From: Planctomycetota bacterium
GTDB lineage: Bacteria > Planctomycetota > SZUA-567 > H5-PLA8
Direction: 5' to 3'
Assembly: GCA_026184295.1 (NCBI GenBank)
Contig: JAHCJK010000029.1
Span: 1-41,463 of the forward strand
DNA length: 41,463 nucleotides
The notes under the pieces were generated by a model. It was not told the origin of the DNA and did not search any database. It worked only from the letters and a program-made list of their open reading frames with translations. Position numbers and translations under genes: made by a program. This document shows positions 1-41,463 of the stretch, piece by piece. The stretch's first letter is position 1; every line of letters starts with the position of its first letter.

Positions 1-212
1 GCTTCGAAGTCGGCGCGGTGGGGATGAAGGTCACGCTCGGCAAGGACGGCAAGCTGATCGAGGCCGTGGAGTCCAGGCGCGAAGGCGACGTGAGCGACGC
101 TTCGGTGGGCGAATGCCGGCGCGCGCTGGAGCAGGCCGCGCCGCACGATCCGTTCCCGTCCGAACTGGGCGGCAAGGAAACGATCACGCTCACCATCGGA
201 TTCATCTACTGA
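1..212 (+). CDS. C-terminal end of a TonB/TolA-like protein (5' partial)
   Basis: The gene enters from the left edge and its frame is open from base 3, so only about 69 residues are visible. They read as a beta-alpha-beta module: a VTLGKDGKL strand, a helix with the segment CRRALEQAAPHDPFP, and a final strand ITLTIGFIY at the stop. A 'glycine, variable strand, ALE..A...PFP, closing strand ending in an aromatic residue' layout is typical of TonB C-terminal and TolA C-terminal domains, which contact outer-membrane partners from the periplasm. The family call rests on this short tail alone. The next gene starts 110 bases downstream on the same strand and may share the transcript. Confidence 0.5.
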   Translation, partial: FEVGAVGMKVTLGKDGKLIEAVESRREGDVSDASVGECRRALEQAAPHDPFPSELGGKETITLTIGFIY

Positions 213-321
213 CGCCGGCCGTGGCGCAAGAATTTCTTCCAAACCTGAAAACCATGCACGCGGGAGCCGCGCTTCCGGTACAATGCGCGTGGATGGCGCG
301 TGCGACCGACAAGGAGCGAGC

Positions 322-1146
322 ATGGCGGCTGATTCGAGCAAACCGATGCCCTGGCGCCTGTTCATGTGGACGGCGATTCTGGCCCTGTTCGGTTCGGGCG
401 GCGTGTACCTGGCCGACCGCCTGGTCCTGGAACAGCAGCGCCAGCAGCAGAAAGTCATCGAGGAAAAGAACAAGCAGATCGAGGCCCTGGAAGCGAAGCG
501 CAAGGAACTGGAAGGCTTCGTCCAGCGGCTGAAGAAGACCGAGCGCCGCGCCACCGTCTACGTCGCCGACCAGCAGAAGAGCGAGGACGGGCGCGTCACC
601 ACGACGGTGCGCTTTACCGAGATCGACGCGGAAGGCAACCCGGTGCAGGAGTACCCCGATTTCACGCTCGACGGCGACGAGATCTACATCGACGCCTTCG
701 CCATCACCTTCGACGATGCCTTTGTCGAACAGGGCGACGCGCTGAAGGGCAAGTCGCTGCTGATCTTCCGCCGCATCTTTTCGAACAAGCTCCAGCCCGA
801 CAGCGGCTACACGCTGGACAAGAAGGGCCAGGCGCCGCTGGCGTACGCGGGGAAGGAAGCGCCGAGCGAAATCGAGCGCGATCTGTGGACGAAGTTCTGG
901 GAGATTCCCGAGGACCCGAAGCTGCGCGAAAAGTACGGCGTGCGCAACGCCCAGGGCACCGCGGTGATGCAGCGCGTCCGCAAAAACAACGTGCTGGTCC
1001 TGGAAGTCCGCAGCACCGGCGAAGTGACGATGAAGAAGGTCACCGACCTGATCAAGGAAGAGAAGAAGACCTCGCCGGCCGGGGACGCCAAGAGCGAGCC
1101 CGCCGCGCCCGAAAAACCCGCCGAAGCGCCCGCCGGCAAAACCTGA
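322..1146 (+). CDS. Membrane-anchored coiled-coil protein of unknown function
   Basis: 274 residues. The ATG at 322 is chosen because AAGGAG sits six bases upstream; an in-frame extension to 283 has no ribosome site. One N-terminal membrane helix (about residues 10-30) is followed by a charged coiled coil rich in Q, E and K (about 32-75), then a mixed alpha/beta region, and finally a low-complexity tail rich in Ala, Pro, Glu and Lys. The likely topology is a signal anchor with the bulk outside the cytoplasm. I recognise no named family. It lies between a TonB/TolA-like tail and a DNA methyltransferase, which gives no functional hint. Confidence 0.75.
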   Translation: MAADSSKPMPWRLFMWTAILALFGSGGVYLADRLVLEQQRQQQKVIEEKNKQIEALEAKRKELEGFVQRLKKTERRATVYVADQQKSEDGRVTTTVRFTEIDAEGNPVQEYPDFTLDGDEIYIDAFAITFDDAFVEQGDALKGKSLLIFRRIFSNKLQPDSGYTLDKKGQAPLAYAGKEAPSEIERDLWTKFWEIPEDPKLREKYGVRNAQGTAVMQRVRKNNVLVLEVRSTGEVTMKKVTDLIKEEKKTSPAGDAKSEPAAPEKPAEAPAGKT

Positions 1147-1269
1147 AGCGAAACTTTTCAAAAAGCCCCGCCGAAGCGCCGCCGGCCGCGCGCCCTCTCC
1201 TTATCTTTGTGGCGTCTGCGCGAAGAATTCCTCAAGCTGCCCGCCCCCTGCTGCCGAATCCTTGCACGT

Positions 1270-3267
1270 ATGGGGGGATTTCCTGGATTCGATCCATCGG
1301 CGCAAGCCGAGCCGGAGGCGGCATCGTCCGTCATTCCGCTCAGCGCCGATACCTTCGCGCGCGCCGCGCGCCGGGCCAGCCCCGGGCGTCCGGCGTCCGA
1401 GGCCCCGTCCGGTTCCCGCGCGATCCTGCGCCCCACGTTCGGCCCGCTGCGCCTGGCGCGGCGCATCTCCGCGATTCTTGAAGACGCCCCGCGCGCCGAG
1501 GTCTCCGCCTGGGTTTCCGCCGCGGCCGCCGCGCGCGTGGAACGCGCCGGAGCCCCCGCGCGCTGGGTGGAGGAACTCGCCGGCGCCTTCCCGCTCACGC
1601 TGCAAGCCGACCGCAAGCGCGAGGCCTGCGCGCGGGCCCTGGCTTCCCAGCTTCCCGATGCGGCCTGGCGCGAGGACGCGCTGCTGGGCGAACTGCTGCT
1701 CGCCGCGCGCGCCCGCGCCTTCCGCCCCGAACGCACCGGCCGCGCCGGACGCGCCGGACGCGTCAGCGCCCCGAACGTCTACACGCCCCCGGAACTCGCG
1801 CGCAGGATCGTCGGCGGCCTGATGGTCGGCCCGCGGCGCGTCGTGGACCCCGCCTGCGGCGCGGGCGTCTTCCTCGTCGCGGCCTTCGAACGCGCGCTCG
1901 AACGGCGCAAGGAGAGCGGCCAGGCGCCGCTCGAAGCCGCCCGCGCGGCGCTGGCCCATGAAATCTGCGGCATCGACACCGACGCGCAGGCCCTGGCGCT
2001 TGCGCGCTTCAACCTGCGCATGGCCGCCTGGGAGTTCGCGGGCCTCGGCGACGACGTCTCGCTCGATCTGCACTGCGCCGACGCGCTGGGCGAGATTCCC
2101 GGCCTGGACGGCCGCGCGGACCTGGTCGTCGGCAATCCGCCCTTCGTCGAAGGCCGCGGCCTCTCCGACCGCCGCCTCGCCGGCCTGCGCCGCCGCTTCC
2201 GCACCGCCGCCGAAGGCAAGGTGAACCTCTTCGCCGTCTTCGTCGAACGCGGGCTGGCTCTGCTGCGCGAAGGCGGCGTGCTCAGCTTCGTGCTCCCGGC
2301 CACCTTCCAGCGCAACGAACGCTACCGCGCCCTGCGCGAGTTCCTCCTCGAGTACACCCTCGAATCGATCGAGCCCGTGGACGCGCACGCCTTTGAAGGG
2401 CGCATCGTCGAGACCGTGATCCTGCGCGTGCGCAAGCAGCCGCCCGCCCGCCGTTCGCGCGTCGAACTGCCCGCCGGCCCGTGCCTGCAGGCCCGCCTGC
2501 CGCTCGGCCCCGGCCTGCGCTTCGGCGGCGGCCACGCCCCGGCGATGCGCAGGCAGATCGAGGCCATGGAAGGCGCCGGCGTGCCTTTGGCGAACCTCTT
2601 CGACGTCCGCGACGGCATCTCCACCGGCTTTCAGCCCTTTCCCAAGCGCCTGCTGGGCCACGTGGACGGCCACGTCTTCGTCGCCGAAGACGGCACGCGC
2701 GCCACGTTCGACCCGCAGAAGCACGTGCGGGTGATCGACGGCGGCGAGTTCGCTTCCTGCTCGCCCGTGCGCTGGGAAGGCCGCTGGATCGAGTACGACA
2801 AGACCCACGAGCACGTCCCGCCGCACCCCGGCAAGCCGTTCAACTGCCAGTTGCGCGAACGCGCGATCTTCGACCGCGGCGAGAAGCTGATCTCGCGCCA
2901 GACCGCCCGCGGCCTGGTCGCGACGCTCGACCGCGAACGCTTTTTCGTACGCAACACCGTGCATGTGACCTACCCGAGGCCCGGCGCGCCGGTCTCGCTT
3001 GCCGCGCTCTGCGCCTGCTTCGCCTCGTCCTTTTACGAACGCTACTTCCTGGCCGTGACCGGCGAGGACGGGAAGGTCTTCCCGCAGGTCCACATCGCCG
3101 ACCTCAAGCGCCTGCCGGTCCCCGCGAACGGCCTCGCGCCGGACGGCACACTGCATGGGCTGGGGGAGGATCTGCTGGCGCTCCACCGCCCCGGGCAGGA
3201 CGCAGGACGGCTGGCGCAGGTGAAGGACGACGTGGAACGCACGATCCAGGCGCTCTTCGGCCTGTAG
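1270..3267 (+). CDS. Solitary N6-adenine DNA methyltransferase (TaqI/Eco57I-like)
   Basis: About 665 residues from the ATG at 1270; the frame is open back to a TTG at 1207 and neither start has a clear ribosome site. It should transfer a methyl group from S-adenosylmethionine to the N6 of adenine in DNA. Visible motifs are NVYTPPELARRIV (pre-motif I), the SAM-binding DPACGAGVFL from residue 193 (motif I), GIDTDAQAL (motif II) and the catalytic NPPF from residue 289 (motif IV). The C-terminal third resembles a TaqI-type target-recognition domain, with a conserved-looking stretch around RNTVHVTYPR and FPQVHIADLKRLPVP. No nuclease motif is seen in the roughly 190-residue Ala/Arg-rich N-terminal region, and no restriction gene is adjacent. 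It is either an orphan methyltransferase or half of a system whose nuclease lies elsewhere. Confidence 0.85.
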   Translation: MGGFPGFDPSAQAEPEAASSVIPLSADTFARAARRASPGRPASEAPSGSRAILRPTFGPLRLARRISAILEDAPRAEVSAWVSAAAAARVERAGAPARWVEELAGAFPLTLQADRKREACARALASQLPDAAWREDALLGELLLAARARAFRPERTGRAGRAGRVSAPNVYTPPELARRIVGGLMVGPRRVVDPACGAGVFLVAAFERALERRKESGQAPLEAARAALAHEICGIDTDAQALALARFNLRMAAWEFAGLGDDVSLDLHCADALGEIPGLDGRADLVVGNPPFVEGRGLSDRRLAGLRRRFRTAAEGKVNLFAVFVERGLALLREGGVLSFVLPATFQRNERYRALREFLLEYTLESIEPVDAHAFEGRIVETVILRVRKQPPARRSRVELPAGPCLQARLPLGPGLRFGGGHAPAMRRQIEAMEGAGVPLANLFDVRDGISTGFQPFPKRLLGHVDGHVFVAEDGTRATFDPQKHVRVIDGGEFASCSPVRWEGRWIEYDKTHEHVPPHPGKPFNCQLRERAIFDRGEKLISRQTARGLVATLDRERFFVRNTVHVTYPRPGAPVSLAALCACFASSFYERYFLAVTGEDGKVFPQVHIADLKRLPVPANGLAPDGTLHGLGEDLLALHRPGQDAGRLAQVKDDVERTIQALFGL

Positions 3268-3294
3268 CCACCGCTCAAATCCCAAGACCAAATA

Positions 3295-3321
3295 AAAACG
3301 GCGGCCATCGGCCGCCGTTTT
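3295..3321. terminator. Bidirectional intrinsic terminator
   Basis: A perfect 12-bp inverted repeat (AAAACGGCGGCC, loop ATC, then its complement) lies between the convergent methyltransferase and HEAT-repeat genes. The A-tract on one side and T-tract on the other give it a U-run in both directions, so it can end both transcripts. Confidence 0.88.
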
Positions 3322-3344
3322 CAATCGCGAAGCAGGTCGAAGGC

Positions 3345-4721
3345 TTACTGCTTCACCTTGATCCCGTAGGTTTCGTCGTACCAGCGGTCCCACTGCGCGG
3401 GGTCCTTGCCGTAGGGCTGGCGGGTGATCGCCTTGAGCGTCTCGGTCACGCCTTCGTCGAAGTTGCGGTTGGTGTTGTTGGCGGTCGGCTTGAGGATCAG
3501 GATCAGCTTATCGATCACTTCCTTGTGGAAGTTCTGGAATTCCTTCTTCTTCGGGTACAGGTAGCGCAGCGAGAAGATCGCGGCGGCGGTCACTTCGTCG
3601 GCCTCGGTGGGCTTGGTGACCAGGTCGAGGGGCTTGACGAGCAGGTCCACGCACTTCTTCAGCGCCGCGGAGTTCGGCGCCTGGGCCTGGTTCTGCGCGG
3701 AGAGCAGGTTGCCGAGCACCTTCATGATCGCGACGCGGATGCGCACGTCTGCCGCGCGGTCCACCTTCGACTTGTCGAAGAAGTCCGTGTAGGCCTTGGT
3801 CAGGTCGTCCAGCGCGCCGTCGTCGCCGATGATGCCCAGCGCATCGACGCTCGCGACGACCAGGTTGGCGTCGGTCTCGGTCTTCAGGACCTTCTTGATC
3901 ACTTCGATCACGCTGTCGTCCACGCCCTTGATCTTGTTGGCCTTCAGGCGGGCGAGCACGCGCAGTCCGTCGGCGCGAATCTCGTTGGGGAAGTCCTTGC
4001 CGACGACCATCTCCTTCACCTTGTTCACGACGGCGAAGTTGACTTCCTTGAGGTTATCGACGCTGGCCAGGAGTTGCGCGAACGAGCGCACCACGGCTTC
4101 GCGCACGGCCTTGTCGAGGTCGATCTGGCTCAGGATGGTGGCCAGGACAGTGATGCCTTTTTCGTGGCCGAACGCGCCGACGAAATCGACGCAGGCGATG
4201 CGGACCAGGAGCGGTTCCGCCTTGTCCTCGGCGATCTTGGAGAGCGTCTCGAAGACTTCGCGGTCCTTCAGGCCGGTGTTCTTGAGCGTGCGCTGAAAGG
4301 TGAGCGCGACCGACTGGCGGATCAGCTCGTCCTCGTCCTTGCCCTTCAGCATGGTGCTCAGCGGTTCGAGGTAGCGGTTCTTCGCGAAGTCGTCGGTCTG
4401 GAAGAGGTTGAACTGGAGCGTGCCCAAGGCTTCGATCGCGGCCATGCGCACGAAGATGTCGTCCTTCTTGTTCTGCGCCACGTCAAGAAGGGACTCCACG
4501 ACCTTGTGGTCGCGGACTTCCTGCGCGGAACTCAGGGCCGACAGCGTCTTGACCGCTTCGGTCCGGTCCTGCGTGGACAGGGTGGTCATCTTGACCGTGG
4601 CGATCAGTTCCGCGGGGGGCTTGGGCTTGTCCTTTCCCTGCGCGCCGGCGGCTACGGAATGCACGGCTGCGCAGAGCAGCAGAGCCGCACACGCCATCCC
4701 ACCGATTCGGCCGGTCAGCAT
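3345..4721 (-). CDS. Secreted HEAT-repeat protein
   Basis: 458 residues. The ATG at 4721 is preceded by AGGAG with nine-base spacing, and a clear signal peptide (hydrophobic core ACAALLLCAAV, then VAAGAQG) follows, so the frame extension to 4784 is ignored. The mature protein is a chain of paired amphipathic helices with repeated patterns such as VRMAAIEALGTL, VRIACVDFVGAFG and ADGLRVLARLKA, typical of HEAT/armadillo solenoids that act as binding scaffolds. The C terminus (about the last 30 residues) is aromatic-rich (DPAQWDRWYDETYG), a tail I have seen in secreted HEAT proteins of planctomycete-like bacteria. It is probably periplasmic; the partner is unknown. Confidence 0.8.
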   Translation of the reverse strand: MLTGRIGGMACAALLLCAAVHSVAAGAQGKDKPKPPAELIATVKMTTLSTQDRTEAVKTLSALSSAQEVRDHKVVESLLDVAQNKKDDIFVRMAAIEALGTLQFNLFQTDDFAKNRYLEPLSTMLKGKDEDELIRQSVALTFQRTLKNTGLKDREVFETLSKIAEDKAEPLLVRIACVDFVGAFGHEKGITVLATILSQIDLDKAVREAVVRSFAQLLASVDNLKEVNFAVVNKVKEMVVGKDFPNEIRADGLRVLARLKANKIKGVDDSVIEVIKKVLKTETDANLVVASVDALGIIGDDGALDDLTKAYTDFFDKSKVDRAADVRIRVAIMKVLGNLLSAQNQAQAPNSAALKKCVDLLVKPLDLVTKPTEADEVTAAAIFSLRYLYPKKKEFQNFHKEVIDKLILILKPTANNTNRNFDEGVTETLKAITRQPYGKDPAQWDRWYDETYGIKVKQ

Positions 4722-4945
4722 CGGGAATTCCTCCTGAAAAGGTAGTCCAACCTCGGCATCAAAATGCCGGCGTTGCAAGGTCATTGTGGGGCTGCACCAA
4801 GGTTTGTAGTAACGACGCCCCTGCCTGTCAACGCCGAAAAGCCAGACGGCCTTCGGCCTGCCTTCTTCAGGTCAGACGCGATTGATTTGCACGACGTGAC
4901 TGGGAATTCTTGGAGGCGCGGCCCTGCGCGCGCTCCTTTTACTTA

Positions 4946-6742
4946 CTACGGCTGCTTGGCGGAGGCGCGCGGGCCGTAGTGGGGCAGCGGCTGCCCGGCC
5001 TCGATCGCGCCCAGGTCGGGGGCCTTGCCCGCGAAGCCGTCGTTGAAGTTCGGGAGCACCACGCCACGGTCGATGGCGGGGCCGTCCTCTTTCAGCCGAA
5101 CGTCCAACTGATCGCCCTTGTATTCCTTTTGAGGATCGGCGGGCGGCAGCAGGCCCGAGGCGAAGCAGGCCGCCGGATCGATCTCCACAACGCCGGCATT
5201 CGCGTAAATCTGGCCGGACGCGCGGGCGTCGTCGGCGGTCTTGTAGGTCTTCCCGTTCCAGAGCGCGAACGCGCCCTTGTAGCCGCCGAAGCCGTCGGCG
5301 TCGAAGTCGCAGCGCGTCATGCGCCCGGTCGTGTTCAGCCCGGCCTCGGCGGTGCCGAGAAAGAGGTTGTTCCGCGTGACGACCTCGGTGACGGTCTCCG
5401 AACCGGGCACGATGTTGAAACTCGCCCCGTTGCGCAGGCAGGTGTTGTGGAAGATCAGGACGCCGCAGGTGTCGTTGTGGAGCTTGAAGGGCGAATAGGT
5501 CGCGTTGTAGATCACGTTGCGGAAGAAATACAGCGGCCCGCCCTGCGAAGGCTGCGCCGTGATGCCGTGCGCGACGTTGACGATGCGGTTGCGGTAGACG
5601 CGCACGTTCGTCTCGCTGTAGTCGGCCTCGAGCCCGTCGTCGGTGCAGATGTTGAAGTCGTTGTTGTGGATGTCGGACGCGGAGAGGTTCCCGTAGCCGC
5701 TGCCGTGCATGCCGTCGCCGACGTGCTCGAAACGGTTGTAGCAGACCACGTGCCCCGAGCCGCTCATGTAGGTGCCGCAGTACGATTCGATGCCTTTGGT
5801 GCGCGGCCAGGCCGTCGGCCCGACAAACAGGTTGTCGCTGATGAAGTGCCCGCGCGAGCGCGTGTAATTGCCGTTGTGCGCGGTGAACCCCTTTTCCATC
5901 TTCAAAAACTTGCAGCGGCGCAGCACCCAGTTGGTGGCTTCGTGCGCGACGATGACGTACTGCCGCCCTTGCAGGGTCAGGTCTTCGAGCCAGACGTGCC
6001 CGGTGCCGTTGGCGCTGATGAGACGCCCCTTGGTCTCTTCGTTGCCGCCGCCGTCCAGAATCGCCTCGCCGTCGCCCGCGCCGCGGAAGACGATCGGCTT
6101 CTCCGCCGTGCCGCCCTTGGGCAGGTTCAGCGTGCCTTTCACCGCATACGTGCCGGCATGCAGCAGGAACAGGTCGCCGGGCTGCGCGGTGGCGAAGGCC
6201 TCCTCGAGCCCCTTGATCGGGTCTTCCTTGGCGCCGCTCCCGCCGCCCGCCCCGGGCGCCACGTGGCGTTCGCGCATGCCCGGCGGGGTCTTGGGTTCGC
6301 CGATGGTGCGCATGGCCAGGATCTTTTCCGTCGCGCCGCCGTCGGGGTCCTGCAGCGAGAGCTTGACCTCGTACTCCGTCTCGGGCTCCAGGTCCACGAT
6401 GCTGCCGGCGTACAGGCGTCCGGGCGAGAGCCGGTTCGAACCCAGGTTGCCCTTGGTGAAGTTCCACTGGCCCTTCTGCGGCCCGGTGGCGGCCTTGATG
6501 GTGCGGATGAGCGGATACCCCTGGCGCCACGCGTCGGCGCCCTTCTTGCGATAGGCGGTCGCGACGGTGGCGTTCTCGTTGTCGTCGCCCTGGACCGGCC
6601 AGCGCACGGCCAGGCAGTGCAGCGTGGAAGGCTCCGGCTGGACCTCGCCAGGCTGCGCCGCGTTTTCCGCCCGGAGCGTGCAAACACAGAATAGTACTGG
6701 GTATATTAAGGGTAATATCCGAAGCGCCCGGGTGCAGGTCAT
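4946..6742 (-). CDS. Secreted right-handed beta-helix protein with fibronectin-like N-terminal region
   Basis: 598 residues. The ATG at 6742 has AAAGGA eight bases upstream and begins a signal peptide (RALRILPLIYPVLFCVCTLRA). After a fibronectin-III-like segment (about 35-150, with the pattern DLEPETEYEVKL) comes a PGDLFLLHAGTY motif, typical of the start of a pectate-lyase-like beta-helix. Many short Asn/Gly-rich rungs follow (for example VRVYRNRIVNVAHGI and LIFHNTCLRNG), then a closing DLGAIEAGQ element common in these proteins. Such proteins bind or cleave polysaccharides outside the cell. Catalytic residues cannot be assigned here, so binding versus lyase activity is open. Confidence 0.85.
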   Translation of the reverse strand: MTCTRALRILPLIYPVLFCVCTLRAENAAQPGEVQPEPSTLHCLAVRWPVQGDDNENATVATAYRKKGADAWRQGYPLIRTIKAATGPQKGQWNFTKGNLGSNRLSPGRLYAGSIVDLEPETEYEVKLSLQDPDGGATEKILAMRTIGEPKTPPGMRERHVAPGAGGGSGAKEDPIKGLEEAFATAQPGDLFLLHAGTYAVKGTLNLPKGGTAEKPIVFRGAGDGEAILDGGGNEETKGRLISANGTGHVWLEDLTLQGRQYVIVAHEATNWVLRRCKFLKMEKGFTAHNGNYTRSRGHFISDNLFVGPTAWPRTKGIESYCGTYMSGSGHVVCYNRFEHVGDGMHGSGYGNLSASDIHNNDFNICTDDGLEADYSETNVRVYRNRIVNVAHGITAQPSQGGPLYFFRNVIYNATYSPFKLHNDTCGVLIFHNTCLRNGASFNIVPGSETVTEVVTRNNLFLGTAEAGLNTTGRMTRCDFDADGFGGYKGAFALWNGKTYKTADDARASGQIYANAGVVEIDPAACFASGLLPPADPQKEYKGDQLDVRLKEDGPAIDRGVVLPNFNDGFAGKAPDLGAIEAGQPLPHYGPRASAKQP

Positions 6743-6880
6743 GCGGTCAGTCCTTTTGTAACTCGATCAAACGATGCAAATTAGGCGTGCGACCCCATGG
6801 CTGGATACCCCGGGCATGTATCAATTACGCAGGTTTATTTTCAAAAATAGCACGTTCCGGCGCGGCGCGGACGGCCGGGC

Positions 6881-7675
6881 CTAGAGGCGCTTGAGAAGCG
6901 CGAGGACTTCCTCGAAGCGGATGTACTTGCGCTCCAGCCGCCGGAATTCCGCGCTGTGCACGCAGCGCCGTCCGTCGGAGCGCTTGCCCACGCCGAGATG
7001 CTTGTGGAGCAGTTCGTGGTACATGATGTAATCAAGCAGGAAGATCGGCACGCGCTCGGAATCGAAGAGGCGGCTGACGATCACGCGGTCCTTGCGCTCG
7101 TGGTAACTGCCCAGCAGCCGCCGCGAACGCCGCGGGCTCCAGCACAGGCTCGGCTTGGCCAGCTTTCCTTCGAAGTACATCGCGTTCACGCGCTGGAAGC
7201 TCTCGTCGAGCGACCGGTGTTCGCCGGGGCCGGGCCGCGCGCGCGCCGATTCCTTGCGCGCCCCGGGCATCTCGAAACTCTCCGGCGGGATCGCGCGCAC
7301 GAAGGCGTCGTAGGCTTCGCGCGGGATGTTCCGGCGGGCCGGACGGGTGCGGCAGAGCATCAAATGCGCCGCCTGCAACAGCACCTCGTCGGAAGCGTCG
7401 CGAAATACGGCGTGAAACTGCACCAGCGCGGCCCCGTTGGGCTTGATGCGGTAACTGTACAAGGTGGAACGGAAGGGCCGGAATTCGACCCGCACGCTCC
7501 GCATCTGCGTCCTGCGGCGCTCCTGAGCCGCCTGAAGAAACAGCCGCCCCGCCCGGGCCTCGGGGCTTGCGCCGGCGGCACTTGCGGAGTCCGACGGATC
7601 GGCCGCGCGCGCCGGCATCTCAAAGAAGAAACTCAGTTGCGCCTTCAGCACCGGCGGCCCCAGGTCTTTTTTCAA
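6881..7675 (-). CDS. SprT-like zinc metalloprotease
   Basis: 264 residues from a TTG at 7675 that has AAGGGC about eight bases upstream; an ATG at 7618 would shorten the protein by 19 residues and cannot be excluded. The C-terminal half shows the SprT layout: an FQRVNAMYFEGKL segment, a strand with RLLGSYHERKDRVIVS, then the zinc-binding HELLH (H220, E221, H224) and a further histidine at about 240 in the segment CVHSAEFRRLE. SprT-type proteins are putative metallopeptidases, related to the eukaryotic DNA-protein crosslink protease SPRTN. The N-terminal 130 residues are basic and unassigned. It is divergent from the TPR gene that starts at 7785. Confidence 0.82.
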   Translation of the reverse strand: MKKDLGPPVLKAQLSFFFEMPARAADPSDSASAAGASPEARAGRLFLQAAQERRRTQMRSVRVEFRPFRSTLYSYRIKPNGAALVQFHAVFRDASDEVLLQAAHLMLCRTRPARRNIPREAYDAFVRAIPPESFEMPGARKESARARPGPGEHRSLDESFQRVNAMYFEGKLAKPSLCWSPRRSRRLLGSYHERKDRVIVSRLFDSERVPIFLLDYIMYHELLHKHLGVGKRSDGRRCVHSAEFRRLERKYIRFEEVLALLKRL

Positions 7676-7784
7676 CGGACTGCCCTTGACGCGGCCCTAC
7701 CTTTGCGAGGACAATCATTATACGGACATTCGTGCCGGCCTGTGTACGGAAAAAAACAGGCTGCGGACAAGGAAGCCCCGACGC

Positions 7785-8273
7785 ATGCGCACGCGCAACC
7801 GCAAGAAGTCCCGCAGCACGTTCACCCTCGACATCCATAAGCTTTACGTAGACGGTTTTCAGCACGGCATTACGCAGACCATCGAACTGCCCATCCGCAG
7901 CGAGACCGACTTCGAGGTCGATTTCTGCCAGCAGATTCTGCATGTCGCGCCGAACCATCTGGAAGTGCTGGCCCTGCTCGGCGAGGCCTACACGCGCCGC
8001 GGCGATTACGCGAAGGGCCTCGAGACCGACCTGCGCCTGAGCCAGATCAGCCCCGAGGACGAGGTGGTGCAGTACAACCTCGCCTGCTCGTACGCGCTGA
8101 ACGGCAAGAAGGAGATGGCCTTGAGCGCGCTCGAAAAAGCCATCGACCTCGGCTACCGCGACCTCGACCACATGCGCGGCGACCGCGACCTGGAACTCCT
8201 GCGGTCCGACCCGCGATTCGCCAGCATGCTGGAACGCCTGACCATCGGGCAGCAGGAAGCCGAGACCGCCTGA
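7785..8273 (+). CDS. Small TPR-repeat protein
   Basis: 162 residues from the ATG at 7785, which has AAGGA upstream with long spacing; the frame is open to 7686 but that stretch is non-conserved in character. A basic N terminus (RTRNRKKSR) precedes two tetratricopeptide units: about 45-75 (HLEVLALLGEAYTRRGDYAKG) and about 80-110 (VVQYNLACSYALNGKKEMAL). The end, with DLGYRDLDHMRGDRDLELL and DPRFASMLERL, is the usual cap of bacterial TPR arrays. It is a protein-protein interaction module, likely cytoplasmic since no signal peptide is seen. The partner is unknown. Confidence 0.8.
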   Translation: MRTRNRKKSRSTFTLDIHKLYVDGFQHGITQTIELPIRSETDFEVDFCQQILHVAPNHLEVLALLGEAYTRRGDYAKGLETDLRLSQISPEDEVVQYNLACSYALNGKKEMALSALEKAIDLGYRDLDHMRGDRDLELLRSDPRFASMLERLTIGQQEAETA

Positions 8274-8367
8274 GCCGTTCCGCCCGCGCCGTCCTTTTGC
8301 AACCTTGACGTCTGGTTTCGCGGTGTACGATAGGCCGTGCCTGGGGGCCTGTTCGAGGAGTCATGCC

Positions 8368-8544
8368 ATGCTGCTGCCGCGCGCCGTCCGCCTGTTGGGT
8401 TACTGCTGCTTCGCCGTGCTCGCCGTCGCGGCCTTTACCGGCTGCCCGCGCAACCAGACGACGCTCGACGACCGCACCATCGAGAAGCGCCCGCACGTGG
8501 AGACCGACCACCCCGAAGAGCGCGGCGATCCGTTCCGCCCCTGA
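8368..8544 (+). CDS. Small lipoprotein
   Basis: 58 residues from the ATG at 8368, with GAGGAG (8354-8359) eight bases upstream. The N terminus is a lipoprotein signal: charged start, hydrophobic core (LLGYCCFAVLAVAA) and the lipobox AFTGC, so the mature protein would begin at the cysteine at residue 26 and carry only about 33 mostly charged, proline-containing residues. No family is recognised. An ATG five bases earlier opens another frame that lacks the lipobox. A strong terminator follows 27 bases after the stop. Confidence 0.65.
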   Translation: MLLPRAVRLLGYCCFAVLAVAAFTGCPRNQTTLDDRTIEKRPHVETDHPEERGDPFRP

Positions 8545-8570
8545 CGCCGCTTCGATGCGCCTGAAATAAA

Positions 8571-8605
8571 AACCGCCGCGGAGGCCTGCGCCTGCCGCGG
8601 CGGTT
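8571..8605. terminator. Intrinsic terminator between convergent genes
   Basis: Perfect 11-bp stem AACCGCCGCGG / CCGCGGCGGTT with a 13-base loop, flanked by an A-run on the left and a T-containing stretch on the right. It separates the lipoprotein gene from the end of the convergent dehydrogenase gene and probably serves both. Confidence 0.8.
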
Positions 8606-8627
8606 CTGTTTGAGTCCGGACGCCGGA

Positions 8628-11600
8628 TCAGTGGTGGCCGGCGTGCGCGTGTTCTTCGTGCTTGGGGCTTTCGCCGTGCGAGGCGTTCTCGTCGGCGGTT
8701 TCGTGCCCGTGGTCGTGATCGGCGTGGGGATCTTCCTGCGCGGAGGCCAGGCCGTCGGGGATGAAGGTCCGCGCTTCGGGCGCGGCGTAGCCGTAGGCCT
8801 GCGCGAGGATGGCGATGGGGTGGAGCGTCGCCTTGCCCGCGCCGTGTTCGAGCTGCATCGAACAGCCGGAGCTTTCGCAGCAGCCTTCCTCGGCGCCGCA
8901 TTCGGCCGCCTGGCGGAAGAGGTTGCGCCCGATCCACATCGACTCGTCGTAGTTCTTCTTCAGCATGCCGAACTCGCCGGCCATGCCGCAGCAGATCTTG
9001 TCGTCGAGGTTCTGAATCTTCACGCCGGGGACGAGCTTCAGCAGTTCGACCGCGGGCTTGCCGACGCCCAGCGCCTTGAGGTGGCAGGGGGTCAGGTACG
9101 CCAGGCTGCGGTCCACGCGCTGGAAGTCGGTCTTCAGGCGCTTCTGCTTGTGCAGGCCGAGCAGGAATTCGCCCAGGTCCCTGGTGTGGCGCGCGATCGC
9201 CCGGGTCTCGGGCGTATCGACGTAGTAGAGGAAGTCCTTGGTCAGCGCCAGGGTCGCGGTGGGTTCCAGGCACAGGATCGGCCAGCCGCGGAAGGCGTAC
9301 GAACCCAGCGCCGCGGCGACTTCGCGGATGTTGGCGCGCGCGTCGAGCGCCGCGCCGTGGGTGATGGCCGGCATGTTGCACCACGGCGCTTCGGGGACGA
9401 GCACTTCGTAGCCGTTGTGTTCGAGCACGTCCACGGCGGCCTGGAGCAGTTCGGGTTTGTTGTACTTCGGCACCAGGTCGGCGTAGACGACCACCTTCGG
9501 GCGCGGGCCCTCGGGCGAGAACGTCAGCCGGTGGCGCAGGCGCAGCGACTTGAACTTGGGCAGCTCGCGGCGCCGGTCGATGCCCGTGGCCGCTTCCAGC
9601 AGCAGGCGGAAGACGGTGAATTCGGTCAGCGAGTTCGCGATCGGCGCCAGCGCGCGGCCGGCGCGGAAGAGCTTCTCGATGTTGACGAAGAACTTCTTGT
9701 CCAGCGAGAGCCCGTTCGAGGCGAGGTGGCGCGCCTTGGCTTCCATGGCGATCTTGGGGATGTTCACCGCCGAGGGGCATTCGTCCACGCAGCGCTTGCA
9801 GTTGAAACAGTAGTCCATGATCTCGACGACTTCCTGCGCGTTGAACGCGCCGGTGCGCTGGCGTCCGTTCATCAGGCGGCGCAGGACGTTGGCCTTGGCG
9901 CGCGGGCTGGCGTCTTCGATGCGGTTGTATTTGAAGCGCGGGCACATGGCCACTTCGGGCCCCGTGCTGCGGCAGTGCCCGTTGCCGTTGCACTTGCCGG
10001 TCTCGGCGGCCATCTCGCCCGCGGTCCAGTGCAGCATCGAGCTGCCGTGCTGGTGGACGAGGTCCGGGTTGTCGGCCACGCCTTCGACGGTCATTTCCTT
10101 CCAGACCGCCGTCTGCTGGCGGAACATGCGGTAGTTCACCGCCTGCGTCGGGTTGATGTGGCTGCCGCGCGGGCGTTCGCCTTCGCTCAAGCGGTAGTCG
10201 GCCCCGAAGCGCAGGTTCTTGACCATCAGGTGCGCGTCTTTGGTGATCTTCTTGTTCGGGTTCAGGATGCCCGCGGGGTCGAAGAGTTCCTTCACCTGCT
10301 TGAAGATCTCGTACAGTTCCTTGCCGGCCTGCTTCTCGATCCACTGCGCGCGCGCCAGGCCTTCGCCGTGTTCGCCGCTGATCGTGCCTTCGCAGGCCCA
10401 CACGATCGCGTGGCAGTCGCCCGCGATCTTTTCGAGCAAATCCACGTGTTCCTTCTTCGTCAGGTCCATCATGGGGCGGAAGTGCGGTTCGCCGTGGCCC
10501 GCGTGCGCGTAGCAGGTGTACGCCAGCTTGTACTTCTCGAAGACCTTGATCATCTTCTCGACGTACTCGGCCAGCTTGTCCACCGGCACGCAGGCGTCTT
10601 CGACGATGGGAATCGGCTGCAAGCCGTCTTCGCGCCTGAAAAGCAGCGGCGTGGCGGCCTTGCGCGCTTCCCACACCTTGGCCTGGTCGCCCTTGTCGAG
10701 CAGCGTCTTGCAGGCCTGGTGCGCGACGCCCTGCTTGAGGCGGTCTTCGAGCGCCAGGAGCTTGGCCTCGATGCCGTCGCGCGATTCGGACTCGTATTCG
10801 ACGATCAGGATCGCGCCGGCGCTCTCGGGCAGCAGCGGCGCGGCCTCGGGCAGCGCCTGGCGCGCGTGCGCCATGATGGTCTTGTCGAGCAGTTCGCAGG
10901 CCGACGGGCGCGTCTCGCGGATCGCGGGGACGGCCTTGGCGGCGTCCACCAGGTTCGCGAAGCAGACCGTGGCCATCCCGGTCATGCCCGGCAGCGGGAC
11001 GACGCGCACGATGGCCTCGGTGACGATCCCCAGCGTCCCTTCGCTCGCGCAGATCAGCCGCTGCGGGTGGAAGTGTTCGACGCCGTTCACGCCGTCGAGC
11101 AGGTAGCCGGAGCGGTTGCGCTCGGCGCGGATCTTCTGCGAGCCCTTCTTGATGACGTCCTTGCCGGCGGCGCAGAGGTCGGGCAACTGCGCGTGCACGC
11201 GTCCGGCCAGGCCTTCTTCCTTCTTCTTGCGTTCGTGGTCGCCCGCGCCGCGCACGACGCTGCGGAAGTTGGTCACGGTCCCGTCGCTGAGCACCACGCG
11301 GCAGCTCACCAGGTTGTCGCGCATGCTCCCGTACTTCAGCGAGCGCGCGCCGCAGGAATTGTTCGCGATCATCCCGCCGATGGTGCAGCGCCCGCTGCTG
11401 GCCGGGTCGGGCCCGACGCGGAAGCCGTACGGCTTCAGCGCGCGGTTGAGGCTGTCCAGCACCACGCCGGACTCGACGGCGACGGTCTGGTTCTGCCGGT
11501 CGAGTTCGATGATGCGGGCCATGTGGATGTTCATGTCGAGCACGATCGCGCGGCCCAGGCATTCGCCCGTCAGGCCGCTGCCGGCCCCGCGCGCGATGAT

Positions 11601-12026
11601 CGGGACGTTGTGCTTGCGCGCGAACCAGACGCAGGCCCGCACGTCTTCCTCGTCGCGCGGGTACACGACCACGAACGGCTCGATCTCGTAGATCGACGCG
11701 TCGGTGCTGTACATGGTGAGCGTGAAGGGATCGTCGCGGACTTCGCCGCGGATCATGTTGCGCAGTTCGCTGGCGATGTTGGACGTGGTGATGTCCATCA
11801 CGCGCGGCGCTTCGTCGGGCCAGGTGTCCGAGTTCGGCTGCAGGGCGATGGCCGTCTTGCCCGGCGCGAGCGCCGGCTTGGGCGCGGCGGCCGCAGGCTT
11901 CGGAACCGCTGCCGCGGGCTTGGGCGCTGCGGCCGGAGCCGCCGCGGGAGCCTTGGCCGGTTCGGCCGGCTTGGGGGCATCGCCCGGAGGCGTGGAATTC
12001 GAAGAAGTGGACGGTGCGTCGGCCAT
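8628..12026 (-). CDS. FAD-binding and Fe-S D-2-hydroxyacid dehydrogenase (GlcD-GlcF fusion)
   Basis: 1132 residues from the ATG at 12026 (AGGAG seven bases upstream). Order of parts: an Ala/Pro/Lys-rich linker (1-55); an FAD-binding type 4 domain with ARGAGSGLTG near residue 150 and an IANNSCGARS motif near 225; an FAD-oxidase C-terminal domain; a two-cluster ferredoxin region with CNGNGHC near 680 and CFNCKRCVDECP near 740; and two cysteine-rich CCG-type domains with TPCHLKALG, CCGMAGEFG and CCESSGC (about 980-1055). This is the layout of YdiJ-like enzymes, which oxidise D-2-hydroxyacids such as D-2-hydroxyglutarate or D-lactate and pass electrons through Fe-S clusters. The substrate cannot be told from sequence. 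The last 34 residues are strikingly His-rich (HADHDHGH, HEEHAHAGHH), an unusual metal-binding-like tail. Confidence 0.9.
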   Translation of the reverse strand: MADAPSTSSNSTPPGDAPKPAEPAKAPAAAPAAAPKPAAAVPKPAAAAPKPALAPGKTAIALQPNSDTWPDEAPRVMDITTSNIASELRNMIRGEVRDDPFTLTMYSTDASIYEIEPFVVVYPRDEEDVRACVWFARKHNVPIIARGAGSGLTGECLGRAIVLDMNIHMARIIELDRQNQTVAVESGVVLDSLNRALKPYGFRVGPDPASSGRCTIGGMIANNSCGARSLKYGSMRDNLVSCRVVLSDGTVTNFRSVVRGAGDHERKKKEEGLAGRVHAQLPDLCAAGKDVIKKGSQKIRAERNRSGYLLDGVNGVEHFHPQRLICASEGTLGIVTEAIVRVVPLPGMTGMATVCFANLVDAAKAVPAIRETRPSACELLDKTIMAHARQALPEAAPLLPESAGAILIVEYESESRDGIEAKLLALEDRLKQGVAHQACKTLLDKGDQAKVWEARKAATPLLFRREDGLQPIPIVEDACVPVDKLAEYVEKMIKVFEKYKLAYTCYAHAGHGEPHFRPMMDLTKKEHVDLLEKIAGDCHAIVWACEGTISGEHGEGLARAQWIEKQAGKELYEIFKQVKELFDPAGILNPNKKITKDAHLMVKNLRFGADYRLSEGERPRGSHINPTQAVNYRMFRQQTAVWKEMTVEGVADNPDLVHQHGSSMLHWTAGEMAAETGKCNGNGHCRSTGPEVAMCPRFKYNRIEDASPRAKANVLRRLMNGRQRTGAFNAQEVVEIMDYCFNCKRCVDECPSAVNIPKIAMEAKARHLASNGLSLDKKFFVNIEKLFRAGRALAPIANSLTEFTVFRLLLEAATGIDRRRELPKFKSLRLRHRLTFSPEGPRPKVVVYADLVPKYNKPELLQAAVDVLEHNGYEVLVPEAPWCNMPAITHGAALDARANIREVAAALGSYAFRGWPILCLEPTATLALTKDFLYYVDTPETRAIARHTRDLGEFLLGLHKQKRLKTDFQRVDRSLAYLTPCHLKALGVGKPAVELLKLVPGVKIQNLDDKICCGMAGEFGMLKKNYDESMWIGRNLFRQAAECGAEEGCCESSGCSMQLEHGAGKATLHPIAILAQAYGYAAPEARTFIPDGLASAQEDPHADHDHGHETADENASHGESPKHEEHAHAGHH

Positions 12027-12070
12027 GCGTCGCTCCTGAGGCGGAAGCTCGAGATTTTTAGAGCCCACTA

Positions 12071-12097
12071 AGTATAGGCAGGAATCGAAAAAGCCAA
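12071..12097 (-). promoter_or_regulatory. Weak candidate promoter of the dehydrogenase gene
   Basis: On the minus strand a -10 box TATACT (five of six matches) at 12071-12076 has TTGGCT 15 bases upstream. Spacing is short, so this is a guess. It lies in the 98-base gap between the end of the reverse transcriptase gene and the dehydrogenase start, which argues that the dehydrogenase can be transcribed on its own. Confidence 0.35.
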
Positions 12098-12124
12098 GCG
12101 AGCTTTCGCGGTTGTAAGTCCTGA

Positions 12125-13243
12125 CTACGTTAGAGGTTTGTTTCTATTTTTGTCGTGGCGCTGGCGGCGGTTGATGACCGTGCGAATCTCCTCCGCCCGA
12201 TAGGTGCGTTCCGGGGCCCGCTTCCGGCCTTCGGCGATCATCTTTTCGAGGGCTTCCCAGCCTTGCACCTGCGCCGGGGTCAGTGTCGCGGGCTTGCCCT
12301 GCTTCAGGCGATGGCGTACCGCGCGAAGCCAGCGCCGGGTCTCGCGCGGGAGCCGCGGGAGATCGTTCACCACCAGGCCTGTCACGCACTGCCGTTGGTG
12401 GTGGCGGCGAATCGATTTCTTCTTGCCCTTATGGAGCGTGTAGCCCTTTTTCTTCGTGATTCTTCGCACGCGAGAAAGGATGCGCTGGATGTTGCGCGTG
12501 TAATCGAGCGGGAACGAGATTGTGATGTCGTCCGCGTATCGGCTGTAGGTCCCGCCCTTCTGCTTCACGCGGTTTTGAATCTGTACATCCATGTAGTAGT
12601 TGACGAGGTTGCTCAGGCACGGGCTGGTGGGCGCGCCCTGCGGCAGGCCGTCTTCATGCGTGGTCAGGCGCGCAAGCAACGCGGCGGCCTCGCGGTTCCA
12701 TCCGATGCGGTTGAAGTAACGTTCCACGCGGCTGGCCTTGGTATTTGGAAAAAAATCCACGATATCGAGCCGGATCACAACCGCCTGCCGGATGTGCTGG
12801 TTGGCGTGGTCCACGATGCTGCGGCCGCGCACGAAGCCGTAGGCGCACGGATGCGTCTTCAGTTTGCGCAGCAGACGCTTGAGGATGCGGCGCTGCACGA
12901 CCTTGGTGGCATCGTCGGGCACCATCAGCCGCCGCTTGCCGCCGCTGCGCTTGGGGATGAAGACTTCCTGGTAGCGTGGCTGGAAGGCCCGAAGTTCGTC
13001 CACGCGCATGTCCAGGCGCCGCGCGATTTCCGCGACGGCCATGCCCCGGTTGAAGCGAGTGCGAAACCAGAGGCGCAGGCTGTTGCTGTATTCATATTGG
13101 AGAAACGAATGAATCATGCTGATGACAATGGACAGCGCGATGCCGGCCACGAATCCGATCAGCGCGCCCGCCACGCCCCAAAAAATCCCGCCTACGGCCG
13201 GCGCCAAGATGATCAATAAGAAATAGAAAAGGCACATCGGCAT
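12125..13243 (-). CDS. Retron-like reverse transcriptase with fused N-terminal membrane segment
   Basis: 372 residues. The start is the ATG at 13243 or a second ATG at 13237; no strong ribosome site precedes either. The RT core shows IPKRSGGKRRL (about 96-106), region-X-like DHANQH (145-150), catalytic DIVDFF (D160), GLPQGAPTSPCLSNL (about 199-213), the YADD box (236-239) and the thumb motif VTGLVVND (287-294) followed by RRWLRAVRHRL. The combination of (N/H)AxxH and VTG motifs with a 300-odd-residue core is characteristic of retron RTs; maturase or DGR features are absent. Unusually, residues 3-48 are almost wholly hydrophobic, enough for two membrane helices, with a GxxxGxxxG pattern at G26, G30 and G34. 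Two structured non-coding units lie directly upstream. No partner effector gene adjoins. Confidence 0.85.
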   Translation of the reverse strand: MPMCLFYFLLIILAPAVGGIFWGVAGALIGFVAGIALSIVISMIHSFLQYEYSNSLRLWFRTRFNRGMAVAEIARRLDMRVDELRAFQPRYQEVFIPKRSGGKRRLMVPDDATKVVQRRILKRLLRKLKTHPCAYGFVRGRSIVDHANQHIRQAVVIRLDIVDFFPNTKASRVERYFNRIGWNREAAALLARLTTHEDGLPQGAPTSPCLSNLVNYYMDVQIQNRVKQKGGTYSRYADDITISFPLDYTRNIQRILSRVRRITKKKGYTLHKGKKKSIRRHHQRQCVTGLVVNDLPRLPRETRRWLRAVRHRLKQGKPATLTPAQVQGWEALEKMIAEGRKRAPERTYRAEEIRTVINRRQRHDKNRNKPLT

Positions 13244-13259
13244 CGTCTCAAAATAGGTT

Positions 13260-13284
13260 GGCGTGGGGAAAACGCACCCACGCC
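13260..13284 (-). other. Terminator-like hairpin without U-tract, before the RT gene
   Basis: An 8-bp stem GGCGTGGG / CCCACGCC with a 9-base loop lies between the a2 repeat of the proximal ncRNA unit and the RT start. It occupies the place of the true terminator in the upstream unit, but on the minus strand it is followed by AACCTATTTTG, not a U-run. It may stabilise the 3' end of the RNA while letting transcription continue into the RT gene. Confidence 0.6.
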
Positions 13285-13285
13285 T

Positions 13286-13431
13286 GTGCCTTGCTGACTA
13301 GAGATCTTAGCGCAGCGAGAGTCCGTTCCTCGCGAGCATAAGGTCTTGCTAGTTGCCTCACGGCTCTGAGCAGCCGCAACACGACCTGGCCGACGAAACA
13401 TCGGCCTGTGCTATTCGCACCGCCAAGACAC
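13286..13431 (-). ncRNA. Proximal retron msr-msd-like unit (unit A)
   Basis: Read on the minus strand: a1 GTGTCTTG (13431-13424); TAGC (13413-13410) with a candidate branch guanosine at 13411; hairpin GGCCGA-UGUUUCG-UCGGCC (13406-13388) with UUU in its loop, as in known retron msr hairpins; a second hairpin GGCT...AGCC (13375-13362); a long msd-like stem about 57 nt across (13353-13297) built from ACTAG/CTAGT, an 8-bp arm with one mismatch and a GCGAG/CTCGC tip; then a2 CAAGGCAC (13293-13286), which pairs with a1 through one G-U wobble. The predicted start of transcription coincides with a1. This matches retron architecture, but the ends and the msd limits are inferred by eye. Confidence 0.72.
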
Positions 13432-13437
13432 GCACGA

Positions 13438-13465
13438 ATTCTGTCGAGGCCCGAGTATCCGTCAA
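13438..13465 (-). promoter_or_regulatory. Promoter of ncRNA unit A
   Basis: Minus-strand -35 TTGACG (13460-13465) and -10 CAGAAT (13438-13443) with a 16-base spacer. The expected start site, about seven bases past the -10, falls at the first base of the a1 repeat. The same arrangement is found before unit B, which supports it. Confidence 0.6.
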
Positions 13466-13500
13466 GACACGGGATTCGGTTGTGGCATACCGGACGAAAT

Positions 13501-13528
13501 AAAAAGCGTGGACGATTAGGTCCACGCT
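13501..13528 (-). terminator. Intrinsic terminator of ncRNA unit B
   Basis: On the minus strand a perfect 9-bp stem AGCGTGGAC / GTCCACGCT with a six-base loop is followed by TTTTTATTT. It begins two bases after the a2 repeat of unit B and would release a short RNA before unit A begins. Confidence 0.82.
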
Positions 13529-13529
13529 G

Positions 13530-13649
13530 GTGCCTTGCTACGGGTGTCAAAGCGAAGCTTTGATTAACCCTATCCTATGACTCTCAAGAGTCGGCAACGC
13601 GACCCGGCCGACGAAACATCGGCCTGTGCTATCCGCACCGCCAAGGCAC
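13530..13649 (-). ncRNA. Distal retron msr-msd-like unit (unit B)
   Basis: Same layout as unit A, 218 nt further upstream. On the minus strand: a1 GTGCCTTG (13649-13642), TAGC (13631-13628), hairpin GGCCGA-UGUUUCG-UCGGCC (13624-13606), hairpin GACTC-UUGA-GAGTC (13592-13579), a short msd-like stem (13570-13542) made of GGGT/ACCC and the 7-bp TCAAAGC/GCTTTGA around a three-base loop, then a2 CAAGGCAC (13537-13530), an exact 8-bp complement of a1. Over 58 aligned bases (13594-13651 against 13376-13433) only four differ, all transitions; the msd-like parts are unrelated. It may be a second template, a decoy or a decayed copy. Confidence 0.68.
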
Positions 13650-13656
13650 GCGAAGC

Positions 13657-13685
13657 ATTGTGGACAGCGGCCGCAGTTCCGTCAA
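13657..13685 (-). promoter_or_regulatory. Promoter of ncRNA unit B
   Basis: Minus-strand -35 TTGACG (13680-13685) and -10 CACAAT (13657-13662), spacer exactly 17. The predicted start is at or one base before the a1 repeat, as in unit A. Confidence 0.62.
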
Positions 13686-13763
13686 GAGGCGGGTCGCAAC
13701 ACGCGGTCAGTCCGCCGGCCGCGCGCCGGTTATCACTCGGGAGCGCCGGGCGCGCGCCCTCGT

Positions 13764-13934
13764 TTCCCCGAAGGGGAAATAGATGAAAGCCCAGGGTTGC
13801 GCGCGCAGCGCGCTACCCTGGGAAGACGTGCCCATGCGAAGCTTCCCTTGCAGGGAAGCTTCGCGCGCGCTTGTACCCAGGGTAGCGTGCTGCGCACGCA
13901 ACCCTGGGCTTTCACCTGCTTCCCCTTCGGGGAA
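13764..13934. repeat. 171-bp near-perfect palindromic element with nested hairpins
   Basis: The whole stretch is an inverted duplication around TGC at 13849-13851. The inner 29 bases (13836-13864) form a perfect 13-bp stem GCGAAGCTTCCCT; further out, 13764-13822 and 13876-13934 are complementary with few mismatches, and each contains its own CCCAGGG...CCCTGGG and GGGGAA hairpins. Differences between arms often keep the local hairpin paired (GCGCGC opposite GCGTGC). It has the look of a non-autonomous palindromic repeat family; no target-site duplication is evident. Confidence 0.85.
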
Positions 13935-13970
13935 GAACGCACGGCGGCTGCGCATGCCACACGCGCACGC

Positions 13971-14020
13971 CACACGCACACGCACACGCACACGCACACG
14001 CACACGCACACGCACACGCA
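13971..14020. repeat. CACACG hexanucleotide tandem repeat
   Basis: About 8.3 uninterrupted copies of CACACG, followed to about 14089 by degenerate CACACG/CATACG copies. The strict purine-pyrimidine alternation makes it prone to slippage and to left-handed DNA. Open frames across it encode only Thr-His or Val-Cys dipeptide patterns and are not genes. Confidence 0.95.
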
Positions 14021-14186
14021 TATGAAAACGCATATACATGCGCATACGCACTCGCACACGCATACCCACACCCACACGCACGAAAGACCGGATGCCCAGG
14101 GTGGGTGCTATTCTGGGTGGATGAAATCAAGGAAACGGGTGTGATCGGGAGGTGGGTCTTAGGCGAGCTACAAGGGATGCGTTTAA

Positions 14187-14394
14187 GGCGCGTGACATAG
14201 GCGCGTGTCATAGGCGCGTGTCATAGGCGCGTGTCATAGGCGCGTGTCGTAGGCGTGTGTCATGGGCGTGTGTCTTGGGCGTGTGTCTTGAGCGCGTGAC
14301 TTGGGCGTGCGTCTTGGGCGTGCGTCTTGTGCGCGTATCTTGGGTATGTGTCGTTGGGCGTGTGTCGTTGACACGCGTCTTGTGCGTGCGTGAC
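14187..14394. repeat. 13-bp minisatellite, about 16 units
   Basis: Tandem units of GGCGCGTGTCATA at the left drift gradually to GGCGTGTGTCTTG and more degenerate forms at the right; units from 14187 to 14290 are in exact 13-base register. The ordered drift suggests growth by slippage or unequal exchange. No spacer structure, so not a CRISPR array. Confidence 0.92.
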
Positions 14395-14415
14395 CAACCC
14401 GGAGAATGTAGGAAA

Positions 14416-14495
14416 GCCGTTCTCCGTGTCCTCTGTGCGCTCTGTGGTGAATAGCAGGAACGCCATTCTCTGCGCGCTCCGCGTCTCCGCGGTGA
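14416..14495. repeat. Two imperfect copies of a CTCTGTGGTGA-type interspersed repeat
   Basis: 14416-14450 and 14462-14495 are two related copies, beginning TTCTC and ending in TCTGTGGTGA and TCCGCGGTGA. Sequences of this kind, read on the other strand as TCACCACAGAG..., are widely scattered in genomes of several environmental phyla. It sits just downstream of the STAS gene's stop. Confidence 0.65.
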
Positions 14496-14506
14496 GAAAA
14501 AGGCGG

Positions 14507-14860
14507 TTACTTCGCCTTCAGCGCCGCCGCTTCGTCGGCGTAGATGCTCAGTTCCTTGTCGAAGCCGAGCATGTTGATCACGGCCATCGTGCCCTGCGGG
14601 ATCTTGATGAGCGCGAAGCGGCCCTGAATCTTCGAGAATTCGTCGGTGTATTTGAGCAGCAGGCCGACGCCGGCGGAGTTGATGTATTCGAGCTTCGTGC
14701 AATCGACGATGACCAGCTTCGCGTCTTTCTCGATCAGCTTGTCCATCACCTGCTCGAACTCGTTGAGCGTCGAGGCGTCCACGTAGCCGTCGAGCGAGAC
14801 CTTCACGCCCGTCGTCCCGGTCTTGGACTTGATGACGCCGACTTTGAATTCGATAGGCAC
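14507..14860 (-). CDS. STAS-domain anti-sigma factor antagonist
   Basis: 117 residues from a GTG at 14860 with GGGAG five to six bases upstream. It is a single STAS domain of the SpoIIAA type: strands around VKVSLDGYVDAS and KLVIVDCTKLEYI, then NSAGVGLLLKY, where S62 is at the usual phosphorylation position. Such proteins bind and neutralise an anti-sigma kinase when unphosphorylated. No kinase is present in the window. It lies 101 bases downstream of the aldolase gene on the same strand and may share its transcript. Confidence 0.88.
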   Translation of the reverse strand: MPIEFKVGVIKSKTGTTGVKVSLDGYVDASTLNEFEQVMDKLIEKDAKLVIVDCTKLEYINSAGVGLLLKYTDEFSKIQGRFALIKIPQGTMAVINMLGFDKELSIYADEAAALKAK

Positions 14861-14961
14861 GTGGGCTCCCTTTGCTCATCCCGCCCAGGCTGCCGGCAGG
14901 CGCGTGATAAAAGGGCCGCGCGGCCGGAGCCCTTGCGGGCGCGGCCGCGCGGCGCGATGGG

Positions 14962-15999
14962 TCAGTTGTACAGCTTCGCGATTTCCGTGAGCGGCTTGGC
15001 CTTGATCTTGCCCGCGTTCCCGGCCTGGCCGAACTGGATCATGCGTTCCTTCACGATCGCCTTCATCGCCTCGCGGGCCGGCTTGAGGTAATCGCGCGGG
15101 TCGAACTTCTCGGGCCCTTCGGAGAGCACCTTGCGGATCGCGCCGGTGATGGCCATGCGGCAGTCGGTATCGACGTTGATCTTGCGGACGCCGTTCTTGA
15201 TGCCGACCTGAATCTCTTCGACCGGCACGCCCCACGTTTCCTTCATCTTGCCGCCGTACTTGTTGATGATGTCCTGGAGCGACTTCGGCACCGAGGAGCT
15301 GCCGTGCATCACCAGGTGGGTGTTGGGCAGCTTCTTGTGAATCTCGATGATGCGGTCCATGGCCAGGATCGCGCCGTCGGGCTTGCGCGTGAACTTGTAC
15401 GCCCCGTGGCTGGTGCCGATGGCGACGGCGAGCGCGTCGATGCCCGTCTTGGCGACGAAATCGACGGCTTCGGCGGGATCGGTGAGCAACTGGTCGTGCG
15501 AGAGCGTGCCTTCGGCGCCGTGGCCGTCTTCCTTGTCGCCCTTGCCGGTTTCCAGGTTGCCCAGGCAGCCGAGTTCGCCTTCGACGGTGATGCCCTGCTT
15601 ATGGGCGAGCTGGCAGACTTCCTTGGTCACCTGGACGTTGTAGTCGTAGGTCGCGGGCGACTTGCCGTCTTCGGCCAGCGAGCCGTCCATCATGACGCTG
15701 GTGAAGCCCATGTCGATGGCGCTCTTGCAGGTGGTCACCGAGTTGCCGTGGTCCTGGTGCAGGACGACGGGGATGTTGGGATAGAGTTCGGTCGCGGCGA
15801 CCATGAGGTGATAGAGGAAGCGGTCGTTGGTGTAGCTGCGCGCGCCGCGGCTCGCCTGGATGATCACCGGCGAATCGGTCTCCTTCGCGGCCTCCATGAT
15901 CGCCTGAATCTGTTCCATGTTGTTGACGTTGAAGGCGCCCAGCCCGTAGCCGTTTTCGGCGGCGTGGTCCAGAAGCTGGCGCATGGCAACCATCGGCAT
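14962..15999 (-). CDS. fba: Class II fructose-bisphosphate aldolase
   Basis: 345 residues from the ATG at 15999, with AGGAG eight bases upstream. It cleaves fructose-1,6-bisphosphate to dihydroxyacetone phosphate and glyceraldehyde-3-phosphate, or does the reverse, in glycolysis, gluconeogenesis and carbon fixation. The beginning [15 protein letters not shown] and the zinc-binding VVLHQDHG (H81, D83, H84), VEGELGCLG and LVMHGSSSV motifs are those of the Calvin-cycle (type B) subfamily, as is the full length. The end has the usual [12 protein letters not shown] motif. The neighbours (STAS, anti-sigma) are not metabolic, so its placement is not informative. Soluble and cytoplasmic. Confidence 0.95.
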
Positions 16000-16100
16000 G
16001 GCAAAATCTCCTCTCGTGTTTTCGCTCCCCAAGCAGCCGCGCGAATGTAGCACTTCGCAGGGAGGTGGCAAGTTGTTCAGGGCCGCGGAGGCCGATGGGT

Positions 16101-17732
16101 TTACGGCGTGCCGGCCAGTTTCTGGCGCAGCCACTTGCGCGGCACCTGTCCGGTGACGCGGATGCCCTCCAGCAGGGCCTCCTCGCGCAGCGCGCTGACC
16201 CACAGCGCGCCGGGGACCAGCAGGTTGCGCGAGACGGTGACGGGCTTCGACTTCCCGGAGGCCGTCGTCAGCACCGCCTGCGTGTCGAGCCCCGCTTCGA
16301 CGAAGTCGAGGCGCACGCGCTCCAGCGTCTTGGCCTGCGCGCGGAAAGGCACGCGCGAGGCGCCCGGATGGTCGGGCTCGCGCACGGTCAGCACGGCCAC
16401 CTGGCGGTCGAAATCGGCCGAGACGCGGCCCTTGTCGGTGTCGAGCACCACGCAGGCGATCGCGCCGTCCTTGGGCGAGTCCGGATGGATGGCCAGTTCG
16501 ATGCTCGCCGGCACCGTGATGGGCGCGGCCAGCGTGCAGCGCGCCTCGGCGGGCAGGGAGAGCGTCCCGCTCGGCTTCTGCGCGATCGCGGCGCCGCCGG
16601 CGACGTTCCAGTCCTGCAGGCCGCCCGGCCGGCCGAATCCGTAGCTCAATTCCACCACGGGGCCTTCGGAGCGCCGGTCCACCACCCGCACCGCGCCGCC
16701 GAAGAGCGCGGACATTTCGGCGTCGTTGAGCAGGTCCATGCGCCAGAGGGGGAGCAGGTTCTCGGGCGCCGATTTCTGCGGCTCGATGCGCGCGTCTTCC
16801 CAAAAGGAGGCTTCTTCGCCGGCCTTCACGTCGGCGTTGGACTTCCCGCCCCAGTAGCTGACGGCGGCCGAGCCCTTCCGCACCAGCACGTCGCACTGGC
16901 GGCCCTGGGCGTTGCGCGCGGCGCGCACGTACACTTCCGAACCGGCCGGCACGCGCACCGTGGCCGCGTCGGTCCGCACGACCCAGACCTGGCCGGCCTC
17001 GCCGTTCTTTTCCTCCGCGCGTTCGACCCCCATCTCGCCGTTGGGCACGTGCAGGATAAAGGCCTGGTCCGTCGCGCCCGGGCGGCGGAACTTCACCTCC
17101 GTCCCCGGCCCGACGCAGACGCTGCCGCCCTCCATCTCGAACCGGATGCGCCCGTCGTCGCGCGTCGCATACTCGTCGTCGGTGCGCACGGGCTTCCCGA
17201 CGTTCACCGCCGACCACTGCTCGCCCTGCTTCTGGAAGAACTGTTCGGCCTTGCCGGCCGCCAGGGTCAGCGTGCCCAGTTCCTTGGGCGCCTTGTCGAG
17301 CCCGTCGGCGGGGTAGAGCATGATGCAGGTGGCGGCCACGAGCCCCAGAATCAGGATGCCGACCACCGCGCCGGACCACGGCGTCTGCCGGCGCTGGCTG
17401 ACCGCGGCGGGGGCCTTGACCTGCAACTGCGCCTTGCGGGTGGCGGCGCGCGCTTCCATGCGCAGGCGCTTTTCGGGCGGCAGGGTCTCGATGATCTTCT
17501 GCGATTCGACGCGCGCGGCGGACATCACATGTTCGTCGAAGTTCTGGCTCGGCTGCACCGAACGCATCGCGGGAATCGCTTCCATCGCGCGGCCGGTGCC
17601 CTTCAACTGCTTGTACGTGGCCATGCAGGAGGGGCACAGCGCCAGGTGTTCCTGGACGAGCACCGCCTCCTGCTCGGGCAGCTCGTCGAGCAGGAAGTCG
17701 GACAGTTTATCGGTGCACTCGGTACAGTTCAT
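16101..17732 (-). CDS. Membrane anti-sigma factor with zinc-finger and FecR-like region
   Basis: 543 residues from the ATG at 17732 (weak GGCGGA upstream). The N terminus is a zf-HC2-type zinc anti-sigma domain with C3, C6, H29, C33 and C36 (HLALCPSC). One membrane helix spans about 119-139. Outside the membrane, a FecR-like beta-rich region (about 150-320, with [19 protein letters not shown]) is followed by a lectin-like or other beta domain to the end. It should hold the sigma factor encoded directly upstream at the membrane and release it on a periplasmic signal. The sigma gene ends 98 bases upstream on the same strand. Confidence 0.85.
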
Positions 17733-17830
17733 GGTTCCGCCGCGGACCAGGGACACGCCTAATAGGGGATACACCGTTCAAGCAGGGCAGGCGCGTCCGT
17801 TGGTCCAGTCTCCTCTCTCCGTTTCACGCT

Positions 17831-19000
17831 TTACAAGTAATCCTTCACCGACTTGCGCAGCCGTTCGAGCGCCGCATGAATGCGGCTGCGCACCGTGCCC
17901 ACCGGCACGCCCACCACTTCGGCGATCTCGCGGTATTTCAGCCCCTGGAAGCACTTCAGGATCAGGATGTCGCGTTCCAGTTCCGGGAGCGTCTTCAGCG
18001 ACTCGTCCAGCTTGGAGGTCAGTTCGGAGTTCACGATCTGTTCCAGCGGGTCGGTGGTGCTGGAGCGCAGATTGTCGCCGATGTGGACGCTGTCCGAGTC
18101 GTTCCGCCCGCGCGAGCCGCCCACGGATTCCTCGATCGAGACGGTGGGGTGGCGCGAGCGCCAGCGCAGCTCGTTTTTGCAGAGGTTGCGGACGATGGTG
18201 TAGAACCACGTCGAGAAGCTGCGCGGGTACTGGTAGCTCTTCGCGTCCTTGAAGATGCGCAGGAAGGCTTCCTGCCCGAGCGCTTCGGTGCGGTTGCGGT
18301 CGCCGATCATGCGGTAGATGAACGAGAGCGCCGGGCCTTCGTAGCGCTGGAAGAGGACCTCGAACGCGGCCTCGTCGCCTTCCTGGCAGAGGCGCATCAG
18401 GTCTTCGTCGGTCAGCTTGGCGACGTCGAGTTCCTCGACGGTGGGCAGTTCCTCGAGCGCGCGGTGCACCGCGGAGGCCGAATCGGGCGAGCCGCTCGAC
18501 TGAAGCGGGTCGGCGAGGACCTTCAGCGTGCCCGACGAGATGCCTTCCTTGATGCCGCTCTTCGATTCGCCCAGGGATTTCAGGCTGCCGGAGGACTTGC
18601 CGCCGCGGCCCTTGCCTTCGCCCAGCGTCTTCAGCTTGCCCGAGGCGTCCGGAACGGTCTTCAGCGAGCCGGAGGATTCGGAGACGGTCTTCAGGTTGCC
18701 GGAAGACGCGGGCTTGAGGCCCTCGTCCACCGCGCGCAGCACGACGCTGGTGTTGCCGTGGCCTTCCTCGGTCACCGGGCGGCGGATGCTGGTGTCGCCG
18801 CCGCCGGGCGTACGCGCGGCCCGCGCCTGGGCCGGGTCGAGCGGGTCCGCGCCCTCCTCGATGGGCTCGGGGGCCTCCTCGATCGGCTCGACCTCTTCCA
18901 GGTCCTCGGCCTTGGGCGTTTCCTTGTTCGAAGAAGGAGCGGGCCCGTCCTGGCCGGGGGAGGGGGGAGGCGAGGTTGTGGTCGGTTCTTCGCTCGCCAT
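17831..19000 (-). CDS. ECF-type sigma factor with long low-complexity N-terminal extension
   Basis: 389 residues from the ATG at 19000 (GGGAG close upstream). Residues 198-389 are a standard ECF sigma factor: region 2 with DEAAFEVLFQRYEGPAL and ...EAFLRIFKDA, and region 4 with ELERDILILKCFQGLKYREI and the helix-turn-helix VPVGTVRSRIHAALERLRK. Residues 1-197 are an acidic, Pro/Glu/Ser-rich extension containing five or six units of the form SGxLKx(V/L), plus TSIRRPVT and TSVVLRA segments. Ordinary ECF factors are about 180-200 residues, so half the protein is extra. The anti-sigma gene lies immediately downstream. Confidence 0.9.
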   Translation of the reverse strand: MASEEPTTTSPPPSPGQDGPAPSSNKETPKAEDLEEVEPIEEAPEPIEEGADPLDPAQARAARTPGGGDTSIRRPVTEEGHGNTSVVLRAVDEGLKPASSGNLKTVSESSGSLKTVPDASGKLKTLGEGKGRGGKSSGSLKSLGESKSGIKEGISSGTLKVLADPLQSSGSPDSASAVHRALEELPTVEELDVAKLTDEDLMRLCQEGDEAAFEVLFQRYEGPALSFIYRMIGDRNRTEALGQEAFLRIFKDAKSYQYPRSFSTWFYTIVRNLCKNELRWRSRHPTVSIEESVGGSRGRNDSDSVHIGDNLRSSTTDPLEQIVNSELTSKLDESLKTLPELERDILILKCFQGLKYREIAEVVGVPVGTVRSRIHAALERLRKSVKDYL

Positions 19001-19119
19001 AGCTCCCGGAAATCCAAGCTCAAGAAAACGATGCCGAAACGTCCGGCCGCGGACCCGCGCGTATGTTCGTGCTTGGAACGAATTCCGTCAAGGAACGGCG
19101 TACGAATCGAACGCCGCGC

Positions 19120-20547
19120 TTAGTGTTTGTAGATCACGGCGCGGATGGCGTTGCAGAGTTCGCGCTGTTCGGCGGTCTCGTCCGCGGCCGTGTGCGAACT
19201 GACCATCTCGATCCAGCTCGATTCCTTGGCCGCGTTCGCCGCGAAGGAAGCCGTCATCACCGCCGCCGCCGCCGCGCGCGCGCAGTGGCTGGAAATCCGC
19301 CCCGCGTCCGTCGCCGCCGCGCACGAGACCGCCCGCAAGGTCGCTTCCACCGCCGCCTGGTACGCGTACGCCCGCGGGCCTTCCGGCGGCTTCTCGCTCT
19401 CCGGCGGCGGCCCGCCGAGGTCCTTCTTCACCTGATCGGCTTCCAGCCGCGATTCCTCGGTCAGGTCCTCGGTCCAGCGTTCGGCCACGGCCAGCGCCTG
19501 GCGCAGCCGCGGCGAAGGCGACCAGCGCTGCGCCCGCGCCGCGCAGACGCAGGCGAGCTTGGTGAGCATCCTTTTCCCGTCCACGGTATTGCTGGCGTAG
19601 CGCGTGTACGAGAGCAGCGAGATCAGCCATTCGGCGTATTCGATCTCCTTGATCACGTCGTCCAGCATGCCGCCTTCGGGCCAGCGCCGGGCCACCCAGT
19701 CCACGAACACCAGGTCGCGGCTGCGCGCCCTCAGGAAGCGGTCCGTCACCAGCTCGACCTTCGGGCCCTGCGTCTCGGGCGGCTTGGCCAGCACCACCGA
19801 ATTCGACTGGTGCGCGAGCCGCGCCAGGTCCATCGGCGGCAGGCTGATGTAATGCAGCGTCACGCCGGGATGGCTGGCCGCGAGGGAATCGCGCACCGGC
19901 TGGACGTGCGGCGAGAAGATCTCGTCGTCCATCGGCAGGCCGCGCGACGACGAACGCCCCACGCGGTCCTCCGCTCCCTGCACGTTCACGTTCTTCGCGC
20001 CGAAGCAGACCTGTTCGGCCTTCACTTCCAGCAGGCGGGCCACGTACAGCACGATGGCGCGCTGGAACTCGTTCTGTTCGTCGAAGGGCGGCAGCGTCTT
20101 GTAGCCCGCCGATTTCATCGCCTGCGTGCCCGCGATAAACTCCCCGCCCGGCACGTGCACCGCCGCTAGGATCGTGGCGTTGGCCTCGCTGGTCTCGCGC
20201 AGGGCCAGGTGCTTGAAGGAAAGCATCGCGGCCGGGTCGGGCGCGATCAGGCGGCCGGGCTTGTCCTTGCCGGCGACCACCTCGGGGCGCGGAATCTTCT
20301 TCGGCGCCGGCACGGCGGGCGCGTTGGGATCGGAACGGCGCGGCGCCGGCGTCGAGGTGACGATGTGCTGGACGTCTTCCTTGGAAAGGTGGCAGGTGCG
20401 CGAGACCAGCGAGAGGGTCTTCTCGGGATCGTGGAAATCCTTGAGGAGTTTGTAATAGGCTTCGCGTACGGCGGAGTCGGAATACTTCCGCTTGGCCGGG
20501 GTGGGCTCGGCCTCGGGGGGCTTCTTAAAGACCGTCGTATCGGACAT
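19120..20547 (-). CDS. Hypothetical cytoplasmic protein
   Basis: 475 residues from the ATG at 20547; the frame extends to a TTG at 20589 but a promoter-like pair lies just beyond, and the N terminus SDTTVFKKPPEAEPTPAKRKYSD is a plausible disordered start. No signal peptide or membrane helix is seen. A helical region at about 20-70 (VREAYYKLLKDFHDPEKTL ... HLSKEDVQHIV) is followed by a proline-rich linker, an alpha/beta region with VTLHYISLPP, and a helical, Ala-rich C terminus (about 390-475). I recognise no family. It is followed by the sigma factor gene 119 bases downstream. Confidence 0.75.
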   Translation of the reverse strand: MSDTTVFKKPPEAEPTPAKRKYSDSAVREAYYKLLKDFHDPEKTLSLVSRTCHLSKEDVQHIVTSTPAPRRSDPNAPAVPAPKKIPRPEVVAGKDKPGRLIAPDPAAMLSFKHLALRETSEANATILAAVHVPGGEFIAGTQAMKSAGYKTLPPFDEQNEFQRAIVLYVARLLEVKAEQVCFGAKNVNVQGAEDRVGRSSSRGLPMDDEIFSPHVQPVRDSLAASHPGVTLHYISLPPMDLARLAHQSNSVVLAKPPETQGPKVELVTDRFLRARSRDLVFVDWVARRWPEGGMLDDVIKEIEYAEWLISLLSYTRYASNTVDGKRMLTKLACVCAARAQRWSPSPRLRQALAVAERWTEDLTEESRLEADQVKKDLGGPPPESEKPPEGPRAYAYQAAVEATLRAVSCAAATDAGRISSHCARAAAAAVMTASFAANAAKESSWIEMVSSHTAADETAEQRELCNAIRAVIYKH

Positions 20548-20600
20548 AGGCGTCCATCCGGCGGTTGACGAATCGAACGGGTCACGCAAAGGTAACGTGC

Positions 20601-20629
20601 AATGTATGGTTTTTCCAGCCTGTGTCCAA
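20601..20629 (-). promoter_or_regulatory. Promoter of the 20547 gene
   Basis: Minus-strand -35 TTGGAC (20624-20629), 17-base spacer, -10 TACATT (20601-20606). It lies in the 200-base divergent gap between the unknown protein and the BatA-like gene, about 50 bases before the ATG at 20547. Confidence 0.5.
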
Positions 20630-20747
20630 AGAAAGGATTGTGAAAACCCAATAAGCCGCGGGTTTTCGAGGATTCCGCGCTCGCAGGCCGCGTGCGCGCG
20701 CGTCCCCTATAAAGGTACGGGTCTTCGGGGAAGGGTCGTCTGACGCC

Positions 20748-23146
20748 ATGGAACTGAGTTTCGGCCTGCCGATGCTGCTCTGGGCGCTCCCGCTCGCGCT
20801 GGCGCCCGTGCTTCTGCACATCCGCGCCCGCGCGCGCGAACGGGCCGTCGATTTTCCCGGGGCGTTCTTCATGCAGGATCCGGCGATGCCCAGCGCCGAA
20901 CGCCGCCGCCAGGTGGAAGACCTTTTTCTGCTGATCCTGCGCTGCCTGCTGCTCGCGCTGGTCGTCGCCGCGCTGGCCGGCCCGCGGCTGAAAGGCATCT
21001 CCTGGCTGGCCCCGGCACCGAACGATCCCACCGCCGGGCGCGAGGCCGTCGTGCTGGTCGTGGACGATTCGCCCTCGCTGGCGCAACGGCGCACCGGCGA
21101 CGGCGTGAACGTGCTCGAACGCCTGCTCCAGGGCGCCGCCGAGACGCTCGCGCAGGGACGCCGGCGCGTGGGCGTGGAGACGTCCTCCGGGCGCACGCTG
21201 CCCTTTATGGACGCCGCCGAACTGCCCGCGCGCGTGAAGGAACTGCTCGAGCAGCCTCCGGCGCGTTCGGGCGACCGCACCGTGGCCCTCGGGCGCGCGG
21301 TCCAGCGGCTCAAAGAGGCCGTCGAAGACCGCGCCGTCGTGGTGCTGCTCACCGATCCGGGCCTGAACGCCGAAGAAGACGCCCGCGAAGCGCTCGAAGC
21401 CCGCTGGAACGCCGCGCTGGGAGCCTTCCGCGAGAAGCGCGCCCCGGTGCTCCTTTATATGGACGTGAACGGCGCGTGGGCGCGGCAGTGGTCGGTCGAA
21501 TCGATCGAGCCCGTGCTGGCCACCATCCCCGGCACCGCCGGGCGCGCGCCGGTGGCCGGGCAGCCCTTCGGCCTGAAGATTCGCGTGCGCTGCCACGCGG
21601 GCGCGGGCACCCGCACCCTGCGCGTCGAGACCGCTCCGGTGCCCACCGAAACGGCCGGCGCGCTCGGTACTCCGCAGGTGAAGACGCTGATCGAACGCGC
21701 GGTCTCGCTCGATCCCGGCGGCGTAAGCGACGTCGAAATCCCCGCGCTGGCGCTCGCGCCCGGCGCCTACTGGTACCGCGCGCGCCTGGACGGCGACGAC
21801 GATCTGCCCTTCGACGACGCGGCCGAGGCCGTCGTGCGCGTGCAGCCGCGCCGCGAGGTCGTCCTGTGGGACCTGCGCGGCTCCGGCGGCAGCGAACTCG
21901 CCGATCTCGCGCGCCGGTCGCTCGCCGCGGCCCTCGACCCGCTCTCCGGCACCGACCAGACCCGCGTGCGCCTCAGCCAGCCGGCCGCTCCGCGCGTGGA
22001 CGACCTGCCCGCGCAGGGCATTCTCGTCGCCCTGCACGGCGTCTCGTCGGGGAACGGTTCCGCGATGGCCGCGCTCGGCCACGGGCCCTCCGAACGCCTC
22101 TCCGGCATGGTGCAGGAAGGCCTGAACCTGCTCTGGGTGCCGGATTTGACGGGCAAGCCCGAGTCCTGGCCCGCGCCGGTCGGCGGGCGCAAGATTTCAT
22201 CCGACGCGCTGTTTCCGCGCGGACTCGAACGCGTCGAAGCCGCCGCGACCGACGCGCCCGGTTGGACGCTGGGCATCTCCGCCTCCGGACACCCGATGCT
22301 GCTGCCCTTCGCCAACGGACGCAACGGCGACCTGGGCGGCGTGGCGCTGACGCGGCGGCTGCGCTTGGGCGTCGATCCCGCGCACGCGCGGCTGGCCGGC
22401 GCGTGGGAGAACGAGCAGGTGCTCGGGCGCTTCGCCGACGGGCTCCCGGCCATCGTCTTCCAGCGCTCGGGCGCGGGCGCGATCGGGCAGTTCGCCTTCG
22501 GCCCCGAACCGAGCGGCGGGATCGTCCAGTCCACGGCCTGGCCGATCCTCCTGCAGGAATTCATCGAATGGGCGGCCGACGACGGCTTGGGCGCCGAGCC
22601 TGGCCCCGCCGTGTACACCGATTCGGCTCCGCGGCGTGGCCCGTCGGCCCGCGCGGGCGCGCGCGCCGCTTCGCGCTCGACGGCCCGCTGCCCATCGCGA
22701 GCCTGGCTGCGCGCGGCGGCTCGGCCAAGGAAAAGCCCGCGGCGCGCGAAGGCGGACGCTGGGAACTGGCCGTGCCCGCGCGCGGCGACGCGCTCCCGCT
22801 CCCGCTGCTCACCCGGCCGGGGCTCTACCGTCTTACGCAACTCGACGTGCCCGGCGCGCCGCCGCAGCGCTGGGTGCAGTCGCGCATCGCCGCGTGCGAA
22901 TCCGGGGCCGAGCGCCTGCCCGAGAAGCTCCGTGAGGCCATCGTCCAGGCCGCGTCCGATTCCGGCGGCGCCACCGTCGCGTGCGGCAGCGAGGGCGCTT
23001 CGGCTCCGAAAGATGCCGCGGCGTTGAACGCCGCGCTGGAACGCCTGCGCCCCGGCTGCCCCGTCGCGCCCTGGCTCTGGATCGCCTTCGGCGCGTTTAT
23101 GTTCCTCGAACTGGGCCTCCTGGCCGCGCGCAAGCGCACGGGCTGA
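20748..23146 (+). pseudogene. BatA-like VWA membrane protein, frame broken by an apparent one-base loss
   Basis: The first frame runs from the ATG at 20748 and codes for an N-terminal BatA domain (LSFGLPMLLWALPLALAPVL, then a second membrane helix LFLLILRCLLLALVV), a VWA-like domain with the metal-site pattern DDSPS near residue 105, and a long extracytoplasmic beta region. Around 22620-22675 the sense reading passes to the frame one base back: the old frame becomes Arg/Ala/Ser junk to 23027, while the new one continues with FALDGPLPIASLAA and ends at 23146 with the closing membrane helix APWLWIAFGAFMFLELGLL and a basic tail. Both halves look intact, and the break lies in a GC dinucleotide run, so a sequencing error is as likely as a real mutation. 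An intact protein would have about 800 residues. Confidence 0.8.
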
Positions 23147-23235
23147 CGCTTGCGCGACCCCCGGCGCGCACTAGTCTGAATCCGGTTACCAGATTTACCC
23201 CGGCCGCAACCCGAACCTGGAAAGGACCTCGAACC

Positions 23236-23997
23236 ATGGCTCGCATCCGGCATTCCTTCGCGTGGTGGGCGTTCGCGAACAAGATGGAAGACAAGGTCAA
23301 ACTGCTCAAGGAAGCCAGGAAGATGGGCTACGACGGGGTGGAGATGATCCCCGAGGACCTGTGGCCCGCGGTCAAGGACGCCGGCCTGCAGATCGCCACG
23401 ATGGGCGGGCACAAGTCGCTCACCGACGGCCTGAACAAGCTGAGCAATCACAATCGCATCGAGGACGAACTGAAGGCCAACATCGACAAGGCCCAGGCGA
23501 ACCACATCCACGCGCTGATCGTCTTCAGCGGCAACCGCTACGGCGTGCCCGACGCGGAAAGCATCCGCATCTGCGCCGACGGCCTGGACCGCGTGAAGGC
23601 CTACGCCGAAGCGAAGAACGTGCTGCTAGTCCTGGAACTCCTGAACAGCAAGGTGGACCACCAGGGCTACCAGTGCGACCGGACCTGGTGGGGCGCCGAA
23701 GTGATCCGCGCCGTGAACAGCCCGAAGGTGAAACTGCTCTACGACATCTACCACATGCAGATCATGGAAGGCGATCTGATCCGCAACATCCGCGACCACG
23801 TGCAGTGGATCGGGCACTTCCACACCGCCGGCAACCCCGGCCGCAAGGACCTCGACAACGAGCAGGAGATCTTTTACCCCGGCGTGGTGAAGGCGATCGC
23901 CGGCACCGACTACGACGGCTACCTCGGCCAGGAGTTCATGCCCAAGGGCGAGACGCTCCCGGCGCTCGAGGCCGCGTTGAAGACCTGCACGGTGTAG
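23236..23997 (+). CDS. Hydroxypyruvate isomerase-like TIM-barrel protein
   Basis: 253 residues from the ATG at 23236, AAAGGA nine bases upstream. It belongs to the xylose-isomerase-like TIM-barrel superfamily. Metal- and substrate-site motifs are in the usual order: LVLELLNSK (Glu), LLYDIYHMQIMEGD (Asp, His), IGHFHTAGNPGR (His) and LGQEFMP (Glu). This set is the one found in Hyi-type hydroxypyruvate isomerases, which interconvert hydroxypyruvate and tartronate semialdehyde; many relatives act on other sugars, so the substrate is uncertain. It starts 89 bases after the BatA-like gene. Confidence 0.85.
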   Translation: MARIRHSFAWWAFANKMEDKVKLLKEARKMGYDGVEMIPEDLWPAVKDAGLQIATMGGHKSLTDGLNKLSNHNRIEDELKANIDKAQANHIHALIVFSGNRYGVPDAESIRICADGLDRVKAYAEAKNVLLVLELLNSKVDHQGYQCDRTWWGAEVIRAVNSPKVKLLYDIYHMQIMEGDLIRNIRDHVQWIGHFHTAGNPGRKDLDNEQEIFYPGVVKAIAGTDYDGYLGQEFMPKGETLPALEAALKTCTV

Positions 23998-24028
23998 GGC
24001 GAGACGAAGTTGGCTGGTTAGTTCGTTG

Positions 24029-24092
24029 GCTAGTTGGTTTGTTCGCTTGTTGACTGGTTCGCTAGTTGGTTTGTTCGCTTGTTGACTGGTTC
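24029..24092. repeat. GTT-rich 32-bp direct repeat, two perfect copies
   Basis: 24029-24060 and 24061-24092 are identical, built of GTTGGTTTG/GTTCGCTTG words, and are flanked on both sides by related words (24011-24130). The strand is almost free of A. It opens a 527-base gene-free stretch (23998-24524) that holds only repeats. Confidence 0.9.
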
Positions 24093-24168
24093 GCTCGTTG
24101 GCTTGTTCACTTGTTCACTTGTTGGCGGGTTGGCGGTTGTGGTCGTCCGTCCCGAAGGGACGGTGGAT

Positions 24169-24354
24169 ATTAGCCGGTGGTAAGGCCGATCGGAAGATCG
24201 GCCGCGACCACCGGAACAAGCACGTAAACGACGCGCCCCGGCAGGGGCGACGGAACCTCGAGCGCAGGGTTCCGCCGCCCCTCCGGGGCGCGTTTCATGG
24301 CGGCGTCAACCGGTGGCCGCGGCGCGATTTCATCGCACCTTGCCACCGGCTAAT
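24169..24354. repeat. Composite palindromic element with three hairpins
   Basis: The outer bases ATTAGCC (24169) and GGCTAAT (24348) are inverted. Inside are hairpin 1 (24174-24214, CCGGTGGT/ACCACCGG arms), hairpin 2 (about 24232-24292, CGCGCCCCG arms with an inner GGAACC/GGTTCC stem) and hairpin 3 (24310-24349, CCGGTGGC/GCCACCGG), which is an inverted, diverged copy of hairpin 1. This symmetric design is typical of a bacterial interspersed palindromic repeat; similar GATATTAGCCGGTGG sequences are familiar from planctomycete genomes. Confidence 0.8.
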
Positions 24355-24380
24355 TTCCGCTCGCCCCTCACCGGGGCGGA

Positions 24381-24470
24381 CTGCCCGAAACGCCGCGCGC
24401 TCCGTCTGCGCTGCCCGAAACGCCGCGCGCTCCGTCTGCGCTGCCCGAAACGCCGCGCGCTCCGTCTGCG
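24381..24470. repeat. 30-bp tandem repeat, three perfect copies
   Basis: Three identical, abutting 30-base units beginning CTGCCCGAAACGCC and ending CCGTCTGCG. There are no spacers, so it is not a CRISPR array. It lies 55 bases downstream of the end of the AraC-type gene. Confidence 0.95.
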
Positions 24471-24524
24471 AAATCGGCCGCGATGCTGTGCCACCCGCCC
24501 GTGCGAACAGCCGGGAAATTGGCG

Positions 24525-25397
24525 TTACCCCGTCTGCGCGAACTGTCGGCGGTACTCGCCCGGGCTCTGCTTCTTCAGCGCGCGGAAGCGGCGGTTGAAG
24601 TTCGAGAGGTTCTCGAAGCCGGACGTGTAGGCGATCTCGGCCACGTTCTTGTCGCTCTCGATCAGCATGCGGCAGGCCAGGCCCACGCGCAGTTCGTTCA
24701 CGTACGCGGTAAAACTCTTGCCCATCGACTTCTTGAAGAAGCGGCTGAACGCCGAGACGCTTAGGTGCGCGCGCGAGGCGGCCTCGGGCTGGCCGATCGG
24801 CCGCGTGTACTGCTCGTTGATCCAGCGGCAGACGGCGTCGATGCGGCGTTCGTCCACGTGGCGCAGATTCGGGAGATACCCTTTGCTCGCCAGCGGCTTC
24901 ACGTCGCGCGCATGCGCCAGGATGCCCAGGATATCCAGGAAGCACATCAGGCGCTCGAACCCGGAGGCCTCGAACATCTTCTTCATGCGCGGCGCGACCT
25001 CTTTCAGCGCCGCTCCGGTAAAGCGCAGCCCCTGCGAGGACCGTTCGAGCAGCCGCGCGACCACGAGCAACTCCGGCTTCTCGAAAAAGTCTTCCCCCAG
25101 AAACGCCACCGGCCACTGCGCGTAGATCGCGTAGTGCTTGCCGGCCTTCGCGGCCTTGCCGGGCGCGGCGGGGTCGCTGGCCCAGGTGTGCGGCAGGTCC
25201 TCGCCGAGCAGGATCAGGTCGCCGCCGCCGTAGGGTTCGATGGAATCGCCCACGAAGCGCTGCCCCTGGCTCTGGACGATGTACGTCAGTTCGTACTCGG
25301 GATGGAAGTGCCAGTTGAAGCCGAACGACCGGTCGATGCGCTCCTTGCAGAGGAACGACTGGCCGGGCGCGACGATCTTCTCGAAGAGCGGCTTCAT
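24525..25397 (-). CDS. AraC-family regulator with cupin sensor domain
   Basis: 290 residues from the ATG at 25397 (GGAG seven bases upstream); the frame continues to 25562 but crosses the promoter and the divergent gene's leader. The N-terminal cupin-like domain (FNWHFHPEYELTYIVQS, then GDLILLGEDLPHTW) would bind a small ligand. The C terminus has two helix-turn-helix units, SRAHLSVSAFSRFFKKSMG and NVAEIAYTSGFENLSNFNRRF, ending in the AraC signature PGEYRRQF. It is divergent from the phytanoyl-CoA dioxygenase-like gene and 167 bases from it, so it probably controls that gene, perhaps in response to its substrate. Confidence 0.93.
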   Translation of the reverse strand: MKPLFEKIVAPGQSFLCKERIDRSFGFNWHFHPEYELTYIVQSQGQRFVGDSIEPYGGGDLILLGEDLPHTWASDPAAPGKAAKAGKHYAIYAQWPVAFLGEDFFEKPELLVVARLLERSSQGLRFTGAALKEVAPRMKKMFEASGFERLMCFLDILGILAHARDVKPLASKGYLPNLRHVDERRIDAVCRWINEQYTRPIGQPEAASRAHLSVSAFSRFFKKSMGKSFTAYVNELRVGLACRMLIESDKNVAEIAYTSGFENLSNFNRRFRALKKQSPGEYRRQFAQTG

Positions 25398-25421
25398 GGC
25401 GTACTCCGGGTGCAAATGCCT

Positions 25422-25450
25422 ACTATAATGCTCCGAAGCGGCCCTGAAAA
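25422..25450 (-). promoter_or_regulatory. Promoter of the AraC-type regulator gene
   Basis: Minus-strand -10 TATAGT (25422-25427) with TTTTCA 17 bases upstream (25445-25450). The predicted leader is short, about 20 bases, ending at the ATG at 25397. The overlap with the shared divergent region allows autoregulation. Confidence 0.45.
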
Positions 25451-25564
25451 GTGCTCTTCGAGCAAAAAAGTACCACATTTCGCGCGGGCGCGCGTAGAGC
25501 CTCCCGGGGGAATGGGGCATAGTGTGGGCATCGGGAGCAGGCACGAATCCACAGGAGCCCACAG

Positions 25565-26389
25565 ATGACCGCGACGCTGACCAAGCCCGACATCGACACC
25601 CCGTACGCGCTGAGCGCCGACCAGATCGCCTTCTTCCGCGAGGAAGGCTACATCAAGCTCAAGAACGTGCTCTCGGCGGAGGCCCTGGAGTATTACGGCC
25701 GCGAGATCACCCGCATGGTCAAGGCGCTGAACACGCAGAACCTGCCGCTGGAACAGCGCAACACCTACGGCAAGGCCTTCCTGCAGATCGGGAACATCTG
25801 GACCAAGAGCGAACTGGTGAAGGAATTCGTCTTCGGCAAGCGCCTCGCGCGCATTGCGACGGAACTGATGGGCACCCGCGGCGTGCGCATGTACCACGAC
25901 CAGGCCCTGTATAAGGAAGCCAGCGGCGGCCTGACGCCCTGGCACGCCGACCAGTACTACTGGCCGTGCGAGACCCACCAGACGGTCACCGCGTGGATTC
26001 CGCTCCAGGCGACGCCCCTCGAGATGGGCCCGCTCGCGTTCGCGGCCAAGAGCCAGCGCTTCAAGCAGGGGCGCACGGTGGGCGAGATCAGCGACGAGAG
26101 CGAACGCGAACTCGCGAAGATGCTGCGCGAACGCAACTTCGACCTCGTCGAAGAACCCTTCGACCTCGGCGAAGTGAGCTTCCACTACGGCTGGACCTTC
26201 CACCGCGCCGGCAACAACAGCTCCGGCCGCCCGCGCGAAGTGATGACCGTGATCTACATGGACCAGGACATGCGCGTCTCCGAGCCCGCCAACAAGAACC
26301 AGGTGAACGACCTGGCCGCCTGGCTCCCCGGCTTGAAGCCCGGCGACCTGGCGCACTCGCACCTCAATCCGATCATGTACAGCGCCTGA
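25565..26389 (+). CDS. Phytanoyl-CoA dioxygenase family protein
   Basis: 274 residues; ATG at 25565 with AGGAG upstream. It is an Fe(II)/2-oxoglutarate-dependent oxygenase of the PhyH family: the HxD motif is in TPWHADQYYWP (H127, D129), and the distal histidine is in FHYGWTFHRAG (H213, with H207 as alternative), followed by SSGRPREVMTVIYMD with the oxoglutarate-binding arginine. PhyH relatives hydroxylate very varied substrates, and several occur in planctomycete-like genomes, so no substrate is proposed. The divergent AraC-type gene suggests inducible expression; an intrinsic terminator follows. Confidence 0.9.
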   Translation: MTATLTKPDIDTPYALSADQIAFFREEGYIKLKNVLSAEALEYYGREITRMVKALNTQNLPLEQRNTYGKAFLQIGNIWTKSELVKEFVFGKRLARIATELMGTRGVRMYHDQALYKEASGGLTPWHADQYYWPCETHQTVTAWIPLQATPLEMGPLAFAAKSQRFKQGRTVGEISDESERELAKMLRERNFDLVEEPFDLGEVSFHYGWTFHRAGNNSSGRPREVMTVIYMDQDMRVSEPANKNQVNDLAAWLPGLKPGDLAHSHLNPIMYSA

Positions 26390-26417
26390 AACTCGCGGTT
26401 CCCACGGCTTGGCGGCA

Positions 26418-26444
26418 CGGCTCCCCCAGTTGCAGGGGGAGCCG
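26418..26444 (+). terminator. Intrinsic terminator after the dioxygenase gene
   Basis: 10-bp perfect stem CGGCTCCCCC / GGGGGAGCCG, loop AGTTGCA, followed by CGTTGTTTT. It ends the dioxygenase transcript and separates it from the glycosyltransferase gene. Confidence 0.85.
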
Positions 26445-26503
26445 CGTTGTTTTAAAAGCGGGGTCTGAAATGCCACTGCACAGTGCACTTGCTATGCGGA
26501 ACG

Positions 26504-29500
26504 ATGATGCCACCTCAGGCCATAGATTCGTCGGGGCCCCTATCCCTGGGCGGCCGCTTGCGTGCATGGGCCAGGCATCCGGCCGCCTTCCTGGCGGGCC
26601 TCTTCCTCCTTCAGATCGCGGTCTGTCTCGTTTTTTCGCGCCGGCTTTGGCCGTGGGCATGGAGCGACGGGGCGCTGCTGGACCCGGACGTGGCGCAGAA
26701 CACGCTGGCGTCCTCCTGGCAGCTTAAGGCCTTCGAGACCCCGCTCGCCGCTTCCCTGAGCCTGCTCGTGCAGCGGAGTTTGCCGCCGAACGCGCATTAC
26801 GTGCTCAATCTGCTGGGCCTCGGGGCCGCCGGGGCGCTCTCGGTCGCGACCTTCGTGCGCGGGAAGCAGGAACGCCTGGCGTGCCTGCCGGTGCTGGCGC
26901 TGCTGTATGCGTCCAGTTTTCCCGTCTTCGCGCTGCAGTCCGGATCGTGGATGGGCGCCGGGGCGTTCTTCTTTTTCCTGAGCCTCTGGCTCATGCAGCG
27001 GCCGCGCGGGCAGGCGGCGGGCGGGGCCGCGCTGGCGCTGGCGGTGGCGGTCGCGCCGGCGTTTCTGATCGCGGCGCCGGCGTTCCTGCTGCTGAAGGGC
27101 CGGAACGCCTGGGCCGGCTTCGCGGCGCTGCTGGCCGCCCTCGTGGCGGCGGATGCCGCCGCCTGGAAGGAGACCGCCGCGCGCTTCGGCGGGAACTGGC
27201 GGGACTTCTACTTCACGGAGACGAACCAGGCGCAGTCGCTCTACCTCGGGGCGCTGTTTCATACGATTCCGTCGGTGGTGCGGTACCTGCAGGGCTGGAT
27301 CTTCGTGGCCGGCAAGCTTATGGGGCTGCTGCTGCTGGCCGTGGACCTGCTCCTGATGATCCGCCTGCGGAGCCAGCCGGCCGAAGAGCGGCGCGAACCG
27401 GCCGAATGGATGATCGCGCTCTCCCTGCCGGTGGTCTGCATGCTGCCGTTCGGTTCGCATCCGCTGCTGCTGTGCATCGCGGCGCCGCTGATGCCTGCGC
27501 TGGCGGCGTTCGTGACCGGCGCCGGCGGCCGCGAGAAGACGCTGCTCTGGGGAGCGGTCTCGGCCAGCCTGGTGCTGGCGACCGTGCGGCTTTCGGGCGC
27601 CTACGCGACGGGGTACCAGCTCTCTCAGGTGCTGCTGCCGGGCGTCTTCCTCTTCGGCATCAGCGGCCTGCTGCTGAAAGTCGCGTCGGTCTGGCGGCTG
27701 CTGGAGATGCCCTGGCTGAACGCGCTGTACGAACAGTGCGAAAAGCGCGGTTCGCCGAACCTGCTCTACCTGGCCTCCGAAGTCTCGATCGCGCACCGCG
27801 CCATCGGCCTGCCGACGGGAGTCCTGCTGATCGCGGCCTGCCTGGTCGTGTACCAGCACTACCATTTCTCGTTCTCGGTGGTCTGCCTCTGGCTGGGCTC
27901 GCTCTTCGCGTTCTTCTGCGTGTGGGGCGGCCTGAAGATCCGGCTGCGCGACCTCTCCGGCCTGGCCCTGCGCGACTGGAAGCACCTGGCCGCGCTGGTG
28001 GTCCTCTTTTCGCCGGCCTACGTCTACGCCACCTACGCATGGCCGTACCAGATCGCGACGGACGAATTGAGTTTCTGCGGCTACATCAAGATGCTGATGT
28101 TCGACCGCAACTACGATTTCTTCCGGGTGGCGGGCGAATACTTCTGCTGGCCGGCGGGCTGCTTCGTCTTTCTGGGCCTCATGACCCAGGCGATCGGCGA
28201 GAGCAGCCTCGAGAACATCCGCATGGCGAACGGCATCCTGGGGGTGGTCTCGATCTGCGGCGTCTACGCGCTGGGGCGCGAATGCTTCAGCCGCAAATAC
28301 GCGTGGCTGTGGGCCGCGCTCTTCGGGTGCAGCCACTCGTTCCTGGTCATCAGCCGGATGGGCCTGCGCGACACCATTCCCGTGCTGCTGGAAATCGCCG
28401 CGATGCTGCTGCTGTACCGGGGCATCCGGCGGAAGAACAGCGCGCTGCTCTTCCTGGCCGGCGTCGTGGCGGGGCTGGGGGTCTACAATTACTTCTCCGC
28501 GCGCGTCATCATCGTGCTCTGCGCGGCGGCGCTGGCCTGGGACGAATGGCGGGCCGGCGCGGCGGCCCTGCGCTCCTGGCGCCGGCGCGCCAACGACATC
28601 TTCCTGCGCAGCGTGCCGCTGTACGTGGGCTTTCTGGTCTGCGCCAGCCCCATGGCGCTCTCGACCTACAACGCCGGGGCGTACGGTTCGAAGTACGCGC
28701 GCGAGCAGTGCATCCTTTATCCCGACGCGCGCAAGCTCATCACCGAATGGCACGAACGGCACGACACGATGGCCGCCATCGCGGAGAACGCCGTCAAAGG
28801 CCTGACGGTCTTCAACAACAACGAGTACGACAACTCGTACGCCTACGTGAACCTCAAGCACGGCTTCGTGGACCCGCTGACCGGCGCGTTGCTGTGGGTG
28901 GGCGTCGGGATGGCGTGCTGGGCGCGCAGGCGCGGCGTCTTCCGCCGGACCATGCTGGCCGGGTTTCTGATCATCTGGCTGGTCGTGGGCATCCTGATGA
29001 CGCGCAACCCGGCCTATTGCCGCTTCCTGGTGGTGATCCCGTTCGCGAGCTACTTCGCGCTGGAGGGCCTGCGCCTGCTCGCGCGGAAGGCGCTGCGGCT
29101 GAGCCGCGCGGGCTTCGTCCGCGCCGGAAGCTGGGCGCTCTGCGCGGCGGCGGTGCTGGGCATCGGCGCGTGGAACGCGCGGATCGTCTTCAACCATTAC
29201 CGGCAGGCGGTCAACGATCGCCCGGAGCGCGTCACGGACATCGTGGGCAACGAGGTGGCCAGTTCGATCCGCTACGTGCGCGCGTGCTACGAACGCGGGT
29301 ATCGCAACTTTCTGGTCATCACCGACGACCGCCAGCCGTTCCAGCCGTATGGCGGGGATTTCTGGGTCGGCTGGATCAAGACGCAGGTGCCCCGGAACGC
29401 GCTGGTGGTGCTCGGCCGGCCCCTGGAACTGAAGACCGAGCCGATCCAGTTGAACATCCCGACCGCGCCCGCCTGCGTGGTCCTGATGAGCGGCGAGGTC

Positions 29501-29611
29501 TGGCGCGAGAACGAGGCGGCCCTGCGCAGGTCCTACCCCGAGTTCAAATTCGTGCCGCTGACCCTGGCCGAAGGGCAGGTGGCGCTCGAATTCGGCACGC
29601 CGGAGCCTTGA
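26504..29611 (+). CDS. Large GT39-like integral membrane glycosyltransferase
   Basis: 1035 residues from the ATG at 26504, no strong ribosome site; 26483 (GTG) is an alternative. The protein has very many hydrophobic helices from residue 20 onward. Residues about 480-900 match the dolichyl-phosphate-mannose-protein mannosyltransferase/ArnT type: a short acidic motif after the first helix of that part (QIATDELSF), then LRDTIPVLLEIAAMLLLYRG and GLGVYNYFSARVIIV. GT-C enzymes take a polyprenyl-phosphate sugar and pass it to protein or lipid on the outer face of the membrane. The first 450 residues are an additional multi-helix block that I cannot assign. The last 120 residues are soluble. It is upstream of rpsA but separated by 211 bases. 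Confidence 0.78.
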   Translation: MMPPQAIDSSGPLSLGGRLRAWARHPAAFLAGLFLLQIAVCLVFSRRLWPWAWSDGALLDPDVAQNTLASSWQLKAFETPLAASLSLLVQRSLPPNAHYVLNLLGLGAAGALSVATFVRGKQERLACLPVLALLYASSFPVFALQSGSWMGAGAFFFFLSLWLMQRPRGQAAGGAALALAVAVAPAFLIAAPAFLLLKGRNAWAGFAALLAALVAADAAAWKETAARFGGNWRDFYFTETNQAQSLYLGALFHTIPSVVRYLQGWIFVAGKLMGLLLLAVDLLLMIRLRSQPAEERREPAEWMIALSLPVVCMLPFGSHPLLLCIAAPLMPALAAFVTGAGGREKTLLWGAVSASLVLATVRLSGAYATGYQLSQVLLPGVFLFGISGLLLKVASVWRLLEMPWLNALYEQCEKRGSPNLLYLASEVSIAHRAIGLPTGVLLIAACLVVYQHYHFSFSVVCLWLGSLFAFFCVWGGLKIRLRDLSGLALRDWKHLAALVVLFSPAYVYATYAWPYQIATDELSFCGYIKMLMFDRNYDFFRVAGEYFCWPAGCFVFLGLMTQAIGESSLENIRMANGILGVVSICGVYALGRECFSRKYAWLWAALFGCSHSFLVISRMGLRDTIPVLLEIAAMLLLYRGIRRKNSALLFLAGVVAGLGVYNYFSARVIIVLCAAALAWDEWRAGAAALRSWRRRANDIFLRSVPLYVGFLVCASPMALSTYNAGAYGSKYAREQCILYPDARKLITEWHERHDTMAAIAENAVKGLTVFNNNEYDNSYAYVNLKHGFVDPLTGALLWVGVGMACWARRRGVFRRTMLAGFLIIWLVVGILMTRNPAYCRFLVVIPFASYFALEGLRLLARKALRLSRAGFVRAGSWALCAAAVLGIGAWNARIVFNHYRQAVNDRPERVTDIVGNEVASSIRYVRACYERGYRNFLVITDDRQPFQPYGGDFWVGWIKTQVPRNALVVLGRPLELKTEPIQLNIPTAPACVVLMSGEVWRENEAALRRSYPEFKFVPLTLAEGQVALEFGTPEP

Positions 29612-29822
29612 CGGAACCCGCGTCGCCTGAAGACGTTGCGGAAACGGGAAATCCCAGCCTGCGCTGGCATCCGGCGCGTGCCCTGTTATTCTCTTAACCC
29701 TTTGGGCACGACCTCGGACGGTCGCGGCGCGCGTGCGCCGGGTCCGCGGCGTGCAGGGCATTTTCGAACGGGACTTGGGCTTCGTACATCCGTACCCAAG
29801 CAACAGGAAAGGTGGTTGGTTC

Positions 29823-31484
29823 ATGATCAAGCGCTTTAGCACGCTTGACTGCGGCATCGGCGCAGCCGAACTCGATGCCGAAGTCGAAGCCTGCATGAAG
29901 GACCTCAACAGCACCGAGGTGCTGGAGAAGAAACTGGACAGCTCCGCGGCGGACTTCGCGCCCGGCGCGATCCTGAAGGGCAAGGTTGTCCGCATGGCGG
30001 GCAACGACATCGTGGTGGACATCGGCTACAAGTCGGAAGGCTTCATCGACAAGGCCGAATTCGACAACAACCTGGACGGCATCGAACCCGGCGTCGAACT
30101 GGAAGTGTACCTCGACCAGATCGAGGGCGAATCCGGGATGGTCGTGCTTTCGAAGAAGAAGGCGGACCGCATCCGCGGCTGGGAACGCGTGATGCAGATG
30201 TACAAGGTCGGCGACGTGGTCAAAGGCAAGGCCGTGCGCAAGATCAAGGGCGGCCTGCTGGTGGACATCGGCGTGCATGTGTTCCTGCCGGCGTCCCAGA
30301 TCGACATCCGCCGCGTGGGCGACCCGGGCGAATGGGTCGGCCGCGAGATGGAATGCAAGATCATCAAGATCGACGAAGACCGCCGCAACATCGTCCTCTC
30401 CCGCCGCAAGATGCTGGAAGAGGATCGCGACCGCATGAAGAAGACCCTGCTGGGCAGCATCCAGAGGGGCGAAGTGCGCCGCGGCATCGTGAAGAACATC
30501 ACGGATTTCGGCGCGTTCATCGACCTGGGCGGCATCGACGGCCTGCTGCACATCACCGACATGTCGTGGGGCCGCATCCAGCACCCCAGCGAAGTGCTGA
30601 AGGTGGATCAGACGGTCGAGGTGAAGGTGCTCGACTTCGATCTTCAGCGCGAACGCATCAGCCTGGGCCTGAAGCAGCTCTCGCCCGATCCGTGGTCGCA
30701 GGTGCCGGGCAAGTACCCGATCGGCAGCCGCAATAAGGGCACGGTCGTCAACATCATGCCGTACGGCGCGTTCGTGAAGCTGGAGGACGGCGTCGAGGGC
30801 CTCGTGCACGTCAGCGAGATGTCCTGGACGCGCAGCATCCAGCACCCCAGCGAAGTCGTCGCGCTCGGCCAGCAGGTCGAAGTGGTCGTGCTCGACATCA
30901 ACGGGGAAAAGCAGGAGATCAGCCTCGGCATGAAGCAGGCCGAAGCGAACCCCTGGACGAACGTCGAGGAAAAGTTCCCGCCCGGAACGAAGATCAAGGG
31001 CAAGGTCCGCAACATGACCACCTACGGCGCCTTCATCGAACTGGAAGAAGGCATCGACGGCCTGCTGCACGTTTCCGACATGAGCTGGACCAAGAAGATC
31101 ACGCACCCCAGCGCGATGCTGAAGAAGGGGGACGAGATCGAGGCGGTGGTCCTGAGCGTGGACAAGGAGCGCAAGCGCGTCGCCCTGGGCCTGAAGCAGC
31201 TCACCCAGGACCCGTGGGAGAAGATGATCATCGAGAAGTTCAAGGCCGGCGACTCGGTCAAGGGGACGGTCACGAAGCTCACCAGCTTCGGCGCCTTCGT
31301 CGAGATCGATGCCGACCTGGAAGGCCTGCTGCACATCAGCGAGATGAGCGACGGCAAGGTCGAGAAGCCCGAGGAGATCGTTCAGCCCGGCCAGAAGCTG
31401 GAACTGAAGATCCTCAACGTCGACCCGGTCGAACGCAAGATCGGCCTGTCGCTGAAGGCCATGACCGGCGAACCCACGGCCTGA
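29823..31484 (+). CDS. rpsA: 30S ribosomal protein S1
   Basis: 553 residues. The ATG at 29823 is preceded by the purine-rich AGGAAAGGTGG; an in-frame extension to 29733 is not needed. Six S1 RNA-binding domains are visible, one every 75-90 residues. The last four are the canonical type with VKNITDFGAFIDLGG, MPYGAFVKLEDG, TTYGAFIELEEG and TSFGAFVEIDAD, each followed by GL(L/V)H(I/V)(S/T)(E/D)M. Domains 1 and 2 are more divergent, as usual for the ribosome-docking part. It binds mRNA and brings it to the 30S subunit. A strong terminator follows. Confidence 0.95.
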   Translation: MIKRFSTLDCGIGAAELDAEVEACMKDLNSTEVLEKKLDSSAADFAPGAILKGKVVRMAGNDIVVDIGYKSEGFIDKAEFDNNLDGIEPGVELEVYLDQIEGESGMVVLSKKKADRIRGWERVMQMYKVGDVVKGKAVRKIKGGLLVDIGVHVFLPASQIDIRRVGDPGEWVGREMECKIIKIDEDRRNIVLSRRKMLEEDRDRMKKTLLGSIQRGEVRRGIVKNITDFGAFIDLGGIDGLLHITDMSWGRIQHPSEVLKVDQTVEVKVLDFDLQRERISLGLKQLSPDPWSQVPGKYPIGSRNKGTVVNIMPYGAFVKLEDGVEGLVHVSEMSWTRSIQHPSEVVALGQQVEVVVLDINGEKQEISLGMKQAEANPWTNVEEKFPPGTKIKGKVRNMTTYGAFIELEEGIDGLLHVSDMSWTKKITHPSAMLKKGDEIEAVVLSVDKERKRVALGLKQLTQDPWEKMIIEKFKAGDSVKGTVTKLTSFGAFVEIDADLEGLLHISEMSDGKVEKPEEIVQPGQKLELKILNVDPVERKIGLSLKAMTGEPTA

Positions 31485-31510
31485 CCCGCCGTCTGGACGC
31501 ACGAAAAAAG

Positions 31511-31540
31511 AACCGGCGCGGAAGCGATTCCGCGCCGGTT
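31511..31540. terminator. Intrinsic terminator after rpsA
   Basis: Perfect 13-bp stem AACCGGCGCGGAA with loop GCGA, A-run before and TTATTTT after. It also stands at the end of the convergent receiver-like gene and can serve both. Confidence 0.9.
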
Positions 31541-31569
31541 TTATTTTGGTCCGTACCGCTTCGGGCCCG

Positions 31570-32103
31570 TCAGTCCGCCGCGTCGGCGCAGGTCTCGGCG
31601 AAGAGTTCGCGCGCCAGCGCCGCCAGTTCCTCGGGTTCGAAGGGCGTCTCCTGGACCCCCAGGATCCAGCCTTCGCGGTTCCATCCGGTGATGGTGGGCG
31701 CGCAGGCCGCGGCGTTGAGCGCGCGCATCGCGTCCGGCTGCCCGGCGCGCACGAGCACGATCGCCGGCGTGCGGGGAGACGCGGCGGGCGCCGGCGCTTC
31801 GAGCGGGCGCCGCCCGATGTCCTCGGCGGCGAAGCGCAGCGAGGCCCAGACCATCGCTTCGCTCAGGCGCAGGGCGTCGGCGTCGAGCACCCACAGCGCG
31901 TAAGGCTCCTGCTGCAGGCGCGACAGGGTCTCTTCGAAGGTCCGCGCGAAGACGGCCTCGTAGCCCAGGCCCGTCACGGCTTCCGCCAGGCGCTGGGCGG
32001 CCTCGCCTTCCGCTCCGGCGATCAGAATCTTGCGCGCAGCGGGCTGGCGCGGCGTCCGGCGCTTGCGCCGGCGCGAATCGCGGGTTTGAGTGGTTGCCTG
32101 CAT
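31570..32103 (-). CDS. Receiver-like (degenerate) protein
   Basis: 177 residues; ATG at 32103 with GGAGGA seven bases upstream. A basic N terminus (DSRRRKRRTPRQP) leads into a Rossmann-like fold like that of response-regulator receivers: ILIAGAEGEAAQRLAEAV, LWVLDADALRL, PAIVLVRAGQ and a closing helix. The acidic pair of the first strand is absent, so it is probably not phosphorylated in the normal way. It lies 12 bases downstream of the frameshifted response regulator on the same strand and is likely co-transcribed. Its function is unknown. Confidence 0.65.
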   Translation of the reverse strand: MQATTQTRDSRRRKRRTPRQPAARKILIAGAEGEAAQRLAEAVTGLGYEAVFARTFEETLSRLQQEPYALWVLDADALRLSEAMVWASLRFAAEDIGRRPLEAPAPAASPRTPAIVLVRAGQPDAMRALNAAACAPTITGWNREGWILGVQETPFEPEELAALARELFAETCADAAD

Positions 32104-32115
32104 GGCCGTGTCCTC

Positions 32116-32614
32116 CTATACCGAGGGCGCCTTGACCAGGCGGTCGCTCAGGCGGGATATGGCCTTCGCGCGCCGGTCGCGCCGGGTGGATTCGTAGGCG
32201 TGGAGATCGTCGGCGATCTCGATCAGTTTTTCGCAGTGCACCGGCTTGCGCAGGATGCCCACGATCCGTTCGCCGAAAACGAGCCGCTGGACTTCTTCTT
32301 CGTCGAAGTATCCCGTCACGATCAGGATCGGCGGGAGGCGCTGCGGGAGCACGTTCGAGACGCGCTTGCCGTAGCCGAACATCTTGGAGAGCGCGTGGTG
32401 GAAGTCAGCGCCGTCCATCCCAGGCATCGACCAGTCGAGGTGATCAGTCGTAGTGCCCGAGGCTGTACAGGATCATCGCCTCGTCGGCCGTCGAGGCCAG
32501 GTCCACCTTCCATCCCGCGGACGTGAGGATCTCCGAGAAGAGTTCGCGGATGTCCGCTTCGTCGTCCACGACCAGGACTCGTTTGACCGGCGGTTCCTGC
32601 TTGGGGGCTACCAT
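32116..32614 (-). pseudogene. Response regulator receiver protein, frameshifted
   Basis: From the ATG at 32614 (AGGAGG about eight bases upstream) the frame reads a normal receiver start, KRVLVVDDEADIRELF (D17, D18), to a stop at 32444 just after LGHYD. The receiver resumes in another frame with LDWSMPGMDG, PILIVTGYFDE and ILRKPVHCEKL, ending at 32116, so the phosphorylated Asp (in LDW), the Thr and the Lys are all present. Two bases are missing somewhere in 32428-32447; restoring two Cs gives the smooth reading YDLITLDWSMPG. The intact protein would be a single-domain regulator of about 166 residues. Sequencing error or recent decay cannot be told apart here. Confidence 0.75.
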
Positions 32615-32870
32615 GTTCGTCTCCTCCTGCGTCTGATTGCGCACGTTTCACCTCCGTCTTCGGAGGGAGTTAAGGCACGCCCTGTGCCAAAGGATGCCTA
32701 AATTCAAGCAGATCCATAAGTCATTGTTATGTTATGGGATACGACGTGAATTGGGGGCATGCCGGAGGCAAGCCCGCGCGGTCAGCGGGTCCGGAATCCC
32801 GGATTGCAAATGAACGGGAAGGGAAGGGTCCGAATCCGCGGGCAGGAGGTGCGGAATATGTGCAAAGCAC

Positions 32871-32898
32871 TTGACCGCTTCGTAAGGTTATGAATACT
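32871..32898 (+). promoter_or_regulatory. Candidate tRNA promoter
   Basis: -35 TTGACC (32871-32876), 16-base spacer, -10 AATACT (32893-32898). The predicted start is about 19 bases before the mature tRNA 5' end. Confidence 0.5.
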
Positions 32899-32923
32899 GG
32901 GCGTTTGAGAGGCCTCTCTCGAT

Positions 32924-33000
32924 GGGCGCATAGCTCAGCTGGCTAGAGCGCATGGATCACACCCATGAGGTCCGGGGTTCGAGTCCCTGTGCGCCCACCA
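32924..33000 (+). tRNA. tRNA-Val (anticodon CAC)
   Basis: A 77-base cloverleaf with acceptor stem GGGCGCA / TGCGCCC, D-arm AGCTCAGCTGGCTAGAGC, anticodon stem CATGG/CCATG with loop ATCACAC (anticodon CAC at 32958-32960), T-arm with GGTTCGAGTCC, discriminator A and encoded CCA end. It reads the GUG codon, common in this GC-rich sequence. Confidence 0.95.
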
Positions 33001-33041
33001 TTTTTTCTTCTGTAAGCTCCTGCCGCATCTGCCGTTGAACC

Positions 33042-34955
33042 TCATCGTCGAAATGCCCGCAGCGTGACGTCCTTGGCGAGACGCTCGCCATCTTTCAAAT
33101 CGAAACTGACCGAGACGCGCTCGCAGCCGGGGCGTTCGGCGCGCAACTGGTACAGCCCCGCGACCAGGTCCGTGTCGAAGACGAAGCTCCCGTCGGCCTC
33201 GGGGATCAGCATCTGCTTCTTCCCCGACGGCAGGATCAGCGTCAGGATCGTGCGGACGGCCTCGGGGGCCATCACGTCGGTGCCGGGCGGATCGACGAAG
33301 GGCCGGCCGTCCTCGCCGAGCACGCGCCCCTGCACCGCGGCCGATGGTCGCAGCTTCGAGGTGATGATCAGGCTTACGAAGGCGTCTTCGGGCATCTTGA
33401 CGCGCTGGTCCGGGCCGATGTCCACCACCATGCCCTTCTTGCGCGCGGCGATCTCGTAGGCGCCCGCGCCGAAGAAGACCGCCGACCGGAACTCGCTGGC
33501 CGGATACGTGAAGTTGAAGGTGTAAGGGATCAGCAGGCCGTCGCTGCCTTCGGGCAGCGCGAGCACCTCGACCTCCGGCACGCTCTTGTTCTTCTCGTCG
33601 AGCAGGTGCCCGAGCATCAGCGAGACCTTGTATATATCGAGGTCGATCTTCATGTCCTCGCCGGGCTTCGGGTCCACGCGCTTCATCCCGCCCATGCTGC
33701 GGATGGCCCGGCCGCCTTCGGGCGCACGGACCATCAGGATCGTCGGCACGGCCGGGATGGCAGGCAGGTGGAATCGCCCCTCGGCGTCGCAGGGCGCCTC
33801 GACGTACAGTTCCTTGCGCGTCTCGCTGCGCCGCCGCGCGATCGGGCAGGCGCGCACGGTCATGTTCGGCTCCGGCTTGCCCGTGCGCGGGTTCAGCGCG
33901 CGCCCGCTTATGGAGGCCGTCCGCGCGGCCAGGGCCTGCGGCGCCAGCGGCGGGCCGTGCGGTTCCGCGGCGCTCGCGAAGCCGGCCGCGACCAGTTCTT
34001 CCGCGCCCGTGTTGCCGAAGCGCACCTGGCCTTCGCGCACCGCCAGGCGCACGCGCCCGGCGGGCTCGGCCTCGAGCGTGAAGGCCGTGCCGACCACGGT
34101 GGCGCTCGGGCCGGCCTGGGTCCGGACGGTCAACGGCCGGCCGGGCGGCTGCGGCTGCGCGCGCACGTCGGCCAGCCCCGCTTCCAGCAGCGGAAAGACG
34201 CGGTCCTTTTCGGTCGAGAACGAGAAGGACGTGCCGGGGCCCAGGAGCATCGTGCTGCCGTCGGGGAGGATCAGCGGAACGCCGCGAGCGTCGGCGGAGG
34301 CCTCGCCCGGCGCGAGTCTGTTCGTCACCAGGCGGTCGTTGGCGCGCACTTCGTCACCGGCTTTCGCCTCGGCGGCTGCCGCGCGGTCTTCGTTGGGCTG
34401 GAAGGCCGCGCCGAGTCCGTCGAGCGCCCCGATGCGGGCGACGACCGGGGCGCGCTCCTTCGGCGGCGTCCGGACGATGCGTTCGTTTGAAGGCGTCTGG
34501 GTATGCGTGTAACGCCACGCGGCCAGCGCGCCCAGAAAGAGCAGCGCGGCGAACGCGGCGGCCAGGACGCGCGGCGGCAGGCCCAGCACCCGCGGCGAAG
34601 GACTGGTGACGAAGCGGCCCGCCGATGGCTGCTTGCGGCGGCCGGACTTCACGCGCTTCACGACCTCGTCCGCGAAGTTCTTCGTGTCGATCTTGTCTTC
34701 GGCCAGTTCGACGCCGCGCTTCACCGCCGCGACGAAGGCCGGTTCCGAAGCCCGCGCGGGACTCGCCAGGCCCGCGAGTAGCGCTTCCATGCGCACCTGC
34801 TCGAGAAAGCGCCCGGCCTTCGCGGGGTCGCCTGCGAGCATCCCGGCGAAGTCCCGGTCGTCCGCTTCGGGCAGCGGTCCGTCGAAGAACCGGCCGAGCA
34901 GGTCCTCGAAGCGCTCGTCCCGGGGAGCGGCGGGGGCCATGCGCGCTTCGCTCAT
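33042..34955 (-). CDS. FecR-type membrane anti-sigma regulator
   Basis: 637 residues from the ATG at 34955, with GGGAG upstream. The start codon overlaps the stop of the sigma gene (ATGA), so translation is coupled. The cytoplasmic N terminus (1-120, with RFEDLLGRFFDGPLPEADDRDF) should bind the sigma factor; a membrane helix follows (about 131-152, VLAAAFAALLFLGALAAW). Outside are a FecR domain (GVPLILPDGSTMLLGPGTS, GPSATVVGTAFTL) and several carboxypeptidase-regulatory-like beta repeats (SISGRALNPRTGKP, AVQGRVLGEDGRP). It probably senses an extracellular signal and holds its sigma partner inactive. No zinc motif is seen. Confidence 0.87.
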   Translation of the reverse strand: MSEARMAPAAPRDERFEDLLGRFFDGPLPEADDRDFAGMLAGDPAKAGRFLEQVRMEALLAGLASPARASEPAFVAAVKRGVELAEDKIDTKNFADEVVKRVKSGRRKQPSAGRFVTSPSPRVLGLPPRVLAAAFAALLFLGALAAWRYTHTQTPSNERIVRTPPKERAPVVARIGALDGLGAAFQPNEDRAAAAEAKAGDEVRANDRLVTNRLAPGEASADARGVPLILPDGSTMLLGPGTSFSFSTEKDRVFPLLEAGLADVRAQPQPPGRPLTVRTQAGPSATVVGTAFTLEAEPAGRVRLAVREGQVRFGNTGAEELVAAGFASAAEPHGPPLAPQALAARTASISGRALNPRTGKPEPNMTVRACPIARRRSETRKELYVEAPCDAEGRFHLPAIPAVPTILMVRAPEGGRAIRSMGGMKRVDPKPGEDMKIDLDIYKVSLMLGHLLDEKNKSVPEVEVLALPEGSDGLLIPYTFNFTYPASEFRSAVFFGAGAYEIAARKKGMVVDIGPDQRVKMPEDAFVSLIITSKLRPSAAVQGRVLGEDGRPFVDPPGTDVMAPEAVRTILTLILPSGKKQMLIPEADGSFVFDTDLVAGLYQLRAERPGCERVSVSFDLKDGERLAKDVTLRAFRR

Positions 34956-35527
34956 CGCGCGGGCTCCCGCTCGTGCAGCTTGCGCTCGATGCATTGGCGC
35001 AGCTTCTCGCGCAGGGTCACCAGCGACTGCCGCACCGCGTCGGAAGACCGTTCGAGTTCGCGGCCGATCTCCGCGCTGGTCCGCTTCTCCTCGTAGTACA
35101 TCCGGACGATGCGGCGGAAGTGTTCGGGCAGGCTCTCGATGCAGGCGCGCAAATGGTCCACGCGCGCGGAGACCCATTCGGCGGGCTCGTCCTGATCCAG
35201 CGCGCCGGCGGCGTGTTCGGCCAGCCAGTTGACCGTGTAGCCGCGCTTAAAGTTCCGCTCGCGGGTGACGCGGCGCCACTCGTTCATCAGGAAGTGCCGC
35301 CCGATCGACTTCAGCCAGGGCCAGAAGAGTTCGTCGTCCTTCAGCGTCGGCAGGCGGTTCCAGGCGGTCAGGAAGACCTGCTGCGCGAGGTCGTCGGCTC
35401 CGCCGGGGTCGGGCGCGTGCATCAGGCAGAGCGCGCGCACGCCGGGACTGAAGCGGACCACGAGTTCGCCGAAGGCCTCCGTGTCGCCCTTGCGGGCGCG
35501 TTCGATGATCGGCTTAAGCTCGTCCAT
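34952..35527 (-). CDS. ECF RNA polymerase sigma factor
   Basis: 191 residues, the usual ECF length, from the ATG at 35527. Region 2 is at about 5-85 (GDTEAFGELVVRFSPGVRALC, DDLAQQVFLTAWNRL, FWPWLKSIGRHF) and region 4 at about 125-180 (LPEHFRRIVRMYYEEKRTSAEI, then SSDAVRQSLVTLREKLRQ). The arrangement of FWPWLKSI and NEWRR is common in the ECF groups of planctomycete-like bacteria. It overlaps the FecR-type gene by four bases. The promoter it recognises is unknown; it may include its own operon. Confidence 0.9.
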   Translation of the reverse strand: MDELKPIIERARKGDTEAFGELVVRFSPGVRALCLMHAPDPGGADDLAQQVFLTAWNRLPTLKDDELFWPWLKSIGRHFLMNEWRRVTRERNFKRGYTVNWLAEHAAGALDQDEPAEWVSARVDHLRACIESLPEHFRRIVRMYYEEKRTSAEIGRELERSSDAVRQSLVTLREKLRQCIERKLHEREPAR

Positions 35528-35653
35528 GCGGCGCGGCGTCCTCGTCGGCCAGGCGCTGGTCTATGCACCAGGGCACCGAGCCCGTTCTAGCCTCGTTCCT
35601 TATAAGGTGTCCGGCATCTGCTCCGTGTGAGCCCCAAAGTTCGGGCTTCCGCG

Positions 35654-37507
35654 CTACTGCCCCAGCCGGAAGACGCTCTGCCGGCTCCCCGGAGGAATCT
35701 TCGCGGCCGAGGCGCCGTTGAAGCTCGCCAGTGCCCACGCCCCGCGCACGCGGCGGAAGACCAGTTCGTCGCGGACTCCGTCCGGGCGCGTGACGCAAAG
35801 CGTTCCGCGCGCGCCGGCCTCCGCGAAATCCGCCGCCGGAGCCGCGCTTTTCGGATCGCCGGGATAAAGCACCGTGGCGAAGGTCTCGTTGAAGCGCCGC
35901 ACGAAAGGATTCACGCGCAGAAAGGCCAGGACATCGCGGTCCGCCTGGAGCACGGCGTCGCCCGGCGCGGCGGCGACGACGTGCAGCGCGGCGTCTTCGT
36001 GCGTGAGCACCGCGCGGCGTTCGGCCGGGACGGCCTCGATCTCGCCGCGGGTCTGGAAGCGGAGTTCCAGTTCGCGGCGGCTGGGCCCGAGTTGTTCGAC
36101 ATCGTCGAGCAGGACCGCGTAGCGCCCATCGACCAGGACCAGATGGCGGACGAAGCGCTTCAGCCAGCCGGGGTAGACGGCGGCGAGTTCGCAGGCGAGG
36201 TAGTGGAAGCCGCGCCCGCTGCCGAAGCGCAGGATGCGCCCGCCCGCGCCCAGAATCTGTTCCTGCTTGCCGGCCAGCAGGGTCGAATGCTGCGCGGTCG
36301 CGGACTTGCCGTAGCCCGGGTCGTGGATCAGGCGCGTGCCTTTCCAAACGAGGACGAAGCTGCCGAGGTCGCGGTTGGCATGGCATGCGTTGCTCGACCA
36401 GCCGCCGTTGAAGGCGATCCAGAGGTCCTTCGATTTCAGCACCGCGTGCCCGGCGGTGCGGAAGTGCACCGCGTCCGGCAGCGCCGGGCGCTGCTTCTGC
36501 ACGGGCCGGGGCGAACGCCAGACGAACCAGAGCGGATCGGCGAAGTGGTAGTAGTACGAGGTCCCGCCGTGGTCGGCGGCCCAGCGGAGCATGCGGTCGC
36601 CGCCGGGCGCGTGGCGTTCGAAGAGCGCGCAGAGGGTGCCCTCGGGCGCGCGTTCCATCTCGCGGCCGGGGTACCCGGCGCAGGTCCGTTCGTCCATGTT
36701 GTTGAAGTTCGCGTACGCGCCGTCAGGGGCGAGCATATGGGCGAGCCAGTACCCGGCGCGCTTGCGCGTCAGGTCGGCGTAGAGCCCGCCGTCGTCGCCG
36801 AAGAGGCGCGTGGCCGCGTGCCAGAAGCGGTGCCCGAAGGACATCCCGTAGAGCCAGTACATCACGCCTTCGTGCCCGCCGCCGTCGGCCCCGACGACGT
36901 TGCGCAGAAAGACGCGCAGGTGCTTGCGCGCGTACGCGGCTGCGCGCCGGGCCAGCGGTTCTTCGTGGTACATCGCCAGCGCGGCCAGGCCGTGCCCGCC
37001 GTGGCAGACGCCGCACCAGTTGGTGACGGGATTGTCCACCCACCAGTCGCGGAACTCTTCGACGGAGCGCAGGTAGACCTGGGTGCTCAACGTCAGCAGC
37101 CGCGCGCGGAAGTCGCGGGCTTCCGCGTCGTTCAGGAGATCGCGGCAGAGGTCGTAGACGAAGGCGCAGGCCATGCTGGCCTCGGCGGATTCCAGGTTCG
37201 CGCCGTGGTTGTAACCCAGTTCGCGGTGCCACGCGGGCCGTTCGAGCAGGCTGTGCGCTTCGGCCAGCGCGCGGCGTCCGAATTTCTTCCGCTGCGAGAC
37301 CGCGTAGGCGAAGGCCGTCGTGGCGCAGAGCCCCAGGGCCTGGCGGACGTGCCGCATGCCGTACGCGCGTTGCTTGCAGAAGCGGTCCGCGTTGCGGAAG
37401 AGAACCGGCGCGCGGGCGGCGAGCGGCCCGGACTTGATGCGCCTGCGCAGCGCGGGCAGGTCGCGGTCCGAAAAGAAGAGGTACGGATGCGCGGCGGGTT
37501 CCGGCAC
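35654..37507 (-). CDS. Heparinase II/III-like protein
   Basis: 617 residues from a GTG at 37507 (GAGGA about eight bases upstream). The N-terminal 330 residues form an (alpha/alpha)-toroid, with segments such as GYNHGANLESAEASMACAFVYDL, TNWCGVCHGGHGLAALAMYH and YANFNNMDERT that could carry catalytic Asn/His/Tyr residues of the lyase fold. The rest is a beta-sandwich with LWIAFNGGWSSNACHANRDLGSF, like the heparinase II/III C-terminal domain. Family members cleave acidic polysaccharides by beta-elimination; no clear signal peptide is seen, so the site of action is open. It lies 65 bases downstream of the VWA gene. Confidence 0.8.
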   Translation of the reverse strand: MPEPAAHPYLFFSDRDLPALRRRIKSGPLAARAPVLFRNADRFCKQRAYGMRHVRQALGLCATTAFAYAVSQRKKFGRRALAEAHSLLERPAWHRELGYNHGANLESAEASMACAFVYDLCRDLLNDAEARDFRARLLTLSTQVYLRSVEEFRDWWVDNPVTNWCGVCHGGHGLAALAMYHEEPLARRAAAYARKHLRVFLRNVVGADGGGHEGVMYWLYGMSFGHRFWHAATRLFGDDGGLYADLTRKRAGYWLAHMLAPDGAYANFNNMDERTCAGYPGREMERAPEGTLCALFERHAPGGDRMLRWAADHGGTSYYYHFADPLWFVWRSPRPVQKQRPALPDAVHFRTAGHAVLKSKDLWIAFNGGWSSNACHANRDLGSFVLVWKGTRLIHDPGYGKSATAQHSTLLAGKQEQILGAGGRILRFGSGRGFHYLACELAAVYPGWLKRFVRHLVLVDGRYAVLLDDVEQLGPSRRELELRFQTRGEIEAVPAERRAVLTHEDAALHVVAAAPGDAVLQADRDVLAFLRVNPFVRRFNETFATVLYPGDPKSAAPAADFAEAGARGTLCVTRPDGVRDELVFRRVRGAWALASFNGASAAKIPPGSRQSVFRLGQ

Positions 37508-37571
37508 GGGCGTTCCTCGCGTGGGACAGGCCTTGTTTATAGCCGTAGCGCGCGCGAAGGAAAGGGCGGGG

Positions 37572-39839
37572 TCAGGGCAGGCCCCAGCGCTTGCGGAGCG
37601 ACCATTCGAGCGTGAGGAGCAGGACGAAGGCGGCGTAGAAGCTCCAGTGGTTCCAGAGTTCGGTCGTCTCGCGCACGGTCTTAGCGTAGCCCTTGGGTTT
37701 GGCGAGCATCTGCGTAAAGGCCTCGCCGCCGTGCTCCGCGTCGTAGTACGTCCCCATGCTCAGGCCGGCCAGCCGCTGGAGCAGTTTCAAGTTCGCCTGC
37801 GGCATGTCGTTTTCGACGTCGGGAACGTCGAGGCGGAAGCTAAGTTCGTCGCTGCCCAGGCTTTTGCCGTCGTTGCCGAGGACTTCGACCTTGTAGGTGT
37901 AGTTGCCGGGAATCTGAGGCGTGCGGCGCGCGGGGAATTCGCCCGGGCCCTTGCCCAGTTCCCAGGTCGAAGGCTTTCCGCCTTCGAGCGCCAGCGAAGC
38001 GACCGCGCGGTATTCGCCTGCGCCTTTAAGCGCGTCGGTCTCCTGGACGTGCGCGCGGAGCTGCACTTCGTCGCCGAGCATGTACTGAAGCCGGTCGCTC
38101 TCGACGAAGACGGCCTTGTTCGTGTCGCGGTACTCGCTGCGCGTGAGCCACGTCGAGAGGTTGCGCCAGAAGCGCTTGTGCAGGTCTTCCTGGCCGGCCT
38201 TGAGAATCCACTGCCAGGTCATGTCCATGGTGAAGACGCCGCTGCGCCCCTTGCCGTATTCCTGCACGACCAGGAGCGGGTGGTAGCCGGCCTTGAGCAG
38301 CGTCATCGCGGCGGGCTTGAGTTCACCCACGCCGTTGATGCCGGGCGCGGGCGGGAGTTTCTCCCACGCGTCGCGCGCTTCGTCGGCGGTGTCGGCGACC
38401 TTCAGAACCGGATGCATCAGGCCCTCGGGCGTGGCGCTGAGCGGGAGGGGGCCCTCGAAGGCGTCGTCCTTGCGCGACATCTCGACGGGCAGGACCTTGG
38501 CGAGCGGCGACAGGCCCCAGCCGCCGGGCCCGAAGTTGTCCAGCCCGCCGATCATCAGCACCGCGCCGCCGTCTTCGACGAACTTCGCGAGCCGTTCGAG
38601 GCCGCGGCGGGGAAAGCGCGAGGCCGGCAGGTCGCCGATGATCACGAGCCGCAGTTCGCCCCAGGCATCTTCCTTTTCAGGGAGCAGTTCGGCGAGATCG
38701 GCCGAGGGTCCGAAGACGTTGAGCGCGCGGAGCTGCGCGTTGGGGGACGTCTCCAGCGCCGAACGCACCGCGCCGAACTCCTTGCGGATCGCGCCTTCGA
38801 CGTACCAGATGCCCAGCTTGTTCTGGTAGACGCGAAAGTACGCGGTGCGCTGGTTGTTGTTCACGTTCACTTCTTTGGGCAGCGGCGCGACGGTGGCGGT
38901 GACGCGGTGCATGCCCAGTTCCTTGGGCGAATAGGGCACCTCCTTGCGCAGCACCTGCCGTCCTTTGCCGAGCACGATCTCTTCTTCGAGGACTTTTTCC
39001 TCGTCCACCATGACGGTGAGCGGCGTCTTGGTCCCGTCGGGCAGCAGCGACTCGATCTCGATCTTGATCACGAGCTTCGCGCCGATAAAGGTCTTCTCCG
39101 GCACCTCCAGCAGCTTGACCTGGACTTCGCGGTAGTCTTCGGGCACCGCGTCCTGCCCGACGCCCACCACATACAGCGGCACGCCGGCGGCCTTGAGCCT
39201 CCGCACGGGCGGCAGCGTGTCGGAAGGCGTGTTGTGGCGTCCGTCGCCGATCAGCAGCACGCCGGTGCAGGGCGTCCCGCCGGCCTCGTTGGCGACGCGG
39301 TCGAGCAGCGCGGCCAGGTCCGTCGCGCGGCCGTCGGGGCGGCGGGCGGCGGACGTGGCGTCCTCGCCCGGCAGCACCTGGGTCTCGCGCGGCACGGCGT
39401 CGAAGAGAATCCGGCGGACCTCGCACTGGTTGGCCAGTTCGGCGAGTTCCTTCTGGTGCGACGCGAAGAGGCTTCCGGCGTATTCCCAGCGCGTCTTGTT
39501 CTGCGGGGCGTCGCGCAGGTTCATGGACGCGGAGGCGTCGAGGGCGAGAAAGCAGAGGCCTTTTTCGCGCAGGGTATGCGTCTGCACCCACACGGGGCGG
39601 GCCAGGCAGAGCAGGATCACGGCCGCGGAGAGCGCGCGCAGGACCCACAGCGCGATGCGGCGCCCCGCGACGAGCGGGCGCGTGGCCTTGCGGTAGCTCC
39701 GAAAGGCCAGCAGCACGGCCCCGGCGGCCAGCAGGGCCAGCAGCAGCGGCGAAACGAAAGGTTCGAAGCCGAGGCGCGGCTCGCCGGCCGGATCGACCGC
39801 GATGCTGGGGTTCGCCAAGGGCTTCCCGGACTGTTCCAC
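37572..39839 (-). CDS. VWA-domain membrane protein (glutamine-amidotransferase-like region)
   Basis: About 755 residues from a GTG at 39839; the frame is open back to 39950 and no start is well marked. Two membrane helices near the N terminus (SPLLLALLAAGAVLLAF and LRALSAAVILLCLARPVWV) are followed by a VWA domain with the metal site DASAS and GVLLIGDGRHNT, an Ig-like region, a class-I-glutamine-amidotransferase-like region (LVIIGDLPASRF, FVEDGGAVLMIGGLDNFGPGGW, MDMTWQW), and a closing membrane helix (FYAAFVLLLTLEW). This modular plan is typical of planctomycete proteins; it is probably a periplasmic surface scaffold. It is upstream of the heparinase-like gene and may be co-transcribed. Confidence 0.82.
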   Translation of the reverse strand: MEQSGKPLANPSIAVDPAGEPRLGFEPFVSPLLLALLAAGAVLLAFRSYRKATRPLVAGRRIALWVLRALSAAVILLCLARPVWVQTHTLREKGLCFLALDASASMNLRDAPQNKTRWEYAGSLFASHQKELAELANQCEVRRILFDAVPRETQVLPGEDATSAARRPDGRATDLAALLDRVANEAGGTPCTGVLLIGDGRHNTPSDTLPPVRRLKAAGVPLYVVGVGQDAVPEDYREVQVKLLEVPEKTFIGAKLVIKIEIESLLPDGTKTPLTVMVDEEKVLEEEIVLGKGRQVLRKEVPYSPKELGMHRVTATVAPLPKEVNVNNNQRTAYFRVYQNKLGIWYVEGAIRKEFGAVRSALETSPNAQLRALNVFGPSADLAELLPEKEDAWGELRLVIIGDLPASRFPRRGLERLAKFVEDGGAVLMIGGLDNFGPGGWGLSPLAKVLPVEMSRKDDAFEGPLPLSATPEGLMHPVLKVADTADEARDAWEKLPPAPGINGVGELKPAAMTLLKAGYHPLLVVQEYGKGRSGVFTMDMTWQWILKAGQEDLHKRFWRNLSTWLTRSEYRDTNKAVFVESDRLQYMLGDEVQLRAHVQETDALKGAGEYRAVASLALEGGKPSTWELGKGPGEFPARRTPQIPGNYTYKVEVLGNDGKSLGSDELSFRLDVPDVENDMPQANLKLLQRLAGLSMGTYYDAEHGGEAFTQMLAKPKGYAKTVRETTELWNHWSFYAAFVLLLTLEWSLRKRWGLP

Positions 39840-40150
39840 GCGGTTCTCGCGAAAGGTACCTTTGAAAGGCAGCAGCCGTCCATGCTTGTACCTATGGACA
39901 CTATAAAGGAGCACGCGTGACCTGAAAACCAGGGAACGCGCACGGTCCAAAAAAGGAGCCGCACCCCTTGAGCGCGCGGTCCGGAGGGCTATAACGGGGC
40001 CTTGCGGATTCGCGGGCTGCTCATGTGCACGCGCAAGACGTGCCGGGCTCGGAAGTTATCTTAGAAAAAGGCGAAACGGCGGCGAAAGACAGCCCGGTCC
40101 TGCCTGAATCTGATGCCAAGAAGCGCAGGCTCGGTCGTATGGAGGTGGCC

Positions 40151-41463
40151 GTGTACCAGGATCAAACGATGCGCATACGTCTGGGCTGCGCGGCCGTGAT
40201 GGTCGTGCTCAGCGTGGCGCTGTTCGCGTATTTGAACGTGAGCAGGCAGTCGGCCTTCGACGAGGTGATGGAGGATCGGGAAACCGGTCCGGTGATCCAG
40301 CCCAGCCCGCCCGGTCCGCCGCGCCCGAAATCGCACAAAGAACAGATCCAGGACTTGAGCCGCGAGCAGAAGTACGGCGACGCGCTGGAACTTGGGCGCA
40401 CTTTTCTCAAGAACGGCCCCGACGAGGCCCGCGCCGCCGCGCTGGACGAGATCCCGCGGATCGTCTCGAACCAGTACCAGTTTTTCCTGCGCGAGAAGGC
40501 CTGGGGGCGCGCCCGCGAGATGCTCCAGGAGATGGCCGCGCTGGACGCCTACATGCACGGCGACGGCGCGAAGGACAACAGTTCCTACCGATACCAGTTG
40601 AAGAACATGCAGGACCAGTGGCGCAACGCGCAGGCCACCCGCCTGAACGAGGCGATCAAGGAAGGCAACGACGCCGTAGTGGACGCGCTGATGGCCGAAA
40701 TCTGGGACGACCCCAACGCCGACGTCCACGCCCCCACCGTCGAAGCGTATCTGATGAAGCGCTGGCGGGCCGCGCGCGATGCGGGCCGGAAGGACGAAGC
40801 CGAGCGGCTCTTCCGCAAGGCCGTCGATCTGGCCTCGGGCGGCCGCGTGACCGCCGAGTCCTACGGTTTCCGGCGCGGGCGCGTCGAGGAACTGATCCGG
40901 GACGCCATCTCCGACGCGGACTTGCTCGCCGAGGGCAAGCGCGCCCTGGAGAAGAAGCAATGCGCGCTCGCCAGCGTGTACCTCATCGCCTTCCGCGAAC
41001 CCGCCAACATGAAGTTTCCCAGCGAAGCCGCCGCGCGCGATGCGCTCTACCTGGAGCGCCTCCAGCGCAGGCTGCTCGTGTGCGAAGCCCTGCTGGGCCT
41101 GGCGCGCGAGGCGCGCGCGGGCGCGCTGCGCTTCCTCAAGCCGGACCTCCACGACAACCGCCTGGAGACCCTGGCCGACACCGTCTGCCACTTCGACCGC
41201 GAGATCGAACGCTTCGACAAGCGCAACATCGCCGCCGCGGAGAAATACAAGCTGCCCGCCGAGGCCTGGCTCCTGCGCCTGGACATCTGCGCGCAACGCG
41301 TGGACTTGCTCCTGGCCGCCGGCGACTACGAGCGCGCCGAGCGCGAGGCCAACGACCTGCTCACCTCGGCCGCCGCCGAGTATTACGGCTTCCGCACGCG
41401 GCGGCTGGGGGCCGACCGCTGGGAAGGCGTGCCCGCCGCCCTGCGCCAGCGCATCGAAAAGGC
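40151..41463 (+). CDS. Membrane-anchored helical-repeat protein (3' partial)
   Basis: The frame runs off the right edge, 437 residues visible. The GTG at 40151 has GGAGG five bases upstream; an ATG at 40169 with AGGA seven bases upstream is an alternative. A short N terminus leads into one membrane helix (LGCAAVMVVLSVALFAYLNV), a proline-rich linker (QPSPPGPPRPK), then helix pairs resembling TPR or similar solenoid repeats (REQKYGDALELGRTFL, WGRAREMLQEMAALDAYM, RDAGRKDEAERLFRKAVDLA, LLLAAGDYERAEREANDLL). It is likely anchored with its repeats outside the cytoplasm, for protein binding. The full length and end are unknown. Confidence 0.78.
   Translation, partial: MYQDQTMRIRLGCAAVMVVLSVALFAYLNVSRQSAFDEVMEDRETGPVIQPSPPGPPRPKSHKEQIQDLSREQKYGDALELGRTFLKNGPDEARAAALDEIPRIVSNQYQFFLREKAWGRAREMLQEMAALDAYMHGDGAKDNSSYRYQLKNMQDQWRNAQATRLNEAIKEGNDAVVDALMAEIWDDPNADVHAPTVEAYLMKRWRAARDAGRKDEAERLFRKAVDLASGGRVTAESYGFRRGRVEELIRDAISDADLLAEGKRALEKKQCALASVYLIAFREPANMKFPSEAAARDALYLERLQRRLLVCEALLGLAREARAGALRFLKPDLHDNRLETLADTVCHFDREIERFDKRNIAAAEKYKLPAEAWLLRLDICAQRVDLLLAAGDYERAEREANDLLTSAAAEYYGFRTRRLGADRWEGVPAALRQRIEK

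What the first reader, a model, noticed from the sequence alone, without database searches (positions are those of the whole stretch)
13286..13685. Two tandem msr-msd-like units, each with own promoter and closing hairpin
Units A (13286-13431) and B (13530-13649) repeat with a 218-nt period and share 54 of 58 bases in the a1-msr part. Each has a TTGACG -35 box, a -10 box, a predicted start at a1, a TAGC candidate branch site, two msr-like hairpins, an msd-like stem, a2 and a closing hairpin. Retrons normally carry a single ncRNA. One RT with two separately promoted templates would be a new arrangement.
Basis: partly seen in the sequence, partly recalled or inferred. Interest (0 to 1): 0.9.

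Follow-up and report, generated by a model that had tools for sequence, protein, structure and literature searches.

The report
Retron with two tandem template RNAs
A planctomycete bacterium carries a retron (a reverse transcriptase that copies a small RNA into DNA, usually for phage defence) with two separately promoted template RNAs instead of one, and the same doubling is seen in two other planctomycete families, so one enzyme may make two different small DNAs.

Summary
Upstream of a retron-type RT gene (12125-13243, minus strand) lie two tandem ncRNA units, B (13649-13530) and A (13431-13286). Each has its own sigma-70-like promoter, an 8-bp a1/a2 stem, msr hairpins and a closing hairpin. 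A covariance model built from 30 units scores both equally (78.9 and 77.3 bits). It finds one unit upstream of nearly every homologous RT in Planctomycetota, with base-pair covariation, so the RNA is a real, RT-linked family. The msr carries an 8-bp, UUU-loop hairpin like the element reported to bind RT-Eco1. Only 3 of 59 genomes with the RNA have two units (window, G102, G612/L038). They belong to three families and sit apart in the RT tree, so the duplication looks recurrent. In all three the msr is kept (80-94%) while the msd is near-random, which suggests one RT with two templates and two msDNA species. No effector gene is conserved nearby; the RT has a hydrophobic N-terminal helix. msDNA synthesis, two products and phage defence remain untested. 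Verdict: a genuine new variant of the retron, probably functional.

The parts
12125..13243 (-). Retron-type reverse transcriptase, 372 aa, with a hydrophobic N-terminal helix (residues 2-63), YADD and VTG motifs
   Evidence: PADLOC RT_XIII 6e-73; PDB Ec86 RT 3e-32; AlphaFold model pLDDT 85, best PDB fold match retron Ec86 RT, E 2.8e-20
13657..13685 (-). Promoter of unit B: TTGACG-17-CACAAT
   Evidence: promoter position conserved over 51 units of the family
13530..13649 (-). ncRNA unit B (msr-msd-like), 120 nt
   Evidence: covariance model 78.9 bits, E 1e-14; fold z -3.83
13642..13649 (-). a1 of unit B (GTGCCTTG)
   Evidence: pairs with a2 over 8 bp
13606..13624 (-). H2 of unit B: 8-bp stem, UUU loop (GGCCGATGTTTCGTCGGCC)
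   Evidence: covarying helix
13542..13570 (-). msd-like stem-loop of unit B
   Evidence: fold
13530..13537 (-). a2 of unit B (CAAGGCAC)
13505..13528 (-). Closing hairpin of unit B, an intrinsic terminator with T-tract
13438..13465 (-). Promoter of unit A: TTGACG-16-CAGAAT
13286..13431 (-). ncRNA unit A (msr-msd-like), 146 nt
   Evidence: covariance model 77.3 bits, E 2e-14; fold z -3.32
13424..13431 (-). a1 of unit A (GTGTCTTG)
   Evidence: pairs with a2 over 8 bp, one G-U
13388..13406 (-). H2 of unit A, identical to H2 of unit B
13297..13353 (-). msd-like stem of unit A, not alignable with that of unit B in sequence and different in length
13286..13293 (-). a2 of unit A (CAAGGCAC)
13260..13284 (-). 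Closing hairpin of unit A, no T-tract; the RT start codon follows 16 nt further on
   Evidence: fold

Best explanation
This is a retron of a Planctomycetota clade in which the msr-msd ncRNA has been duplicated in tandem. One RT, probably membrane-anchored, serves two separately transcribed template RNAs. Both present the same msr (a1 end, H1, UUU-loop H2), which the RT would recognise. Behind it each carries a different msd, so the RT would make two different msDNAs. B would be a self-terminated small RNA; A's promoter would drive A and, by read-through of a hairpin without T-tract, the RT. Shown: the two units, promoter matches, terminator of B, predicted fold, covariation, RT linkage, msr kept while msd diverged, recurrence in three families. 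Inferred: transcription, RT binding by H2, 2'-5' priming, two msDNAs. More speculative: the two msDNAs act as two sensors, and the N-terminal membrane segment (or a distant gene) is the effector.
For: Equal CM scores of both units and none elsewhere in the genome. In 392 Planctomycetota genomes the RNA occurs in 27, all of which carry the RT at E<=1e-50; in 29 of 32 further loci the RT match lies 75-460 nt downstream on the same strand. Covariation: 97.8% of cells paired, 32 two-sided changes against 8.9 in shuffles; a1/a2 covary across loci. The H2 shape equals the 8-bp, UUU-loop element bound by RT-Eco1 (PMC6868368). Other tandem loci: L038/G612 (spacing 196) and L104/G102 (166); on the RT tree the label needs 3 changes, at least 2 forced by well-supported branches. 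In L038 the two units' a1/a2 stems differ by compensated changes, UCGCUUUG/CAAAGCGA and CUGCUUUG/CAAAGCAG. msr identity is 94, 86 and 80% between paired units against 52-56% in the msd, where shuffles give 46-50%. Promoter near a1 in 51 units, mean score 7.75 against 6.10 shuffled.
Against: No expression or msDNA data. The priming guanosine cannot be placed: TAGC sits in the H1 loop and is not conserved. The window RT has HANQH for the NAXXH motif. No effector gene was found, so a defence role rests on analogy. Tandem units are rare (3 of 59), so one copy could be dispensable. The window genome is a fragmented assembly.
Confidence: 0.7

Rival explanations
1. Gene duplication in progress: one unit is functional and the other is a decaying or redundant copy.
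For: Only 3 of 59 genomes have two units. An RT-less relic (G611) shows that such copies do decay.
Against: Both units score alike and keep promoter, a1/a2, H1 and H2; the 4 differences in 58 nt respect the fold. The G611 relic has lost the RT, a recognisable a2 and the UUU loop, unlike either unit here. In L038 each unit keeps its own compensated a1/a2 pair.
Confidence: 0.17
2. The second RNA is not a template but a regulator or decoy that titrates the RT through the shared msr.
For: Identical H2; B has its own terminator and could act as a free small RNA.
Against: B keeps a2, an msd stem and an 8-bp a1/a2 stem, which a decoy would not need; its msd resembles that of the single-unit relative L002 somewhat more than chance (0.59 against 0.48 shuffled).
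Confidence: 0.08
3. The RNA-RT pair is not a retron but another ncRNA-guided RT system (DRT-like) with a different product.
For: No effector, no conserved TAGC branch site, unusual N-terminal hydrophobic helix.
Against: The RT is closest to retron RTs by sequence and fold, well ahead of DRT or group II RTs; the RNA has closing stem, UUU-loop msr hairpin and msd stem.
Confidence: 0.05

Closest known systems
Retron-Eco1 (Ec86)
   Same: RT sequence and fold (best PDB match); closing a1/a2 stem; msr hairpin of 8 bp with UUU loop, the part reported to bind the RT (PMC6868368)
   Different: One ncRNA, separate effector, TAGC-type priming site at the inner end of a1; here two ncRNAs with own promoters, no effector gene found, and an N-terminal hydrophobic helix on the RT
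PADLOC retron RT_XIII profile
   Same: Best-scoring PADLOC profile for the window RT and for the seven homologues tested
   Different: Other retron RT profiles score nearly as well; partner genes of that type were not examined, and no defence gene was found among the window neighbours tested
Single-unit relatives in Planctomycetota (e.g. L002/G003, L003, L004)
   Same: Same RT family (about 50% identical), same ncRNA family, promoter and closing hairpin
   Different: One ncRNA per RT

Membership tests
Retron | RT with YADD and VTG (region Y) | tested here: met
   Y-A-D-D and V-T-G invariant in alignment A5; VTG with few exceptions in A4
Retron | NAXXH in region X | tested here: inconclusive
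   Window has HANQH; A and H are invariant, most homologues have N. Two validated retrons also deviate at N (PMC6868368)
Retron | 5' and 3' ends of the RNA complementary (a1/a2) | tested here: met
   8 bp in both units and covarying across loci
Retron | 1-3 msr hairpins, one bound by the RT | tested here: met
   H1 and the 8-bp UUU-loop H2 with covariation; binding itself not testable here
Retron | msd folding into a long hairpin | tested here: met
   Predicted in both units; about 11 bp in B
Retron | Priming G, usually in TAGC, at the inner end of a1 | tested here: inconclusive
   TAGC lies in the H1 loop and is in 5 of 30 members; a GG directly follows CTT of a1 in 28 of 30
Retron | Branched msDNA product | not testable with these tools
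   needs expression and gel or sequencing
Retron | One msr-msd cassette per RT (usual organisation, not strictly defining) | tested here: not met
   Two units, each with its own promoter match
Tripartite retron defence system | Associated or fused effector | tested here: not met
   No neighbour gene family shared widely over 33 loci; no PADLOC hit in five neighbouring window proteins. The N-terminal hydrophobic segment is a possible fused element, unproven
Retron type XIII (PADLOC) | RT of that clade plus its partner genes | tested here: inconclusive
   RT_XIII is the best profile; partner genes not tested

The most novel reading that the evidence does not exclude
A single retron RT makes two different msDNAs from two independently transcribed templates that share the msr 'handle' but carry different msd 'heads': a modular, multi-sensor retron arrangement that has evolved repeatedly in Planctomycetota and works without a separate effector gene, through a membrane-anchored RT.
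Probability: 0.4. Interest if true: 0.82.

Novelty: new variant of a known kind. Interest (0 to 1): 0.66.

Why it matters
In the review I could read, all experimentally validated retrons have msr and msd in a single cassette (PMC6868368). A natural one-RT, two-template retron would show that templates are separable modules recognised by the msr. It would make the role of the msd testable inside one cell (same RT, two heads), and it would be a natural precedent for multiplexed retron editing. The ncRNA family defined here also marks an apparently effector-less retron clade in Planctomycetota.

Tried and rejected
Rfam scan: only matches below gathering scores, no msr hit. RT query by peptide patterns in GTDB contigs: no relatives confirmed; replaced by genome search and by the RNA motif. 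Of 56 motif hits in GTDB contigs, those linked to this RT family are all planctomycete; nearly all the others have no RT in the locus and are taken as chance. My first motif scan was mis-typed and gave no hits, corrected. A conserved effector neighbour was sought and not found; the large shared clusters besides the RT are antisense or out-of-frame ORFs over the RT gene. Assembly duplication was rejected because the units differ in length and msd sequence. Full-text searches for retrons with two or tandem ncRNAs found none, but the key classification paper (Mestre 2020) is not held, so an earlier mention cannot be excluded.

Full report
What was claimed. Two tandem msr-msd-like units, each with promoter and closing hairpin, at 13286-13685 on the minus strand, upstream of an RT gene.

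Check of the observation. The repeat is real: 58 nt, 93% identical, 218 nt apart. Only two sigma-70-like promoters are found in 13200-13760 (0.1 expected), one directly before each a1. Unit B (13649-13530) and unit A (13431-13286) fold on their own into an 8-bp a1/a2 stem enclosing H1, an 8-bp hairpin with a UUU loop (H2), and further hairpins; z -3.83 and -3.32, no shuffle as stable. B is followed by an intrinsic terminator with T-tract; A by a GC-rich hairpin without T-tract, 16 nt before the RT start codon.

The gene behind it. The RT (12125-13243) matches retron RTs best: PADLOC RT_XIII 6e-73, Ec86 RT in the PDB 3e-32. An AlphaFold model (pLDDT 85) is closest to the Ec86 RT. Residues 2-63 form a helix in the model, and its hydrophobicity suggests a membrane segment; about half of the homologues have a similarly hydrophobic N-terminal stretch. 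No neighbour gene is widely shared over 33 loci apart from the RT itself, and five neighbouring window proteins have no PADLOC hit. So no separate effector was found. In a genome of the same genus (G001) the flanking STAS and FAD-oxidase genes lie 428 bp apart without the RT; homology to the window ends at about 12108 and 14517. The retron is therefore a module gained here or lost there.

The RNA family. From homologous loci I aligned 30 units, found covariation in H1 and H2, and built a covariance model. It scores both window units equally (78.9 and 77.3 bits) and finds nothing else in this genome. The window units are themselves among the 30 sequences of the model, so their scores are partly by construction; the independent evidence is the linkage to the RT in genomes that were not used to build it. 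In 392 Planctomycetota genomes 27 have the RNA, and all 27 have the RT at E<=1e-50 (29 genomes have the RT). In 32 further loci from wider samples, 29 have the RT downstream on the same strand; the exceptions are a contig edge (L161), an RT-less locus (L201/G611) and a divergently placed unit (L167/G471). a1 and a2 covary (e.g. GCCTTG/CAAGGC, GCCTCG/CGAGGC, CACCTTG/CAAGGTG, GCTTTG/CAAAGC). A TTGAC-type promoter with 16-19 nt spacing precedes a1 more often than in shuffled sequence (mean 7.75 against 6.10 matches).

How unusual is the doubling. Over the phylum sample and the orders searched, 59 genomes carry the RNA and three carry two units: the window genome, G102 (L104) and G612 (the same contig as L038). 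Relaxed searches of the flanks found only marginal extra matches (17.6 and 15.8 bits). The three belong to three families; on the RT tree the tandem label needs three changes and at least two are forced by well-supported branches; one gain with losses is not strictly excluded. In each pair the msr is conserved (94, 86, 80%) while the msd is close to random (52-56% against 46-50% in shuffles). In L038 the two units have different but internally compensated a1/a2 stems. The msd of B resembles the msd of the nearest single-unit relative L002 more than chance (0.59 against 0.48), so A may carry the newer msd; this is tentative. As a contrast, the RT-less relic in G611, same genus as G612, has lost a recognisable a2 and its UUU loop.

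Mechanism. Established knowledge: region Y of RT-Eco1 binds an 8-bp hairpin with UUU loop, msr and RT must be cognate, and priming uses a guanosine at the inner end of the a1/a2 stem (PMC6868368). The conserved msr thus looks like the RT's handle and the divergent msd like an exchangeable head. Separate promoters and the terminator of B would keep the two RNAs from pairing a1 of one with a2 of the other, which is identical in both window units (inference).

Verdict. A real retron-type ncRNA pair. Very likely a retron; probably with two functional templates. The one-RT, two-template arrangement was not found in the literature held, with the caveat that the main classification paper was not readable.

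Noticed in passing
window 13760-13940: A 181-bp palindromic hairpin element upstream of unit B is a dispersed repeat: 35 matches on many contigs of this genome.
   Followed up: partly
window 12109-14516: The retron and the repeat-rich stretch are missing at the same site in a genus-mate (G001), where the flanking genes are 428 bp apart.
   Followed up: yes
window 12125-13243: Hydrophobic N-terminal helix on the RT; about half of the homologues have a strongly hydrophobic stretch there, others a short amphipathic-looking start. It may be an anchor or a fused effector.
   Followed up: partly
L214 (G471) 2087-3118: The ncRNA is transcribed divergently from the RT, with its own TTGACG box, a1/a2 and closing hairpin: an ncRNA uncoupled from the RT transcript.
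   Followed up: partly
L213 (G611) 6866-6947: A decayed ncRNA without RT, UUU loop or recognisable a2, in the genus of the tandem locus G612.
   Followed up: yes
L056 (Caenimonas sedimenti): The same UUU-loop hairpin motif (22 bits, model positions 31-49 only) near a more distant retron-like RT outside Planctomycetota.
   Followed up: no
window 13960-14400: Long runs of degenerate CA/GT-rich tandem repeats (12-nt period and GGCGTGTGTC-like units) between the retron and the STAS gene.
   Followed up: no
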